Assembly (NCBI RefSeq): GCF_000702065.1
Contig: NZ_KL370857.1
Location: 1 to 56,802, forward strand
Reading direction: 5' to 3'
DNA: 56,802 nt
From: Kandleria vitulina DSM 20405
GTDB lineage: Bacteria > Bacillota_I > Bacilli_A > Erysipelotrichales > Coprobacillaceae
Part shown: positions 1-56,802 of the stretch, piece after piece
Position numbering within the stretch: the first letter of the stretch is position 1
Layout of the letters: the number at the start of each line of letters is the position of its first letter
Program-made: the position numbers and the translations under genes
Notes under the pieces: generated by a model
What the model was told of the DNA's origin: nothing
Database searches by the model: none
What the model saw: only the letters and a program-made list of their open reading frames with translations

Positions 1-143
1 AGAATACAAAGAAAATAGCTGAATATATTCAAAATCAATTGAAGGAAGATAGAGAATATGATCAGCTGTCAATGGATTTTGAAGATCCGTTCAAGGACTA
101 CACAATAGAGAAGAAAAGAGTAAATAAAAGAACGAAAAGATAA
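1..143 (+). CDS. 3' end of an unidentified gene (partial)
   Basis: An open frame enters from the left edge (codons in phase from base 3) and stops at TAA 141-143, giving 46 C-terminal residues. They are charged and helical-looking (..KKIAEYIQNQLKED.. then ..FKDYTIEKKRVNKRTKR) with a very basic tail. No catalytic motif falls in the visible part and I do not recognise the family. The hairpin-rich, more GC-rich DNA just downstream (150-252) would fit the end of a mobile element, so a transposase or recombinase tail is possible but unproven. Confidence 0.55.
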   Translation, partial: NTKKIAEYIQNQLKEDREYDQLSMDFEDPFKDYTIEKKRVNKRTKR

Positions 144-149
144 ATGCTC

Positions 150-263
150 GGGCAGTTGGCGGAGCCGTACGAAGTAATAGTACGGTTTACGTACCGTGCT
201 AGTAGGAGCAGGGCTATGCCCGAAACTGAAAAACCTCCGGCTATGCCGGAGGATATTTATTTT
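150..263 (+). terminator. Hairpin-rich 3' region ending in a terminator-like stem
   Basis: Three short hairpins follow the partial gene: CCGTAC/GTACGG (165-170 with 180-185), GGGC-TAT-GCCC (211-221), and an 8-bp perfect stem CCTCCGGC-TAT-GCCGGAGG (234-252) followed by an AT-rich tract. The last one can act as an intrinsic terminator, although its tail is not a clean T run. An in-frame reading from 144 to 329 crosses all the hairpins and has no protein character. Confidence 0.5.
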
Positions 264-331
264 AATTTAGATTTTCATTGTACAAATAAGAAATCTTATA
301 CTAAAATGAAAGGACTGAAGGGGGAATAAAG

Positions 332-1252
332 ATGAAGACAAGACAATTGGTAGAAGGGGCAATGATAGCTGCATTATTTGGGTTAGTATCAATACTCAAT
401 TCTTATTCAGCAGGAATGATGGATTCATTGGTAGGCTATTTTATGGTTGTTCCTATTGCCTGGTATGGTTATCGCTATAATCTTAAAGATAATATGATAG
501 TTGCCTTTGTTTCAGTGTTAATAGTTATCTTTACAGGATTACCAATGTTCATATTTATTGCGATATATTCCTCAATGTTTGGATTGTTTTTAGGTGAATC
601 TTTAAAAAGAAAACTAAAGAAAGAATGGATATTGCTGGGAGGGTTTATTGTCAGTTTTATCGCTAATATTATGTTATATGAAGTGTTATCAGGATTATTT
701 GGTATAGATCTTATTGCTCAATTGACACAAAGCTATAAGAATGCGATTGAGTTCTGGCCTTCATTAAAGAAGTATATAAGCTTGTCTCAAGTCAAGAATA
801 TGATTCCTCTCTTTATTCTTGGTGTTTCCTTCATGGAATGTTATGTCATGTTAGCATTAACACAGATTATCTTAATGAGATTCCATATTCCTTTTCCTGA
901 ATCTTTTCATTTATCTACCTTTAGATTATCAAGAAAAGCAGGGTTGGTATGTGCCATTTTACTGGCTGTATCTTTCTTATTAAGAAACAATGGTATGAAG
1001 AATATATTTGTTAATTATACTTACTATCTGACTTATATGATCTTTGTGGTAGCAGGATTATCATATTTTTCTTTCTTCTTTGTATTACAGGGAAAACCAG
1101 GCGCAAGTGCCTTGCTTATTCTTTTATTGATCATCCCAATTACACCGGTCTTATATGCAATAGTTGGGGGTATTGATACAATAACACAAAGAAAAAACAC
1201 AATTTATGATGAAATTATGAAGAATGCGAATCATGGTGATGTTAAAGAATAG
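332..1252 (+). CDS. DUF2232 (YybS-like) integral membrane protein
   Basis: A 306-residue polytopic membrane protein with about eight hydrophobic segments spread over its length. It starts MKTRQLVEGAMIAALFG, a start typical of DUF2232/YybS proteins, and a GGGGGA Shine-Dalgarno (320-325) precedes the ATG. Gene order is the strongest support: in Bacillus the equivalent gene stands before gdpP, rplI and the replicative helicase, exactly as here. The family resembles the membrane part of ECF-type transporters, but its substrate and role are not established. It is probably the first gene of a four-gene operon ending at the terminator near 5090. Confidence 0.85.
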   Translation: MKTRQLVEGAMIAALFGLVSILNSYSAGMMDSLVGYFMVVPIAWYGYRYNLKDNMIVAFVSVLIVIFTGLPMFIFIAIYSSMFGLFLGESLKRKLKKEWILLGGFIVSFIANIMLYEVLSGLFGIDLIAQLTQSYKNAIEFWPSLKKYISLSQVKNMIPLFILGVSFMECYVMLALTQIILMRFHIPFPESFHLSTFRLSRKAGLVCAILLAVSFLLRNNGMKNIFVNYTYYLTYMIFVVAGLSYFSFFFVLQGKPGASALLILLLIIPITPVLYAIVGGIDTITQRKNTIYDEIMKNANHGDVKE

Positions 1253-1301
1253 AAAAACATGTGAAAACAATATATAATGAATGAATGAGGAGGTGAATGC
1301 C

Positions 1302-3260
1302 ATGACAAAAAAGATGTTATCGTTGAGAAATATCTTTACTTTGGCATTACTGCTAGAAATTGTCATTGTGACAAGTTTCTATCTTGTTTTAAATGTGGAT
1401 GTGCTATTCATATTAGCTATATATGTTTTATTAAAAAATGTCATCATATTTGGCTGTATAATCTATATGGCATCACTTCTAGAAAATGATTCCTTGAGTG
1501 TCTCTGAAGCATTGAATCAGGATATGGGCAATGCTTTAATCTTTGGGGGAATTGGTCTTATTCAATATGATGATAATAGAAACATCACATGGGTATCAGA
1601 TCTTCTTTTAGCATTAAATATTAAGATTGTAGGAGTTAAGCTGTTAGAGTGGCAGCCAACATTAGCTTCATTATTTGAAGATGAAGATGTACGACTTATC
1701 GATGTAAAAGGACGTAAATTTGAAGCCTACAATTCAGATGAATCTCATCTGATCTATTTAAAAGATGTTACAGAATATACTGTACTAGAACAGGACTTCG
1801 ATGATGGTCAGATGTGTATTGGCTATATTACTATTGATAACTACGATGAAACTATCTCTAATGTTGATGAAACAAAATCAGTAGAGATTCAATCAGTTGT
1901 TCGTCAGGTTATTGTAAAATGGGCTAGTGATAATGGCATGATCATTAGAAGATACAAGTCTGGAAGTTATTTCATTTTATTTAATGAACGTATTTATAAG
2001 AAACTCATTGAAGATAAATTCAATATTCTAGATCGCTTTAAAAAATCTATCTTAGAACTTGGCGAAGTAATGACACTTTCTATCGGTATTGGTAGAGGGA
2101 CGAGAGTATTAGGTGAACTAGAACAGCTTGCCTCTTCAGCACTTAATCTTACGTATTCACGTGGTGGTGACCAGGTTGCAATCAAGAGCAGCAATGATCG
2201 TGTTCGATATTTTGGTGGTACAACAGATACCTTTGAGAAATCTTCAAAGGTACGTGCCAGAGTCATTGCACAGACGCTTTCAGGTATTATTAAGAGAAGT
2301 GAGAATGTTTATGTCATGGGACATAAATATTCTGATCTTGATTCTTTAGGTTCATCTTTAGGTATTGCGAAACTAGTAAAAAGTTTTGATAAAGAGGTAC
2401 ATATTGTCATTGATAATGATTCATTAGAAGAAAAGACAGCGGATGTTGTGTCAATCATCAAAAAAGATGAAAGATACAATGATCTACTTGTTTCACCAAT
2501 AGAAGCAGTGGAACGTGTAAAGAGAGATTCATTATTGATTGTAGTAGATCATCATAAGCCATCTCTTTCTATTTCACAGACTTTACTTGAAAAGACGAAA
2601 GAGAAGGTTGTTATTGATCATCATCGTAGAGGTGAAGAATTTATTGATTCACCAACATTAACTTATCTAGAACCATCTGCTTCATCTGCAACAGAGCTTA
2701 TTGTCGAGCTTTATAGTTATGTAAGCAAGAAGGTAGAATTAACTGAACTTGATGCAACAATTATGTATTCTGGTATGCTAGTAGATACAAACCAGTTCAG
2801 ACAGCGTGTAGGTGTACGTACATTCCAGTCAGCCGCTAAGCTTAAAGAAATGCAGGCAGATGTTGTTAGAGCTTATGAATTCCTAGAAGATTCATTTGAT
2901 CGTACAGTAGAAGTCATGAATATTTCTAAGAGCGCATATCAATTTAAAGATCACATCTTGATCGCATATGCGAAAGATGATGATGAACATGATTCAGTAG
3001 TATTAGCTAAGACAAGTAACCAGATGCTTAACATTTCTCATGTTAAGGCTGCGTTTACAATTGGTAGAACCGCAAAAGATGTTATTTCTATCAGTGCCCG
3101 CAGTTCACGTGAAATCAATGTACAGATGATCATGGAATTAATGGGTGGAGGAGGCCATTTCACAATGGCAGCCTGTCAGCTAAAAGAGATAACTGTCGAA
3201 GAAGCGCGCAAGCGTCTTGAAGATGCAATTAATGAATATTTAGAAGATAGGGGAGAATAG
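1302..3260 (+). CDS. gdpP: Cyclic-di-AMP phosphodiesterase GdpP
   Basis: 652 residues. Two N-terminal transmembrane helices are followed by a degenerate PAS region, a degenerate GGDEF domain (SRGGDQ where GGDEF would be, so no cyclase activity expected), then DHH and DHHA1 phosphodiesterase domains. DHH signatures include [19 protein letters not shown] and [14 protein letters not shown]1 has [10 protein letters not shown]. GdpP hydrolyses the second messenger c-di-AMP at the membrane, affecting potassium balance and cell-wall stress. Start: I chose the ATG at 1302 because the strong GAGGAGGTG site (1287-1294) lies just before it; a start at 1281 would lie upstream of that site. rplI follows after 2 bases. 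Confidence 0.95.
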
Positions 3261-3262
3261 AT

Positions 3263-3709
3263 ATGAAAGTTATTTTATTGGAAGATGTAAGAAAAGTTGG
3301 TAAAAAAGGAGACATCGTAGATGTCGCTGATGGATATGGACAGAATTTCCTTATCAAGAATAAGAAGGCTGTTATGGCTACTAAAGTTCAAAAGAATATT
3401 TTAGCTAAACAGAAGGAAGAAGAAGCTCTTATTGAAGCTGAAAAGAAGAAGGAAGCAGAAGAACTTGCTAAACGTCTTGAAGATATTAAAGTAGAATTCA
3501 AGGTTGCAACTGGTAAAGAAGGTCGTACTTTTGAACATGTTTCTACTAAACAGATTGTTAAAGCTTTAAGAGAAGATTATGGTATCAAGGTAGATAAGAG
3601 AAAATTTGTGAATGCTTATCCAATTGGTAACCTTGGTACAACTAAATTAAAGATTGAGCTTTATAAAGGTGTATTTGGTACTGTTAATGTACATTTAACT
3701 GAAAAATAG
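3263..3709 (+). CDS. rplI: 50S ribosomal protein bL9
   Basis: 148 residues, the usual length for bL9. The N-terminal domain starts [17 protein letters not shown] and continues [11 protein letters not shown], the rRNA-binding signature. A long charged helix ([21 protein letters not shown]) connects to the C-terminal domain ending VHLTEK. It binds 23S rRNA domain V near the L1 stalk. It follows gdpP after 2 bases and precedes the helicase gene, the order conserved in Bacillus. Confidence 0.97.
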
Positions 3710-3719
3710 GAGGGATCTT

Positions 3720-5084
3720 ATGGAAAGAGAGTATCCACATGATCTTGAAGCAGAACGTGCTCTTTTAGGAGCGATGCTTATTGATAAAGATGCCTGTGCA
3801 GAAGTCATCAATGTGGCTCTGCCTCAGGATTTCTATTATGATAAACATAAGATGATTTTTGAAGGTATGAAATACCTTCATGATAGTAGCGTCCCAGTAG
3901 ATGTTACTACCCTCACGACATATCTTATGGATAAGAAGATTCTTGATAAAGTTGGAGGAGTTGAATACTTGATGCAGTTGAGTGAATCAGTTCCTACTAC
4001 TGCTCATACTCAGTATTATCTTAATATTCTTAATGATAAGTCTTTATTAAGAAGATTAATTCAAGAATCTACTAAAATTATTTCTCAGGCTTATGATGAA
4101 GTCGGAGATATGAATGATTTTATTTCTACAGTAGAAAAGAATTTTCTAGATGTTACAAGAGATCGTAATGCGGGTGAATTCCAGAATATCAATGATGTCA
4201 TTCAGGAAGTAACAGATCGTCTTGTCTTATTACAAAAGAACGGTGGAAATATTTCCGGGGTAAAGACAGGATATCGTGATATCGATAGATTAACATCGGG
4301 ATTCCAGCCAGGGGATTTAATTATCTTAGCTGCCCGACCATCTGTTGGTAAGACCGCATTCGCATTAAATATCGCCCATAATGCATCATTCCAAAGCCCT
4401 GATGCTGTTGCAGTATTTTCACTAGAAATGCCAGCTGCGCAGCTAGTCAATAGATTACTTTGCTGCAGTGGGGGAATAAACAATGATTCATTAAAGAACG
4501 GTGCAATTCTTAAAGAAAATCCTACTAAATACTATGCTGCGGCAGAAAAGGTTACAAAATGTAATCTTTTCATAGATGATTCAGCAGGTATCAAAGTTGG
4601 AGAAATCGCTGCTAAATGTAGAAGATTAAAACAAGAACATGGTTTAGCTCTTGTCATTATCGATTATCTTCAGCTGATCAGTGGACCAGCCAATTCAAGA
4701 GAATCACGTCAGCAGGAAGTATCAGATATCTCACGTCAGCTAAAAGCCATGGCCAGAGAACTAGAATGCCCTGTCATTGCCTTGTCGCAGTTATCTCGTC
4801 AGGTAGAACAGCGTAAAGGAAAGCCAATGCTTTCCGATTTACGTGAATCAGGGGCAATCGAACAGGATGCGGACATTGTCGCATTCATTCATCGTGAAGA
4901 TTATCAGAATAAAGAAAAAGAAGCAGAAACAAACGGATTGACAGAAATCATTATCGCTAAGCACAGAAATGGTGCAACAGCCGATATCCCACTTGTTTTT
5001 GAACGTCAGTTCTCACGTTTCTCTAACTATACGACAGAAAGCGCACCACAAGCAGGTGATGGCATTCGAGATGTAAGAGCGTAA
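3720..5084 (+). CDS. dnaB: Replicative DNA helicase DnaB (DnaC in Bacillus naming)
   Basis: 454 residues, full length for the family. The N-terminal primase-interacting domain (REYPHDLEAERALLGAMLID) is followed by a RecA-type ATPase core with Walker A ARPSVGKTAFALN, Walker B-like IIDYLQLISG, and the RQQEVSDISRQLKAMA and LSQLSRQVEQR motifs of DnaB. It unwinds DNA at the replication fork as a hexamer. An AGGAGG site is 5 bases before the ATG. No intein is present. The gene closes the operon; its last codons form the upstream arm of a terminator. Confidence 0.97.
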   Translation: MEREYPHDLEAERALLGAMLIDKDACAEVINVALPQDFYYDKHKMIFEGMKYLHDSSVPVDVTTLTTYLMDKKILDKVGGVEYLMQLSESVPTTAHTQYYLNILNDKSLLRRLIQESTKIISQAYDEVGDMNDFISTVEKNFLDVTRDRNAGEFQNINDVIQEVTDRLVLLQKNGGNISGVKTGYRDIDRLTSGFQPGDLIILAARPSVGKTAFALNIAHNASFQSPDAVAVFSLEMPAAQLVNRLLCCSGGINNDSLKNGAILKENPTKYYAAAEKVTKCNLFIDDSAGIKVGEIAAKCRRLKQEHGLALVIIDYLQLISGPANSRESRQQEVSDISRQLKAMARELECPVIALSQLSRQVEQRKGKPMLSDLRESGAIEQDADIVAFIHREDYQNKEKEAETNGLTEIIIAKHRNGATADIPLVFERQFSRFSNYTTESAPQAGDGIRDVRA

Positions 5085-5099
5085 TACACGCTCTTTTTT
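5076..5099 (+). terminator. Intrinsic terminator after dnaB
   Basis: 7-bp stem AGAGCGT (5076-5082) with ACGCTCT (5088-5094) followed by a T run. It overlaps the dnaB stop codon and ends the gdpP-rplI-dnaB operon. Confidence 0.85.
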
Positions 5100-5149
5100 A
5101 TTTCATTATTAATTTTGCTTTTAATTTTAATAGTTGATTGTCATGTTTA

Positions 5150-5206
5150 GATAGTGTCAAGGATTTATGCAAAATTCTTGACACTATCTTTGTTGGGAAA
5201 TATAAT
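5150..5206 (+). promoter_or_regulatory. Consensus sigma-A promoter inside a 12-bp inverted repeat
   Basis: The -35 TTGACA (5178-5183) and -10 TATAAT (5201-5206) are both perfect consensus and exactly 17 bases apart. The -35 box lies inside the right arm (5177-5188) of a perfect 12-bp inverted repeat whose left arm is 5150-5161, with a 15-base loop. A protein bound to this repeat would block RNA polymerase, so the operon at 5279-8689 is probably repressed by default and strongly expressed when released. No obvious repressor gene is adjacent. A transcript crossing the repeat from dnaB could also form a stem-loop. Confidence 0.8.
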
Positions 5207-5278
5207 ATATATCGTTGCAACTACTTTGTAAAAAATAGCTGTTTTAATATTGGGATAATTTATGTTAGGAGATTTTTT

Positions 5279-5410
5279 ATGAAAAGAATCAAACACATTG
5301 TTATTGTTTCATCTTATAAGAAAAAAGGAAGTAAAATTAGAATGGCGATGGAAAAATCACAGAAACCAAGAGAAAACGCAAATGTTTCTGGTGAAGTAGA
5401 TTTTAGATAG
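5279..5410 (+). CDS. 43-residue basic peptide heading an ABC operon
   Basis: The ATG at 5279 follows TTAGGAG with good spacing and gives 43 residues: MKRIKHIVIVSSYKKKGSKI, then a hydrophilic stretch ending SGEVDFR. The frame stays open upstream to 5138, but that longer reading would begin before the promoter, so it is rejected. There is no clear transmembrane segment and no Gly-Gly leader or Cys/Ser/Thr-rich core. It is the first gene of an operon encoding three membrane proteins and an ABC ATPase, so it might be an exported peptide, a signal peptide of the system, or a regulatory leader. I recognise no family. Confidence 0.5.
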   Translation: MKRIKHIVIVSSYKKKGSKIRMAMEKSQKPRENANVSGEVDFR

Positions 5411-5422
5411 TGAAGGAAAAAA

Positions 5423-6235
5423 ATGAATATTGGAATATATCTTAAAAAGATAATGTGGAACAGAAAGTACCTGATTGCTTTTTTATCCATTATGATTGTA
5501 TGCTTTATGCCATTGGGAAGAGAAATTATACAGGATTACGGGTTAGATGGATATCTTTCACAGATTGATGCATCAGAAGTCACGATTCTGCATTCTACAC
5601 TGACAACAAGTTTACATGTTATGTTTCTTATAGCAGCTCCATTATTAGCATGCTTTGCCTGTTCACAAGGCTATGCAGAAGACTACGAAGCAAATATGAC
5701 AGCTTGTATAGCTACAAGGGACGAAAAAAATAAATACCATAATTATCATCTTATTGCTTCAATGATTTCAGGATTTCTAATAATTGCATTACCGCTTTTA
5801 ATTAGTTTTTTTGTATCACTAATCGCTTACCCATTAAGTGGCGGAGTGAATAGTACATTTAAAACTACAGCGTATGGTCTAACTCCTAATTTCAAAGGGA
5901 TCATGGGTTATTGGTATACGTTTGCACCAAACTTTTATTTTTTCTTTCATGTTATTTTAATTGGTACTGCAACAGCTCTATTATGTGGAATAAGCTATTC
6001 TATTTCATTATTCACATATTTTAATAAATATATTTCCGTGTTAATTACATTTGGAATTTATTTATTCAATTCATTTTATATAGGTGAGATATTTCCAGAT
6101 TATGCATATGTCAATGTTATTGACCTTAGATATGAAAAGATAAGTTTTATGCCAATGATTATTGTCTTTATACTAACAATAATTATCTTAGGAATACTTT
6201 TTAAGGTAGGTATTATTTATGATGAACAGGAATAG
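5423..6235 (+). CDS. ABC-2-like membrane subunit (unidentified)
   Basis: 270 residues with about six hydrophobic segments (for example residues 14-28, 66-85, 114-135, 175-200, 205-220, 238-262), the topology of an ABC-2-type exporter permease. A long extracytoplasmic stretch after the first helix (residues about 30-60) is common in such subunits. Start ATG 5423 follows GTGAAGGAAAAAA. It overlaps the next membrane gene by 17 bases. Together with the two next membrane proteins and the ATPase at 7464 it probably forms a transporter in the cell membrane; substrate unknown. Confidence 0.65.
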   Translation: MNIGIYLKKIMWNRKYLIAFLSIMIVCFMPLGREIIQDYGLDGYLSQIDASEVTILHSTLTTSLHVMFLIAAPLLACFACSQGYAEDYEANMTACIATRDEKNKYHNYHLIASMISGFLIIALPLLISFFVSLIAYPLSGGVNSTFKTTAYGLTPNFKGIMGYWYTFAPNFYFFFHVILIGTATALLCGISYSISLFTYFNKYISVLITFGIYLFNSFYIGEIFPDYAYVNVIDLRYEKISFMPMIIVFILTIIILGILFKVGIIYDEQE

Positions 6236-6791
6236 AACAAAGCTTGTTGTCTTATTCTATATAATGACACTTATATTTTCTTCATTTGTGACAGTACCTA
6301 AGATCCGTACTGTTTTTCTGTTTTTAGGGTTATCACTTGTTATAGTGTCCTGTCTTAATGATAGAGAAAATCTTATGGTAAAAATAAGAGAGACAAGACA
6401 TGAAAGAAAAATAAAAAATATATTTGCTTGTGTTAGTCTTTCTCTCTATTCTTCTCTTGCTATTGTGATATGTGATGTTATTAGAACATTAATTAGTGTT
6501 AATTTATTTATCTTTAGATTTGAATATCTTGTCATTGTATTTTTATATTGTTTAACACTTGCTTTAGCAGTCATTGTATACAATATGAACTATATGAAAA
6601 GTATTATTCTATCACTTGTACTTGCCTTTTTCGCAATCTCAGTATTTGCGCCAGGACAGCTCAGTATTATTTGGAATGATCATTCATGGAGTATTCACTA
6701 TGTTATGGTGAACTGTATGATCTATTGGATTATTGTTTCAATAATCGCGTTAATTCTCTATTATGTATGTCCAGAAAAGGAGAATGTATGA
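6219..6791 (+). CDS. Small polytopic membrane protein of the ABC operon
   Basis: 190 residues with roughly six hydrophobic segments and a short Arg/Lys-rich cytoplasmic loop near residues 47-65. The start overlaps the end of the previous gene by 17 bases, and the stop overlaps the next start (ATGA, 6788-6791), so translation is coupled. Either of two consecutive ATG codons (6219 or 6222) may be used. No family recognised; the context makes it a transporter membrane component. Confidence 0.6.
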   Translation: MMNRNRTKLVVLFYIMTLIFSSFVTVPKIRTVFLFLGLSLVIVSCLNDRENLMVKIRETRHERKIKNIFACVSLSLYSSLAIVICDVIRTLISVNLFIFRFEYLVIVFLYCLTLALAVIVYNMNYMKSIILSLVLAFFAISVFAPGQLSIIWNDHSWSIHYVMVNCMIYWIIVSIIALILYYVCPEKENV

Positions 6792-7471
6792 GAAAACGAT
6801 TTATTTTATATACCGTATTAATGATGTTTCATGTATTTGTAACTATTGAAGGTCATACAATAGATGAAGCTATAGTATCCTGTCTATATAAAGGTACAGA
6901 ACTCTATTGGTATATCCCAGATGTTCTCAAATATTTATTGCCTTATATGCTTATAATGATTTTTACAATATTGGATATACAGACAATCCATGATAATAGA
7001 CTTTTTATTCGCATGAGAATGAAGAATGAAATAAGTTATCGGTTATATTGTATACGACGAATTATGTTTTTAATTATAAGTGAAGTGTTCATCATGATGG
7101 GACTTATAATTGTAATTGGAATGATAAAAGGAATGACATTCTCATTGCAGAGTATTCCTTTAGCTACAGTAAATGTTATTTGTGTAGAGCTTATCTTCAT
7201 GATGATATATGAAATAATCAGAAGATTTGCGGATGGTTCATTTGCATTATGTACGAATATCATGACTATGACACTTCTTTGTGCGTGGGGATTTTTTTTG
7301 ATGTATGAAAAGGATTACGGTTTATTAAGCATTAATCCAATGTCAGCTCATATGGTATTGAGACTTTCTCAAAAGCCATTTTTTAATATACATTTCACAT
7401 TATTTTTCATCCTTGTCTTAGTTTTCTATCTTACTTTGATAGGGATGCCAGTGGGGAAAGACTATGATTAA
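6788..7471 (+). CDS. Third membrane protein of the ABC operon
   Basis: 227 residues starting MRKRFILYTVLMMFHVFV, with about six hydrophobic segments. ATG 6788 overlaps the upstream stop codon (ATGA), which decides this start over a longer reading beginning at 6686 inside the previous gene. The 3' end overlaps the ATPase start by 8 bases. It resembles ABC-2-type permease subunits in layout; no catalytic or binding motif seen. Confidence 0.6.
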   Translation: MRKRFILYTVLMMFHVFVTIEGHTIDEAIVSCLYKGTELYWYIPDVLKYLLPYMLIMIFTILDIQTIHDNRLFIRMRMKNEISYRLYCIRRIMFLIISEVFIMMGLIIVIGMIKGMTFSLQSIPLATVNVICVELIFMMIYEIIRRFADGSFALCTNIMTMTLLCAWGFFLMYEKDYGLLSINPMSAHMVLRLSQKPFFNIHFTLFFILVLVFYLTLIGMPVGKDYD

Positions 7472-8084
7472 ACTAGAAAACGTAAGTAAAAAATTTAGAT
7501 ATAATGAAATATTGGATCATGTCAATTGTGAATTTGATGATGGATCCATTTATCTTATTAGAGGAAAGAATGGAACGGGAAAGACAGTGTTATTAAAGCT
7601 TCTTTGTGGTCTTAGCAAGCCAACAGAAGGAAAAGTGACATTCTATGATCAAGATCATAAGGCTTATAAGCCTTATATTGGTACAATCATTGAAACACCA
7701 ATCTTCTGGAAGGATATGACAGGAATGGAATGTCTTTCTTTCCTAGCATCAATTAGAAAGATTATTGATAAGGAAACAATTCTTGATTCATTGAAGAGAG
7801 TAGGTCTTTATGATGCTAAAGATATGAGTACAAGAAAATATTCATTAGGAATGAGACAAAGATTAGCTATTGCACAGGCTGTAATGGAAAATCCTGATGT
7901 TCTTCTTTTTGATGAACCAACAAATTCATTGGATGATGATGGCGTAGACATATTCAGAAAGATTGTTCTTGAAGAAAAAGAAAAAGGAAAAACGATAGTG
8001 ATTGTTTCTCATAATATAGAAGATTTACAGGATTTAGCTGATTATACACTTCTATTAAAGAACAGGAATCTGGTGGAAGCATGA
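7464..8084 (+). CDS. ABC transporter ATP-binding protein
   Basis: 206 residues, a compact single nucleotide-binding domain. Walker A GKNGTGKTVLLKLL (residues about 34-47), signature YSLGMRQRLAIAQA, Walker B DVLLFDEPTN, and H-loop IVIVSHN. It powers the membrane partners encoded directly upstream (5423-7471), whose last gene it overlaps. The short length and the drug/peptide-exporter style signature fit an exporter of the lantibiotic-immunity or Nat/CcmA type; substrate not determinable here. Confidence 0.9.
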   Translation: MIKLENVSKKFRYNEILDHVNCEFDDGSIYLIRGKNGTGKTVLLKLLCGLSKPTEGKVTFYDQDHKAYKPYIGTIIETPIFWKDMTGMECLSFLASIRKIIDKETILDSLKRVGLYDAKDMSTRKYSLGMRQRLAIAQAVMENPDVLLFDEPTNSLDDDGVDIFRKIVLEEKEKGKTIVIVSHNIEDLQDLADYTLLLKNRNLVEA

Positions 8085-8689
8085 TGAAGAAATTATTACT
8101 TGTCCTTAATGTATTATGTATTCTTGTTATGTGTGGATGGACATATGTCGCAAAGAGGTCTTTCAAGCCAGCTTATACTCTTGATGATGTCTATAATCGC
8201 AATGCCCATGTATCTTTTGATGAAAGTAGTATGACACATAAAAAGACAAGCTATAGTGAGCTTTATGAATCATCTGATTTGATTGTAAAAGGCGTATGCA
8301 AGAAAGTAGAAGGCTATCGTCTTGAATCAGTTTTAAGAGAATTTCAGATTTCTAAGGTGTATAAGGGAAAATGTGGAGAGTTCATTGACATCTATGAACC
8401 TTCTTCACCTTCAGCATGGCAAAGTTATTTTGTGGAAGATGGCTATTTAAATATGCATGATGGACAGGAATATGTTTTATTCTTGAAGAAATGTAAATAT
8501 CAAAATAAGTACTACATCAATAAGGGAGCACTTGGAAAGTATACAGACAAGAAGGAAAGTCTTTTTGCCTATAAGGATAATAAGGATTACTCCTATAATG
8601 ATATTAAAGGTAAAGAAGCAGTGATTATATATCAGGATGATTTAAAACTATATAATCAGGTGGTTTCTAAAATATCAAAATGGAAATAA
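8081..8689 (+). CDS. Membrane-anchored extracytoplasmic protein, last gene of ABC operon
   Basis: 202 residues. One N-terminal hydrophobic helix (residues 3-22, LLLVLNVLCILVMCGWTYVA) is followed by a soluble domain, so most of the protein lies outside the membrane. The soluble part has a beta-rich look with VKGVCKKVEGYR, EFQISKVYKGKCG and GQEYVLFLKKCKY, a pattern shared with small secreted proteins of unknown role in Firmicutes. The start overlaps the ATPase stop by 4 bases. It may be a substrate-recognition or immunity component; that is inference from context only. Confidence 0.6.
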   Translation: MMKKLLLVLNVLCILVMCGWTYVAKRSFKPAYTLDDVYNRNAHVSFDESSMTHKKTSYSELYESSDLIVKGVCKKVEGYRLESVLREFQISKVYKGKCGEFIDIYEPSSPSAWQSYFVEDGYLNMHDGQEYVLFLKKCKYQNKYYINKGALGKYTDKKESLFAYKDNKDYSYNDIKGKEAVIIYQDDLKLYNQVVSKISKWK

Positions 8690-8690
8690 G

Positions 8691-8720
8691 GATATGATAA
8701 GTATTCATATTCTTTTTTTC
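8691..8720 (+). terminator. Weak terminator after the ABC operon
   Basis: 7-bp stem GATATGA (8691-8697) with TCATATT (8705-8711, one G-U pair), followed by a run of T. Low stem stability, but the position right after the last operon stop fits. Confidence 0.55.
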
Positions 8721-8755
8721 TTTTTGATATTATATAATAAAAAAGGGGTGAACTT

Positions 8756-9094
8756 ATGACTCATTTAATTACTGATATGCATGAAATATTGGAAATAATT
8801 GCGAATATTTCTGTTTTTATGTTGGAGCTGTTTGGAACATGTGTACTTGTTTATACTGCTGTCAAGGGATTCTATTATTGGATCAGAAAGAATGAGTCGG
8901 TTAGACTCTACCTGGCACAGGGGATTGCCTTATCGTTGACATTTAAGATGGGTGGCGAAGTACTTAGAACAATCATTGCGAGAACATGGAGTGAATTGGG
9001 TGTTCTTGGTGCTATCATTGTATTAAGGGGCTTGTTGACATTTTTGATTAATTGGGAAATTAAAGAAGAAAAGAAAGCACTTCGAGAAAATTAA
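8756..9094 (+). CDS. DUF1622 membrane protein
   Basis: 112 residues with two or three transmembrane helices. The signature stretch GIALSLTFKMGGEVLRTII and the later IVLRGLLTFLINWEIKEE are characteristic of DUF1622, a family of small membrane proteins of unknown function. AAAAGGGGTG precedes the ATG, and a possible -10 TATAAT lies at 8733-8738. Monocistronic, bounded by terminators on both sides. Confidence 0.8.
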   Translation: MTHLITDMHEILEIIANISVFMLELFGTCVLVYTAVKGFYYWIRKNESVRLYLAQGIALSLTFKMGGEVLRTIIARTWSELGVLGAIIVLRGLLTFLINWEIKEEKKALREN

Positions 9095-9096
9095 AA

Positions 9097-9127
9097 GAAT
9101 CCAGGATTAGTCCTGAATTCTTTTTTT
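9097..9127. terminator. Bidirectional terminator between convergent genes
   Basis: Stem 9097-9106 with 9111-9120 (one mismatch), 4-base loop, T run on the plus strand and a matching A-rich flank for the minus strand. It serves the DUF1622 gene (plus) and tdk (minus) and overlaps the tdk stop codon. Confidence 0.8.
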
Positions 9128-9724
9128 AAATTGATGAAATTTTTGTGGCTTATCAATAACTTCATGACAATGTCTGCATCGTGGTTCATAAGTTTCCTTG
9201 GCTCCAACAAGAACAACAGGATCATCAAATGAAGCTGGTTTGCCATTGACAATACGCTGTGTGCGAGTTGCTGGTGCACCGCACTTAGCACATACGGCAG
9301 TAAGCTTAGTGACAAATTCTGCTCTTGTTAAAATATCAGGAATGACACCGAAAGGTTCTCCACGGAAGTCCTTGTCCAATCCTGCTACCATGACTCTAAG
9401 TCCGCTATCTGCAAGGTAGTCGCAGACATTGACAACTTCTTCATCAAAGAACTGTACTTCATCGATTGCGACCACATCTGTATCTTCTTCGATATATTCG
9501 AGGATATCAGCGGCCTTGTCAACGACAATACAAGGCACATGTGCTCCGGCATGAGAAACGATTTCTGTTTCTGAATAGCGGTTATCAACTTTTGGCTTGA
9601 AGACAATGATTTTCTTTTTAGCAAAAGTTAATACGTTAATACGACGAATGAGCTCTTCTGTTTTTCCTGCAAACATGCAGCCACAGATGACTTCTAGCCA
9701 TCCTTCTCTATACTGATTATACAT
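9107..9724 (-). CDS. tdk: Thymidine kinase
   Basis: 205 residues, the type II (TK1-like) enzyme that phosphorylates thymidine to dTMP for salvage. P-loop [14 protein letters not shown] near residues 14-27, DEVQFFDEE Walker B/lasso region, and zinc-binding cysteines in [13 protein letters not shown] and CRHCHE. The frame is open to an ATG at 9751, but that codon directly abuts a TATAAT -10 box (minus strand, 9757-9752) and would lie upstream of or at the transcript start. The ATG at 9724 (MYNQYREGW) has AAGAAGGAG before it, so I place the start there. Confidence 0.93.
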
Positions 9725-9787
9725 ATAACCAAACTCCTTCTTGACTTTCATATTATACTAGAAATAGAGAAAAGGATGAAGAATATT

Positions 9788-10432
9788 TTATTTTAAAAAT
9801 TGAATCACTTCATCAAGTGAATCTAGAATATGCGTCGTCTTTTTTGCATAGGACTCTTCTGGATACTTCATATCAGGAATACAGATGACTTTGATTTTGG
9901 CATCATAGGCAGATAGTATTCCTGCTTCACTATCTTCTAGAACGATGGCTTCATCAGGGGATACATGGAGTTTTTCACATGATTTTAAGAAAACTTCTGG
10001 GTCAGGTTTTCCATGTGTGACTTCATCACCACAGATGGATGCATCAAAATAGTCTGTTAAGTGGGCATTGGCTAAGATGGAATCGACACGATCTCTTGTT
10101 GAGCTGGTTGCAACGATGGTTTTATAGTTATGTTCTTTTAGATAATCAAGTAGGGGAATGAGTCCCTTTTTAATTGGGACACCTTCTTTTTCAAAGCGTT
10201 CTGCCATTAGTTGATGAGTAGCTTTGATGACTTCATTAATAGGAAAATCTTCCCCATATTCTTCATAAAAACGAGTTTGAATGCCTGGAATTGGTTTTCC
10301 AAGAAGAGAGATATAGAATGATTGACTCATTGTTAATCCCATTTCTTTTAATACTTCCTGATAGCATTCGAATGTGACACGTTCACTATCTATCATTAAA
10401 CCGTCCATGTCAAAAATAACTGCTTTAATCAT
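9788..10432 (-). CDS. HAD hydrolase, beta-phosphoglucomutase-like subfamily
   Basis: 214 residues. HAD motif I is FDMDGLMIDSER near the N terminus, motif II VATSSTRDR, motif III lysine in THGKPDPEVF, motif IV VLEDSEAGILSA. The helical cap after motif I and the DSEAG motif are those of the PGMB/GPH/CbbY-like group, so it is a sugar-phosphate or other small-phosphate phosphatase or mutase; the substrate cannot be read from sequence. GGAGGTAAC lies just before the ATG. Likely co-oriented with tdk, 63 bases upstream. Confidence 0.9.
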   Translation of the reverse strand: MIKAVIFDMDGLMIDSERVTFECYQEVLKEMGLTMSQSFYISLLGKPIPGIQTRFYEEYGEDFPINEVIKATHQLMAERFEKEGVPIKKGLIPLLDYLKEHNYKTIVATSSTRDRVDSILANAHLTDYFDASICGDEVTHGKPDPEVFLKSCEKLHVSPDEAIVLEDSEAGILSAYDAKIKVICIPDMKYPEESYAKKTTHILDSLDEVIQFLK

Positions 10433-10524
10433 TGTTGTTACCTCCTTGTATCATCATAGAACATTTTTAATTTGTTTGTCATATATTTTCTCATTTTAAA
10501 AAAATACCGTTTTTTCAAATCATT

Positions 10525-10553
10525 TTGCACAATGCGTAATTATATATTATAAT
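10525..10553 (+). promoter_or_regulatory. Promoter for prfA
   Basis: TTGCAC (10525-10530), 17-base spacer, TATAAT (10548-10553), 24 bases before the prfA ATG. Confidence 0.75.
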
Positions 10554-10577
10554 AGGTAAGAATTTGGAGGAGAAGTT

Positions 10578-11654
10578 ATGAACACATTATTAGATAGACT
10601 TGAAACAGTCGCAAAAAGATATGATGAATTGACACAAATTCTCATGGATCCAGACATCGCAAATGATGTAAAAAGAATGACTGAAGCATCTAAGGAACAG
10701 AGTTCTTTAGAAAAAGCTTATGGCATGTATAAAGAATATAAAGAGCTATTGGATGGAATTGAAGAATCTAAGTTATTGCTTAGTGATAGTGATCCTGATA
10801 TTAAAGAAATGGCTAAGATGGAATATGAAGAGCTAGAAAAGAAAAGACCAGAATTAGAAGAACGTATTCAGCTTGAATTGATTCCTAAGGATCCAAATGA
10901 CGGAAAGAACGTTATTATTGAAATCCGTGGTGCTGCAGGTGGAGATGAAGGTAATATCTTCGCTGGAGACTTATTTAGAATGTACTCTAAATATATTGAA
11001 AACCAGGGATGGAAGATTGAAATTGAAGAAGCACAGACAAGTGAAGCAGGAGGGTACTCGCTTATTTCCTTTAATGTAAAAGGTGATAGTGTCTACTCTA
11101 AATTAAAATATGAATCAGGTTCACACCGTGTACAGCGTGTACCTAAGACTGAATCACAGGGTCGTGTTCAGACTTCAACAGCAACAGTGCTTGTAATGCC
11201 TGAAGCAGAAGAAGTAGATGTACAGATTGAAGCAAAAGATTTAAGAATTGATACTTACAGATCATCTGGTGCCGGAGGACAGCATATCAATAAGACTGAC
11301 TCTGCCGTACGTATTACACATATTCCAACAGGAATTGTCGCAACAAGTCAGGATGGTCGTTCTCAGCATGATAACCGTGATAAGGCTATGCAGTCTCTTA
11401 GAACACGTGTATATGAACATTTTAGAGAAATTGAAGAATCTAAAGCTGGTGCAGAACGTAAAAGTAAAGTGGGTACAGGAGATCGTGCTGAAAAGATCAG
11501 AACTTACAACTACCCACAAAATCGTGTGACTGACCATAGAATTGGGCTTACTATTCAGCAGCTTGATAAGATTATGGAAGGGAAACTTGATGATATCATT
11601 GAAGCATTAATCAATGAAGATCAGAAACGTAAATTAGAGGGAGAACAGAACTAG
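10578..11654 (+). CDS. prfA: Peptide chain release factor 1
   Basis: 358 residues, usual RF1 length. The GGQ catalytic loop is in SSGAGGQHINKTDSAVRITH, followed by the conserved IPTGIVATSQDGRSQHDN. RF1 recognises UAA and UAG stops and triggers peptide release on the ribosome. Strong TTGGAGGAG Shine-Dalgarno. prmC, which methylates the GGQ glutamine, overlaps its stop by one base, the common gene order. Confidence 0.97.
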   Translation: MNTLLDRLETVAKRYDELTQILMDPDIANDVKRMTEASKEQSSLEKAYGMYKEYKELLDGIEESKLLLSDSDPDIKEMAKMEYEELEKKRPELEERIQLELIPKDPNDGKNVIIEIRGAAGGDEGNIFAGDLFRMYSKYIENQGWKIEIEEAQTSEAGGYSLISFNVKGDSVYSKLKYESGSHRVQRVPKTESQGRVQTSTATVLVMPEAEEVDVQIEAKDLRIDTYRSSGAGGQHINKTDSAVRITHIPTGIVATSQDGRSQHDNRDKAMQSLRTRVYEHFREIEESKAGAERKSKVGTGDRAEKIRTYNYPQNRVTDHRIGLTIQQLDKIMEGKLDDIIEALINEDQKRKLEGEQN

Positions 11655-12520
11655 TGCCTACTATTAGAGAATTGATCAAAGAATCAGAAGAAAAACTAGA
11701 TGCCAATAATAAGGACTGCAATGTTCCAAAGGTACTTTATTATCATGTTTCCAATCTACAGCCACATGAACTTTATCTTAAAATGGATGAAGAAGTCCCA
11801 GAAGATATCTATAAGACATACAGTGAATATCTAGAAAGATATCTTAATGGAGAACCTGTACAGTATATCAAAGGAAAAGAATACTTCTTTTCTAGAGAAT
11901 TCTCAGTAGATGAGAATGTTCTTATTCCTAGATATGAAACAGAAGAATTAGTAGAACAGTTGTTATATCGTATTGATGATTATTTCAAAGATCAAGAAGA
12001 AATAGATCTATGTGATGTAGGAACAGGTTCAGGTGCTATTGGTATCTCATTAGATCTAGAAGTACCAAAAGCTAAAGTTGTCGCTACTGACATTAGTGAA
12101 GAGGCATTGAAAGTTGCTAAAAAGAATAATGATGATCTAGGTGCAAATGTAACATTCTATGCAGGTGATATGCTTGAACCTTTGATTGATCATCATGTAA
12201 AAGTAGATGTCTTTGTATCTAACCCACCTTATATCCCACAAGATCAAAATATTGATCCTATGGTTAAGGATAATGAACCTCACGTAGCCTTATTTGGTGG
12301 AGAAGATGGTTTATATTTCTACAGAAAAATCTTTAAGGATGTAAAAAAAGTAATCAAGGATAGAGCTTTATTAGGATTTGAAATGGGCTTTGACCAAAGA
12401 GAAATCATGGAAAAAGCTGTTCATGAATATTTTGGAGATACCCCATTTGAAATTATCAAAGATATGAATGGGAAAGATAGAATGTTATTTATCTATCATA
12501 ATCTAAAAGATGAACATTGA
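11654..12520 (+). CDS. prmC: Release factor glutamine methyltransferase
   Basis: 288 residues. Class I SAM-binding motif DVGTGSGAIGISL and the catalytic NPPY motif (VSNPPYIPQ) of N5-glutamine methyltransferases; an N-terminal helical domain precedes them. It methylates the GGQ glutamine of RF1/RF2. The start is a GTG sharing its first G with the prfA stop (TAGTG), with GAGGGAGAACAG upstream, so translation is coupled to prfA. Confidence 0.95.
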   Translation: MPTIRELIKESEEKLDANNKDCNVPKVLYYHVSNLQPHELYLKMDEEVPEDIYKTYSEYLERYLNGEPVQYIKGKEYFFSREFSVDENVLIPRYETEELVEQLLYRIDDYFKDQEEIDLCDVGTGSGAIGISLDLEVPKAKVVATDISEEALKVAKKNNDDLGANVTFYAGDMLEPLIDHHVKVDVFVSNPPYIPQDQNIDPMVKDNEPHVALFGGEDGLYFYRKIFKDVKKVIKDRALLGFEMGFDQREIMEKAVHEYFGDTPFEIIKDMNGKDRMLFIYHNLKDEH

Positions 12521-13019
12521 GACAGAGCGATTGATATTAAGAACGCTTCGCTTAGGTGATGAAGTAAGACTTCATGAATATCGCAATAAGAAAGAAGTAT
12601 CAAAATATCAATCATGGACACGCTTTTCGCAAAGAGAAGCGAGAAACCTTGTAACTTATACATTAAATCATCCTTATGAAGGGGAACCTAAGCAGAAGAC
12701 ACAGTTGGCAGTCACTTTAAAAGATGGGACTATGATTGGTGATCTTCATCTAGAAACACTCAGCAAGACTTGTCTTACTATTGGCTATACATTAGATAGT
12801 GTTTATTGGGGAATGGGATATGGCAGAGAAGCTGTTAGAGGCTTGCTTGCTTATATTAAAGAGACTTTTCCTCATAATAAAGTTATTGCTTATATTTACA
12901 AAGAAAACGATCGTTCAAGACGTCTTCTGCTTGATTTAGGCTTTGTTAAGTTTGATGAATCCTTCTTCTATCATGATGAAGGATATGTTCTCTACTTAAG
13001 GGGAGGTAATAAGAAATGA
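12510..13019 (+). CDS. GNAT N-acetyltransferase (RimJ/RimL-like)
   Basis: 169 residues. Starts IETERLILRTLRLGDEVRLHEY, the standard opening of Acetyltransf_3 proteins. Acetyl-CoA binding region IGYTLDSVYWGMGYGREAVRGLL, then the C-terminal NDRSRRLLLDLGF. The acceptor is unknown; RimJ/RimL relatives acetylate protein N termini or small molecules. Overlaps prmC by 11 bases and the DUF308 gene by 4, so it belongs to the prfA operon. Confidence 0.9.
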   Translation: MNIETERLILRTLRLGDEVRLHEYRNKKEVSKYQSWTRFSQREARNLVTYTLNHPYEGEPKQKTQLAVTLKDGTMIGDLHLETLSKTCLTIGYTLDSVYWGMGYGREAVRGLLAYIKETFPHNKVIAYIYKENDRSRRLLLDLGFVKFDESFFYHDEGYVLYLRGGNKK

Positions 13020-13576
13020 AAGAGTATGTAAAGGCATATGAAAAAATGACAATAGTAAATGCGTTTATTATGCTTATTGTTGGTATTATTATGACCTTAT
13101 TTCCATTAAAGATGATGAGTCTTCTTATTACCATCATTAGCTGCTTTCTAGTAGCAGATGGTGCCTATCACCTTATTCATTATGCTTTCCTAGATGCCCA
13201 CTTAAGACCATATTCTAGTGATTTATTGATAGGAGTCTTCTCCATCATCCTAGGATTAGTCATGGGCATTGATCCTATGCATATCATGATGGTACTGCCA
13301 CTTGTATTTGCGATTTGGATTGTGATGAAAGCTCTCGTAAAGATTCAGGTTTCATTTATGTTAGTGGGAACATTAGAAGTCAAATGGGCTTTCTTATTTC
13401 TTGAAGCTGTAGTAGAAATACTATTTGCTGGAATCATGATTCTTCATCCATTATCTTCTCTATTAAGCGTTACTATGATAATTGGTATATTATTGATTAT
13501 CATGGCAATAATAGAAATAATAGAGACACGTCTGGTGATAAAAAGATTAACACAGACAAATGGATGGGGATCTTGA
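13016..13576 (+). CDS. DUF308 / HdeD-family membrane protein
   Basis: 186 residues with six hydrophobic segments arranged in pairs. Recurrent helix pairs with small-residue turns (GIIMTLFPLKMM, LGLVMGIDPMHIM, GIMILHPLSSLLS) are typical of DUF308/HdeD proteins. HdeD in E. coli is linked to acid resistance; no role is known in Firmicutes. Start ATGA overlaps the GNAT stop. Confidence 0.8.
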   Translation: MKEYVKAYEKMTIVNAFIMLIVGIIMTLFPLKMMSLLITIISCFLVADGAYHLIHYAFLDAHLRPYSSDLLIGVFSIILGLVMGIDPMHIMMVLPLVFAIWIVMKALVKIQVSFMLVGTLEVKWAFLFLEAVVEILFAGIMILHPLSSLLSVTMIIGILLIIMAIIEIIETRLVIKRLTQTNGWGS

Positions 13577-13591
13577 TGATTCCCTTTTTTT
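13566..13591 (+). terminator. Terminator after the DUF308 gene
   Basis: Stem GGGGATC (13566-13572) with GATTCCC (13578-13584, one G-U pair) followed by seven T. It overlaps the end of the DUF308 gene and separates the prfA operon from tilS. Confidence 0.65.
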
Positions 13592-13605
13592 ATTAGGAGG
13601 CATGT

Positions 13606-14841
13606 ATGTTAAATAAGACATTATTACATCATGATAGAACCTATATTGTAGGTGTATCAGGAGGATGCGATTCTATGGCTCTTCTTGATTGCTTAAGAAA
13701 AGAAGGGTTTCATTGTATTGTAGCTCATGTAAACTATAATCTACGAAATGATACAGAGATTGATTACCAGGTTGTTCATGATTACTGTCAAAAATATGGA
13801 ATAAAGTTTGCTTATAAAGAAGTAGAACATCATGAAGGAAAAGGAAACTTTCAGTCACAGGCGAGAGAAGTACGCTATCTTTTCTATAAGGACTTACTGC
13901 GTCAATATAAGGCGGATGCTGTGGTATTAGGACATCATCATGATGATGTCTTAGAGAATATCTATATGTCATTAAATAGAGGCTCACAGAGCCATTTTAT
14001 TGGCATCAAGGAAGTAAGTCAGGTGATGGGTATGAAGATCATCAGACCGTTTTTATCTTGTCATAAAAAGGATTTAAGAAGATACTGTGAAGAGGAAGGA
14101 ATTGTCTTTCATGATGACTATACCAACTTTGGTGTAGATTTTGAAAGAGATCGTGTACGCAATACGATCTTAAATACTTATAGTGAAGAAGAAAAGGAAG
14201 CATTGTATCAAAGAGCACAGGATATTAATTGTAAGCAGAAAGAGAAAGAAGAAGCTATTCAAGGATATCTTGATCTTTATCATAAACAAGGAAAAATTGA
14301 TTTTCATCTTGTAGAAGATCATTTAATGGATACCTTCCTGTATGCTTTACTTGAAGAATGCATACCTTCTACAATGATCGGTAGATCATTGATAGAAGAA
14401 ATAAAAAAACAGATAAAGAGTGAAAAACCGAATATACAAATGAATTTACCTATTCATTTTTTGTTCATAAAAGAGTACAATAATATAACTATACAATTAC
14501 ACAGTGCGGTTGAGGAATACTCATATCAAATAAATCAAGGAGAAACTTTTGAATGTGAGTATTTTTCCATTAAGAGCGAAGGGTCATTAAATAGTGGCAT
14601 TCCTGTAAAAGAAGAGGATTTTCCTTTGACAATCAGGAACATGAAACCAGGCGATCGTATTGTGACTGCAGGTGGGACAAAGAAGGTTTCAAGACTGTTT
14701 ATTGATGCTAAGATTCCAAAAAATCAAAGGAGAATCTGGCCGGTTGTATTAAATTGTAAAGGGGAAGTTTTATTGGTCCCTGAAATTGCAAAAAGAAAAG
14801 GGTATTTGTCTATTAATCCCTATTTTTTTGTGATAAAATGA
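13606..14841 (+). CDS. tilS: tRNA(Ile)-lysidine synthase
   Basis: 411 residues. PP-loop GVSGGCDSMALLD near residues 16-28, then VLGHHHDDVLENI, the substrate-binding region of TilS. The C-terminal TilS domain ends with GDRIVTAGGTKKVSRLFIDAKIP. It changes C34 of tRNA-Ile(CAU) to lysidine, so that the tRNA reads AUA and accepts isoleucine. TTAGGAGG precedes the ATG. The order tilS-hpt-ftsH-hslO is conserved in Firmicutes. Confidence 0.96.
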   Translation: MLNKTLLHHDRTYIVGVSGGCDSMALLDCLRKEGFHCIVAHVNYNLRNDTEIDYQVVHDYCQKYGIKFAYKEVEHHEGKGNFQSQAREVRYLFYKDLLRQYKADAVVLGHHHDDVLENIYMSLNRGSQSHFIGIKEVSQVMGMKIIRPFLSCHKKDLRRYCEEEGIVFHDDYTNFGVDFERDRVRNTILNTYSEEEKEALYQRAQDINCKQKEKEEAIQGYLDLYHKQGKIDFHLVEDHLMDTFLYALLEECIPSTMIGRSLIEEIKKQIKSEKPNIQMNLPIHFLFIKEYNNITIQLHSAVEEYSYQINQGETFECEYFSIKSEGSLNSGIPVKEEDFPLTIRNMKPGDRIVTAGGTKKVSRLFIDAKIPKNQRRIWPVVLNCKGEVLLVPEIAKRKGYLSINPYFFVIK

Positions 14842-14863
14842 AGACTTATAGGAGGAATTAATT

Positions 14864-15400
14864 GTGCATAAGGATTGTAAAGAAATCTTATTTTCAGGTG
14901 AAATGATTTCAAAGAGATGTGAAGAATTAGCTGAAGTCATTGAAAAAGATTATAAAGGGAAAAATGTGTTACTTGTAGGTTTATTAAAAGGATCTGTTCC
15001 TTTTTTTGCAGAACTTGCTAAACATATTCATCTAGATGTTGAATTTGATTTTATGGACGTAAGTTCTTATGACGGAGTTGAATCAACAGGTAATGTTATT
15101 GTGAAAAAAGATATCGATATCGATATTACAGGAAAGAATATCTTAATTATTGAAGATATTCTAGATACTGGTAAAACTCTTCATACTGTAAGAGCCATGT
15201 TGCTAGAAAAAGGTGCTGCAAGTGTTGAAATTGCAACTTTATTAAATAAACAGGAAAGAAGAGAATATCCAATCCAGGCAAAATATGTCGGATTTGAAAT
15301 TCCTAACGCTTTCGTTATTGGATATGGTATGGATTATGATGAAAAATACAGAAACTTGCCATATGTAGGAATTCTTAAAGAAGAGGTTTATGCACAATAG
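14864..15400 (+). CDS. hpt: Hypoxanthine phosphoribosyltransferase
   Basis: 178 residues. PRPP-binding motif ILIIEDILDTGKTLHTV, substrate loop SYDGVESTGNVIVKKD, and the C-terminal YGMDYDEKYRNLPYVGIL. It converts hypoxanthine or guanine plus PRPP to IMP or GMP. GTG start with AGGAGG eight bases before. Stands between tilS and ftsH as in Bacillus. Confidence 0.96.
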   Translation: MHKDCKEILFSGEMISKRCEELAEVIEKDYKGKNVLLVGLLKGSVPFFAELAKHIHLDVEFDFMDVSSYDGVESTGNVIVKKDIDIDITGKNILIIEDILDTGKTLHTVRAMLLEKGAASVEIATLLNKQERREYPIQAKYVGFEIPNAFVIGYGMDYDEKYRNLPYVGILKEEVYAQ

Positions 15401-15414
15401 AATAGGAGATACTT

Positions 15415-17370
15415 ATGGGTAAAAACAAGAATTTATTTAAAGCTATTTTACCTTGGTTTGTAGTATTGGTACTATTGGCATCCATTATTCCTGCACTTAA
15501 TCGTGTGGGTGGATCTGATTCATTGTCATATAGTGAATTTGTATCTGTTGTAGAAAGCAAAGATAAGAAGATTACTAAGATGACTTTGACGCCAGGTACT
15601 TACATTGTTAATGTAGAAGGTACTTATACTTCAAAATCAAATGGAAAGACAAAAGAAAACAAATTTAAGACTATTATTCCTAAGACTGAACAGGAAATAG
15701 ATTCACTTAATCAGAAGATCAAGGATAAATATTCTTCTGCAAAGATTGACTATGAAAACAAAGAAGAAAGTTCTATGGTATGGAATTTTATTCTTGGTGT
15801 AGTACCATATGTCATTCTTATTGGCGCAATGTATTTTATCTTTAGAAACTTCAGTGGAGCTGCTGGTGGAAATGCGAAAGCATTCGAGTTCGGTAATTCT
15901 AGAGCTAAGCTTGAAAAGAACGAAAAGACTCGTTTCACAGATGTAGCTGGTGCTGATGAAGAAAAAGAAGAATTAACTGAATTAGTTGATTTCCTTAAAA
16001 ATCCTAAGAAATTCGTAGACATGGGTGCTAAGATCCCAAGAGGTGTCCTATTGGTTGGGCCTCCAGGTACAGGTAAAACATTATTGGCAAGAGCAGTTGC
16101 TGGTGAAGCCAATGTTCCATTCTACTTTATCTCAGGTTCTGAATTCGTAGAAATGTTCGTCGGTGTTGGTGCTGGACGTGTTAGAGATATGTTCAAGAAC
16201 GCTAAACAGAATGCACCATGTATTATCTTCATCGATGAAATCGATGCTGTCGGAAGACAGAGAGGTTCTGGTATCGGTGGTGGACACGATGAACGTGAAC
16301 AGACACTTAACCAGTTATTAGTTGAAATGGATGGTTTTGAAGGTAGTGAAGGTGTTATCATCTTAGCCGCTACAAACCGTGCTGACGTTCTTGATCCAGC
16401 CTTATTAAGACCAGGTCGTTTTGACCGTCAGATTATGGTATCAAATCCTGATAAGCGTGCAAGAGCAGCTATCCTTAAGGTGCATGCACGTAATAAGAAG
16501 TTTGCACCTGATGTAAACTTTGAAAACATTGCGATGAGAACTCCAGGTTTCTCTGGTGCAGAATTAGCAAACGTATTAAATGAAGCTGCATTATTAGCAG
16601 TAAGACAGGGTCATTCGGTTATCACATTGGATGATGTGGATGAATCAATTGATCGTGTTATCGGTGGTCCAGCTAAGCATTCAAGAAAATATACTGAAAA
16701 AGAAAGAAAACTTGTCGCTTATCATGAATCTGGACATGCGATTATCGGGTTAACATTGGAAGATGCTAACCAGGTACAGAAAGTTACTATTGTTCCTCGT
16801 GGAGAAGCTGGTGGCTATAACTTAATGACACCAAGAGAAGAAACATACTTCCAGACAAAGACTCAGCTTTTAGCTACAATTGCTGGATTTATGGGTGGAC
16901 GTGTCGCTGAAGAAATCTTCTTCGGAGATATTTCATCCGGTGCTCATAACGATATTGAACAGGCAACACGTATTGCTCGTATGATGGTTACTGAATTAGG
17001 TATGTCTGAATTAGGACCAATCAAATACGATAGTGGACAGGATGCGGTCTTCCTAGGAAGAGATTATTCTCGTTTAAGCAATACCCATTCAAGTCAGATT
17101 GCCTTTGAAATTGATCAGCAGGTAAGAAAGATTATTGAAGATGCTCATAAACAAGCAACTGATATCATCAATGCACAAAAAGATAAGCTTGAACTTATCG
17201 CTAATGCATTGCTTGAAAATGAAACATTAAATGCTGAACAGATTACAGCACTTTATGAAACAGGAAAAATGCCTGAAACATTTGATGGTGATAATACTGA
17301 AGAAGTAGAAGAACCAGTAAAAGAAACACCTGTTTCTACAGATGATGATCTACTAGATGAAATGAAATAA
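15415..17370 (+). CDS. ftsH: ATP-dependent zinc metalloprotease FtsH
   Basis: 651 residues. Two transmembrane helices (about residues 11-28 and 122-142) flank an extracytoplasmic domain. The AAA+ core has Walker [14 protein letters not shown], Walker [12 protein letters not shown] and the SRH arginine finger region ([11 protein letters not shown]). The zinc site is HESGHA with the downstream acidic ligand region. It degrades misfolded membrane and some soluble regulatory proteins. The C-terminal tail is acidic ([22 protein letters not shown]), as is common. A terminator immediately follows. Confidence 0.97.
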
Positions 17371-17390
17371 AGCGCTATGCGCTTTATTTT
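17369..17390 (+). terminator. Terminator at the ftsH stop
   Basis: Perfect 7-bp stem AAAGCGC-TAT-GCGCTTT (17369-17385) followed by ATTTTCTT. Overlaps the ftsH stop codon; hslO may receive readthrough only. Confidence 0.7.
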
Positions 17391-17407
17391 CTTATCGGGG
17401 GAAACAA

Positions 17408-17494
17408 ATGAAAAGACGTTATATAACGCTGATCGTAATCACTTTCTTAGTAGCATGTATGATAATTCCACTCATACAGATGATTGCGATCTAG
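17408..17494 (+). CDS. Candidate 28-residue single-span membrane peptide
   Basis: ATG 17408 with a GGGGGA site five bases before it opens a 28-codon frame: a basic start (MKRRY) followed by about 20 hydrophobic residues (ITLIVITFLVACMIIPLIQM). It ends 14 bases before the hslO ATG, in another frame from hslO. The composition, a basic N terminus and one helix, is that of a genuine small membrane protein and is unlikely in random AT-rich DNA. Its position between the ftsH terminator and hslO suggests co-transcription with hslO. No homologue is recognised. Confidence 0.45.
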   Translation: MKRRYITLIVITFLVACMIIPLIQMIAI

Positions 17495-17508
17495 ATGAGG
17501 AGAATAAC

Positions 17509-18381
17509 ATGAAAGATTATTTAGTTAGAGGTTTAGTCAACAAAAGAAATACACGTGTCTTTGCCTGTACGACAAAGAACTTAGTTAATGAAGCAAGAGA
17601 ACATCATGATTTATGGCCATGTGCAAGTGCTGCACTTGGTAGAACTATGTCAGCTACATTAATGATGGGGGCTATGAATAAAAGTAATGATAAATTAACA
17701 GTCACTATCAATGGTGGTGGACCTATCGGTACTGTACTTACTACTACAAACTGTGATGGAAAAATCAAAGGCTTCGTAGGTGACCCTCATGTTCACTATA
17801 CATACAATGACTCAGGAAAACTTGCGGTTGGCGTATGTGTCGGTAACCAGGGATCATTGCAGGTCATCAGAGATATGGGACTAAAAGAACCAGTTACAAG
17901 TAATGTTCCATTACAGACTGGTGAAATCGGAGATGATTTCGCATACTTCTTTATGGCATCGGAACAGGTACCATCAGTTGTATCAGTTGGTGTACTTGTA
18001 GATGATGATAACACTGTATTATCAAGTGGAGGATTCATTCTTCAGCTTCTACCTGAAGCTACTGAAGAAGATATCTCTTATCTTGAAGAAAAAATGAAAA
18101 ATTTCCCAGCTGTTTCAGAATTATTGAACGAAGGGAAAACACCAGAAGAGATTCTAGAAATGATCTTCGGTGATGAACTTGAAATCTTAGCTTCACAGGA
18201 TCTTTCTTTTGAATGTGATTGTTCAAAAGAAAAATTTGAACAGGCTATGATCACTTTACCAAGTGATCAGCTAGAAGCCATGATTCATGAAGATCATGGT
18301 GCTGAAGTAAAATGTCAGTTCTGTGGTAAGACTTATCAGTTTAATGAAGAAGATCTTCAGAAAATCTTAGATCAGAAATAA
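17509..18381 (+). CDS. hslO: Redox-regulated chaperone Hsp33
   Basis: 290 residues from ATG 17509, which has GAGGAG nine bases upstream; an open frame to 17377 crosses the ftsH terminator and is not used. The N-terminal chaperone core has ARTMSATLMMGAM-like family sequence (GRTMSATLMMGAMNK), and the C-terminal redox switch has CDC and CQFC (zinc ligands). Oxidation releases zinc and activates the holdase. Full family length. The ftsH-hslO order is conserved. Confidence 0.95.
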   Translation: MKDYLVRGLVNKRNTRVFACTTKNLVNEAREHHDLWPCASAALGRTMSATLMMGAMNKSNDKLTVTINGGGPIGTVLTTTNCDGKIKGFVGDPHVHYTYNDSGKLAVGVCVGNQGSLQVIRDMGLKEPVTSNVPLQTGEIGDDFAYFFMASEQVPSVVSVGVLVDDDNTVLSSGGFILQLLPEATEEDISYLEEKMKNFPAVSELLNEGKTPEEILEMIFGDELEILASQDLSFECDCSKEKFEQAMITLPSDQLEAMIHEDHGAEVKCQFCGKTYQFNEEDLQKILDQK

Positions 18382-18384
18382 GAA

Positions 18385-18424
18385 AAAGAGCACATTACAA
18401 TCGTAATGTGCTCTTTGTTTTTAA
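18385..18424 (+). terminator. Strong terminator after hslO
   Basis: Perfect 14-bp stem (18385-18398 with 18403-18416), AATC loop, then GTTTTT. Also palindromic enough to act on the minus strand. Confidence 0.9.
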
Positions 18425-18444
18425 AAGAAGAGGAGGCAGTTTTG

Positions 18445-18468
18445 ATGGGAATGCGATGGTTTCATTAA
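18445..18468 (+). other. Tiny leader-like ORF (MGMRWFH) with strong ribosome site
   Basis: A seven-codon ORF starts at ATG 18445 behind AGGAGG with 8-base spacing. A second mini-frame, MKMMVWSYLN, starts at 18485. A CTCCTC at about 18522 could pair with the GAGGAG of the first ribosome site. The stretch 18425-18581 otherwise holds no gene. The following genes are on the other strand, so this is not a leader for them; it could be a small transcript or a decayed gene start. Confidence 0.25.
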
Positions 18469-18581
18469 TTAAGGTAAATGGACTATGAAAATGATGGTGT
18501 GGTCGTATCTCAATTAAGTCTCCTCATAGCTACATTATAGTACCTGAAAAGAAAACGCATACATTTTTTCAAAATTGGAAA

Positions 18582-19316
18582 TTATTTATTGGGATAAGCT
18601 TTTTTTAAGTAGAAAATAATAACAATGATAAAGAGAATAAGAAGTATACAGATATAAGTCATGCTAAAAGAAAAAGAATGAAAAGAAGATTGCACGATTC
18701 CAAAAGGAAGTTCATCATTTTTAAAAAGTGTACGAAGAATGCTTTTCTGATTCCAGAGGATGCCAAATGTTAAATGTGTATATTGTTCTATATAGAAAAA
18801 TGCAGAACAGATAATAAAACTTATGGCGTGACTATCTAGCAATAAGGCAATCAGAAATGATAAGATGCCCCAGAAGATCCACATGAAGAAGATAATAAGA
18901 AATCTTGGTAAAGCATAATAAAGATAAAAACCTATATTGCTATGATGGAGAAGATCTAGAAAACCACCAAATAGTGATGCACATATTAACATTAATAAGA
19001 AGAACTTGATCATAGTAGTAAACTGTACCTTTAACCATGACATGATGGATTGAGAAACAAGCTTATAATCAAGCATATTTGTACTTCTTTCATAACCACC
19101 CATAAAAGCACCAACGGAGATAGGAATGAATATTCCTACAAGAAAACAAATAAGTAGGAGATTATAGGAATAAAATCCTCCTTTAATGGGTGTCAGATCA
19201 TCAGGAGCAACAGCAAATATGTTATATCCTAATATACATAATGTTCCCACAATAACATAAAGATTGTACTTGTTACGAATAAAGACAAGTAAACTTGCTT
19301 TCTCTTCTTTATTCAT
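18582..19316 (-). CDS. ABC-2-type permease subunit
   Basis: 244 residues with six hydrophobic segments, including IVGTLCILGYNIFAVA, LLLICFLVGIFIPISVGAF and the C-terminal YICILLILFIIVIIFYL. A hydrophilic GGYERSTNMLDYKLVSQS loop follows helix 2, as in ABC-2 permeases. Last gene of the minus-strand operon 21377-18582; overlaps the preceding gene by 8 bases. Works with the ATPase at 20505-21377. Confidence 0.75.
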   Translation of the reverse strand: MNKEEKASLLVFIRNKYNLYVIVGTLCILGYNIFAVAPDDLTPIKGGFYSYNLLLICFLVGIFIPISVGAFMGGYERSTNMLDYKLVSQSIMSWLKVQFTTMIKFFLLMLICASLFGGFLDLLHHSNIGFYLYYALPRFLIIFFMWIFWGILSFLIALLLDSHAISFIICSAFFYIEQYTHLTFGILWNQKSILRTLFKNDELPFGIVQSSFHSFSFSMTYICILLILFIIVIIFYLKKAYPNK

Positions 19317-19734
19317 TAATCTGAATCTCCACAGTTCCCTTTGTATCTTTTGGAAGCTTATAGTTTAATACATAGTCACCTGATTTATATTTCTTGTTTA
19401 AAGAAAGTGTTTCTTTCTTCTTGATAGTCTTTGAAAAAAGGACATTTCCTTTTTTGTTTTTTACTATAAGCTGAAAATCTTTATTTAAGGTATTTTTCGC
19501 AATCAATAAAGATTTTTCTTGTCCATTCTTAATTTTAAATGATTTGGTATAAGTTCCTTTATCGCTGTAATCTAAAGTTGAAGTGAGGGAGCTTATATAT
19601 TGTTTATGTTCATCCTTATATGTGATATCTTCACTAACCCCTTCAGATAAGCTCATTTTCTGTTTTCCTAAAACAAATACCCCTGTTACGATGACGACAA
19701 TAATGATAATTGTAAATAATACTTTTTTATTCAT
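19309..19734 (-). CDS. Single-anchor extracytoplasmic protein of an ABC operon
   Basis: 141 residues. One N-terminal helix (VLFTIIIIVVIVTGVFVL) is followed by a lysine-rich, beta-type domain of about 115 residues outside the cell (FKIKNGQEKSLLIAKN, FQLIVKNKKGNVLFS, YKSGDYVLNYKLPKD). The alternating strands look like an immunoglobulin-like sandwich. It overlaps both neighbours by 8 bases, so it is a stoichiometric partner of the two permeases. Family unknown. Confidence 0.65.
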   Translation of the reverse strand: MNKKVLFTIIIIVVIVTGVFVLGKQKMSLSEGVSEDITYKDEHKQYISSLTSTLDYSDKGTYTKSFKIKNGQEKSLLIAKNTLNKDFQLIVKNKKGNVLFSKTIKKKETLSLNKKYKSGDYVLNYKLPKDTKGTVEIQINE

Positions 19735-20512
19735 TGGTAAGATCCTTTCTTTTTATAATATACATATTCATTATGATCAGTAATACAAGTATCCCCATCC
19801 AAATGATGAATCCATTTAGTAAATGAAATGAATGAGGTAAATAGATCTGATAATGTCTTAAACCTTTTAATTGATTCTTTAACGGTACTAAAGCTTGAGA
19901 AAGATAGAAGAAACCATCACATCTTGTCCAAATGTCAATGATTTGATGTGGAAAAAAGCTTGAGAAGAACTCTAACATAGAAATGATGATCGTGAATAAT
20001 AAAAATTCATTAAAAATAAACCTCAGCAACATGCCTAGAAGCATACTGCCAATAGCCATAAGCCAAGTAACAATCATCTGATGAAAAGCTAAAGCAATAT
20101 CTAATGAAAACTGATGAAAAATAAGTAATGAAATTATAAATGGAAGAATAAAAGATAAGAATGACATAACGAAAAGTACAAGCATCCCCAATATAATCTT
20201 TCCCATTATTATTTTTATTCTCCCAGTATTCTTAATAAAGAAATCCTGTCTATTGTTTATAAATTCTATATCAATCACATGATAACCATATAGTAGTCCA
20301 AATAGTCTTCTTAATACCGTTATATAAAAGAATAACCCATACAGTCCTGCTTTCCCGCTTTCTTCAAGTAAGACTTGTTGGGATTTATAATCAGCTAAAC
20401 AGGTAGACCATATCATCATAAATGATAATATAAGAAGAACACCTAAACATAATCCAAGGATAGTACGATCATGTCTTTGTTTAAGATATTCTGCCTTTAA
20501 TAGCTTAATCAT
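19727..20512 (-). CDS. ABC-2-type permease subunit
   Basis: 261 residues from ATG 20512 (MIKLLKAEYLKQRHDRT), which overlaps the ATPase stop in an ATGATTAA arrangement. A GTG at 20524 would also be in frame but lacks a ribosome site. Six hydrophobic segments; the amphipathic N-terminal LKAEYLKQRHDRT is a usual start of ABC-2 permeases that contact the ATPase. Probably pairs with the 18582-19316 permease. Confidence 0.75.
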   Translation of the reverse strand: MIKLLKAEYLKQRHDRTILGLCLGVLLILSFMMIWSTCLADYKSQQVLLEESGKAGLYGLFFYITVLRRLFGLLYGYHVIDIEFINNRQDFFIKNTGRIKIIMGKIILGMLVLFVMSFLSFILPFIISLLIFHQFSLDIALAFHQMIVTWLMAIGSMLLGMLLRFIFNEFLLFTIIISMLEFFSSFFPHQIIDIWTRCDGFFYLSQALVPLKNQLKGLRHYQIYLPHSFHLLNGFIIWMGILVLLIIMNMYIIKRKDLTNE

Positions 20513-21377
20513 GATTAACCACACTTTCTAAGAAGATATCTTCAAGACTTTCATGTTCTTTATCTATATCTTCTACAGGAAGATGATTCTCGATAATAAA
20601 ACGAGAAATATCTAACAGCTTTTTATCAGAATGAATAATAAGCTTATCATCTTCCTGTTTAACAATAGAAAAATGATTTTTAATAAGAGATATTTCTTCT
20701 TCATTCATATTATCATTAACAGTAAGAATATACTGATTATGAAGTTTACTGTTCCAGTCTTCATCTTTAACAATATGACCATCTACAAGAATATAGTAAT
20801 GATCAATAAGTTGTTCTAAGACATTAAGAGAATGACTACAAACTAAAATAGTAATACCTTTCTTTTTCATTTGTAAAAGGAAATCCTTAAGCCAGAGAAC
20901 ACTGTTGACATCCATCCCATTTGTTGGTTCATCTAAAATCAATAGATCAACGGGTTTACACATAGTTGCCATAGCTAACTGTAATCTTCTTTTCATCCCC
21001 AATGAAAGATTTTTAGCAAGGGTACGAGAGGGAAGATTCACTTTCTCAACGATATCTTTCATTTTATTATTGGATACTTCATAGCCTGCACTTAAAGCGG
21101 TAACTTGAATATTATCATGAACACTTAAATGATCATAGAGCGCTATATTTTCAGGCATATAGCCAATGGATAGATGATCACTGATTTTTAAATCTCCTTC
21201 AGATGAAGAAATAAGTCCTAATATAATTTTAAAAAGAGTGGATTTTCCTGCTCCATTTTTACCAAATATCCCACAAAATTCCCCTTTATGAATTTTTATA
21301 TTGATATTTTCAAGAGCAACTTTCTCTTGAAAACATTTTTTTAAATGATGTGATTGAATAATATATTGTTCTTCCAC
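20505..21377 (-). CDS. ABC transporter ATP-binding protein (exporter type)
   Basis: 290 residues. Walker A GIFGKNGAGKSTLFKI (about residues 34-49), signature LSLGMKRRLQLAMA, Walker B LLILDEPTNGMD, H-loop VCSHS, plus a C-terminal extension of about 80 residues of the kind seen in drug and bacteriocin exporters (YILVDGHIV.., ..LEDIFLESV). GTG start with AGGAGG five bases upstream. First gene of the operon with two permeases and an anchored protein; likely exports a peptide, lipid or drug. Confidence 0.9.
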   Translation of the reverse strand: MEEQYIIQSHHLKKCFQEKVALENINIKIHKGEFCGIFGKNGAGKSTLFKIILGLISSSEGDLKISDHLSIGYMPENIALYDHLSVHDNIQVTALSAGYEVSNNKMKDIVEKVNLPSRTLAKNLSLGMKRRLQLAMATMCKPVDLLILDEPTNGMDVNSVLWLKDFLLQMKKKGITILVCSHSLNVLEQLIDHYYILVDGHIVKDEDWNSKLHNQYILTVNDNMNEEEISLIKNHFSIVKQEDDKLIIHSDKKLLDISRFIIENHLPVEDIDKEHESLEDIFLESVVNHD

Positions 21378-21401
21378 ACGAACCTCCTATAAATACAATA
21401 G

Positions 21402-21434
21402 AAGGATATAGTCTACTTACTATATCCTTTTTTT
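21402..21434. terminator. Hairpin upstream of the ABC operon
   Basis: Perfect 11-bp stem AAGGATATAGT (21402-21412) with ACTATATCCTT (21419-21429). The T run is on the plus strand, although the flanking genes run on the minus strand. It may end transcription of the gene at 21448 imperfectly, or stop antisense transcription. Confidence 0.55.
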
Positions 21435-21447
21435 GGTGTCATAATAA

Positions 21448-21840
21448 TTATGGTCTTACAACTTTATTTATCTCGAGATCATAACTTTGGAGTCCGATTG
21501 TAATCCATTGTGTATGAAGTCCATAATAAAAATGTGAATTATTACGTAGTTTTGAAAATTTTGCTGTTTTATATACCCATTTTGCATGTTTTTTTGAACA
21601 TGACCATCCTGGATAATAGGTTGCATTATCACATCTAGCATTTGACCAACCTATTATTTTATTATGTGAAACTTTATAATCGCCTTTAACTCCGATTTTT
21701 ATAACTGGTACTCCTATAATCGATTTGTATATGTGGTGATTACTAGCTGTTTTAAATGATGCTGCATGTGTAGTTTGTACACAAAGCATTAGTGTGAGTA
21801 TAAAAATAAAACCAAGTAAAGATAATTACTTTCTTTTCAT
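21448..21840 (-). pseudogene. Small secreted protein with a stop codon inside its signal peptide
   Basis: The minus-strand reading from ATG 21840 has a good GGGAG site 8 bases before it and encodes a signal peptide, MKRK-stop-LSLLGFIFILTLMLCVQTTHAAS. The fifth codon is TAA (21826-21828). After it the frame runs on to 21448: a mature part of about 103 residues with two cysteines (CDNATYYPGWSC) and basic, aromatic-rich sequence. A reading from the internal ATG 21789 would start inside the hydrophobic segment with no ribosome site. So the gene is probably inactivated by one substitution, unless the TAA is a sequencing error or is read through. Family not recognised. Confidence 0.65.
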
Positions 21841-21867
21841 AATAATCTCCCTAAAATTTTAAAATAT

Positions 21868-21899
21868 AGTATTTCGTAGTATAAGTATTTCGTAGTATA
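21868..21899. repeat. Exact tandem 16-bp duplication in the promoter region
   Basis: AGTATTTCGTAGTATA occurs twice back to back (21868-21883, 21884-21899), followed by the palindrome AGGTATACCT. It sits upstream of the minus-strand secreted gene that starts at 21840, where a direct-repeat regulator site would be expected. The rest of 21841-22008 holds nothing else I can name. Confidence 0.7.
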
Positions 21900-22008
21900 T
21901 AGGTATACCTGATAATATTTTTGCCTAGGTATTTATATATTAGCATTTCAGAATTATAAAATCAATGTATATATGAAATTTAAAAGATATGTTTTGAATA
22001 TCTAATCA

Positions 22009-22036
22009 ATAAAAAAGAACCTTTGTAAAGGTTCTT
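22009..22036 (-). terminator. Terminator of the XRE regulator gene
   Basis: 10-bp perfect stem (22015-22024 with 22027-22036) and, on the minus strand, a run of T after it. Overlaps the stop codon of the gene. Confidence 0.85.
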
Positions 22037-22511
22037 ATTCAATATCTTGATCCAATTTATTAATAGCTTTCATAATAAGTGCTCTTAATACTAAGGCAAA
22101 GCCCCAGACAAAAGCACCAATACTGAAGATTATGATTTGATCTACTGGTTTATGCGCATATTTATTAGTAAAAGTGATGGTGATAATAATGCCCACTACG
22201 ACTAAAATCTGTGTGAAAATATTAAGTGTTTCTAGCTGTTTCTTTGTGGCAAGAATCTGTAATGCGGATTGTTCACCCTGTCTTGTCTTCTCTTCTGTAG
22301 TTAATCTTTTTGCATAAAGTAATTCGGATACCTGTATATCCAATATTTTACATAATGGTTCATAAAGAGAAAGATCCATCATGGTCTTTCCGTTTTCCCA
22401 TCTTGATATTGATTTATTTGTAACACCTAATTGTTCAGCTAACTGTGCTTGTGTTAAGTTCTTTTCTTTTCTACATTGGGCAATAAATTTACCGATCTCT
22501 TCTTGTTTCAT
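22035..22511 (-). CDS. XRE-family regulator with C-terminal membrane segments
   Basis: 158 residues from ATG 22511, which has GGAGG nine bases before it; the open frame to 22589 is not used. N-terminal helix-turn-helix: IGKFIAQCRKEKNLTQAQLAEQLGVTNKSISRWENGKTMMD. A linker and two hydrophobic helices follow (IFTQILVVVGIIITITF and IIIFSIGAFVWGFALVL), so the repressor is probably membrane-tethered. Such one-component membrane XRE regulators are common in Firmicutes; targets unknown. It stands upstream of the secreted-protein gene and the ABC operon, and could control them. Confidence 0.88.
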   Translation of the reverse strand: MKQEEIGKFIAQCRKEKNLTQAQLAEQLGVTNKSISRWENGKTMMDLSLYEPLCKILDIQVSELLYAKRLTTEEKTRQGEQSALQILATKKQLETLNIFTQILVVVGIIITITFTNKYAHKPVDQIIIFSIGAFVWGFALVLRALIMKAINKLDQDIE

Positions 22512-22649
22512 AATATAGACCTCCTGTTCGTATATATAGTACATAGTTATGAATAAAAATGGTAGGACAGAAACTGAGAATTGTATCAATAAGACTGATT
22601 ATTTGTCTTTTCATGTAGAAATATGATATAGTCACAATGGTGAATTATT

Positions 22650-23642
22650 ATGTGGAAAATAAAAGATGTAGAAATAGAACACCAGATCGTTCTTGCACCA
22701 ATGGCAGGAATTACCAATCTGGCTTATCGTAAATTAGTAAAAGAATTTGGTGCCGGACTTGTCGTTTCTGAAATGGTAAGTGATAAGGCATTATGTTACG
22801 GGAATCAGAAAACCATAGATATGTTAAAAGTGGATGAAGATGAACATCCTATCTCTATTCAGATATTTGGTGGAGAAGTTGAATCAATGGTTAAAGCTGC
22901 CAAGTTTGTAGAGCAACATTCTGATTGTGATATCATCGATATCAATATGGGATGTCCTGTAAATAAGGTATTAAAAGCACATGCGGGAAGTGATCTTCTT
23001 AGAGATCCTGAGCGGGCTTATAATATTGTTAAGGCAGTTGTAGAAGCTGTGAATATTCCTGTTACTGTTAAAATGAGAATAGGCTTTGATAAAGAACATA
23101 TCAACTGTGTTGAATTTGCGAAAATGATGGAAAAAGCAGGCGCAAGCGCCTTGGCAGTACATGGTAGAACACGTTCACAGTTCTATGAAGGACAGGCAGA
23201 CTGGTCTTATATTAAACAAGTTAAAGATGCAGTGAATATCCCAGTAATGGGAAATGGTGATGTAAGAACACCAGAGGATGCCAAAAGAATGTTAGAAGAA
23301 ACAGGCTGTGATGCAGTGATGGTAGGACGTGCAGTCCTTGGTAACCCATGGCTTATTCAGCGTATGATTGATTATCTTGAAACAGGTGAAGATCGTGGTG
23401 ATCCAGATTATCACCAGAAATTTGCGTTATGCAAAGATCATGCGAAAAGACTTGTAGCCCAGATGGGAGAGCGCAATGCGATGAGAGAAATGCGTGGACA
23501 TGCGCCATGGTATATCAAAGGTCTACATTCAAGTGCACATATCAAGAATGCCTTGACTAAGATTGAAACATATAAAGAATTAGAAGATATTCTTCAAGAA
23601 TATGAAACATACTTATTAGAATATGAAAAAAAAGAATCATAG
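22650..23642 (+). CDS. tRNA-dihydrouridine synthase (DusB-like)
   Basis: 330 residues. FMN-binding TIM barrel with LAPMAGITNLAYRKL at the start, the catalytic cysteine in INMGCPVNKV, KMRIGFD, HGRTRSQFYEG and GNGDVRTPEDA. It reduces specific uridines in tRNA D loops with NADPH. The weak GGTGAAT site just before ATG 22650 fits the conserved protein start (IEHQIVLAPMAG). A terminator overlaps its stop. Confidence 0.93.
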   Translation: MWKIKDVEIEHQIVLAPMAGITNLAYRKLVKEFGAGLVVSEMVSDKALCYGNQKTIDMLKVDEDEHPISIQIFGGEVESMVKAAKFVEQHSDCDIIDINMGCPVNKVLKAHAGSDLLRDPERAYNIVKAVVEAVNIPVTVKMRIGFDKEHINCVEFAKMMEKAGASALAVHGRTRSQFYEGQADWSYIKQVKDAVNIPVMGNGDVRTPEDAKRMLEETGCDAVMVGRAVLGNPWLIQRMIDYLETGEDRGDPDYHQKFALCKDHAKRLVAQMGERNAMREMRGHAPWYIKGLHSSAHIKNALTKIETYKELEDILQEYETYLLEYEKKES

Positions 23643-23657
23643 CCTGATTCTTTTTTT
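23631..23657 (+). terminator. Terminator after dus
   Basis: 9-bp stem AAAGAATCA (23631-23639) with TGATTCTTT (23645-23653), T run to 23657. The DUF1848 ribosome site follows at once. Confidence 0.85.
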
Positions 23658-23670
23658 AGAAGGAGGAAGC

Positions 23671-24609
23671 ATGATACTAAATACTGGAAATAGAACAGAT
23701 ATTCCTGGATATTATTCTGAATGGTTTATGAATCGTATACGTGAAGGGTTTGTCTATACAAGAAACCCCTATTATCCTGAACTAGTGACAAAGTACTCAC
23801 TTTCTCCTAAAGTGGTAGATATCATCCAATTCTGCACGAAGAATCCTATCCCAATGTTAAAGTATCTTGATGAACTCGATGTTTACCATACCGTCTGGCA
23901 AGTCACCATTACTCCCTATGGAAAAGAGATAGAACCCCATGTTCCTAATAAAAATCGCATCATAGATGCAATTAAAGTTCTTTCGTCGAAAGTAGGGAAA
24001 CAAGCTATCGCTTGGCGTTATGATCCCATCTTCATCAGTGAGAAATATACAGTGGATTATCATATTCACATCTTCGAAGAAATGTGTAAAAGACTTTCTC
24101 CTTATATAGATCAATGTATCTTTAGCTACATTGATCTATATAAAAAAACAGTAAGAAACTTTCCAGGGGTACAGGAAGTTTCTTTAAGCGATAAGAAAAA
24201 GATTGCGAAAGCATTCAAGAGTATAGCGGACCGCTATCATGTACGTCTTCGTACATGTCTTGAGAATGATGATTTTCTAATCGACTATAATATTGATGTA
24301 TCAGGATGTTCTACTAAAGAAGAAATGGAACATTTTACAGGTCTGCACTTGCATTGGCCAACAGGATTGGACAATGCAAGAGAAGGATGTCGATGCATTC
24401 TTGGTAATGATATTGGTTCCTATAATACGTGTGGACATGGCTGTCTATACTGTTACGCAAATGATGATATGATGCAAGTAAAAAGAAACATGCGACATCA
24501 TGATCCTAAGTCGCCTATTCTAGTAGGTCATATCAAAAAGGGTGATCATATAAGAGAAGCTAAGCAGGAATCATTTATTGATAAGCAAATGACAATTTTT
24601 GACTACTAA
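23671..24609 (+). CDS. DUF1848 protein with C-terminal cysteine cluster
   Basis: 312 residues from ATG 23671 behind AGGAGG; the frame open to 23623 crosses the dus terminator and is rejected. Starts MILNTGNRTDIPGYYSEWF, as DUF1848 proteins do. The C-terminal part has CRCILGNDIGSYNTCGHGC followed by LYCYAN: cysteines spaced like an iron-sulphur site, and CxxC next to Tyr and Asn. DUF1848 has been proposed to be related to radical-SAM-like or SplB-like proteins, but no activity is established. Monocistronic. Confidence 0.85.
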   Translation: MILNTGNRTDIPGYYSEWFMNRIREGFVYTRNPYYPELVTKYSLSPKVVDIIQFCTKNPIPMLKYLDELDVYHTVWQVTITPYGKEIEPHVPNKNRIIDAIKVLSSKVGKQAIAWRYDPIFISEKYTVDYHIHIFEEMCKRLSPYIDQCIFSYIDLYKKTVRNFPGVQEVSLSDKKKIAKAFKSIADRYHVRLRTCLENDDFLIDYNIDVSGCSTKEEMEHFTGLHLHWPTGLDNAREGCRCILGNDIGSYNTCGHGCLYCYANDDMMQVKRNMRHHDPKSPILVGHIKKGDHIREAKQESFIDKQMTIFDY

Positions 24610-24637
24610 AAAAGTGTGAGAGTACTCACACTTTTTT
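24608..24637. terminator. Bidirectional terminator
   Basis: Perfect 13-bp stem with an AGTA loop (24621-24624), A run on one side and T run on the other. It serves the DUF1848 gene (plus) and the amidase gene (minus), whose last codons it contains. Confidence 0.9.
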
Positions 24638-25483
24638 AAAATAGTTATCTAGACCATTAGCGATACCTTGTACCATCTTATTCTGGTAGCTTTCTGTGCT
24701 TAATAGACGATCTTCACTTGGATTGCTCATAAATCCCATTTCTACGAGTGTAACTGGAACCTTGGACCAGTTGAACCCAGTCATATCATTTCGCGTTGAA
24801 AGACCGTTATTTTTCGCATTTGTGGCAGAGGCAAAAGCTTTGTTTACACATGCTGAAAGCTGACGTGATTTTGTAATGATCTGCTTATTCATATAACGAT
24901 TATTATATCCTGGCTGAAGGATTGAGAATCCGTGCATATTGCGATTGGTAGATCCATCAGCGTGAAGACGCACTGTAGCATCAACTTTTGCATTATTGGC
25001 TTTGATGGCTCTTTGCGCATTAGAAATATTGACGTTCTGTGTAGTACGAATCATCAGCACCTTGTATCCACGTTTTACAAGTTCTTTCTGTAGCTTTAAA
25101 GCAACTTCTAGATTAAGTTTTGCTTCACTTTTTTTCGTAGCCACTCCAGATGTACCAGAAGAAACTTTAGGTTTCTTCGTACTAGATCCTGGACCTACTG
25201 GTTCAAGAGAATTGTTTCCTTTCGCTTGATGTCCAGCATCAATGCAGATATAGTAATTAGCATTTGTACTCTTTTTCGCCACAGTCTTTTTCTTAACAGT
25301 TTTCTTTTTTGTACTTTTCTTCTTAGATGTACTTTTCTTAGTAGTTGTTTTTTTCTTGGTAGCTGTCTTTCTCTTCGCTTTCTTAACAGTTGTCTTGTTA
25401 GTGGATACATGAATGTCATTAGTACGTCTGCATCCTACAAGAAGAAGAGAAAAGACAAGGCATAATGCGAATAATTTCTTCAT
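24626..25483 (-). CDS. N-acetylmuramoyl-L-alanine amidase lipoprotein (Amidase_3)
   Basis: 285 residues. Lipoprotein signal with lipobox LLLVGC (Cys near residue 18). A Lys/Thr/Ser-rich linker of about 40 residues (residues 32-72) could cross the cell wall. The Amidase_3 zinc domain follows: CIDAGHQAKGNN (first His), LNLEVALKLQKEL (Glu), VRLHADGS (second His) and VTLVEMGFMSNPSED (catalytic Glu). It cuts the lactyl-L-Ala bond of peptidoglycan. Monocistronic between terminators. Confidence 0.92.
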   Translation of the reverse strand: MKKLFALCLVFSLLLVGCRRTNDIHVSTNKTTVKKAKRKTATKKKTTTKKSTSKKKSTKKKTVKKKTVAKKSTNANYYICIDAGHQAKGNNSLEPVGPGSSTKKPKVSSGTSGVATKKSEAKLNLEVALKLQKELVKRGYKVLMIRTTQNVNISNAQRAIKANNAKVDATVRLHADGSTNRNMHGFSILQPGYNNRYMNKQIITKSRQLSACVNKAFASATNAKNNGLSTRNDMTGFNWSKVPVTLVEMGFMSNPSEDRLLSTESYQNKMVQGIANGLDNYFKKV

Positions 25484-25530
25484 GAAAACCTCTCCTTTAT
25501 TTATAATATAAACAATCTACAAAAATAAGT

Positions 25531-25557
25531 AAAGGCTCCTCTTGGAGCCTTTGCTTT
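25531..25557. terminator. Terminator downstream of the Cof-type HAD gene
   Basis: Perfect 9-bp stem AAAGGCTCC (25531-25539) with GGAGCCTTT (25544-25552). T-rich tracts lie on both sides. It ends the minus-strand PTS-HAD operon. Confidence 0.75.
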
Positions 25558-26360
25558 TATAAGATAGGTAAGGGAGTATGAGCACATTTTCTAGATTGTG
25601 CTAATAGCTCATAAATGTGATCAACAGCTTCATTAAAACTATCAACGACATATGTGGCATGAACCTTTACATTTTCTGGAGCATGGGACATGCAGAAAGA
25701 GAGGGAGGCTTCTTCAAACATGGAGATGTCATTTCCAGAATCGCCGATGGCTATGATGAGATCATAGTCTCTTGAAATATGTTTTAAGGCTTCGCCTTTT
25801 GAAACATTCTTCGCTGTAATCTCAATTCGTGTTCCTCCTGATTGATACACTTCGCATTCAGGGAGAGTATCTTTAAGTTTTTTTACATAAGTGGATGTTT
25901 GTGCTCTTTCAGGTCTAACATTGAACTTGTAGATTGAAAGATGTTCTAATGCGTGGAAAGGATCAGCAGGAGTCTTAAGTTCCATATTCCAAAGACGTTC
26001 TGGATGTTCATGATGGAAGTTGCCAATGCGTTCATTGCCATCAAGGGCATCAAAGATCAGCTTTTCTTGTTTTAAGAAATGAAGTATTTTTTTAACGGTG
26101 ACGGGTGGGATACATTTCTTAAAGAGAATATTATGGTTCTGATCTTCAATTAGCGCTCCATTGAAGGCAATGAAGTGATGTGAGGAAACCTTATTGTGGG
26201 TAATATAGTCGATTTCTTTAATGGAACGACCTGTCGCAATAGAGAAATCACTGAAGGTTTTTAGCTTACGATAGGCTTGAAGATCTTCATCACTGATCCT
26301 GATTGAATCCTTGATAAAGGTACCATCAAGATCAGTAACGCATAGTATCTTTTGTGACAT
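25557..26360 (-). CDS. Cof-type HAD-IIB phosphatase
   Basis: 267 residues. Motif I VTDLDGTFIKDS, motif II ATGRSIKEI, motif IV IAIGDSGNDISMF, with the large type IIB cap between. These enzymes dephosphorylate sugar phosphates, FMN or PLP. It is 2 bases downstream of the PTS EIICB gene and co-transcribed with it, so a phosphosugar brought in by that PTS is the likeliest substrate (inference). Confidence 0.9.
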   Translation of the reverse strand: MSQKILCVTDLDGTFIKDSIRISDEDLQAYRKLKTFSDFSIATGRSIKEIDYITHNKVSSHHFIAFNGALIEDQNHNILFKKCIPPVTVKKILHFLKQEKLIFDALDGNERIGNFHHEHPERLWNMELKTPADPFHALEHLSIYKFNVRPERAQTSTYVKKLKDTLPECEVYQSGGTRIEITAKNVSKGEALKHISRDYDLIIAIGDSGNDISMFEEASLSFCMSHAPENVKVHATYVVDSFNEAVDHIYELLAQSRKCAHTPLPIL

Positions 26361-26362
26361 TA

Positions 26363-28054
26363 TTATTCTCCAATGCCTAAGATTTCCTGAATTTCCATCT
26401 TAAGAACATTGGCGTAAGCTCCATAGATGGATTGCATCTGCATTCCATTTTCCGCAAATCCCATGGCTTCAAGCTGAGATGTAATGGTATTTTTATCGAC
26501 AACTGATTTATCTTTTACGTCAATACGAAGACGAGTGATGCAGGCATTGACATCAGTGATATTGCTTGGACCACCATGAGCTTCAATGAGACGTAAAGCA
26601 AGTTCATGAGTCTTTTCTTCTTTAGAAAGCTTAGAGAAATCAATTGGTGGATAAGATGATTTCACTTCCTGAGGTTCATCAGTTCCAACTTGCTGGATTT
26701 GAACCCCAATCTTTTCACGTGCTTCTTTCTTAGAGGCAAGGTGAACTTCACCGCTATCTTCACGACCAGGTGTCTTGAAGTTGAATTTTAAAATCATAAA
26801 CTTGAAGACGAAATAGTAGATGAAGAAGTAAGGTATTCCAACAATAAAGACAAGCCACCAGTGGGTCTTATCTCCTTGAAGAACACCGTATATGACAAGA
26901 TTGATAAAGCCATGTCCCGTAGGAGTAGCTACCCCAGCACCAAGTAGATGCATTACCAGTAAAGCAGAACCTGCCAATACTGCATGCACTGCATATAAAG
27001 CAGGTGCTACAAACAAGAATGTAAATTCGATTGGTTCAGTAATACCAGTCAAGAATGAAGTAGCAGCTGCTGAGAATAATAATGATCCAGCAATCTTTCT
27101 CTTTTCAGGATCAGCACATTTATACATTGCATAAGCTGCACCAGAAAGACCGAACATGAAGTAAACAAACTTACCACCATTGAAACGAGTGATTGTTGGA
27201 TCAATAGCAGTAATCTTAGGATCTGCAAGAGAAGCAAGGTAGGCACTGACTGTTCCTACGACATGTTCACCATTGATAATCCATGAACCACCAAGCTCAG
27301 TTGTACGAACTGGCCAGTTTAATCCATGATGTAAACCAAATGGCAATAAGGCTCTTTCAAGTAGACCATATAGGAAAGTACCCACTGGACCAGATTTTAA
27401 GATTGCAACTGACATGATACTGATACCTGTCTGAACGATAGGCCATACAAAGAAGATTACAACAGAAACGACTGACATGCAAAGCATTGTGGCAATAGGG
27501 ACAAAACGTGGTCCACTAAAGAAACCGATGACTGCAGGCAATTCCTGTTTAACTGCCCATTTATGGACAAAGTAGACGGTAATACCAACAATAATACCAC
27601 CAAAGACACTTAAGTCCATTGTCTGAATACCAAGCACTTTTGTCTGCATGGCATTGGCTAAAGCTAATTTTGCCTGTGTAGATTCCATTCCGGTAGTATC
27701 TACAAGCTTGCCGCTGGCACTTAATAGGAAGTTAAGAATATTATGCATAACTAAGAATCCTAGTAAACCAGATAAAGCAGCAGATCCTTTTTCACGTTTA
27801 GCAAGACCTACAGCTACACCAACCGCAAAGATGACAGGAAGATTATCAAAAGCAGCATCTCCCAAGGCAATCAAGAACTTCATGACAAACTGGAAAATAG
27901 CATTGTTTAAAACCGGAAACATTTCCAGAGTGTTAGAGTTTGTGAACGCAGTTCCAATTCCTTTGATGATACCAGCACCAGGAAGTACAGATACTGGCAA
28001 TAGGAAAGAACGTCCAAATTGTTCAAACGCAGATATGAATTTATTTTTCTTCAT
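26363..28054 (-). CDS. PTS transporter, fused EIIC-EIIB (glucose/maltose/GlcNAc superfamily)
   Basis: 563 residues from ATG 28054 (MKKNKFISAFEQFGRSFLLP), with AAAGGGG upstream. The EIIC part has about ten hydrophobic segments with FGLHHGLNWPVRTTE and GITEPIEFTFLFVAP, typical of the Glc family. The EIIB domain at the C-terminal end has the phosphorylated cysteine in VNACITRLRIDV. No EIIA is encoded nearby, so a general EIIA must supply phosphate. The substrate is not certain; conserved segments look closest to maltose/alpha-glucoside or glucose permeases. Divergent from an RpiR regulator at 28207. Confidence 0.92.
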   Translation of the reverse strand: MKKNKFISAFEQFGRSFLLPVSVLPGAGIIKGIGTAFTNSNTLEMFPVLNNAIFQFVMKFLIALGDAAFDNLPVIFAVGVAVGLAKREKGSAALSGLLGFLVMHNILNFLLSASGKLVDTTGMESTQAKLALANAMQTKVLGIQTMDLSVFGGIIVGITVYFVHKWAVKQELPAVIGFFSGPRFVPIATMLCMSVVSVVIFFVWPIVQTGISIMSVAILKSGPVGTFLYGLLERALLPFGLHHGLNWPVRTTELGGSWIINGEHVVGTVSAYLASLADPKITAIDPTITRFNGGKFVYFMFGLSGAAYAMYKCADPEKRKIAGSLLFSAAATSFLTGITEPIEFTFLFVAPALYAVHAVLAGSALLVMHLLGAGVATPTGHGFINLVIYGVLQGDKTHWWLVFIVGIPYFFIYYFVFKFMILKFNFKTPGREDSGEVHLASKKEAREKIGVQIQQVGTDEPQEVKSSYPPIDFSKLSKEEKTHELALRLIEAHGGPSNITDVNACITRLRIDVKDKSVVDKNTITSQLEAMGFAENGMQMQSIYGAYANVLKMEIQEILGIGE

Positions 28055-28206
28055 AAATAAAAAACCCCTTTCTACAAACATATTTTTCCTTTCTGAATTT
28101 GACATTCATATTCTATCAAACTATTATTTGAATAAAGGGTTTTGGAATATTCTTACGCAGTTAAATATTTTTTTCTTGAAGGGTAAAAAATGACTGAGGA
28201 GGAATT

Positions 28207-28968
28207 ATGTTTTTAGAACAGTTAAAAAATCATTATGAAAAACTATCCTTAAATGAACAGGAAGTCATTGATTATCTCATGAAACAGGAAAATCTTGATA
28301 CATTAACATTAAAAAAGATGAGTGCAGATCTTTATCTTTCATCTTCTACGATAGTAAGAGCATGCAAGAAGCTAGGGTATCATACTTTCAATGACCTAAG
28401 ATATGATCTACGATTATCTAAGGAATTGTCGAAATATCAGGGACAAAAAACACAATCTTCTTTTGAGGAGTTAAAGGAGCAGTTAACATTAGAATTTAAT
28501 CAGACATTATCTATTCTTTCAGAAGAAGACTTTCATTTTTTTGCCCAGCAGATTATTAATGCCAGAAGAATCTTCTGTATTGGGGTAGGTTCAAGCTATA
28601 TGGCCATGAGTGACTTTAATAGAAAATTAAAACTCGTGAACTTGTGGTCCAATGATTACTTTGAACATTACAGCATTAAACGTATTGCGGATATTTCTAC
28701 AAAAGAAGATGTTATCATTGTATTTTCTTTAGGAGGAAGAACAGAAGAAGTCAATCAGTCTGTCTATGCAGCGAAACAGAACGGTACAAGGATTCTTTCT
28801 ATTACAAGTTTAGGCAACACGTATTTATCACAGCTTAGTGATGGTGTTATTTACGTGTATGATACAATAAAGAAACATGAAAAACTTAGATCTAGACTGA
28901 TGTTTAATTTAGTGGGAACACTATTGTTTGAAGTTATACTTGATGAATTAGCAAAAGGGGATATATGA
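28207..28968 (+). CDS. RpiR/MurR-family regulator (HTH plus SIS domain)
   Basis: 253 residues. N-terminal HTH_6 (LSLNEQEVIDYLM.., SADLYLSSSTIVRACKKLGY) and a C-terminal SIS phosphosugar-binding domain (IFCIGVGSSYMAMSDFNRKL, VIIVFSLGGRTEEVNQSV). It likely senses a phosphosugar and controls the divergent PTS-HAD operon across the 150-bp gap. GAGGAGG site before the ATG. Overlaps the following GNAT gene by 4 bases. Confidence 0.9.
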   Translation: MFLEQLKNHYEKLSLNEQEVIDYLMKQENLDTLTLKKMSADLYLSSSTIVRACKKLGYHTFNDLRYDLRLSKELSKYQGQKTQSSFEELKEQLTLEFNQTLSILSEEDFHFFAQQIINARRIFCIGVGSSYMAMSDFNRKLKLVNLWSNDYFEHYSIKRIADISTKEDVIIVFSLGGRTEEVNQSVYAAKQNGTRILSITSLGNTYLSQLSDGVIYVYDTIKKHEKLRSRLMFNLVGTLLFEVILDELAKGDI

Positions 28969-29507
28969 AAGAATTAGGGACAAAATCTCTTTTTACAAAG
29001 AGATTGGTATTAAGACGTTTTAAAGAAGAAGATATAAAGCCATTCTATGAAAACTATGGTAGTGATAAAAAAATTAATAAGTATATTACCTGGAATCCTT
29101 ATAGCAGTTATGAGGATACTAAAGAGTTTATAAAGTGGAATATTGATAAATATGATGATCCTTTCTTCTTTGGATGGGTAATAGTCTATCATGATGAAAT
29201 CATTGGGACTATCTCAGGTTTTTCTTTTAATCTCTTTAATAGCAGTATTGAATTGGGATATGGTATTTCAAGTAGATATTGGAATAATGGATTGGCGAGT
29301 GAAGCAGGAAAAGAAGTGGTGAGATTTCTATTTGAAGAAGTAGGAATGCATAAAATATATGCTTCTTTTGAGAAAGAAAATGAAGCTTCAAGGAAGGTTC
29401 TAGAACATCTTGATTTTGTATATGAAGGGACATCTCGAGATGCGATTGTGAAAGAAGATGGAAGCTACTGTGATCTGGTTTATTATTCTATCTTGAATGA
29501 TAAGTAA
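28965..29507 (+). CDS. GNAT N-acetyltransferase (RimJ/RimL-like)
   Basis: 180 residues. FTKRLVLRRFKEEDIKPFYENY opening, GYGISSRYWNNGLASEAGK for acetyl-CoA, and NEASRKVLEHLDFVYEGTSRDA at the end, all typical of Acetyltransf_3. It is translationally coupled to the RpiR gene (ATGA overlap). Acceptor unknown. Confidence 0.9.
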   Translation: MKELGTKSLFTKRLVLRRFKEEDIKPFYENYGSDKKINKYITWNPYSSYEDTKEFIKWNIDKYDDPFFFGWVIVYHDEIIGTISGFSFNLFNSSIELGYGISSRYWNNGLASEAGKEVVRFLFEEVGMHKIYASFEKENEASRKVLEHLDFVYEGTSRDAIVKEDGSYCDLVYYSILNDK

Positions 29508-29512
29508 AAAAC

Positions 29513-29542
29513 TTGACAAATACAGTATAAAATAGATATAAT
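29513..29542 (+). promoter_or_regulatory. Promoter for T-box-lysS
   Basis: Consensus TTGACA (29513-29518), 18-base spacer, TATAAT (29537-29542), just ahead of the T-box leader. Confidence 0.8.
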
Positions 29543-29548
29543 GTGACA

Positions 29549-29771
29549 CGCAAAGGCGATGAATAGAAGAGTAGTTTTATACTTGCTTAAAGAGAGTCTC
29601 TGGATGGTGTAAAGAGATAGTAAAGGTAAAATGAATAAAGACTAGGAGCCGTATCTTGGATATAAAGATTGATAAGATAACGTGTGACCGCGTTAAGGTC
29701 TAAGAGGCTGTAGCAATACAGTGAATTAGGGTGGTACCACGATGCTCTCGTCCCTTTGGACGGGAGTTTTT
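29549..29771 (+). ncRNA. T-box leader of lysS
   Basis: The invariant T-box GGGTGGTACCACG (29729-29741) is followed by a terminator stem 29745-29753/29758-29766 and a T run. The distal stem I region has AGAGAG..GATGGTGTAAAGAGA (about 29591-29616). The UGGU of the T-box pairs with ACCA at the tRNA 3' end. A candidate Lys specifier AAA lies in GAATAAAG (29637-29639), behind GAA and opposite AGTA at about 29571, matching the usual specifier-loop motif. Uncharged tRNA-Lys would stabilise the antiterminator and switch lysS on. Confidence 0.9.
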
Positions 29772-29790
29772 ATATTGAAAGGAGAAACAC

Positions 29791-31284
29791 ATGGCAGAAA
29801 AGAGAAAGTTCACTCAGCAAGAACAGGTACGTAGACAGAAACTAGAAGAATTAGCAAACTTAGGTATTGATCCATTTGGACAGAAGTATGATGTAGAAAC
29901 ATATACATCAGATATTAGAAGAGAATATGGTTCATGCACTAAAGAGGAACTAGAAGAAAAGAAAGTCTCTGTACAGATTGCAGGACGTATCATTAGAAGA
30001 AGACGTAAAGGGAAAGTATGTTTCATGGATCTATTAGATCGTGATGGCAGCATTCAGCTTTATGTAAGAAAAGATGTTGTTGGAGAAGAGATCTATGAAA
30101 TCGTTAAACGTGGAGATCTTGGAGACATCATTGGTGTTAAAGGGGAATTAATGGTAACTGACATGGGTGAATTAACTGTCCGTGTTGATGAATATACTCA
30201 TTTATCTAAAGCATTAAGACCTTTACCTGAAAAGTTCCATGGTTTAACTGATACTGAAGAACGTTTCAGAAGAAGATATGTAGACTTAATCATGAATGAA
30301 GAAGCAAGAAAAGTTGCTTTCACTAGACCTAAGATCATTAGATCTATCCAGAACTACTTAGATTCTAAACATTTCGTAGAAGTTGAAACACCAATCATGA
30401 ATAACATTCTTGGTGGGGCAGCAGCTAAACCATTCGTAACACATTTTAATGCGTTAGATTCAGATTTCTATTTAAGAATTGCGACTGAATTAAATCTTAA
30501 GAGATTAATTGTCGGTGGTATGGATGCTGTTTATGAAATTGGTAGATTATTCAGAAATGAAGGTATGGATAGAACTCATAACCCTGAATTTACTACAATT
30601 GAAGTCTATAAAGCATTCTCTGATCTAGAAGGTATGATGGACTTAACTGAAGGTATCATTGCCAATGCAGCTATGACTGTAAATGGTACTTATGATATTG
30701 AATATAAAGGACACAAGATTTCATTAGCACCAGGATTTAAGAGAATCTCTATGACTGATGCAATTAAGGAAAAGACTGGTATTGATTTCAATGAACATAT
30801 GTCATTTGAAGATGCTAAAAAGTTAGCAGAAGAACATGAAATTGAAGTTGAACCACATTTCGCTTATGGTCATATCATCAATGCATTCTTTGAAAAGTAT
30901 GTAGAAGAAACTATTGTAGAACCAACATTCGTATATGGTCATCCAATTGAAATTTCTCCATTAGCTAAGAAGAACCTAGAAGATCCTCGTTTCACTCAGA
31001 GATTCGAATTATTCATTTGTGGTAATGAATATGCAAATGCATTTACTGAATTAAATGATCCAATTGATCAGTATGAAAGATTCGCTAACCAGTTAAAAGA
31101 AAGAGAACTTGGTAACGATGAAGCCAACGAAATGGATATGGATTATGTAGAAGCCTTAGAATATGGTATGCCACCAACAGGTGGAATGGGTATGGGAATT
31201 GACAGATTAGTTATGTTATTGACTGGTCAGGAAACTATCAGAGAAGTTATCTTATTCCCTGCAATGAAACAGTTAGACAAATAA
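29791..31284 (+). CDS. lysS: Lysyl-tRNA synthetase, class II
   Basis: 497 residues. OB-fold anticodon domain ([21 protein letters not shown]) and class II catalytic domain with motif 2 ([20 protein letters not shown]) and motif 3 ([13 protein letters not shown]). It charges tRNA-Lys. Full length. AAAGGAG precedes the ATG. Controlled by the T-box leader directly upstream. Confidence 0.97.
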
Positions 31285-31606
31285 AATGCCGTAAAATCAA
31301 GGGTTTTAGAGGATGAGTTGTATGCAACTACAACAAATTCGTAAGTTGATATGAAGAAATATACGCTCAACTGACGGATTGCTGTAAATCATGCGAAAGA
31401 AACCTAACGATATGGGTTACAATTAAATATGTGAATCGTAGACGAGCCCACTTATTCTTAAGTGGGCTTTACTATTATGCAACAAAGCTTCCCGGGAGTG
31501 TCGGCGGAACTATAATAAATCTCCCCAAATCAGCAAAATTGAATATGCAGAAAAACGCTAAGTCGCAATTTGTTTTATGCTGATGGACAAAACTATAGTC
31601 ATCAGT
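31285..31606. other. Gene-free, structured junction region after lysS
   Basis: No coding frame is visible. The segment holds AACC/GGTT (about 31409-31428) and an AGCCCACTTA-TTCT-TAAGTGGGCT hairpin (31445-31468) followed by TTTACT, which can act as a terminator. AAAATCAAGGGTTTTAGAGG at about 31293 sits right behind lysS and resembles recombination-site sequence, which is an impression only. The mixture suggests a left boundary or remnant of an inserted element carrying the AbiE pair. Confidence 0.35.
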
Positions 31607-31660
31607 ACACTTTACATTGGTGTATATATGGTGTAAAATGTATACACCAATGTAAAGTGT
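31607..31660 (+). promoter_or_regulatory. 20-bp perfect inverted-repeat operator around the abiE promoter
   Basis: Arms 31607-31626 and 31641-31660 are perfect inverted repeats of 20 bp with a 14-base centre. A promoter is embedded: TTTACA (31611-31616), 17 bases, TAAAAT (31634-31639). AbiEi antitoxins are known to bind inverted repeats at their own promoter and repress it; this is the obvious site here. Confidence 0.85.
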
Positions 31661-31676
31661 GTTTGAGGTGACATAT

Positions 31677-32270
31677 ATGACTAAGTTTGAAGAGATTGAT
31701 AAGTTGTTAGAACAAAATGATGGATACTTGTTTTCAAAAGATGTAGAGAAGGCCGGAATCTCCAGAACGTATTTGGCTAGCTATGTTAAGGAAAGAGGAC
31801 TGGAGAAAGTATCAAAAGGAATCTATATTTCGCCGGACACATGGAAGGACGAACTGTACATTCTCCAACTTCGTTATCCAAAAGTTATTTTCTCCGGAGA
31901 AACTGCGCTGTATCTTCATGAAATGATTGATAGAGAATACTCACAGATTACTGTGACGGTCCCACCAAGATTTAATCGAACCAGATTATTGTCTGAAGGG
32001 ATTGTGATTCGGCAGGCACAGGAGACCAGTTATAATCTTGGAATCACAGAATTACAAACAAATTTTGGAAACACAGTTAGGGTCTATGATGTAGAAAAGA
32101 CGATCTGTGATCTTGTAAAACTGAGAGGCAAAATAGAAGTTCAACATTATCAGACTGCAATTAAGTCCTATATGAGAAGAAAAGACAAGGACTTAACGCG
32201 TTTGCTTAAGTATGCAGAAACTTTAAAAATTCGAGATGAAATCATGAAATACATTGAGGTGATGGTATGA
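31677..32270 (+). CDS. abiEi: AbiEi-type antitoxin / transcriptional autorepressor
   Basis: 197 residues from ATG 31677 (MTKFEEIDKLLEQNDGYLFS) with GAGGTG upstream; the 31659 start lies within the operator and is not used. N-terminal winged helix of AbiEi antitoxins (SKDVEKAGISRTYLASYVKERGLEKVSKGIYI), then the C-terminal domain (FSGETALYLHEMIDREYSQITVTVP). In type IV AbiE systems it represses the operon and counteracts the toxin without forming a tight complex with it. Overlaps the toxin gene by 4 bases. Confidence 0.9.
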   Translation: MTKFEEIDKLLEQNDGYLFSKDVEKAGISRTYLASYVKERGLEKVSKGIYISPDTWKDELYILQLRYPKVIFSGETALYLHEMIDREYSQITVTVPPRFNRTRLLSEGIVIRQAQETSYNLGITELQTNFGNTVRVYDVEKTICDLVKLRGKIEVQHYQTAIKSYMRRKDKDLTRLLKYAETLKIRDEIMKYIEVMV

Positions 32271-33100
32271 TAAAAACTGCTATACAGCTAAAAGCAAAGA
32301 TAAGAAATATATCCGGTAGTGACAGCAAAGTTGCTATGACTATGATACGAGTATTCTTTATGGAAAGATTTTTGGAACGTGTTTCAATATCAGCGTATAA
32401 GAATCAGTTTGTGTTAAAAGGTGGGATGCTTGTCTCTTCGTTGATTGGGTTAAATAGTCGCGCAACAATGGACATTGATGCTACCGTGCAGGCGCTTCCA
32501 TTGACGCAGGAAGAGATTGAAAAGATTGTAAATGAAATTGGTGGGATTCCGTTAGAAGATAATGTGTCTTTTGAAATCAAATCCATAGAAACAATTATGG
32601 ATGAATTTGATTATCCGGGTGTACGTGTTCATATGGAAGGAAAACTTGATAATCTTAAGCAGCCGATTAAAATTGATATATCGACTGATGATGTAATAAC
32701 CCCGCGGGCGGTAGAGTATGGGTATCAATTGATGTTTGAAGATAGAGATATTGAATTGCAGTCATACAATATCGAAACTCTATTAGCTGAAAAATTACAG
32801 ACTATTCTTAGTCGTGGATTGGCGAATACGAGAGCGCGAGACTTTTATGATGTTTACGAGATTACTCATAAGAAGTTTTTTGAGAGAGAAACATTAAAGA
32901 CAGCATTTTTAGCTACGTGTGAGAAAAGAGATACAGTGTTCACGTCTGAACAGATGCAAACGGTTCTTGAGGACATAGGTTCTGATATGGAGATGAGAGA
33001 ACGTTGGAACCAATTTAAGAAAAATAATTATTATGTTGAGGATTTAAGCTTTGATGAAGTGATGGATTCTGTTCAAAATTTAGTGGTATCTTTCTTATAA
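32267..33100 (+). CDS. abiEii: AbiEii-type nucleotidyltransferase toxin
   Basis: 277 residues. Nucleotidyltransferase motif: KGGMLVSSLIGLNSRATMDIDATV (GG..S followed by DxD), then KIDISTDDVITP as the third acidic site and LLAEKLQTILSRG..RARDFYDVY, diagnostic of AbiEii/AbiGii toxins. Relatives transfer nucleotides to RNA (tRNA in characterised cases) and cause abortive infection. Appears intact. Coupled to abiEi. Confidence 0.9.
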   Translation: MIKTAIQLKAKIRNISGSDSKVAMTMIRVFFMERFLERVSISAYKNQFVLKGGMLVSSLIGLNSRATMDIDATVQALPLTQEEIEKIVNEIGGIPLEDNVSFEIKSIETIMDEFDYPGVRVHMEGKLDNLKQPIKIDISTDDVITPRAVEYGYQLMFEDRDIELQSYNIETLLAEKLQTILSRGLANTRARDFYDVYEITHKKFFERETLKTAFLATCEKRDTVFTSEQMQTVLEDIGSDMEMRERWNQFKKNNYYVEDLSFDEVMDSVQNLVVSFL

Positions 33101-33112
33101 TAGGATTACGAA

Positions 33113-33140
33113 GGGCACTTATCCTTAAGTGCCTTGATTA
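33113..33140 (+). terminator. Terminator after abiEii
   Basis: 8-bp stem GGCACTTA (33114-33121) with TAAGTGCC (33126-33133), then TTGATT. Weak T run. Confidence 0.55.
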
Positions 33141-33149
33141 ACATAAAAT

Positions 33150-33215
33150 AAACCCGTCCGGGTATGTCAAAAACAGAGAAGATTACTCTGGTGATTGACG
33201 TGCCTGGGCGGGTTT
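33150..33215. repeat. Long imperfect hairpin, possible structured RNA or element end
   Basis: 21-base arms 33150-33170 and 33195-33215 pair with only four differences, mostly of the kind that leave G-U pairs in RNA. Between them is a second small stem CAGAG/CTCTG (33174-33178 with 33187-33191). G/C content is clearly higher than in the surroundings. It may be a strong terminator, a miniature element or a structured RNA. The stretch 33216-33360 beyond it shows nothing I can name. Confidence 0.5.
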
Positions 33216-33360
33216 GTTACGTCTAGGAATCGTAGTCGATTAACAAAAATATAAAAGTCGATGACACCCTATGTTTGCAAGACTTCGAGAATTCCTAAGT
33301 TCATATATTTTGATGTAAGTAATATAGAAGCCAATATAAAAATGGTGTAAAGTGAAACTC

Positions 33361-33525
33361 CTACTGAGTGAAATACTGAAGCTGTGCCTGATAAACAGCT
33401 TCTTCCTCTAACGCTTTTAATGTCTTTGAAAGAGTAGGCTGTGATACATGGAGCTGCTCGGCAGCCCTTGACATATTTTCTTCCCTGGCAACTGCAAGGA
33501 AGTATTTGAGATTTTTGATTTCCAT
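33361..33525 (-). pseudogene. Truncated LysR-family regulator (HTH only)
   Basis: ATG 33525 with GGAGGATTTC before it opens MEIKNLKYFLAVAREENMSR, followed by AAEQLHVSQPTLSKTLKALE: a complete LysR winged helix-turn-helix. After EEE the sequence switches to AVYQAQLQYFTQ and stops, 54 residues in all. The whole effector-binding domain (about 230 residues) is missing and not found nearby, so this is a deletion remnant. It lies divergent from the hydrolase gene at 33674, the usual position of a LysR regulator of that gene. Confidence 0.8.
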
Positions 33526-33570
33526 GAAATCCTCCATAAAGCTGACTATTTATGTGTTATTCCAAAAATG

Positions 33571-33584
33571 AATATCATGATATT
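33571..33584. promoter_or_regulatory. Palindrome in the LysR/hydrolase intergenic region
   Basis: Perfect 14-bp palindrome AATATCATGATATT between the LysR remnant and the hydrolase gene. It fits the T-N11-A form of LysR sites in outline and may be the operator left without its regulator. Confidence 0.45.
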
Positions 33585-33673
33585 TATTTTATTCATTAGC
33601 GAAAATCCGGCCAAGGTTTTAATATGGAAATTGGAAGGGATTCAGAAAGAAAAGTATTCAGGAGGATAACAAA

Positions 33674-34675
33674 ATGATCAGAAAAGAAGAACTAAGCCTT
33701 GTAACAGAGTGGGATAAGACCTTTAAGAAAAGTGATAAGGTAAACCACAGCAAAGTCACATTTATAAACAGATACGGAATCACTCTTGCGTCAGATATGT
33801 ATGTTCCAAAGAATGCAGAGGGTAAGCTTCCAGCTATTGCAGTATGTGGACCTTTTGGAGCAGTAAAAGAGCAGTGCTCCGGCCTCTATGCTCAGACGAT
33901 GGCTGAGAGAGGATTTCTGACGATAGCATTTGATCCCTCTTTTACAGGAGAGTCCGGTGGAAATGTAAGATTCATGGCATCACCCGATATCAATACTGAA
34001 GATTTCATGGCGGCAGTTGATTTTCTATCACTGAATGAAATGGTAGATCCTGACAGAATCGGAATCATCGGTATCTGTGGCTGGGGAGGAATGGCTGTAA
34101 ACACAGCAGCTCTTGATACAAGAATCAAAGCTACGGCAGCTATGACAATGTATGACATGACAAGGGTAAATGCCAAGGGATATTTTGACTCTGAGGACAG
34201 TGAAGAAGCAAGATATCAGAAGAAAGCTGCTATGTGTGCACAGAGACTTGAAGACCTTAAGGCTGGTGAATATAAGCTTGGCGGCGGAGTAGTAGATCCA
34301 GTGCCTTCGAATGCACCTTTCTTTGTAAAAGACTATTATGACTACTACAAGACTGACAGAGGTTATCACAAGAGAAGTCTTAATTCTAACAGTGGATGGA
34401 ATGTTATTGGCTGTGAGTCTTTTGTTAATCAGCCAATCCTTAAGTACTCTAATGAGATTAGAAGTGCCGTTTTACTCGTTCATGGTGAAAAAGCACATTC
34501 CTGCTATTTCTCAAAGGATGCTTATGCAGATATGATCAAAGACAGCAAGTATACTGATAACAAGGAACTAATGATAATCCCTGATGCAGTACATACTGAT
34601 CTATATGATGGCGGGGATAAGGATTATATTCCTTTTGACAAGCTGGAAAACTTTTTTAAGGAGAATATGAAATAA
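33674..34675 (+). CDS. Alpha/beta hydrolase (COG1073-like)
   Basis: 333 residues. Alpha/beta hydrolase fold with the oxyanion region [31 protein letters not shown], nucleophile elbow [10 protein letters not shown], a late strand [16 protein letters not shown], and catalytic His in [11 protein letters not shown]. The elbow offers Cys rather than Ser as nucleophile. Substrate unknown. CAGGAGGATAA precedes the ATG. Codon use is richer in G and C than in the flanking genes, which suggests transfer, for example from a Lachnospiraceae-type donor (inference). The acetyltransferase gene follows with a 1-base overlap. Confidence 0.85.
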
Positions 34676-35262
34676 TGATAACGATTGAAGAAATACTAGA
34701 ATATCTCAATTCGGACAGAGTAGAGGATATGACAGAAGAAATGCATGAATGTTCCATGAGACAGAGCCAGGCTGCCATAAAGCAGACCATGGAATTAAAT
34801 ACCAAATACCATACACCGGAAGAAATCGTCCGTATCATGTCTGAACTGACAGGTGAGGAAGTGGATGAGAATTTCAGGCTGTTTCCGCCTTTTTATACGG
34901 ATTTTGGAAGAAATATCCACATCGGGAAAAATGTATTCATCAATTCCGGTTGCAGCTTTCAGGATCAGGGTGGTATCTATATTGGTGATGATACCTTGAT
35001 CGGTCACAGAGTTGTCCTTGCTACTTTGGATCATGATTTGAATCCTTATGACAGGCACCTTTTGTGTGCACCCATACATATAGGAAACAGAGTCTGGATT
35101 GGAGCAGGAGCAATTATCACTAGAGGAGTTACAATCGGTGACGGTGCTGTAATTGCAGCCGGAGCTGTTGTAACAAAAGACGTTGAAGAAAACACTATTG
35201 TGGGAGGTGTTCCTGCAAAAGTTATCAAGACATTGGATGTTGAGAAGTTTAAAGAGGTTTAA
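34675..35262 (+). CDS. Maltose/galactoside-type O-acetyltransferase (hexapeptide repeat)
   Basis: 195 residues. Short N-terminal Mac-type helical region followed by a left-handed beta-helix of hexapeptide repeats: [65 protein letters not shown]. Catalytic His in LDHDLNP region; ends with the family signature [11 protein letters not shown]. Acetyl-CoA dependent, acting on a sugar or related hydroxyl. Coupled to the hydrolase gene (TAATG). Same foreign-looking codon use. Confidence 0.9.
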
Positions 35263-35332
35263 AAAAGAATGCTATCGGAGGATGGCATTTATAATATGCT
35301 TGAGCGAAACAAGGAGATAATGAGGATCCTGG

Positions 35333-35560
35333 ATGAATTTGATAGTTAAGCATTTTAATGAGCTCAGTACCAGATATTAAAGACAAGATTTGAAATCTTT
35401 GTCACTGAGCAGCTTAAGGCTAAGAAAATATACCTGGAAGCCCAGGAGTATGCCATTGGCTATTACGCGAAAGAGGGCTTTGAGGTGGTATCAGAGCCGT
35501 TTATGGAAGATGGAGAGAGCCATAGAAAAAAAGCTGAGGGACTAACCTTCAGCTTTTTAT
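35333..35560 (+). pseudogene. Broken ElaA-type GNAT acetyltransferase
   Basis: ATG 35333 reads MNLIVKHFNELSTRY then a stop. One base later, in a shifted frame, it continues LKTRFEIFVTEQ, the typical ElaA start. It then jumps directly to YLEAQEYAIGYYAKEGFEVV and SEPFMEDGESH, the ElaA C-terminal end. So there is both a frameshift near 35379 and loss of the central 80 or so residues. A terminator hairpin (35528-35537 with 35549-35558) closes it. A 17-codon fragment MLERNKEIMRILDEFDS at 35296-35349 may be another relic. Confidence 0.75.
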
Positions 35561-35680
35561 GTGTACCACTTGAATACAATTTCTTTCTTAGCTGTCGCTA
35601 TTATAGTTAATTTATGAGATATTTTCAAATCAATTTACAAATTCTTAATAAGCAAGATCCGTAGTAAAAAATTCAAAATT

Positions 35681-35962
35681 CTATTTTTTTCTTACAAGAA
35701 AATTCCACATGGAACTTACAGATGTGCTAGGCTCTATTCTTGATAATTCTGTAAAATATGCCAATCCTTTGCTAGAAAGTTGATTAGTCATAGAAAGATT
35801 AGAAAGCTTACTTTTTAGTTCATATATACATCTGTTTATATCTTCGTTATTGCTTAATTGTTTTAAGTACGTCTCAAATACTGCTTTTTCAGTAGAATTA
35901 ATTTCTTTATCTGAAACAATTTGATTAAGAAACAATAAAATTTTATCTTTTCTTGTTCTCAT
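35681..35962 (-). CDS. Small helical protein, possible bacteriocin immunity protein
   Basis: 93 residues, predicted all-helical and soluble: ILLFLNQIVSDKEI, EKAVFETYLKQLSNNEDI, NRCIYELKSKLSNLSM and SKGLAYFTELSRIE. Length and helix pattern resemble the four-helix enterocin-A-type immunity proteins (EntA_Immun), but this is judged by eye and is not certain. It starts 3 bases after the stop of a secreted protein gene, the position expected of an immunity gene. Confidence 0.5.
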   Translation of the reverse strand: MRTRKDKILLFLNQIVSDKEINSTEKAVFETYLKQLSNNEDINRCIYELKSKLSNLSMTNQLSSKGLAYFTELSRIEPSTSVSSMWNFLVRKK

Positions 35963-35965
35963 TTC

Positions 35966-36547
35966 CTAAGCCCCCATTAAATGCTTAAATGCTGGATTAT
36001 AGTATGGAATTGGATATGTTGACGAATGTGTAACTGTACCTTCTATTACAGTGTGTACAAGATGACCAATAGTACTTGTTGTCTTCAAAGTACGCCATTC
36101 ACCAGTTACATTGTTTCTATAAAAACTGAATGGATCAATAGTGTACTTATATATCCATTTTCCCTTTTTTTTCTTTTTCTTCTTTGTTTTAGCTTTAGTT
36201 TTAGCTTGGGTTGTTCTTACTTTTAACAACATTTGATTTTGGCTATGTGAACTAGTAGCGTATGTTTGTTCTCCTCTATTTTTTAATTCTTGATTCAGCA
36301 ACTTAGCTAAATTTTGAGTTTGAGTATCAGAGGAAAAATTGTATGTACCACCATGAACTAATTTTCTTTTTTTGAGTTCTTCATTCAGTGATATACCATT
36401 TTTAGAAGCGGAAGCTTCTAAGCTATCCAAAAGAGCAGAAACACATTTCTTATTTGATACTGCAGAATCTTCAGCGTGAATATTTGTTATTCCAGCGCTG
36501 GTAAAAATCAATAAACTTGCAACAAATAATGTAAATAACTTTTTCAT
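35966..36547 (-). CDS. Secreted basic protein of unknown function (possible toxin or bacteriocin)
   Basis: 193 residues. Clear signal peptide MKKLFTLFVASLLIFTSAG ending near NIHA-ED. The mature part has a helical, Ser/Asn-rich region, then a lysine run (TKAKTKKKKKKKGKW, residues about 117-131), then an aromatic segment (YKYTIDPFSFYRNN) and a C-terminal stretch with PIPYYNPAFKHLMGA. No catalytic motif recognised. Co-transcribed with the small helical protein downstream. Toxin-immunity is a hypothesis from architecture; the gene may equally encode a surface protein. Confidence 0.6.
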   Translation of the reverse strand: MKKLFTLFVASLLIFTSAGITNIHAEDSAVSNKKCVSALLDSLEASASKNGISLNEELKKRKLVHGGTYNFSSDTQTQNLAKLLNQELKNRGEQTYATSSHSQNQMLLKVRTTQAKTKAKTKKKKKKKGKWIYKYTIDPFSFYRNNVTGEWRTLKTTSTIGHLVHTVIEGTVTHSSTYPIPYYNPAFKHLMGA

Positions 36548-36679
36548 TTATTTTCTCTTTCTTTTTACAAAAAGAATAGTACAACAAATCGTAAAAAATG
36601 TTAAGAAGGATAATGAATTAATGTATTAATAAGAAAAGTTTGCATAATCTTTAATATGATGATAATCTATTAGAAACAA

Positions 36680-36829
36680 CAGGGGAGCTTGTAAGGCAGG
36701 CTGAGAACGAGAGTAAAAAAGAGCTCGGACCCATAACCTGATTTGGATAATGCCAACGTAGGGATATCATTGTGCGAGAGTTTTTTTGCGTATAAGCAGA
36801 TATATCAGAGTTGGTATATCTGCTTTTTT
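36680..36829 (+). ncRNA. TPP riboswitch with terminator
   Basis: The THI-element core is plain: AGGGGAGCTT (36681), GGCTGAGA (about 36699-36706), GACCC, ACCTGATTTGGATAATGCCA and ACGTAGGGA (to about 36764). The expression platform includes a terminator, GCAGATATA (36796-36804) with TATATCTGC (36815-36823) and a T run. Thiamine pyrophosphate binding should shut off the thi operon beginning at 36854. A possible promoter TTGCAT-N16-GATAAT lies at 36639-36666. Confidence 0.95.
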
Positions 36830-36853
36830 GTTGGAAGAATAAGGAGAAAAAAG

Positions 36854-37672
36854 ATGCTGGGGGAATATTTAAACAAGGTCAGAAAGAATGTACCACTAGT
36901 CCATAACATTACCAATTATGTCACAGTAAATGATGTTGCCAATGTATTGCTTGCATGTGGTGCTAGTCCGATTATGGCTGATGAAGCTGAAGAGGTAGAA
37001 GATATTACATCCATCTGTGGTGGCCTTAATATCAACATTGGTACATTAAACAAAAGAAGCATTCAATCAATGCTTCTTGCAGGAAAGAAATCTAATGAAT
37101 TACATCATGTCGTTTTATTAGATCCAGTTGGTGCTGGTGCTTCCGCACTGCGTACCAACACGGCGTTGAATTTATTGAAAGAAATCAAATTCGATGTAAT
37201 CAGAGGAAATATTTCAGAAATCAAGACATTGGCACTGGGAAGTGGAACGACCAAGGGTGTCGATGCAGACATAGCCGATGTCATTACAGAAGACAATCTT
37301 GATGAAGCTATATCATTTGTAAAATCATTTGCAAAAAAGACAGGTGCTATTATTGCGATTACCGGTGCCATTGATCTAGTAAGTGATGAAGAAAGATGTT
37401 TTGTCATAAGAAATGGTCGTAAAGAAATGAGCAGAATCACCGGTACAGGATGTCAGTTATCAGGTATGATGACCGCATTTCTTATCGCCAATAAGAATCC
37501 TTTAGAAGCAGCAGTGGCTTCAGTTTGTATGATGGGATTAGCTGGTGAAATAGCCTGGAATCATATGCAAGAAGGAGATGGTAATGCGACATATCGTAAT
37601 CGTATTATTGATGCCATCTTTAATATGGATGAAGAGACTTTAAATAAAGGAGTTAAATACGATGTACGATGA
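36854..37672 (+). CDS. thiM: Hydroxyethylthiazole kinase
   Basis: 272 residues from ATG 36854 with AAGGAG before it; a reading from 36743 would pass through the riboswitch and is rejected. Family features: VPLVHNITNYVTVNDVANVLLACGASPIMADE, LDPVGAGAS, IRGNISEI, ITGTGCQLSG. It phosphorylates the thiazole alcohol salvaged from thiamine breakdown. First gene of the operon; overlaps thiE by 11 bases. Confidence 0.96.
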   Translation: MLGEYLNKVRKNVPLVHNITNYVTVNDVANVLLACGASPIMADEAEEVEDITSICGGLNINIGTLNKRSIQSMLLAGKKSNELHHVVLLDPVGAGASALRTNTALNLLKEIKFDVIRGNISEIKTLALGSGTTKGVDADIADVITEDNLDEAISFVKSFAKKTGAIIAITGAIDLVSDEERCFVIRNGRKEMSRITGTGCQLSGMMTAFLIANKNPLEAAVASVCMMGLAGEIAWNHMQEGDGNATYRNRIIDAIFNMDEETLNKGVKYDVR

Positions 37673-38294
37673 ATTATTGCTTTATGGGGTAACGGATCGT
37701 CATTGGTTAAATGGAAGACGCCTTTATGATGATGTGAAAGAAAGTCTAGATGGTGGAGTTACCTTTATTCAATTAAGAGAAAAGACTTTAGATGAAGAGA
37801 CGTTTCTATTAGAAGCTAAAGAGATTAAGTCATTATGTGAAGCGTATCATGTGCCCTTTGTGATTAATGATAACGTGGATATTGCCAAAAAAATAAATGC
37901 GGATGGTGTACATGTTGGACAAGATGATATGAACGTAGAAGATGTACGTCGTATTTTAGGAGAAGAAAAAATCATTGGAGTATCTGCTTCAAGTGTTGAA
38001 GAGGCATTATGTGCTGAAAAAGGTGGTGCTGATTATCTAGGAGTAGGTGCTGTATTTCCTACAAGTTCAAAAGATGATGCATCAGATGTTTCTTTTGAAA
38101 TATTAAAAGAGATATGTGAGGCGGTATCTATCCCCGTCATTGCGATTGGTGGTATTAGTAAAGAAAATGTTCATAAGCTTTCTGGCACCGGTATTGTCGG
38201 TATTGCGGTCATTAGTGCTATCTTTGGTAAAGAAGATATTAAACAGGCAGCCATTGATCTTAAGAAAGAAACAAGAAAGGCACTTTATGATTAA
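37662..38294 (+). CDS. thiE: Thiamine-phosphate synthase
   Basis: 210 residues. TIM-barrel with FIQLREKTLDEETF, VINDNVDIAKKINADGVHVGQDD, GVSASSVEEA, ADYLGVGAVFPTSSKDD and VIAIGGISKENV, all family signatures. Joins HMP-PP and thiazole phosphate to TMP. AAAGGAG before the ATG. Overlaps the HAD gene by 8 bases. Confidence 0.96.
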   Translation: MYDELLLYGVTDRHWLNGRRLYDDVKESLDGGVTFIQLREKTLDEETFLLEAKEIKSLCEAYHVPFVINDNVDIAKKINADGVHVGQDDMNVEDVRRILGEEKIIGVSASSVEEALCAEKGGADYLGVGAVFPTSSKDDASDVSFEILKEICEAVSIPVIAIGGISKENVHKLSGTGIVGIAVISAIFGKEDIKQAAIDLKKETRKALYD

Positions 38295-38958
38295 GGGAGC
38301 TATTTTTGATATTGATGGTGTGATTCTAGATTCAATGGAAATGTGGAATGATCTAGGAAAACGTTATTTAAGTTCTATGGGGATAGAAGCTGAAAAAGGT
38401 CTTAATGATATCTTGTTTTCTATGAGTATGGAAGAAGGAGCAAGGTATCTTAGTGAACATTATCATGTAGAAAAAAGCAGTGTTGAGATTGTAGAAGATA
38501 TCAAGAATATGATTGAGAACTTCTATGTTAATGAAGTTCATGAAAAAGATGGTGCTAAAGAGCTTTTAGCATTTATTAAGAAACAAGGTATCAAGATTGT
38601 AGCAGCTACAAGCAGTGATAGTGTTCAAGTTGAAAAAGCTTTAAGAAGAAATGGTCTATATGAATATTTTGAAAAAATATTTACGACTAGTGAAATAGGA
38701 AAAAGCAAGCATTCTTCAGATATTTATGATGAAGCTGCACGTTATCTTCATGTTTTACAAGAAGAAACATTGGTTTTTGAAGATTCTCTTTATGCATTAA
38801 AGACAGCGAGGGAAGCTGGTTATATTGTGATAGCTGTCTTTGATCAATATGGAGAAAAGAACCAGTATGAATTAAAAATGATGGCTGATTATTATCTGGA
38901 AGATTACTCAGCTTTTAAAAGCGGTAAGTTGGGGGCACCACTTCCTATCGCTTTATAA
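38287..38958 (+). CDS. HAD phosphatase within the thiamine operon
   Basis: 223 residues from ATG 38287 (MIKGAIFDIDGVILDSMEMW), overlapping thiE; the longer frame back to 38116 lies inside thiE. HAD motifs: DIDGVILDS, VAATSSDSVQVEKAL, FEDSLYALKTAREAG. The motif III lysine is in IGKSKHSSDIY. It belongs to the PGMB-like group. Conserved thiamine operons of Firmicutes often contain such a HAD; a role in dephosphorylating TMP or a pyrimidine intermediate is plausible but inferred. Confidence 0.88.
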   Translation: MIKGAIFDIDGVILDSMEMWNDLGKRYLSSMGIEAEKGLNDILFSMSMEEGARYLSEHYHVEKSSVEIVEDIKNMIENFYVNEVHEKDGAKELLAFIKKQGIKIVAATSSDSVQVEKALRRNGLYEYFEKIFTTSEIGKSKHSSDIYDEAARYLHVLQEETLVFEDSLYALKTAREAGYIVIAVFDQYGEKNQYELKMMADYYLEDYSAFKSGKLGAPLPIAL

Positions 38959-38986
38959 AATAAATGCGAAGAAAGAAGGAATAATC

Positions 38987-39778
38987 ATGAAAAAAGCATT
39001 AACAATCGCTGGAAGTGATTCTAGTGGAGGCGCCGGCATTCAGGCAGATTTAAAGACGATGACTATGAATGGTGTATATGCTATGTCTGCCATTACAGCA
39101 TTGACTGCACAAAATACAACGGGGGTAAGTGGAATTATGGAGGTCACACCAGAATTTCTTTCTTTAGAGTTGGATGCAGTCTTTACTGATATTTATCCTG
39201 ATGCTGTTAAGACAGGAATGGTTTCATCAAGTGAACTGATTCATACGATTGTTAACTCATTAAAGAAGTATCATGCTAAAAACATAGTAGTAGATCCAGT
39301 AATGGTCGCTACAAGTGGAGCTAAGCTTATTAGTGATGATGCAATTGAAACATTAAAAAAGGAGTTATTACCTATTGCCACAGTAATTACACCTAATATT
39401 CCTGAAGCTGAAGTTTTATCTGGTATTAAGATTAACAATGAAGAAGATATGATTACAGCAGCAAGAATCATCTATGAGAAATATGGCTGTAATGTGCTTT
39501 GTAAAGGAGGGCATCAAATTAATGATGCAAATGATCTTCTTTATCGTGATGGTAGTTATATATGGTTTAAAGGGAAGAGAATTAACAATAACAACACACA
39601 TGGAACAGGGTGTACATTATCTAGTGCTATTGCCTCATTTTTAGCTAGAGAAGAAAGCTTAGATGAGGCAGTCAAACATGCTAAAGACTATATTTCTAAA
39701 GCATTAGAAGCACAGCTTGATCTAGGAAAAGGAAGTGGGCCATTGGCTCATAATTATGTACTATTTGAAGGGGAATAA
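38987..39778 (+). CDS. thiD: Hydroxymethylpyrimidine (phosphate) kinase
   Basis: 263 residues. ALTIAGSDSSGGAGIQADLKT at the start, VVDPVMVATSGAKLI, TPNIPEAEVLSG, CKGGHQIND, THGTGCTLSSAIAS (anion hole and catalytic Asp-equivalent region). Phosphorylates HMP to HMP-P and HMP-PP for thiE. AAGAAGGAATAATC ribosome site. Fourth gene of the operon. Confidence 0.95.
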   Translation: MKKALTIAGSDSSGGAGIQADLKTMTMNGVYAMSAITALTAQNTTGVSGIMEVTPEFLSLELDAVFTDIYPDAVKTGMVSSSELIHTIVNSLKKYHAKNIVVDPVMVATSGAKLISDDAIETLKKELLPIATVITPNIPEAEVLSGIKINNEEDMITAARIIYEKYGCNVLCKGGHQINDANDLLYRDGSYIWFKGKRINNNNTHGTGCTLSSAIASFLAREESLDEAVKHAKDYISKALEAQLDLGKGSGPLAHNYVLFEGE

Positions 39779-39780
39779 AG

Positions 39781-40476
39781 ATGAAACAGAAATTTGATGG
39801 ATATGCTAAAAAGTATGATGAATGGTTCATGAAGAATGAAAACTTATTTATGAGTGAATTAAAACTATTCAAGAAAGCATTAGGTGATATTGAAAACAAG
39901 AGAATCCTCTCAGTAGGATGTGGTAGTGGCTTATTTGAAAGCTATATTGATTCTCGTCATATTGAAGGTATTGAACCTTCAAAAGATATGGGAGAGATTG
40001 CGAAAAAAAGGGGAGTCAATGTGATCAAATATGGTCTTATTGAAGATGTAGATCTTCCTGATGAACATTATGATATTATCTATTTCAATGGTAGTTCTAG
40101 CTATATGGAAGATCTTCTTCCTATTTATAAGAAATGTAGACAGGCATTAAAGAAGAATGGAAAGCTCATTCTTCTTGATGTACCTAAAGAAAGTGCATTT
40201 GGATTTATGTATCTTCTTGGAAAAAGCTTAAATACATATGATCATGATTATCTTAATGGTGTAATGCCAGCTTTACCTTATCCATTAGCGTTAGCTTCAT
40301 CGGGAGTATGGCATTCTACTGAAGAGAAAATTAATGTGTTAAAAAGCATTAATTTTAATGATTTTCAATATTTACAAACATTAATTCGCAATCCATTGTA
40401 TACTAATGAAGAAGTTGAAGATGTTCAGGAAGGGTATAAGAGTGGTGGATATGTCGCAATCATTGCGAAGAAGTGA
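39781..40476 (+). CDS. Class I SAM-dependent methyltransferase in the thi operon
   Basis: 231 residues. SAM-binding motif ILSVGCGSGLFESYI, acidic IEGIEPSKDM, and post-motif IIYFNGSSSYMEDLLPIYKKC plus GKLILLDVPKE, consistent with Methyltransf_11. The acceptor is unknown. It starts 2 bases after thiD and overlaps tenA by 26, so it belongs to the TPP-controlled operon. A role in thiamine-related salvage is suggested by position only. Confidence 0.85.
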   Translation: MKQKFDGYAKKYDEWFMKNENLFMSELKLFKKALGDIENKRILSVGCGSGLFESYIDSRHIEGIEPSKDMGEIAKKRGVNVIKYGLIEDVDLPDEHYDIIYFNGSSSYMEDLLPIYKKCRQALKKNGKLILLDVPKESAFGFMYLLGKSLNTYDHDYLNGVMPALPYPLALASSGVWHSTEEKINVLKSINFNDFQYLQTLIRNPLYTNEEVEDVQEGYKSGGYVAIIAKK

Positions 40477-41125
40477 TAATTTAAAGTTTACTGATCTTCT
40501 TTTTAAGAGAGTATCAGTGCTTTGGGATAAAGAAGTAAATAATGATTTTATTGTTCAAATGGCTAAAGGCGTCTTAGATATAGAGCGTTTTAAGAACTAC
40601 TTGATGCAAGATTATTTCTATTTATTAGATTATTTGGATATTTTAAAGAAACTAAAGAATATGTGTGTACATGAGAGCTTGACTAATCATTTAGATAAGA
40701 TGATCAATGAAACGATGCATGAAACATATTCTGTACATGTTCCTTATATGAACAGAGTAGGTATTACTCAAAATGAGATTTTTAATTGTAAGATTGAACT
40801 GGTCATTAAAGATTATATTTCTTACATTAAATCAGTCATTGAAGAACATACTATGTTAGGAGGCGTTATTGCGCTTCTTCAATGTTCATGGGGATATGCC
40901 TATGTTAGCGAAAAGGCATGGAAACTTTATGGGAATGATGAACATTCTGTTTATAAGGACTGGTTTGATGCTTATTCTATGGGATCATATATTGATGCTA
41001 ATCAGGATTGGATCGATCTTATCAATGAGATGACGAGATATCTTGATACAGATCAAGCAGAAATTCTTTGCGATATTTTTGTGAAGTGTGCTCAATTCGA
41101 AAATCAATTTTGGAATGTATTATAA
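40451..41125 (+). CDS. tenA: Aminopyrimidine aminohydrolase / thiaminase II
   Basis: 224 residues from ATG 40451 (MSQSLRRSDNLKFTDLLF), inside the end of the methyltransferase gene; the frame is also open to 40406. All-helical TenA fold with the substrate pocket NYLMQDYFYLLDY, catalytic cysteine in ALLQCSWGYA (usually PCFW), and the C-terminal Glu in CAQFENQFW. It hydrolyses aminopyrimidines from degraded thiamine to HMP, feeding thiD. Last gene of the operon. Confidence 0.92.
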   Translation: MSQSLRRSDNLKFTDLLFKRVSVLWDKEVNNDFIVQMAKGVLDIERFKNYLMQDYFYLLDYLDILKKLKNMCVHESLTNHLDKMINETMHETYSVHVPYMNRVGITQNEIFNCKIELVIKDYISYIKSVIEEHTMLGGVIALLQCSWGYAYVSEKAWKLYGNDEHSVYKDWFDAYSMGSYIDANQDWIDLINEMTRYLDTDQAEILCDIFVKCAQFENQFWNVL

Positions 41126-41131
41126 AGAATG

Positions 41132-41237
41132 CCAAATGGAGTTATTCCATTTGACATTTTCAGGCCGACGACAAAATGTCCATTTTGTCAACAGCCTGAA
41201 GCATAGTTGATTTTAAATCAACTATGCTTTTTCTTTT
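41132..41237 (+). terminator. Cluster of hairpins ending the thi operon
   Basis: Three stems in series: CAAATGGA/TCCATTTG (about 41133-41153), GACAAAATG/CATTTTGTC (about 41169-41189) nested in AGGC/GCCT, and a 12-bp stem 41201-41212/41216-41227 followed by TTTTTCTTTTT. The last is a strong intrinsic terminator. Confidence 0.85.
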
Positions 41238-41287
41238 TATTATTAAATAATATTGGCTATAATTGAAATAAAGAGGATGGAACAGTT

Positions 41288-41851
41288 ATGGAGAAGAATA
41301 GATTAGAAGCATTTAGCGATGGTGTTTTAGCAATTATTATTACTATCATGATATTAGAAATGAAACAGCCAGTAAGTGATCGTTTTAGCGATTTTATTGC
41401 ATTAGGACCAACATTATCTGCTTATATGCTTAGTTTTATTTTTATTGCGATCTACTGGGTTAATCATCATCAGATTTTTAGAAAAGCAAGAAGAATCAAT
41501 ATCAAGATTCTCTGGTGTAATATAATCTGGCTATTCGTCATGTCTTTTATACCATTTGCGACTGCTTGGGTAGGTACCTATCCAACATCATTAGCACCAG
41601 TTTCTATTTACTTCACAGATATGTTGCTGACGAGTGTTGCTTTTCATCTTTTATACTATTTTATAATTCATGAAAATGGTGAACACTTCAAATTAAGTAA
41701 AAGAAATGCAATCAGTTTACTGGTCTATCTTTTAGCATCACTATTTGGTGGTTTTTATCCACTTGTTTCTTTTGTCATTGTCGCAATCATAACATGCTGG
41801 TGGATTATGCCAGAAAAGATTGTGATTGAGGAAAAGAATAATTGTAATTAG
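41288..41851 (+). CDS. TMEM175-family (DUF1211) potassium channel-like protein
   Basis: 187 residues, six hydrophobic segments. The first helix carries the signature RLEAFSDGVLAIIITIMILEM; FSDG is the hallmark of bacterial TMEM175 channels, and IYWVNHHQIFRKARRIN follows helix 2-3 as in that family. Bacterial members form potassium-conducting tetramers. Monocistronic. Confidence 0.88.
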   Translation: MEKNRLEAFSDGVLAIIITIMILEMKQPVSDRFSDFIALGPTLSAYMLSFIFIAIYWVNHHQIFRKARRINIKILWCNIIWLFVMSFIPFATAWVGTYPTSLAPVSIYFTDMLLTSVAFHLLYYFIIHENGEHFKLSKRNAISLLVYLLASLFGGFYPLVSFVIVAIITCWWIMPEKIVIEEKNNCN

Positions 41852-41880
41852 AAAAGGAAGATGTTCGCATCTTCCTTTTA
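41852..41880. terminator. Bidirectional terminator with UUCG loop
   Basis: 8-bp stem GGAAGATG (41856-41863) / CATCTTCC (41868-41875) closed by TTCG, A run before and T run after. It serves the TMEM175 gene and, on the minus strand, the MerR gene. Confidence 0.9.
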
Positions 41881-42615
41881 GATATTTTTATTTACATATT
41901 CTACAATAGCATCACATACATATTGAGCAGTGCCTTCTCCAAATTGATCAAGTTGTTCTTTGAATTCTTCATTTTGTACATAGTTATACCCTATATCCTT
42001 GAAGGTACTGACTGGACAATCAAATGAGTACTTACAAAGATGATCATGTAATCTCTTTGCTAGAGCGATATTTTCAATTGAATCAGCTTCTAACTGATGA
42101 GATTTATTATCAGCGAATGCAAAGAAGATTTCATTAAAACCGGCAGTTAATTCTTGTTCTTTACCTTTTTGTTTTTCAATAGCACTTTCAATAACAGCTT
42201 TTCCATACATATCAATGGCAGCCTGTCTGTACTTTTGATTATCTTGGAAAATTAAACCTTTAAACTTTTCTTTTGTTGGCATAGTAATTCTCCTTTCTTG
42301 TGACTCGATAGTCTTTTCTAATGTGTCAATTAATGTTAGGATTCTTTGTTTTTCTTCTTTCATAAGTATCAGTTGTCTTTTTAGATGAGGAAGAATTTCA
42401 CTTTCATCTTGTTTAAGTAATCCCTTGATTTCTTTTAATGTAAAACCAAGATATTTGTAGAACAATATGGTCTGAAGATAGGACAGATCTTCTTCAGTAT
42501 AATATCTATATCCATGTTCATTTTTACGAGGAGAAAGTAATCCAATCTCATCATAATGATGTAACGTGCGCACCGATACACCGCTTATTTCACTGACTTT
42601 CTTTATTAAGTACAT
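41878..42615 (-). CDS. MerR-family regulator with TipAS ligand domain
   Basis: 245 residues. MerR winged helix (LIKKVSEISGVSVRTLHHYDEIGLLSPRK.., GYRYYTEEDLSYLQTILFYKYLGFTLKEIKGLL), a coiled-coil dimer helix (about residues 75-110) and a C-terminal TipAS antibiotic-binding domain (YRQAAIDMYGKAVIESA, YCDAIVEYVN-like end). These regulators activate multidrug-resistance genes when bound to antibiotics. Start: the AGGAGG site lies immediately before a first ATG (42621), so the second ATG (42615, MYLIKKV) has the better spacing. Confidence 0.9.
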   Translation of the reverse strand: MYLIKKVSEISGVSVRTLHHYDEIGLLSPRKNEHGYRYYTEEDLSYLQTILFYKYLGFTLKEIKGLLKQDESEILPHLKRQLILMKEEKQRILTLIDTLEKTIESQERRITMPTKEKFKGLIFQDNQKYRQAAIDMYGKAVIESAIEKQKGKEQELTAGFNEIFFAFADNKSHQLEADSIENIALAKRLHDHLCKYSFDCPVSTFKDIGYNYVQNEEFKEQLDQFGEGTAQYVCDAIVEYVNKNI

Positions 42616-42768
42616 GTACATCCCTCCTAACACTTTTGAGTATAGACTATCACGTTATGTGATATGCAATATTTTTATTAAATTTATTTGTTAAATATAT
42701 TGATGTTATCATGGTTTTTAATGATTAAACAAGATGTAATATTAAGCTTTCTTTTATATGAAATCACT

Positions 42769-42867
42769 AAAATTAACGAATTTGCGGTAAATAGCTAAAA
42801 CAAAATTAACGAATTTGCAGTAAATGGGTAAAATAAAATCAACGAATTTGCGAAGGATGGTGAAAAA
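42769..42867 (+). repeat. Three tandem 33-bp repeats before a truncated ATPase gene
   Basis: Units at 42769-42801, 42802-42834 and 42835-42867 share AAAATTAACGAATTTGCGGT (third unit AAAATCAACG). Each unit is 11 codons long; read in one frame units 1 and 2 end in a stop codon (KINEFAVNS-stop-N, KINEFAVNG-stop-N) and unit 3 reads KINEFAKDGEK. They end 2 bases before the ATPase ATG. They look like regulator-binding or translation-coupled repeats. The stretch 42634-42768 shows nothing else. Confidence 0.8.
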
Positions 42868-42869
42868 GT

Positions 42870-43025
42870 ATGTTCAAGAGAAAAATATATGACAGTTTAC
42901 TCGATTGGAAAAAGACTTCAGGGGGTAAAACAGCGTTACTAGTTGAAGGTCCTAGACGTGTTGGTAAATCCACTGTTATTGAGAAATATAATTATAAGCC
43001 TAATTCTAAGAATTTACATAAATGA
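42870..43025 (+). pseudogene. Truncated ATPase (DUF4143-type AAA family), N terminus only
   Basis: 51 codons from ATG 42870: MFKRKIYDSLLDWKKTSGGK, then TALLVEGPRRVGKSTVIEKY with an intact Walker A, then stop at 43023. These ATPases are normally about 400-450 residues with a C-terminal nuclease-like DUF4143 domain; everything after the P-loop is missing. The 103 bases to the next gene contain only faint remnants. So the gene is a deletion relic. Confidence 0.8.
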
Positions 43026-43098
43026 GTGGATATTAACTTAGGTTTTTCAAATATTGAGAACGCATACAATTAGCCGTTTATAAAATATCAAAATGTGA

Positions 43099-43104
43099 TA
43101 TAAT
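43099..43104 (+). promoter_or_regulatory. -10 box for glgA
   Basis: TATAAT in the context GTGATATAATCA, 25 bases before the GTG start of glgA. No good -35 at 17 bases. Confidence 0.5.
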
Positions 43105-43128
43105 CAAAACAAATGGGAGGTGTCTATC

Positions 43129-45393
43129 GTGCCAAGAAAAAAAGCATCAAAGAAAAAGACAAACGTTGAAAAGAAAACTGTAGCTGAAACTAAGACAGTT
43201 TCTGCTAAAGCGAATGAAACAAAAGTTGAACTTAAAGAAGTTAAAGATAAATTAGATACAAAAAAAGAAGAAAAAGTAGTTAAGAAAGCTGCTGCTAAGA
43301 AAACTGTGAAAGAAACAAAAGCAGAAGAAAAGCCAGCTAAAAAAGCTGCTGTTAAAACTGTGAAAGAAACAAAAGCAGAAGAAAAGCCAGCTAAAAAAGC
43401 TGCTGTTAAGACTGTGAAAGAAACAAAAGCAGAAGAAAAGCCAGCTAAAAAAGCTGCTGCTAAGACTGTGAAAGAAACAAAAGCAGAAGAAAAGCCAGCC
43501 AAGAAAGCTGCTGCTAAGAAGACTGTAAAGGAAACAAAGGCAGAAGAAAAGCCAGCCAAGAAAGCTGCTGCTAAGAAGACTGTAAAAGAAACAAAGGCAG
43601 AAGAAAAGCCAGCTAAGAAAGCTGCTGCTAAGGAAACTGTAAAGGAAACAAAAGCAGAAGAAAAGCCAGCCAAGAAAGCTGCTGCTAAGAAGGCTGTAAA
43701 GGAAACAAAGGCAGAAGAAAAGCCAGCTAAGAAAGCTGCTGCTAAGAAGACTGTAAAGGAAACAAAAGCAGAAGAAAAGTCAGCCAAGAAAGCTGCTGCT
43801 AAGAAGACTGTAAAGGAAACAAAGGCAGAAGAAAAGCCAGCTAAAAAGGCTGTAAAAGAAACTAAAAAAGAAGAAAAACCAGTAGTTGAAGAAGTTAAGG
43901 TGGAACCAGTTATGGAAGAATATCATGAAGAACTTCCTCAGCCAAGAAGAAGTGTGGCATTTATTGGATCTGAATGTTATCCATTTGTGAAGACTGGTGG
44001 TTTAGGAGATGTTATGTATGCATTACCTAAAGCACTTGCTAAACAGAACTGTGATGTAAAGGTTATTCTACCTAGATATGCATGTATTCCAGAAGAATAT
44101 CAGAATAAGATGATCTATAGAGGATCATTTGATATGGATTTATGTGCTGATGGTAAATCATACTATGTTGGTATTATGGAATATGTATGGGATGGAGTTG
44201 TCTATGATTTCATTGATAACCAGGAATTCTTTACTGAAGGTAATCCATATACTAACTTAGTAGATGATATTCCTAAGTTCTGTTACTTTGGAAAAGCTGC
44301 TTTAGCTGCATTAAACTATATGAATTGGACTCCTGATGTTATTCATTGTCATGATTGGCAGGCAGGTCTTGTACCAATTTATTTAAGAGAAATGTTTAAT
44401 GATACACCATTATCACGTTCTAAGGTTGTAATGACTATTCATAACTTAAGATTCCAGGGTGTCTATAACATTGAAACATTCAAATATTGGACTAATTTAC
44501 CAGATTATGTCTTCAATAAGGATACATTAACTGTTAAGTGGTTGGATGCTAATATGTTAAAAGGTGGTTTAACATATGCTAATGCAATTACTACAGTATC
44601 AAATACTTACGCAGGAGAAATTCAGACTGAATTCTATGGTGAAGGATTAGATGCACATCTTAGATATCATTCAGGTAAATTAAGAGGTATTGTTAATGGT
44701 ATTGATTATGATATCTGGAACAGTGCTACTGATGATAAACTTGCAAGTAAGTATGATATTACGAATGTATTGGATAAGAAGAAAGAAAACAAGCGTGCTT
44801 TACAGGAAGAGCTTGGTCTTGAACAAGATGATCACAAGTTTGTGATTGGCTTGATTTCTAGATTAACTGATCAAAAAGGATTGGATCTAGTTAATGAAAT
44901 CATTCCTCAGGTAATGGATGAACATACACAGGTTGTTATCTTAGGAACTGGAGATCCTGCATATGAAGATTCATTCAGATATTATGAAAATGCTTATAAA
45001 GGAAACTTATGTTCAAATATCATGTATGATGAATCAAGAGCACACCGCATCTATGCCGGTGCTGATGCATTATTAGTGCCATCACAGTTTGAACCATGTG
45101 GATTAACTCAGTTAATCGCTATGCACTATGGTACAGTGCCTATCGTAAGAGAAACTGGTGGATTAAAAGATACAGTTGAACCTTATGATGTAAACTATAA
45201 CTCAGGTAATGGATTCACATTTGATCGTTATGAATCAGGATTATTGCTTGATGCTATTAATAGAGCTAAAACATTCTATTTCACAAATAGATGGTGCTTT
45301 GATGAAATGGTTCAGAGAAATATGGCAAAAGATGTTTCTTGGGAAAATTCTGCAAAGCAGTATAGAGAGTTATATGTTGAATTAACTAAATAA
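43129..45393 (+). CDS. glgA: Glycogen synthase with a long Lys/Ala/Glu repeat N-terminal extension
   Basis: 754 residues. Residues about 275-754 are a full GlgA (GT5): RRSVAFIGSECYPFVKTGGLGDVMYALPK with the KTGGL ADP-glucose motif, HCHDWQAGLVPIYL, VNGIDYDIWNS, and LLVPSQFEPCGLTQLIAMHYG. It extends alpha-1,4-glucan from ADP-glucose. Residues 1-270 are an added low-complexity domain: ten near-identical units of TVKETKAEEKPAKKAAAKK plus one degenerate unit. Start: GTG 43129, eight bases after GGGAGG; a GTG at 43120 overlaps that site. No other glg gene is adjacent. Confidence 0.93.
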   Translation: MPRKKASKKKTNVEKKTVAETKTVSAKANETKVELKEVKDKLDTKKEEKVVKKAAAKKTVKETKAEEKPAKKAAVKTVKETKAEEKPAKKAAVKTVKETKAEEKPAKKAAAKTVKETKAEEKPAKKAAAKKTVKETKAEEKPAKKAAAKKTVKETKAEEKPAKKAAAKETVKETKAEEKPAKKAAAKKAVKETKAEEKPAKKAAAKKTVKETKAEEKSAKKAAAKKTVKETKAEEKPAKKAVKETKKEEKPVVEEVKVEPVMEEYHEELPQPRRSVAFIGSECYPFVKTGGLGDVMYALPKALAKQNCDVKVILPRYACIPEEYQNKMIYRGSFDMDLCADGKSYYVGIMEYVWDGVVYDFIDNQEFFTEGNPYTNLVDDIPKFCYFGKAALAALNYMNWTPDVIHCHDWQAGLVPIYLREMFNDTPLSRSKVVMTIHNLRFQGVYNIETFKYWTNLPDYVFNKDTLTVKWLDANMLKGGLTYANAITTVSNTYAGEIQTEFYGEGLDAHLRYHSGKLRGIVNGIDYDIWNSATDDKLASKYDITNVLDKKKENKRALQEELGLEQDDHKFVIGLISRLTDQKGLDLVNEIIPQVMDEHTQVVILGTGDPAYEDSFRYYENAYKGNLCSNIMYDESRAHRIYAGADALLVPSQFEPCGLTQLIAMHYGTVPIVRETGGLKDTVEPYDVNYNSGNGFTFDRYESGLLLDAINRAKTFYFTNRWCFDEMVQRNMAKDVSWENSAKQYRELYVELTK
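43282..43860 (+). repeat. Coding tandem repeat, about ten units of 54-57 bp
   Basis: Encodes KKAAAKKTVKETKAEEKPA units. Units differ mainly by 3-bp indels (AAVK versus AAAKK) and silent changes such as AAA/AAG, so the array is young and kept in frame. The opposite strand shows a 227-codon open frame that is only a shadow of the repeat. Confidence 0.9.
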
Positions 45394-45395
45394 CA

Positions 45396-45479
45396 AAAGA
45401 ACTGATGTCAGCTATGCTGATATCAGTTCTTTTTTGTTTATAAAGCAATAAAAAAACCCGTAGGGGAACGGGTTTTTTT
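45396..45479 (+). terminator. Two tandem terminators after glgA
   Basis: First stem 45396-45412 with 45416-45433 (one-base bulge) and a T run; second stem AAAAAACCCGT (45451-45461) with ACGGGTTTTTTT (45468-45479). Confidence 0.9.
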
Positions 45480-45511
45480 ATTTTAAATAAATTAAAGGGA
45501 AGGGAAATTTT

Positions 45512-45601
45512 ATGTTTGTATTTGTCGACTTCTCTATCGACAAGTACATAATACTTAATGAATGTGAAGTGAATATGAACAAAAGAATTAATTTCATTTA
45601 G
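45512..45601 (+). CDS. Doubtful 29-residue ORF
   Basis: ATG 45512 after GGGAAGGGAAA opens 29 codons (MFVFVDFSIDKYIILNECEV..). A 7-bp inverted repeat TTGTCGA/TCGACAA (45521-45542) lies within. No hydrophobic or other distinctive character; it may be a chance frame in the gap between glgA and rpiB. Confidence 0.2.
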   Translation: MFVFVDFSIDKYIILNECEVNMNKRINFI

Positions 45602-45664
45602 GTACTTTCCTTGACGTGATACTCATCCATGATAAAATTGGACTTGTAAAGGAGTGGTTCAGAA

Positions 45665-46126
45665 ATGAAAATTGCGATGGCAAATGATCATGCTGGTACA
45701 CGCATGAAAAATGAAGTAAAGAAACTACTAGAAGATATGGGACATGAAGTATTAGACTTTGGTACATTTGATGAAGAATCATGTGACCTTTCTGACTTTG
45801 TATATCCTGCTGCTCTTGCGGTAGCTAAAGGTGGATGCGAGAGAGGTATCTTTGTCGATGGTGTTGGCTATGGTAGTGCTCTTATTGCCAATAAGATAAA
45901 TGGCGTTTACGCAGCAGTATGCCAGGATCCATTCTGTGCAAAGCTAGCACGTGAACATACTGATTCCAATGTTCTTTGTATTGGTGCAAAGATTATCGGA
46001 GATATGATGGCAAGTGAAATTGTTAAAACTTGGATGACAACTGATGCTCTTACTGAAGAAAAGTATACAAGAAGAGTTCAGAAGGTTAAGGATATCAACG
46101 ACAAACATTGTGTAAAGATTAAATAG
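45665..46126 (+). CDS. RpiB/LacAB-family sugar-phosphate isomerase
   Basis: 153 residues. MKIAMANDHAGTRMKNEVKK start, YPAALAVAKGGCERGIFVDGVGYG, NGVYAAVCQDPFCAKLAREH and NVLCIGAKIIG align with RpiB. The usual CGTGIG active-site loop reads DGVGYG here: the catalytic cysteine of typical RpiB enzymes is an Asp. So the reaction may still be aldose-ketose isomerisation, but ribose-5-phosphate as substrate is not assured. Promoter TTGACG-N16-TAAAAT near 45612. Monocistronic. Confidence 0.85.
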   Translation: MKIAMANDHAGTRMKNEVKKLLEDMGHEVLDFGTFDEESCDLSDFVYPAALAVAKGGCERGIFVDGVGYGSALIANKINGVYAAVCQDPFCAKLAREHTDSNVLCIGAKIIGDMMASEIVKTWMTTDALTEEKYTRRVQKVKDINDKHCVKIK

Positions 46127-46161
46127 AGGCTGTGAAGAATATTCTTCACAACCTCTTTTTT
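46126..46161 (+). terminator. Terminator after the RpiB-like gene
   Basis: About 15-bp stem GAGGCTGTGAAGAAT (46126-46140) with ATTCTTCACAACCTC, one mismatch, then six T. Confidence 0.9.
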
Positions 46162-46184
46162 GTTCATAATAAATAGTTGTCGTA

Positions 46185-46466
46185 TTAAAGTGTGATAATG
46201 AAATATAGAGGAAGAAGTATCATTAAGAGTAATATGAAACTCACCACTAACAATTCAATTCTTCCTTTTATTTCACCTTTCTTGTTGTATTCTTCAATGA
46301 TGGAGAAAATCCATCTTACAAGTGAAACTAGAAAGAATGTTAATAATACAATGTTAAGGATTGAATCTACTAATTGGTTATTATTGATCATTGTAGCTAT
46401 CATTGTTAATACAATAAGGGAATAAAAAGCTTTATCAAATAGGGATGCTTCTATGATTTTTTTCAA
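46185..46466 (-). CDS. Small membrane protein with TTG start
   Basis: 93 residues: KKIIEASLFDKAFYSLIVLTMIAT, then hydrophobic segments LNIVLLTFFLVSLVRWIFSI and ELLVVSFILLLMILLPLYFIITL, three helices in all. The TTG at 46466 lies eight bases after AAGGAGG; the longer frame from 46595 overlaps the upstream gene and has no ribosome site. Family unknown. Follows the EEP-family gene by 43 bases on the same strand. Confidence 0.6.
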   Translation of the reverse strand: MKKIIEASLFDKAFYSLIVLTMIATMINNNQLVDSILNIVLLTFFLVSLVRWIFSIIEEYNKKGEIKGRIELLVVSFILLLMILLPLYFIITL

Positions 46467-46509
46467 AGTTTCTTCCTCCTTAAGTACATTTACCAATGCT
46501 ATAACATGT

Positions 46510-47358
46510 TTATAGATCTGTATCGATGAAGATAGGATAATGATCAGACATTGAATCAAGTTCATGTATAGACAAATCATAGAAGTGATTGACACTCTTT
46601 TCTGTAGAGAAGATGTGATCTCTCATTGGGGTGTGTTGTCTTCTGCCTTTTCCATGATGATATTCAGTAGTGTTATAACGGGCATCCGTTAGTGCTGAGG
46701 ATAAGTAATCATAAATTTCACTGGCATCACCGAATCGTTCTTTTCCAAGTCTTTCTTTAGCATTGAAGTCTCCGCCAATGTATATTGGACATTGATACTT
46801 TTTAAGTTCTGATACAAGCTTTATAAGTTCTTTAGCTTGGGATTTCATGATCTTGAGATCTTTGTTCATTGTTCTTGGGAAGATGAGACTTAGATGTGTG
46901 CTTATGACTATAAATGTTTTATGGGTGGACTTATCTTCAAATATGGCGTATGTCATACGTCTTGTTTGAGGGATGAGCCCTTTTTTAAAACGAATACTCT
47001 TGCTAAAACGTAAAATGAAACGATCAGAGTCATAGATGAGATTTGTCATTCTTACAGAAATATAAGAGCGTAAAGGCTGAACAATACGATAACGCTTAGG
47101 CAGATGCCTTGATAAAATACAAAACCACGACATACACATCTCCTGTACGCATAAGACATCGGGGGATGTCTTATCAACGAGTGAGAGAAAAAGTGAAGCG
47201 CGAGGCTTGACTGGGCGACCGCCCCAAGCCTTATAGCGTACAAGAAGATTGGTAGACATGATGCGTAGTTGTGATGTTTTTTTGATATTAGGAAGATCGT
47301 GATTTATTAGTCTTATATGTGAACGTATGAAATAATTTAGTAAGTAAAAAGTTATCAT
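46510..47358 (-). CDS. Endonuclease/exonuclease/phosphatase-family hydrolase
   Basis: 282 residues. EEP-fold motifs: RIMSTNLLVRYKAWGG, DVLCVQEMCMSW (catalytic Glu), FIVISTHLSLIF, IYIGGDFNAKERLG (Asp/Asn), MRDHIFST and SDHYPIFIDTDL (final His). Metal-dependent phosphodiesterase/phosphatase; substrate could be DNA, lipid headgroup or sugar phosphate. A short hydrophobic N terminus (MITFYLLNYFI) may associate with the membrane. GAGGTG before the ATG. Confidence 0.85.
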   Translation of the reverse strand: MITFYLLNYFIRSHIRLINHDLPNIKKTSQLRIMSTNLLVRYKAWGGRPVKPRASLFLSLVDKTSPDVLCVQEMCMSWFCILSRHLPKRYRIVQPLRSYISVRMTNLIYDSDRFILRFSKSIRFKKGLIPQTRRMTYAIFEDKSTHKTFIVISTHLSLIFPRTMNKDLKIMKSQAKELIKLVSELKKYQCPIYIGGDFNAKERLGKERFGDASEIYDYLSSALTDARYNTTEYHHGKGRRQHTPMRDHIFSTEKSVNHFYDLSIHELDSMSDHYPIFIDTDL

Positions 47359-47381
47359 AAATACACCTCAAAATTAATTTT

Positions 47382-47446
47382 AAACAATTAGAAATACAAA
47401 AGCAAAAAAATTTCTAATTGTTTATTGTTATGAAAACACATATAAT
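47382..47446 (+). promoter_or_regulatory. Promoter with 14-bp inverted repeat before Big2-Ltp gene 1
   Basis: Perfect 14-bp inverted repeat (47382-47395 with 47410-47423). The -35 TTGTTT (47418-47423) is inside the right arm and TATAAT (47441-47446) follows at 17 bases. The layout, an operator arm covering the -35, is the same as at 5150-5206 although the sequence differs. Confidence 0.7.
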
Positions 47447-47470
47447 AAACAAATAGAGGAGGGAATATTT

Positions 47471-48076
47471 GTGAAGTTATTAAAATCGTTTATTGTTGCT
47501 TTAGCATTACTTACTGCAGTTACTGTAGTATTGCCTAATCAGGTTGTTAATGTAGAAGCAAAGACTTCAATGAAAAGAACAATTTATGTGGGACAGACAT
47601 TGAAGCTTTATGTTATTGGTGTTAAAAAGAAGAAAGTAAAATGGAGATCTACTAACAAGAAAGTAGCTAAAGTCTCTAAAAAAGGGAAAGTAAAAGGTTT
47701 AAGACCTGGTAAAGCTACTATTATTGCTAAGGTTGGTAAGAGATCATTAAAATGTAAGCTTACTGTTAAGAAGAGAAAACCAACAGTTACAGCTGGACAG
47801 AGAAATGCGTTAGCAAGAGCTAAATACGTTCTTCAGAATTATCCAGTATCAAGAGAATTATTAAGGGATCAGCTTGTTGCAGATAAATATAATTCACAAG
47901 AAATTCAGTATGCATTAGATCATTGTGGTGCTAACTGGAATGAACAGGCATACAAGTGCGCTCAGTTCTACGTGAATAGATACACATTATCTAAAGAACA
48001 GTTGATCGAATGTCTTGTAAGAGTTAAATTTACTCGTGAACAAGCTATTTATGGCGCAAATAGAGCTTATAAATAA
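47471..48076 (+). CDS. Secreted Big2-Ltp protein, paralogue 1 of 4
   Basis: 201 residues. Signal peptide MKLLKSFIVALALLTAVTVV..VEA-KT (cleavage near residue 31, no lipobox). Residues about 37-103: a lysine-rich Big2-like domain (TIYVGQTLKLYV, KKVKWRSTNKKVAKVSKKGK, GKATIIAKVG). Residues about 112-201: two Ltp-type repeats (QRNALARAKYVLQN.., REQLVADKYNSQEIQYALDHC-like, then YKCAQFYVNRYTLSKEQLI and FTREQAIYGANRAY). Ltp repeats occur in the superinfection-exclusion lipoprotein of Streptococcus phage TP-J34. GTG start, GAGGAGGG site. Predicted to be surface-attached or secreted; function inferred. Confidence 0.8.
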   Translation: MKLLKSFIVALALLTAVTVVLPNQVVNVEAKTSMKRTIYVGQTLKLYVIGVKKKKVKWRSTNKKVAKVSKKGKVKGLRPGKATIIAKVGKRSLKCKLTVKKRKPTVTAGQRNALARAKYVLQNYPVSRELLRDQLVADKYNSQEIQYALDHCGANWNEQAYKCAQFYVNRYTLSKEQLIECLVRVKFTREQAIYGANRAYK

Positions 48077-48106
48077 GATATGGAACATTGTTTCATATCT
48101 TTTTTT
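48076..48106 (+). terminator. Terminator after Big2-Ltp gene 1
   Basis: Stem AGATATG with CATATCT (48094-48100), seven T after it. Confidence 0.7.
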
Positions 48107-48109
48107 ATA

Positions 48110-48152
48110 CACATATATTGTGAATCAAAAATGATAATTCACAATATATGTG
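48110..48152. promoter_or_regulatory. 16-bp perfect inverted repeat before Big2-Ltp gene 2
   Basis: CACATATATTGTGAAT (48110-48125) with ATTCACAATATATGTG (48137-48152), 11-base loop. Contains TGTGAAT and ATTCACA, the half-sites that recur between the other genes of this cluster. Lies in the promoter region of gene 2. Confidence 0.7.
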
Positions 48153-48202
48153 ATAAACTGTTTATATTGTTTATTGGGAAATTTATTTTAAGGAGAAAGC
48201 TT

Positions 48203-48808
48203 ATGGGAAGAACAATGAAGTCAGTTTTTATTTCATTGATATTATTAATGATGTTTACTTGTAATGTAGAAGCAGCTTCAATTAGGTTAAGTAGAAAGAA
48301 ACTTTCAATAAAAGTAGGACAGACTGTTACATTAAAAGTAAGAGGTGCTAAAAAGAAGAAAGTGAAGTGGAAGTTAACAAATAAGAATATTGTTAAACTT
48401 AATAATAAAGGTAAAATAACAGGAATAAAGGTAGGGAAGACAACTGTTATTGCAAGAATTGGGAAGAAATCATTAAGATGTCAGGTGAGTGTAAGAAAGA
48501 TAGCTTCAAAAATGACAGCAGCTCAAAGATATGCAATAGAAAGTGCTAAAAGTTATTTAAGTTTTATGGCTTTTTCAAAAGAAGGATTAAAGAGTCAGCT
48601 TCGTTATGAGAAGTATAGTGAAAAGGATGCTCAGTATGCAGTAGATCATTGTGGAGCTGATTGGTATGAACAGGCTTATAAATGTGCTAAGGGCTACATG
48701 GAAGATAATAGTCTATCTAGAAGTGAATTGATTGATCAGCTTATATATGAAGGATACAGTCCTGAACAGGCCATCTATGGTGTGAATAGAGTTCTATGGT
48801 GTGAATAG
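48203..48808 (+). CDS. Secreted Big2-Ltp protein, paralogue 2 of 4
   Basis: 201 residues from ATG 48203 after AAGGAGAAAGC; the open frame to 48080 crosses the inverted repeat. Signal peptide MKSVFISLILLMMFTCNVEA with cleavage before ASIRLS. Big2-like domain (KLSIKVGQTVTLKVRG, KKVKWKLTNKN, GKTTVIARIG) and two Ltp repeats (QRYAIESAKSYLSFMAFSKE.., AQYAVDHCGADWYEQAYKCA, SRSELIDQLIYEGYSPEQAI). The most divergent Big2 part of the four. The 3' end has an exact 19-bp tandem duplication that changes the last residues to VLWCE. Confidence 0.8.
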   Translation: MGRTMKSVFISLILLMMFTCNVEAASIRLSRKKLSIKVGQTVTLKVRGAKKKKVKWKLTNKNIVKLNNKGKITGIKVGKTTVIARIGKKSLRCQVSVRKIASKMTAAQRYAIESAKSYLSFMAFSKEGLKSQLRYEKYSEKDAQYAVDHCGADWYEQAYKCAKGYMEDNSLSRSELIDQLIYEGYSPEQAIYGVNRVLWCE

Positions 48809-48811
48809 AGT
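48774..48811 (+). repeat. 19-bp tandem duplication at the end of Big2-Ltp gene 2
   Basis: TCTATGGTGTGAATAGAGT occurs twice back to back (48774-48792, 48793-48811). As 19 is not a multiple of three, the second copy is read in another frame and brings a new stop. Confidence 0.85.
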
Positions 48812-48816
48812 TTTTA

Positions 48817-48844
48817 GGTAAAATGGAAACATTTTACCTTTTTA
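48817..48844 (+). terminator. Terminator after Big2-Ltp gene 2
   Basis: Perfect 9-bp stem GGTAAAATG (48817-48825) with CATTTTACC (48830-48838), GAAA tetraloop, T run. Confidence 0.85.
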
Positions 48845-48881
48845 TATAGAAAAATGAATAGAGAATTTGAAAGATATATAT

Positions 48882-48910
48882 TTGACTATACTTACTAAAA
48901 AAGATACTAT
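48882..48910 (+). promoter_or_regulatory. Promoter for Big2-Ltp gene 3
   Basis: TTGACT (48882-48887), 17-base spacer, TACTAT (48905-48910), upstream of ATG 48948. Confidence 0.65.
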
Positions 48911-48947
48911 ATTATCAATAGTATATATAGGAAAATTGGAGGGTATT

Positions 48948-49553
48948 ATGAAGAGATTTATTAAATCATTTATGATCGCATTGGCATTAATAACTGCAGT
49001 TACTGTAGTGTTGCCTAATCAGGTTGTTAATGTAGAAGCAAAGACTTCAATGAAAAGAACAATTTATGTGGGACAGACATTGAAGCTTTATGTTATTGGT
49101 GCAAAGAAGAAAAAAGTAAAATGGAGATCTAGTAACAAGAAAGTAGCTAAGGTTTCTAAAAAAGGGAAAGTAAAAGGTTTAAGACCTGGTAAAGCTACTA
49201 TTATTGCTAAGGTTGGTAAGAGATCATTAAAATGTAAGCTTACAGTTAAGAAAAGACCTGCTGGAAGTAATCTATCAGCAGGACAGAGAAATGCTTTAGC
49301 AAGAGCCAAAAGCTATTTAGATTTAATGGCTTTCTCAAAGCAGGGATTAAAAGATCAACTTGTATTTGATGGATTTAGTAATAGCGATGCTCAGTTTGCA
49401 GTAGACCACTGCGGTGCAAACTGGTATGAACAGGCAGCAAGATCGGCAAGAGAATATGCTAAATATGCGTATTCTAGAAATGATCTGATTGAACAATTGG
49501 TTTATATTAAATTTACTAATGATCAGGCTGTCTATGGTGTAAATAGACTTTAA
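48948..49553 (+). CDS. Secreted Big2-Ltp protein, paralogue 3 of 4
   Basis: 201 residues from ATG 48948 after TTGGAGGG. Signal peptide MKRFIKSFMIALALITAVTV ending VEA-KT. The signal peptide end and Big2 domain are nearly identical to paralogue 1 even at the DNA level (about 48990-49250 against 47510-47770). The Ltp part differs and is closer to paralogues 2 and 4 (KSYLDLMAFSKQGLKDQLVF, AQFAVDHCGANWYEQAARSA, FTNDQAVYGVNRL). Chimeric look suggests recombination between paralogues. Confidence 0.8.
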   Translation: MKRFIKSFMIALALITAVTVVLPNQVVNVEAKTSMKRTIYVGQTLKLYVIGAKKKKVKWRSSNKKVAKVSKKGKVKGLRPGKATIIAKVGKRSLKCKLTVKKRPAGSNLSAGQRNALARAKSYLDLMAFSKQGLKDQLVFDGFSNSDAQFAVDHCGANWYEQAARSAREYAKYAYSRNDLIEQLVYIKFTNDQAVYGVNRL

Positions 49554-49557
49554 TATG

Positions 49558-49594
49558 AAAAGACTGAAACACAGTATGTGATTCAGTCTTTTTT
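49558..49594 (+). terminator. Terminator after Big2-Ltp gene 3
   Basis: 11-bp stem AAAAGACTGAA with TTCAGTCTTTT, then TTT; just after the stop codon. Confidence 0.75.
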
Positions 49595-49617
49595 ATATTC
49601 ACATTAATTGTGAATAT
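49595..49617. promoter_or_regulatory. Palindrome ATATTCACA-N5-TGTGAATAT
   Basis: 9-bp arms, 5-base centre, between Big2-Ltp genes 3 and 4. Same TTCACA-N5-TGTGAA core as at 50348 and 50388. A second hairpin GTATGCT-GAG-AGCATAC (49648-49664) and a half-site TTGTGAAT (49669-49676) lie between it and the -10 TATAAT (49686-49691). Confidence 0.65.
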
Positions 49618-49716
49618 AAAAACAGTAATCACCTCATATGTGCATGAGTATGCTGAGAGCATACCAAATTGTGAATAAGAATAACTATAATAATTAGTAT
49701 CTAAGGAGGACGTATT

Positions 49717-50316
49717 ATGAAGGAAACAATAAGCAGATTTTTGGTTATTTTAGCTACTGTAATGGCATTAACTGTTCCAGTAAATGCTGCCACAATGAAG
49801 CTTAATAAGAAGAAAGCTACAATTTATGTAGGACAAGCACTTACATTAAAAGTAAAAGGGAAAAAGAAGAAAGTTAAGTGGAAATCTACTAATAAGAAAG
49901 TAGCTAAAGTTAATAAAAAAGGTAAAGTTACTGGTTTAAAGGCTGGTAAAGCTACTATTATTGCGAAGGTTGGTAAGAAATCTTTAAAATGTAAGGTTAC
50001 TGTTAAGAAAGTAGCAAAAAAAAGATTAACTTCGGGTCAAAGAAATGCGTTAGGGAAAGCTAAAAGTTATTTATCTTTGATGGCTTTTTCAAAGGAAGGT
50101 CTAAAAAAACAGTTACTCTTTGAAAAATTTAGAGAAGCAGATGCACAATATGCAGTAGATCATTGTGGTGCTAATTGGTATGAACAAGCTTATAAAAGTG
50201 CAAAGAGTTATTTGTCATTTATGTCATTTTCTGAAGATGAATTAATTAACCAATTGGAGTTTGATGGATTTACATATGATCAAGCTGTCTATGGTGCTGA
50301 TAGAGCCTATGCTTAA
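49717..50316 (+). CDS. Secreted Big2-Ltp protein, paralogue 4 of 4
   Basis: 199 residues. Signal peptide MKETISRFLVILATVMALTV ending VNA-AT. Big2-like domain, very basic (ATIYVGQALTLKVKGKKKKV, KKVAKVNKKGKVTGLKAGKA), and two Ltp repeats (QRNALGKAKSYLSLMAFSKE, AQYAVDHCGANWYEQAYKSA, KSYLSFMSFSEDELINQL, FTYDQAVYGADRAY). CTAAGGAGGA precedes the ATG. It is the copy next to tracrRNA/cas9. Net charge strongly positive in the Big2 part, which could bind teichoic acids (inference). Confidence 0.8.
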   Translation: MKETISRFLVILATVMALTVPVNAATMKLNKKKATIYVGQALTLKVKGKKKKVKWKSTNKKVAKVNKKGKVTGLKAGKATIIAKVGKKSLKCKVTVKKVAKKRLTSGQRNALGKAKSYLSLMAFSKEGLKKQLLFEKFREADAQYAVDHCGANWYEQAYKSAKSYLSFMSFSEDELINQLEFDGFTYDQAVYGADRAYA

Positions 50317-50320
50317 TTTA

Positions 50321-50346
50321 ATCACTCTTAAGGGAGTGATTTTTTT
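50321..50346 (+). terminator. Terminator after Big2-Ltp gene 4
   Basis: Stem ATCACTC (50321-50327) with GAGTGAT (50334-50340) and six T. Confidence 0.75.
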
Positions 50347-50347
50347 A

Positions 50348-50404
50348 TTCACATTTATTGTGAAAATAAAAAAATATAGAAACGTTATTCACAGAAAGTG
50401 TGAA
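50348..50404. promoter_or_regulatory. Two TTCACA-N5-TGTGAA palindromes upstream of the CRISPR locus
   Basis: Cores at 50348-50364 and 50388-50404, each TTCACA-N5-TGTGAA. A further TGTGTGAATG half-site lies at about 50430. The stretch 50405-50517 is otherwise AT-rich with no gene. These repeat the motif seen between the Big2-Ltp genes. Confidence 0.6.
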
Positions 50405-50517
50405 TGACATTTCTATATCAACAATAATGTGTGAATGGTTAAGGTGAAATTATTGTAAAATTTTTGTATATATCTTTGTTTAGTACATATAAAAAAGAAA
50501 AAGGATTATAATTATAA

Positions 50518-50641
50518 AGAAAAAGCATCACCGAAGTGATGCACGTCATCTAAATGACAACTGGATAACCAGCATTTAAGCATAAGCTTTATTTTAACTC
50601 GTTGTGTTATTTTGAACAGACCAAAACTTTAGTTTTAGGTC
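50518..50641 (-). ncRNA. tracrRNA (minus strand)
   Basis: Read on the minus strand: an anti-repeat complementary to the CRISPR repeat (plus 50592-50627; 20 bases, 50601-50620, match the repeat exactly), then GAGTTAAAATAAAGC, a close relative of the tracrRNA nexus entry of Streptococcus systems. Further stem-loops follow, and a final GCATCAC-TTCG-GTGATGC terminator with a T run (50525-50543, run to about 50518). Promoter: TTGACA (minus, plus coordinates 50676-50671), 17 bases, TATTCT (50653-50648). The -35 therefore lies between the cas9 ribosome site and its ATG. Length about 125 bases. Confidence 0.9.
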
Positions 50642-50679
50642 ACTATTAGAATAATTTATTGTGGGGAGGATGTCAAGAT

Positions 50680-53600
50680 ATGAGTCAAAATAATAATAAA
50701 ATTTATAATATTGGATTAGATATTGGAGATGCATCTGTAGGATGGGCTGTAGTAGATGAGCATTATAATCTATTAAAAAGACATGGGAAACATATGTGGG
50801 GCTCACGTTTATTTACACAGGCGAATACAGCTGTAGAAAGAAGATCAAGTCGTTCTACAAGAAGACGTTACAATAAGAGAAGAGAACGTATTAGATTGTT
50901 AAGAGAAATTATGGAGGATATGGTATTGGATGTGGATCCAACATTCTTCATTAGACTTGCAAATGTATCATTTCTTGATCAGGAAGATAAGAAAGATTAT
51001 CTAAAAGAAAATTATCATTCAAATTACAATTTGTTTATAGATAAAGATTTTAATGATAAGACTTACTATGATAAATATCCTACTATTTATCATTTAAGAA
51101 AACACTTATGTGAATCAAAAGAGAAAGAAGATCCAAGATTAATTTATCTTGCTTTACATCATATTGTGAAATATAGAGGAAATTTCTTATATGAAGGCCA
51201 GAAGTTCTCTATGGATGTTTCTAATATTGAAGATAAGATGATTGATGTTTTGAGACAATTTAATGAAATTAATCTGTTTGAATATGTAGAAGATAGAAAG
51301 AAAATTGATGAAGTACTTAATGTATTGAAGGAACCACTATCAAAGAAACATAAAGCTGAGAAAGCATTTGCGTTGTTTGATACTACTAAAGATAATAAAG
51401 CTGCTTATAAAGAACTTTGTGCTGCTTTGGCAGGAAATAAATTTAATGTTACAAAAATGTTAAAGGAAGCAGAGTTACATGATGAGGATGAAAAGGATAT
51501 TTCATTTAAATTCAGTGATGCCACTTTTGATGATGCCTTTGTAGAAAAACAACCATTATTAGGTGATTGTGTAGAATTCATTGATTTATTACATGATATC
51601 TATAGTTGGGTAGAGTTACAAAATATACTAGGTTCAGCACACACATCTGAACCATCTATTTCTGCAGCTATGATACAGAGATATGAGGATCACAAGAATG
51701 ATTTAAAGTTATTAAAAGATGTTATCCGTAAGTATTTACCTAAGAAATATTTTGAAGTCTTTAGAGATGAAAAGAGTAAGAAGAATAACTATTGTAACTA
51801 CATTAATCATCCATCAAAGACACCGGTAGATGAATTCTACAAGTATATTAAGAAACTGATTGAGAAGATTGATGATCCTGATGTAAAGACAATTCTTAAT
51901 AAGATTGAATTAGAATCTTTCATGTTAAAACAAAATTCACGTACAAATGGTGCTGTTCCTTATCAGATGCAGCTGGATGAATTAAATAAAATCTTAGAGA
52001 ATCAATCAGTTTATTACTCTGATTTAAAAGATAATGAAGATAAGATTAGATCTATTCTTACTTTTAGAATTCCTTATTATTTTGGTCCACTTAATATAAC
52101 TAAAGACAGACAATTTGATTGGATTATTAAAAAAGAAGGAAAAGAAAATGAAAGAATTCTCCCTTGGAATGCGAATGAAATAGTAGATGTAGATAAGACT
52201 GCTGATGAATTTATTAAAAGAATGAGAAACTTCTGTACATACTTCCCTGATGAACCAGTTATGGCAAAGAATTCTTTAACAGTTAGTAAGTATGAAGTTC
52301 TTAATGAAATTAATAAACTAAGAATTAATGATCATCTTATTAAACGTGATATGAAAGATAAGATGCTACATACATTATTTATGGATCATAAATCTATTTC
52401 AGCTAATGCAATGAAGAAATGGTTAGTTAAGAATCAGTATTTTAGTAATACGGATGATATTAAAATTGAAGGTTTCCAAAAAGAAAATGCTTGTTCTACA
52501 TCATTAACTCCATGGATCGATTTCACTAAGATTTTTGGAAAAATAAATGAATCTAACTATGATTTCATTGAAAAGATTATTTATGATGTAACTGTATTTG
52601 AAGATAAGAAAATCTTGAGAAGAAGATTAAAAAAAGAATATGACTTAGATGAAGAAAAGATTAAGAAGATTCTTAAATTAAAATATAGTGGATGGTCAAG
52701 ATTATCTAAGAAATTGTTATCAGGAATCAAGACAAAATATAAAGATAGTACAAGAACACCAGAAACAGTTTTAGAAGTAATGGAACGCACAAATATGAAT
52801 TTGATGCAGGTTATCAATGATGAGAAACTTGGCTTCAAGAAGACTATTGATGATGCAAACAGTACAAGTGTATCTGGTAAATTCAGCTATGCTGAAGTTC
52901 AGGAGTTAGCAGGTTCACCTGCCATTAAGAGAGGTATTTGGCAAGCCTTATTGATTGTAGATGAAATTAAGAAGATTATGAAACATGAGCCTGCTCATGT
53001 GTATATTGAATTTGCAAGAAATGAAGATGAAAAAGAAAGAAAAGATTCATTTGTTAATCAGATGTTGAAGCTTTATAAAGATTATGATTTTGAAGATGAA
53101 ACAGAGAAAGAAGCAAATAAACATCTTAAAGGTGAAGATGCAAAATCTAAGATAAGATCGGAAAGATTAAAGCTTTATTATACTCAGATGGGGAAATGTA
53201 TGTATACAGGTAAATCATTGGATATTGATAGATTAGATACATATCAAGTGGATCATATTGTACCTCAGTCTTTATTAAAGGATGATAGTATTGATAATAA
53301 GGTTTTAGTATTATCAAGTGAAAATCAAAGAAAATTAGATGATTTGGTTATTCCTTCAAGTATAAGAAATAAGATGTATGGATTCTGGGAAAAATTATTT
53401 AATAATAAGATTATAAGTCCTAAGAAGTTCTATTCATTAATTAAGACAGAATTTAATGAAAAGGATCAAGAACGTTTTATTAATAGACAGATTGTAGAGA
53501 CAAGACAGATTACTAAACATGTTGCTCAGATTATTGATAATCATTATGAGAATACAAAAGTTGTTACAGTAAGAGCTGATTTATCTCATCAATTTAGAGA

Positions 53601-54714
53601 ACGTTATCATATCTATAAGAATAGAGATATTAATGATTTCCATCATGCACATGATGCATATATTGCGACAATTCTAGGAACTTATATTGGTCATAGATTT
53701 GAATCATTGGATGCTAAATATATTTATGGTGAGTATAAGAGAATATTTAGAAATCAGAAGAATAAGGGTAAAGAAATGAAGAAAAACAATGATGGATTTA
53801 TCCTTAATAGTATGAGAAATATCTATGCAGATAAGGATACAGGAGAAATCGTTTGGGATCCTAATTATATTGATAGAATTAAGAAGTGTTTCTATTATAA
53901 AGATTGTTTTGTGACAAAGAAGTTAGAAGAAAATAATGGTACATTCTTTAATGTTACGGTTTTACCTAATGATACTAATTCAGATAAAGACAATACATTG
54001 GCTACTGTACCTGTTAATAAGTATCGTAGTAATGTGAATAAATATGGTGGTTTTAGTGGTGTAAATTCATTTATTGTTGCAATTAAGGGTAAAAAGAAGA
54101 AGGGTAAGAAGGTAATAGAGGTTAATAAGCTTACTGGTATACCTCTAATGTATAAGAATGCAGATGAAGAAATAAAGATTAACTATCTTAAGCAAGCAGA
54201 AGACTTAGAAGAAGTACAAATTGGTAAAGAAATTCTAAAGAATCAGCTTATTGAGAAAGATGGTGGATTATATTATATTGTTGCGCCTACTGAAATTATT
54301 AATGCAAAACAATTAATATTAAATGAATCACAGACTAAATTAGTTTGTGAGATATATAAAGCAATGAAATATAAGAATTACGATAATCTTGATAGTGAGA
54401 AGATAATTGATTTGTATAGATTGCTAATTAACAAGATGGAACTATATTATCCGGAATATAGAAAACAATTAGTAAAGAAATTCGAAGATAGATATGAACA
54501 ATTAAAAGTGATTTCTATTGAAGAAAAGTGTAATATAATTAAACAAATTTTAGCTACTTTGCATTGTAATTCTTCTATTGGAAAAATAATGTATTCTGAC
54601 TTTAAAATTAGTACGACGATAGGACGTTTAAATGGTAGAACAATTTCATTAGATGATATTTCCTTCATCGCAGAGTCTCCGACAGGAATGTATTCAAAGA
54701 AATATAAGTTATGA
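50680..54714 (+). CDS. cas9: Cas9 endonuclease, type II-A
   Basis: 1344 residues from ATG 50680 with GGGGAGG about 10 bases before. RuvC-I IGLDIGDASVGWAVVD (D14), arginine-rich bridge helix RRSSRSTRRRYNKRRERIR, long helical REC lobe, RuvC-II VYIEFARNEDEK (E777), HNH YQVDHIVPQSLLKDDSIDNK (H859), RuvC-III HHAHDAYIA (H991, D992), and a C-terminal PAM-interacting domain. All catalytic residues present, so predicted active. Large size and csn2 nearby fit subtype II-A. PAM unknown. Overlaps cas1 by 4 bases. Confidence 0.98.
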   Translation: MSQNNNKIYNIGLDIGDASVGWAVVDEHYNLLKRHGKHMWGSRLFTQANTAVERRSSRSTRRRYNKRRERIRLLREIMEDMVLDVDPTFFIRLANVSFLDQEDKKDYLKENYHSNYNLFIDKDFNDKTYYDKYPTIYHLRKHLCESKEKEDPRLIYLALHHIVKYRGNFLYEGQKFSMDVSNIEDKMIDVLRQFNEINLFEYVEDRKKIDEVLNVLKEPLSKKHKAEKAFALFDTTKDNKAAYKELCAALAGNKFNVTKMLKEAELHDEDEKDISFKFSDATFDDAFVEKQPLLGDCVEFIDLLHDIYSWVELQNILGSAHTSEPSISAAMIQRYEDHKNDLKLLKDVIRKYLPKKYFEVFRDEKSKKNNYCNYINHPSKTPVDEFYKYIKKLIEKIDDPDVKTILNKIELESFMLKQNSRTNGAVPYQMQLDELNKILENQSVYYSDLKDNEDKIRSILTFRIPYYFGPLNITKDRQFDWIIKKEGKENERILPWNANEIVDVDKTADEFIKRMRNFCTYFPDEPVMAKNSLTVSKYEVLNEINKLRINDHLIKRDMKDKMLHTLFMDHKSISANAMKKWLVKNQYFSNTDDIKIEGFQKENACSTSLTPWIDFTKIFGKINESNYDFIEKIIYDVTVFEDKKILRRRLKKEYDLDEEKIKKILKLKYSGWSRLSKKLLSGIKTKYKDSTRTPETVLEVMERTNMNLMQVINDEKLGFKKTIDDANSTSVSGKFSYAEVQELAGSPAIKRGIWQALLIVDEIKKIMKHEPAHVYIEFARNEDEKERKDSFVNQMLKLYKDYDFEDETEKEANKHLKGEDAKSKIRSERLKLYYTQMGKCMYTGKSLDIDRLDTYQVDHIVPQSLLKDDSIDNKVLVLSSENQRKLDDLVIPSSIRNKMYGFWEKLFNNKIISPKKFYSLIKTEFNEKDQERFINRQIVETRQITKHVAQIIDNHYENTKVVTVRADLSHQFRERYHIYKNRDINDFHHAHDAYIATILGTYIGHRFESLDAKYIYGEYKRIFRNQKNKGKEMKKNNDGFILNSMRNIYADKDTGEIVWDPNYIDRIKKCFYYKDCFVTKKLEENNGTFFNVTVLPNDTNSDKDNTLATVPVNKYRSNVNKYGGFSGVNSFIVAIKGKKKKGKKVIEVNKLTGIPLMYKNADEEIKINYLKQAEDLEEVQIGKEILKNQLIEKDGGLYYIVAPTEIINAKQLILNESQTKLVCEIYKAMKYKNYDNLDSEKIIDLYRLLINKMELYYPEYRKQLVKKFEDRYEQLKVISIEEKCNIIKQILATLHCNSSIGKIMYSDFKISTTIGRLNGRTISLDDISFIAESPTGMYSKKYKL

Positions 54715-55583
54715 GCTGGAGAATAGTAGTTATTGATAGTAAAGCAAAATTAACATATAAGAATGATTATTTGGTTGTACGAAATGACAATATCCGTAGA
54801 ATTCATTTATCTGAGATAAATACGGTTATTGTCAACAGTACAGCCGTTGTGATTACTTCTTATTTGATTAATGAGCTAATCAAAAGAAAAATAAAAATTA
54901 TATTTTGTGATGAAACAAGAAGTCCTGCAGGAGAAATTATGCCATATTATGGATGTCATAATTCAAGTAAGAGAATAAATGAACAGCTGTATTGGGATAA
55001 GGAATTTGCGGTTGATGTATGGACAAGAATTATTAAAGAGAAGATTCATAATCAATCAATTATTCTAAAGCATTATGGTGAAAAGAATGCAGATAAGTTA
55101 GATGTTTATATAGAAGAACTTCAACGCAATGATGAAACAAATAGAGAAGGTCATGCAGCTAAAGTATATTTTGATACATTATTTGGAATGTCATTTAAAA
55201 GAGATGATGGCAGTGATTTAAATGCAGCACTCAATTATGGATATACAGTTCTTCTGTCACAATTTAATAGAGATATTGTTGCTTATGGTTATCTTACTCA
55301 ACTAGGAATAAAACATCGAAATGAGTTTAACCCATATAATTTATCATCTGATTTAATGGAACCATTTAGACCATTAATAGATAAAATTGTTAGAGATAAT
55401 ATTGATGAAGGATTTGATGGAGCTATGAAAATAAAACTTATAGATGTATTAAATCAACAGGTTGTAATTAATAGAAGTAAACAGTATGTATCTAATGCCA
55501 TAGCTATATATGTAAAGAGTGTATTTCAGGCAATCAAGAAGCATAATCTCAATGAGTTAAAATTCATTGAGTATGAGCTATAG
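54711..55583 (+). CDS. cas1: Cas1 integrase, type II
   Basis: 290 residues. MSWRIVVIDSKAKLTYKNDY start, INTVIVNSTAVVITSYLINEL, then the metal-binding Glu in NREGHAAKVYFDTLFG, LNYGYTVLLSQFNRDIVAYG, and the H/D pair around IKHRNEFNPYNLSSDLMEPFRP. Cas1 with Cas2 inserts new spacers. ATGA overlap with cas9 and 11-base overlap with cas2 show one operon. Confidence 0.97.
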   Translation: MSWRIVVIDSKAKLTYKNDYLVVRNDNIRRIHLSEINTVIVNSTAVVITSYLINELIKRKIKIIFCDETRSPAGEIMPYYGCHNSSKRINEQLYWDKEFAVDVWTRIIKEKIHNQSIILKHYGEKNADKLDVYIEELQRNDETNREGHAAKVYFDTLFGMSFKRDDGSDLNAALNYGYTVLLSQFNRDIVAYGYLTQLGIKHRNEFNPYNLSSDLMEPFRPLIDKIVRDNIDEGFDGAMKIKLIDVLNQQVVINRSKQYVSNAIAIYVKSVFQAIKKHNLNELKFIEYEL

Positions 55584-55893
55584 ATATATGAGAATAATTG
55601 TATTGTTTGATTTACCTTCAACGACATATATAGATCAAAAGGCATATAGGACATTTCACAAGTTTTTAGTAAATGATGGCTTTGTAATGATGCAAGAGAG
55701 TGTTTATTGTAAACTTGCTTTGAATATGTCAGTAGTTAATGGTGTAAAAGCAAGACTAAAGGCACATGCACCCAAGAAAGGTGATGTGGAGATACTAGTT
55801 ATAACGGAAAAACAATTTTCTAAGATTGAATATCTTGTAGGTGAAAAGCAAAGCATCATTGAAGATTCAGAAGAAAGAATGATTATATTATGA
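55573..55893 (+). CDS. cas2: Cas2, type II
   Basis: 106 residues from ATG 55573 (MSYRYMRIIVLFDLP); TTG 55567 two codons upstream is also possible. Ferredoxin-like fold with MRIIVLFDLPSTTYIDQKAYRTF and FVMMQESVYCKLA. Structural partner of Cas1 in spacer integration. Overlaps both neighbours. Confidence 0.96.
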   Translation: MSYRYMRIIVLFDLPSTTYIDQKAYRTFHKFLVNDGFVMMQESVYCKLALNMSVVNGVKARLKAHAPKKGDVEILVITEKQFSKIEYLVGEKQSIIEDSEERMIIL

Positions 55894-56588
55894 TATTACG
55901 TATAGCTGGATTTGAGAATGATATCATCTTTGATGATTGTACGAATACAAGATTGATTATTGAAGATCATAAATTATTTTCTAAGATTTTATTTCTACTA
56001 AATGGTATTGTAAATAATAAATTAAAGACTAATGAAATACTTCTTCTTAATGATAAAGAAGACTACGTTCTTCCTTCAGAGATGGATGTAATCATTAATC
56101 CTACTAATATTAATCTTAATTCTAAAACAATGCTTACATCTCTTTATAAATATATTGAGAAGTTAATTCTACATGATGAAGATAAAGATTTTAGTTATAA
56201 GAGATATATAGAAAAGATTAATGGATTATTAGTAGATGAACTATATAATTTGAATCTTGATTTTGAATACAATGATGATTTATTAGTTAATCAGTATTTA
56301 AAATCCATTAATGTGAAGTTTACTCAGGAGTCTATTTCTTCTACATTTGATTTATTGATGAATTACTTAGAACTTGTTTCTGAATTGAATCAAGGTATAA
56401 TTATTGTGTTGTGTAATTGCTTTAATTACTTTGATGATCATCAACTTGAAGAGTTATGTAAATACAAGAATTATAAGCATATTAATATATTATTTATCGA
56501 GAATTCTTATAGAAATCTCGTAAACACATACTTTAAGACTTTTATCATTGATAATGATTTCAATGAAGATTTTGTTCAAGATGACTAG
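55890..56588 (+). CDS. csn2: Csn2, type II-A adaptation protein
   Basis: 232 residues, ATGA overlap with cas2. Position and length mark it as Csn2; the sequence shows IPFL-like start FENDIIFDDCTNTRLIIED, a helical middle (SLYKYIEKLILHDEDKD) and GIIIVLCNCFNYFDDHQLEEL near the C terminus, the degenerate Walker-B-like strand of the family. Csn2 rings bind DNA ends during spacer capture. Its presence defines subtype II-A. Confidence 0.9.
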   Translation: MILRIAGFENDIIFDDCTNTRLIIEDHKLFSKILFLLNGIVNNKLKTNEILLLNDKEDYVLPSEMDVIINPTNINLNSKTMLTSLYKYIEKLILHDEDKDFSYKRYIEKINGLLVDELYNLNLDFEYNDDLLVNQYLKSINVKFTQESISSTFDLLMNYLELVSELNQGIIIVLCNCFNYFDDHQLEELCKYKNYKHINILFIENSYRNLVNTYFKTFIIDNDFNEDFVQDD

Positions 56589-56626
56589 CAGTCGTTGAGC
56601 GAATAGACTCTAAACCCTAATTTGAG
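56589..56626 (+). promoter_or_regulatory. CRISPR leader end with ATTTGAG anchor
   Basis: Only 38 bases separate csn2 from the first repeat. They end in ATTTGAG (56620-56626), identical to the leader-anchoring sequence of Streptococcus type II-A arrays where new spacers are inserted. TCTAAACC (about 56609) nearly mirrors GGTTTTAGA at the repeat start. No convincing promoter within; the array may be driven from within csn2. Confidence 0.8.
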
Positions 56627-56802
56627 GTTTTAGAGTTGTGTTATTTTGAACAGATACAAAACATTTATTGGTTGTGAACTTAAAGCATCAGGGTTTTAGA
56701 GTTGTGTTATTTTGAACAGATACAAAACGTATGTAGTCTTAGATATTCTTTAGAAAGGGTTTTAGAGTTGTGTTATTTTGAACAGATACAAAACATCGCT
56801 AA
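56627..56802 (+). CRISPR. Type II-A CRISPR array, leader end (cut by window edge)
   Basis: Three identical 36-base repeats (56627-56662, 56693-56728, 56759-56794) beginning GTTTTAGAGTTGTG and ending GAACAGATACAAAAC. Two complete spacers of 30 bases (56663-56692, 56729-56758) and the first 8 bases of a third (56795-56802). Repeat length, 30-base spacers and the GTTTTAGAG start are those of type II-A. The array continues beyond the window. Crossing base pairs to the tracrRNA anti-repeat as described there. Confidence 0.98.

What the first reader, a model, noticed from the sequence alone, without database searches (positions are those of the whole stretch)
47471..50316. Four tandem secreted Big2-Ltp proteins next to a CRISPR-Cas9 locus
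Seen: four adjacent genes of 199-201 codons, each with signal peptide, a very basic Big2-like domain and two repeats of the Ltp type (QRNAL..AKSYL..MAFSKEGL.., AQYAVDHCGANWYEQA). Known: the Ltp repeat protein of Streptococcus phage TP-J34 blocks DNA entry of other phages at the membrane. Inference: this is a chromosomal, wall-attached version, a family of surface exclusion factors stacked beside adaptive immunity. Unlike Ltp they have no lipobox; the lysine-rich Big2 part may anchor to teichoic acids. Tandem copies with divergent Ltp parts would suit diverse phages.
Basis: partly seen in the sequence, partly recalled or inferred. Interest (0 to 1): 0.85.

Follow-up and report, generated by a model that had tools for sequence, protein, structure and literature searches.

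The report
Tandem wall-borne Ltp phage-exclusion-like proteins
A bacterium carries, beside its CRISPR-Cas9 genes, four neighbouring genes for small surface proteins that look like a phage's own 'keep rivals out' protein, taken over by the host, copied and diversified, which may block phage DNA at the cell wall.

Summary
Four adjacent genes (47471-48076, 48203-48808, 48948-49553, 49717-50316) each encode an export signal without a visible lipobox, a very basic Big_2 domain and two Lipoprotein_Ltp repeats, far over Pfam cut-offs. The model of gene 4 superposes its Ltp half on TP-J34 Ltp (4EQQ: TM 0.87-0.90, 37% identity). No other Ltp gene was found in the genome. Best reading: a phage superinfection-exclusion gene that became a host surface gene and multiplied. 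A viral contig encodes the same kind of Big_2-Ltp protein between a repressor-like HTH gene and an integrase. The four Ltp parts form one clade. Genes 1 and 3 share a nearly identical front but strongly diverged Ltp halves, with the break near the domain border. The link to Cas9 is not general: Ltp lies within 20 kb of cas1/cas9 in 2 of 38 Ltp-positive genomes of the order (contig breaks limit this), and co-occurrence is not enriched. Wall retention is plausible: a relative fuses a similar front to a peptidoglycan amidase. Phage exclusion is inferred; two Ltp parts are not acidic. New variant of a known kind.

The parts
47471..48076 (+). Gene 1: signal peptide, basic Big_2, two Ltp repeats (201 aa, GTG start); most diverged Ltp part, net +5
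   Evidence: AF2 model keeps six helices in the same order (not fold-searched)
48203..48808 (+). Gene 2: signal peptide, basic Big_2, two Ltp repeats (201 aa); Ltp part net -4
48948..49553 (+). Gene 3: signal peptide, basic Big_2, two Ltp repeats (201 aa); front part 94/106 identical to gene 1, Ltp part net +1
49717..50316 (+). Gene 4: signal peptide, basic Big_2, two Ltp repeats (199 aa); Ltp part net -2; modelled
48075..48101 (+). Terminator-like hairpin after gene 1
48816..48839 (+). Terminator-like hairpin after gene 2
49558..49592 (+). Inverted repeat with T run after gene 3 (terminator-like by inspection)
50320..50341 (+). Terminator-like hairpin after gene 4
50525..50627 (-). Probable tracrRNA of the type II-A system (anti-repeat 50593-50627, terminator 50542-50525); lies between gene 4 and cas9 on the other strand
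   Evidence: sub-threshold Rfam hit; role inferred
50680..54714 (+). cas9 (neighbour, not part of the Ltp unit)
   Evidence: start codon by inspection
54711..56588 (+). cas1, cas2, csn2 (neighbours)

Best explanation
The four genes encode host-owned, secreted, cell-surface superinfection-exclusion-type proteins. Shown by computation: each has an N-terminal export-type segment, a strongly basic Big_2 domain and a C-terminal pair of Ltp repeats; for gene 4 the modelled Ltp half has the TP-J34 fold; the four Ltp parts group as one clade, as local duplication predicts; and the same architecture exists beside a phage integrase. Inferred: the basic Big_2 domain keeps the protein in the wall, probably by binding anionic polymers. 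The Ltp pair, held outside the membrane, catches an incoming phage's ejected tail component (the tape measure protein in the TP-J34 model) and stalls DNA entry after adsorption. Also inferred: the ancestor was a temperate-phage exclusion gene that the host kept and multiplied; the anchor half was then homogenised between genes 1 and 3 while the Ltp halves stayed different, which could widen the range of phages covered.
For: Pfam Ltp and Big_2 hits. PHROG 'superinfection exclusion' families at E 4e-35 (gene 4) and 8e-26 (gene 1). Foldseek to 4EQQ: TM 0.87-0.90 over the Ltp half, rmsd 0.9-1.1. Gene 1's model keeps the helices. Phage precedents: viral contig L143 has a Cro/CI-type HTH gene, then signal peptide-Big_2-Ltpx3 with no visible lipobox, then an integrase 84 bp on; two faecal phage fragments (records marked UNVERIFIED, MT838898 and MT837517) have signal peptide, Cu_amine_oxidN1, two Ltp, then an integrase; L192 and its near copy L205 carry choline-binding repeats plus Ltp beside an integrase (Pfam on L192). 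Ltp clade of the four genes: 95/94 (bootstrap not settled). Gene 1/3 mosaic: 94/106 against 49/92 identical residues; nucleotide differences 0.076 before and 0.397 after the break, 0 of 500 shuffles as strong, also 0 of 500 on synonymous codons. Anchor: similar front fused to Amidase_3 in G028; basic Big_2 also with a transglutaminase-like and a cyclophilin-like domain in this genome. Published: the TP-J34 Ltp repeat domain carries exclusion and works on more phages without its lipid anchor (PMC3952083, Introduction read); CwpV, a host-encoded wall protein with variable C-terminal repeats, blocks DNA injection but not adsorption (PMC4737114, passages).
Against: No activity was tested. TP-J34 Ltp belongs to a different, well-supported Ltp clade (100/100), so the tested member is not the nearest. 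Its acidic character is said to matter, yet the Ltp parts of genes 1 and 3 are net +5 and +1, and only 5-8 of 16 acidic positions of the 4EQQ stretch stay acidic. Ltp also occurs in very large leucine-rich-repeat-like open frames and in pneumococcal CbpL, where virulence effects are reported (PMC5137146, passages), so the domain may bind other partners. The immediate neighbours scanned are not phage genes, so the phage origin rests on relatives. At 40 of 43 fetched non-viral Ltp loci (41 of the order) the narrow profile used found no integrase in the stretch held. Binding of Big_2 to the wall is inferred from fusions and charge only. No signal-peptide predictor was run.
Confidence: 0.55

Rival explanations
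1. Surface adhesion or host-interaction proteins. The Ltp repeats are a general protein-binding module, and the tandem copies serve attachment or immune variation, not phage defence.
For: CbpL of pneumococcus is a wall-bound, non-lipoprotein Ltp protein with effects on virulence and phagocytosis (PMC5137146, passages). Ltp repeats occur in very large leucine-rich-repeat-like open frames (1553 and 1966 aa) in the order. Two of four Ltp parts are not net acidic.
Against: Among the rows compared, the nearest Ltp relatives outside this genome are phage-encoded (68.5% identity), and the same architecture sits beside an integrase. In CbpL the role of the single modules is unresolved.
Confidence: 0.25
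2. Decaying remnants or by-products of an old prophage that have no present function.
For: Ltp remnants exist in relatives: a single-repeat stub after a CRISPR array in G031 and a truncated copy beside a TnpB-like element in G010.
Against: All four frames are intact with their own terminator-like sites; dN is below dS in the Ltp part of all six gene pairs (for example gene 3/4: 0.313 and 1.417); the two modelled folds are confident.
Confidence: 0.07
3. Wall-remodelling accessory proteins: the basic Big_2 binds the wall, and Ltp docks a host enzyme such as an amidase.
For: In G028 the neighbouring gene pairs a similar front module with Amidase_3.
Against: The neighbours scanned here include no amidase. 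The two G028 genes are as well explained by a shared anchor. Phage copies beside integrases do not suggest wall housekeeping.
Confidence: 0.08

Closest known systems
Ltp of Streptococcus thermophilus phage TP-J34 (PDB 4EQQ; PF07553)
   Same: Two Ltp repeats with the same helical fold (gene 4 model: TM 0.87-0.90); presented outside the membrane (inferred here)
   Different: TP-J34 Ltp is a lipoprotein with a serine-rich spacer in a prophage lysogeny module (PMC3952083); here a basic Big_2 takes the place of lipid and spacer, the genes are on a bacterial contig and fourfold, the Ltp parts belong to another clade, and two are not acidic
Big_2-Ltp protein of viral contig IMGVR_UViG_3300031994_000109 (L143)
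   Same: N-terminal export-type segment without visible lipobox, Lys-rich Big_2, C-terminal Ltp
   Different: Two Big_2 stretches, P/T-rich linker, three Ltp repeats; single copy between an HTH gene and an integrase
CbpL of Streptococcus pneumoniae
   Same: Wall-bound non-lipoprotein with a C-terminal Ltp domain, conserved among isolates (PMC5137146, passages)
   Different: Anchored by choline-binding repeats, with an Excalibur domain and one Ltp stretch of 48-50 aa; studied as a virulence factor
CwpV of Clostridioides difficile
   Same: Host-encoded wall protein with an N-terminal wall anchor and variable C-terminal repeats; blocks DNA injection (PMC4737114, passages)
   Different: No report seen that its repeats are Ltp; sequences were not compared here; phase-variable
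Big_2x3-Ltpx3 protein of relative G028 (same family)
   Same: Signal peptide-Big_2-Ltp architecture on a bacterial contig
   Different: One Ltp gene; its neighbour has a similar front fused to Amidase_3

Membership tests
Pfam Lipoprotein_Ltp domain family (PF07553) | Profile score over the curated cut-off | tested here: met
   62-106.3 bits against 23.2, four of four proteins
Pfam Lipoprotein_Ltp domain family (PF07553) | Helical repeat fold of 4EQQ | tested here: met
   Gene 4 model: TM 0.87-0.90, rmsd 0.9-1.1; gene 1 model shows the same helix order (not fold-searched); genes 2 and 3 not modelled
TP-J34-type Sie lipoprotein | Lipobox cysteine / lipid anchor | tested here: not met
   No lipobox in the four N-termini, by inspection only
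TP-J34-type Sie lipoprotein | Acidic Ltp domain | tested here: inconclusive
   Net -4 and -2 in genes 2 and 4, +5 and +1 in genes 1 and 3; the 4EQQ stretch is -5
TP-J34-type Sie lipoprotein | Gene in a prophage lysogeny module | tested here: not met
   Scanned neighbours are rpiB, an Exo_endo_phos protein and cas genes
TP-J34-type Sie lipoprotein | Blocks phage DNA entry | not testable with these tools
   Needs plating, adsorption and DNA-entry assays
Big_2 surface domain family (PF02368) | Profile score over the curated cut-off and Ig-like fold | tested here: met
   36.9-45.5 bits against 22.8, four of four; top PDB matches of the gene 4 model include Big_2 domains such as 7QUZ
Defence gene family of PADLOC-DB 2.0.0 | Match to a PADLOC model at E 0.01 or better | tested here: not met
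   0 families for each of the four proteins
CRISPR-associated (accessory) gene family | Recurrent co-location with cas genes | tested here: not met
   Within 20 kb of cas1/cas9 in 2 of 38 Ltp-positive genomes, one of them the present case (contig breaks limit this); Fisher p 0.33 and 0.68 for co-occurrence
CwpV-type host-encoded Sie protein | Sequence relation to CwpV | not tested
   No CwpV sequence was fetched or compared

The most novel reading that the evidence does not exclude
A domesticated, diversified surface-exclusion array: the host keeps one wall anchor nearly uniform by gene conversion while the phage-catching Ltp heads diverge, giving several exclusion specificities outside the cell in front of a CRISPR-Cas9 system. 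Capture of such genes beside CRISPR loci may have recurred in this family, since an Ltp remnant abuts a different CRISPR array in G031.
Probability: 0.2. Interest if true: 0.75.

Novelty: new variant of a known kind. Interest (0 to 1): 0.52.

Why it matters
Superinfection exclusion is mostly described as a prophage trait; CwpV is the only host-encoded wall protein with this effect that I met in the passages read. This locus would be a second route: a prophage exclusion gene turned into a small host gene family with a reusable anchor and divergent heads. It is easy to test because the proteins are about 200 aa, and TP-J34 Ltp is reported active against lactococcal phages (PMC3952083). PADLOC-DB did not recognise any of the four, so such genes may be missed in defence surveys. 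The diverse anchors seen on Ltp heads (lipobox, transmembrane, PASTA, Cu_amine_oxidN1, choline-binding, Big_2, partly by inspection) suggest that getting the head outside the membrane matters more than how it is held.

Tried and rejected
Separate acquisition of the four Ltp parts from different phages: suggested because gene 4's Ltp is closer by identity to a gut phage (68.5%) than to its paralogues (57/92, 58/95 and 47/95); rejected because the tree joins the four (95/94 in the 57-row tree, whose bootstrap had not settled; SH-aLRT 87 in a 123-row quick tree, from which I left out four long-branch rows and, by length and duplicate filters, 10 of 80 viral rows).

CRISPR association as a rule: rejected. 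Of the 38 Ltp-positive genomes, 36 have a match over the Pfam cut-off. The second close case, G031, is a one-repeat stub listed as a stop-to-stop frame of 42 codons. G028 has Ltp on contig C108 and cas9 on C109, but the contig ends share no exact overlap and adjacency is not shown.

An operator for the Ltp genes (palindrome TTCACA-N5-TGTGAA): with up to 2 mismatches the window has 6 sites, no more than shuffles (mean 5.8), though 5 of the 6 lie at 48108-50404; exact sites number 10 in the genome against 1 for the reversed control, 5 of them on this contig between 49598 and 60447. Others lie by rRNA-like sequence (by inspection) and in terminator-like hairpins, so I take it for a general intergenic repeat. 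TTATNCACA (a DnaA-box-like word, recalled): 8 in the window, mean 4.0 in shuffles, 4 of them at 48105-50393; not followed up. Promoter scan: 15 sites, mean 17.7 in shuffles.

Prophage context of non-viral Ltp genes: a profile from five integrases found one within 3 kb at 3 of 43 loci with an Ltp ORF (one weak, E 3e-6), against 26 of 80 viral loci (17 of 43 with full 3-kb flanks). Several loci end early, the profile is narrow, and the 80 include near copies. One of the 43 (L089) is probably a false Ltp hit. Of 47 loci given to that script, 4 gave no Ltp ORF (L047, L088, L090, L092).

The named genome scan gave 4 loci, 2 of them matching the Big_2 part only. Class sample: 13 of 395 genomes with Ltp, 11 over the cut-off, not followed up for context. 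Plasmids: 29 records match, none over 80% of the query; the 10 listed match the Ltp part.
Full report
WHAT IS THERE. The window holds four tandem genes on the + strand at 47471-48076, 48203-48808, 48948-49553 and 49717-50316. Each protein has a hydrophobic N-terminus read as a signal peptide (by inspection), a Big_2 domain and two Lipoprotein_Ltp repeats; E-values are 4e-9 to 7e-12 for Big_2 and 6e-17 to 8e-31 for Ltp, all over Pfam's cut-offs. NCBIfam gives no match over a cut-off for them. The part before Ltp has 28-32 Lys+Arg and 1 acidic residue in each protein. A search of the whole genome (2.13 Mb, 75 contigs) finds 8 Ltp repeats, all in these four genes.

SURROUNDINGS. Upstream are rpiB and, on the other strand, an Exo_endo_phos protein. 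Downstream lie cas9, cas1, cas2 and csn2. Between gene 4 and cas9 the reverse strand carries an anti-repeat (sub-threshold) and a terminator-like site, read as the tracrRNA. Terminator-like hairpins follow genes 1, 2 and 4, and an inverted repeat with a T run follows gene 3. The Ltp genes are therefore neighbours of the CRISPR system and probably not part of its operon.

FOLD. AlphaFold2 on gene 4 with a nine-row alignment gives mean pLDDT 88; the one long stretch under 50 is residues 1-23. Foldseek finds 4EQQ, the crystal structure of TP-J34 Ltp (TM by target 0.87-0.90, rmsd 0.9-1.1, 37% identity), and Big_2 domains such as 7QUZ. Sequence search also finds 4EQQ, over residues 107-193 (E 2e-12). 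The model of the most diverged copy, gene 1, has six helices in the same order (not fold-searched). Genes 2 and 3 were not modelled.

HISTORY OF THE FOUR COPIES. In a tree of 57 two-repeat units the four genes form one clade (95/94), with genes 1 and 3 as sisters, while TP-J34 Ltp falls in another clade with 100/100 support (only 96 columns, many forks unresolved, bootstrap not settled). Genes 1 and 3 share 94 of 106 residues in the front part but 49 of 92 in the Ltp part. The best breakpoint is at gap-free aligned nucleotide 302, near the domain border: 7.6% differences before, 39.7% after, 0 of 500 shuffles as strong; for codons of the same amino acid 0.09 against 0.39, again 0 of 500. dS is 0.29 in front and 1.15 behind. 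I read this as recent homogenisation of the anchor with the heads left different; replacement of a head would look similar. Other pairs break at nucleotides 89-93 (0-5 of 500 shuffles), probably because signal peptides vary; on synonymous codons only pair 1/4 stands out among them (12 of 500).

PHAGE COUNTERPARTS. Among 50,697 phage records gene 4 matches 150; none covers 80% of the query, and the 40 listed rows match residues 103-199, the Ltp part. The closest are two unannotated faecal fragments (records marked UNVERIFIED Bacteriophage sp.), in which a secreted protein with Cu_amine_oxidN1 and two Ltp repeats precedes an integrase. A scan of IMG/VR with an Ltp-only alignment kept the best 80 of 104 loci; 26 of 80 have an integrase within 3 kb (17 of 43 with full flanks; near copies included). 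One, L143, encodes an export-type N-terminus without visible lipobox, Lys-rich Big_2 (two stretches) and three Ltp repeats, directly after a Cro/CI-type HTH gene and 84 bp before an integrase (PHROG superinfection exclusion and integrase). Others carry choline-binding repeats (L192 by Pfam, its near copy L205 by sequence) or Cu_amine_oxidN1 (L165), and L186 a sub-cut-off PASTA match. The scan was seeded with phage Ltp units and gene 4, so it is biased to this clade.

ANCHOR. In this genome Big_2 has 14 matches in 13 open frames, two of them under the cut-off. Besides the four, four more have a similarly basic Big_2 (net +20 to +24 over 75 residues); three of these have it after an N-terminal hydrophobic stretch and carry a transglutaminase-like, a cyclophilin-like or an unassigned rest. 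Five are not strongly basic (net -4 to +4). In G028, same family, one gene is signal peptide-Big_2x3-Ltpx3 and the next is signal peptide-Big_2-Amidase_3 with a similar front. This supports a general wall-retention module; binding itself is inferred.

SURVEY. At E 0.001, Ltp occurs in 1 of 1 genome of the genus (this one), 6 of 43 of the family, 38 of 315 of the order (36 over the cut-off) and 13 of 395 drawn from the class (11 over the cut-off); the samples overlap. In the order, cas1 is present in 13 of 38 Ltp-positive and 71 of 277 other genomes (p 0.33), and cas9 over the cut-off in 9 of 38 and 58 of 277 (p 0.68) (typed). On one contig within 20 kb only this genome and G031 have both; elsewhere cas genes are on another contig or over 160 kb away, so contig breaks leave some drafts open. 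In G031 a 42-codon Ltp stub starts about 50 bp after the last of 24 CRISPR repeats, downstream of cas1. As the present genome prompted the question, one independent case is weak evidence. Architectures in the order include lipoproteins, transmembrane proteins with or without zinc ribbon, a PASTA-Ltp protein and very large leucine-rich-repeat-like frames (apart from the Pfam checks these labels are by inspection); Big_2-Ltp was seen in G028 alone.

FUNCTION. For TP-J34, the Ltp repeat domain carries exclusion, DNA injection is blocked, and without its lipid anchor the protein acts on more phages (PMC3952083: Introduction read, passages). That paper names the tape measure protein as the partner and acidic residues as important; [quoted passage not shown] CwpV shows that a host wall protein with a wall anchor and variable repeats can block injection without blocking adsorption (passages). 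CbpL shows that a wall-bound, non-lipoprotein Ltp protein exists in a bacterium and that the role of its modules is open (passages). A cryptic prophage was reported to protect S. thermophilus through ltp and a noncoding region (PMC6356513, passages). Bebeacua 2013 and Sun 2006 were not seen, only cited in these papers. By this analogy the four proteins most likely stall phage DNA entry from the wall. The main doubts are the distance to TP-J34, the missing net acidity in genes 1 and 3, and the small share of 4EQQ acidic positions kept (5-8 of 16; 7 of 16 in the gut-phage relative).

NOVELTY. Domain, fold and even the Big_2-Ltp architecture are known or present in phages. Four bacterial copies with a shared anchor and diverged heads I did not find described: searches for Ltp with superinfection exclusion, for 'Lipoprotein_Ltp' or 'PF07553', for 'Ltp family lipoprotein' and its variants, and for superinfection exclusion with Big2 and Ltp gave nothing of this kind among the papers listed (open-licence papers only, listings capped, passages of six papers read). 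I file it as a new variant of a known kind.

Noticed in passing
window 48108-50404 and G000:C2:59899, 60431: Palindrome TTCACA-N5-TGTGAA: 10 exact sites in the genome against 1 for the reversed control, 5 of them within 11 kb around the Ltp and CRISPR genes; others sit by rRNA-like sequence and in terminator-like hairpins. Looks like a short intergenic repeat family; some copies contain TTATTCACA, a DnaA-box-like word.
   Followed up: partly
L044:9326-9451 (G031): A one-repeat Ltp stub about 50 bp after the last repeat of a 24-repeat CRISPR array downstream of cas1.
   Followed up: partly
L047 about 9228-9330 (G010): A truncated Ltp frame ends where sequence resembling an IS200/IS605-type TnpB element begins (identity of the element by inspection).
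   Followed up: no
L045:9543-11835 (G028): Two adjacent genes share a similar signal peptide-Big_2 front, one with three Ltp repeats, the other with Amidase_3.
   Followed up: yes
window 43120-45393: A glycogen-synthase-like protein (by inspection) carries a long N-terminal Lys/Ala/Glu repeat region (PAKKAAAKKTVKETKAEEK-type), rather histone-H1-like.
   Followed up: no
Gordonia phage records (among H3-H40): Of 150 phage records with an Ltp match to gene 4, 99 are Gordonia phages; the listed ones are annotated mostly as lipoprotein or superinfection exclusion. In RoadKill the gene lies two genes before the portal gene, and no integrase is annotated in the 4.3 kb seen.
   Followed up: no
PADLOC-DB 2.0.0 scan of the four proteins: No PADLOC model matches any of the four Ltp proteins at E 0.01, so such genes may be missed by that annotator.
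   Followed up: no
L122:2890-3453 (Streptococcus phage Javan258): A phage Ltp protein with three repeats and an N-terminal signal-like segment without visible lipobox lies directly before the integrase, so lipid anchoring is not universal even in phage Ltp.
   Followed up: no
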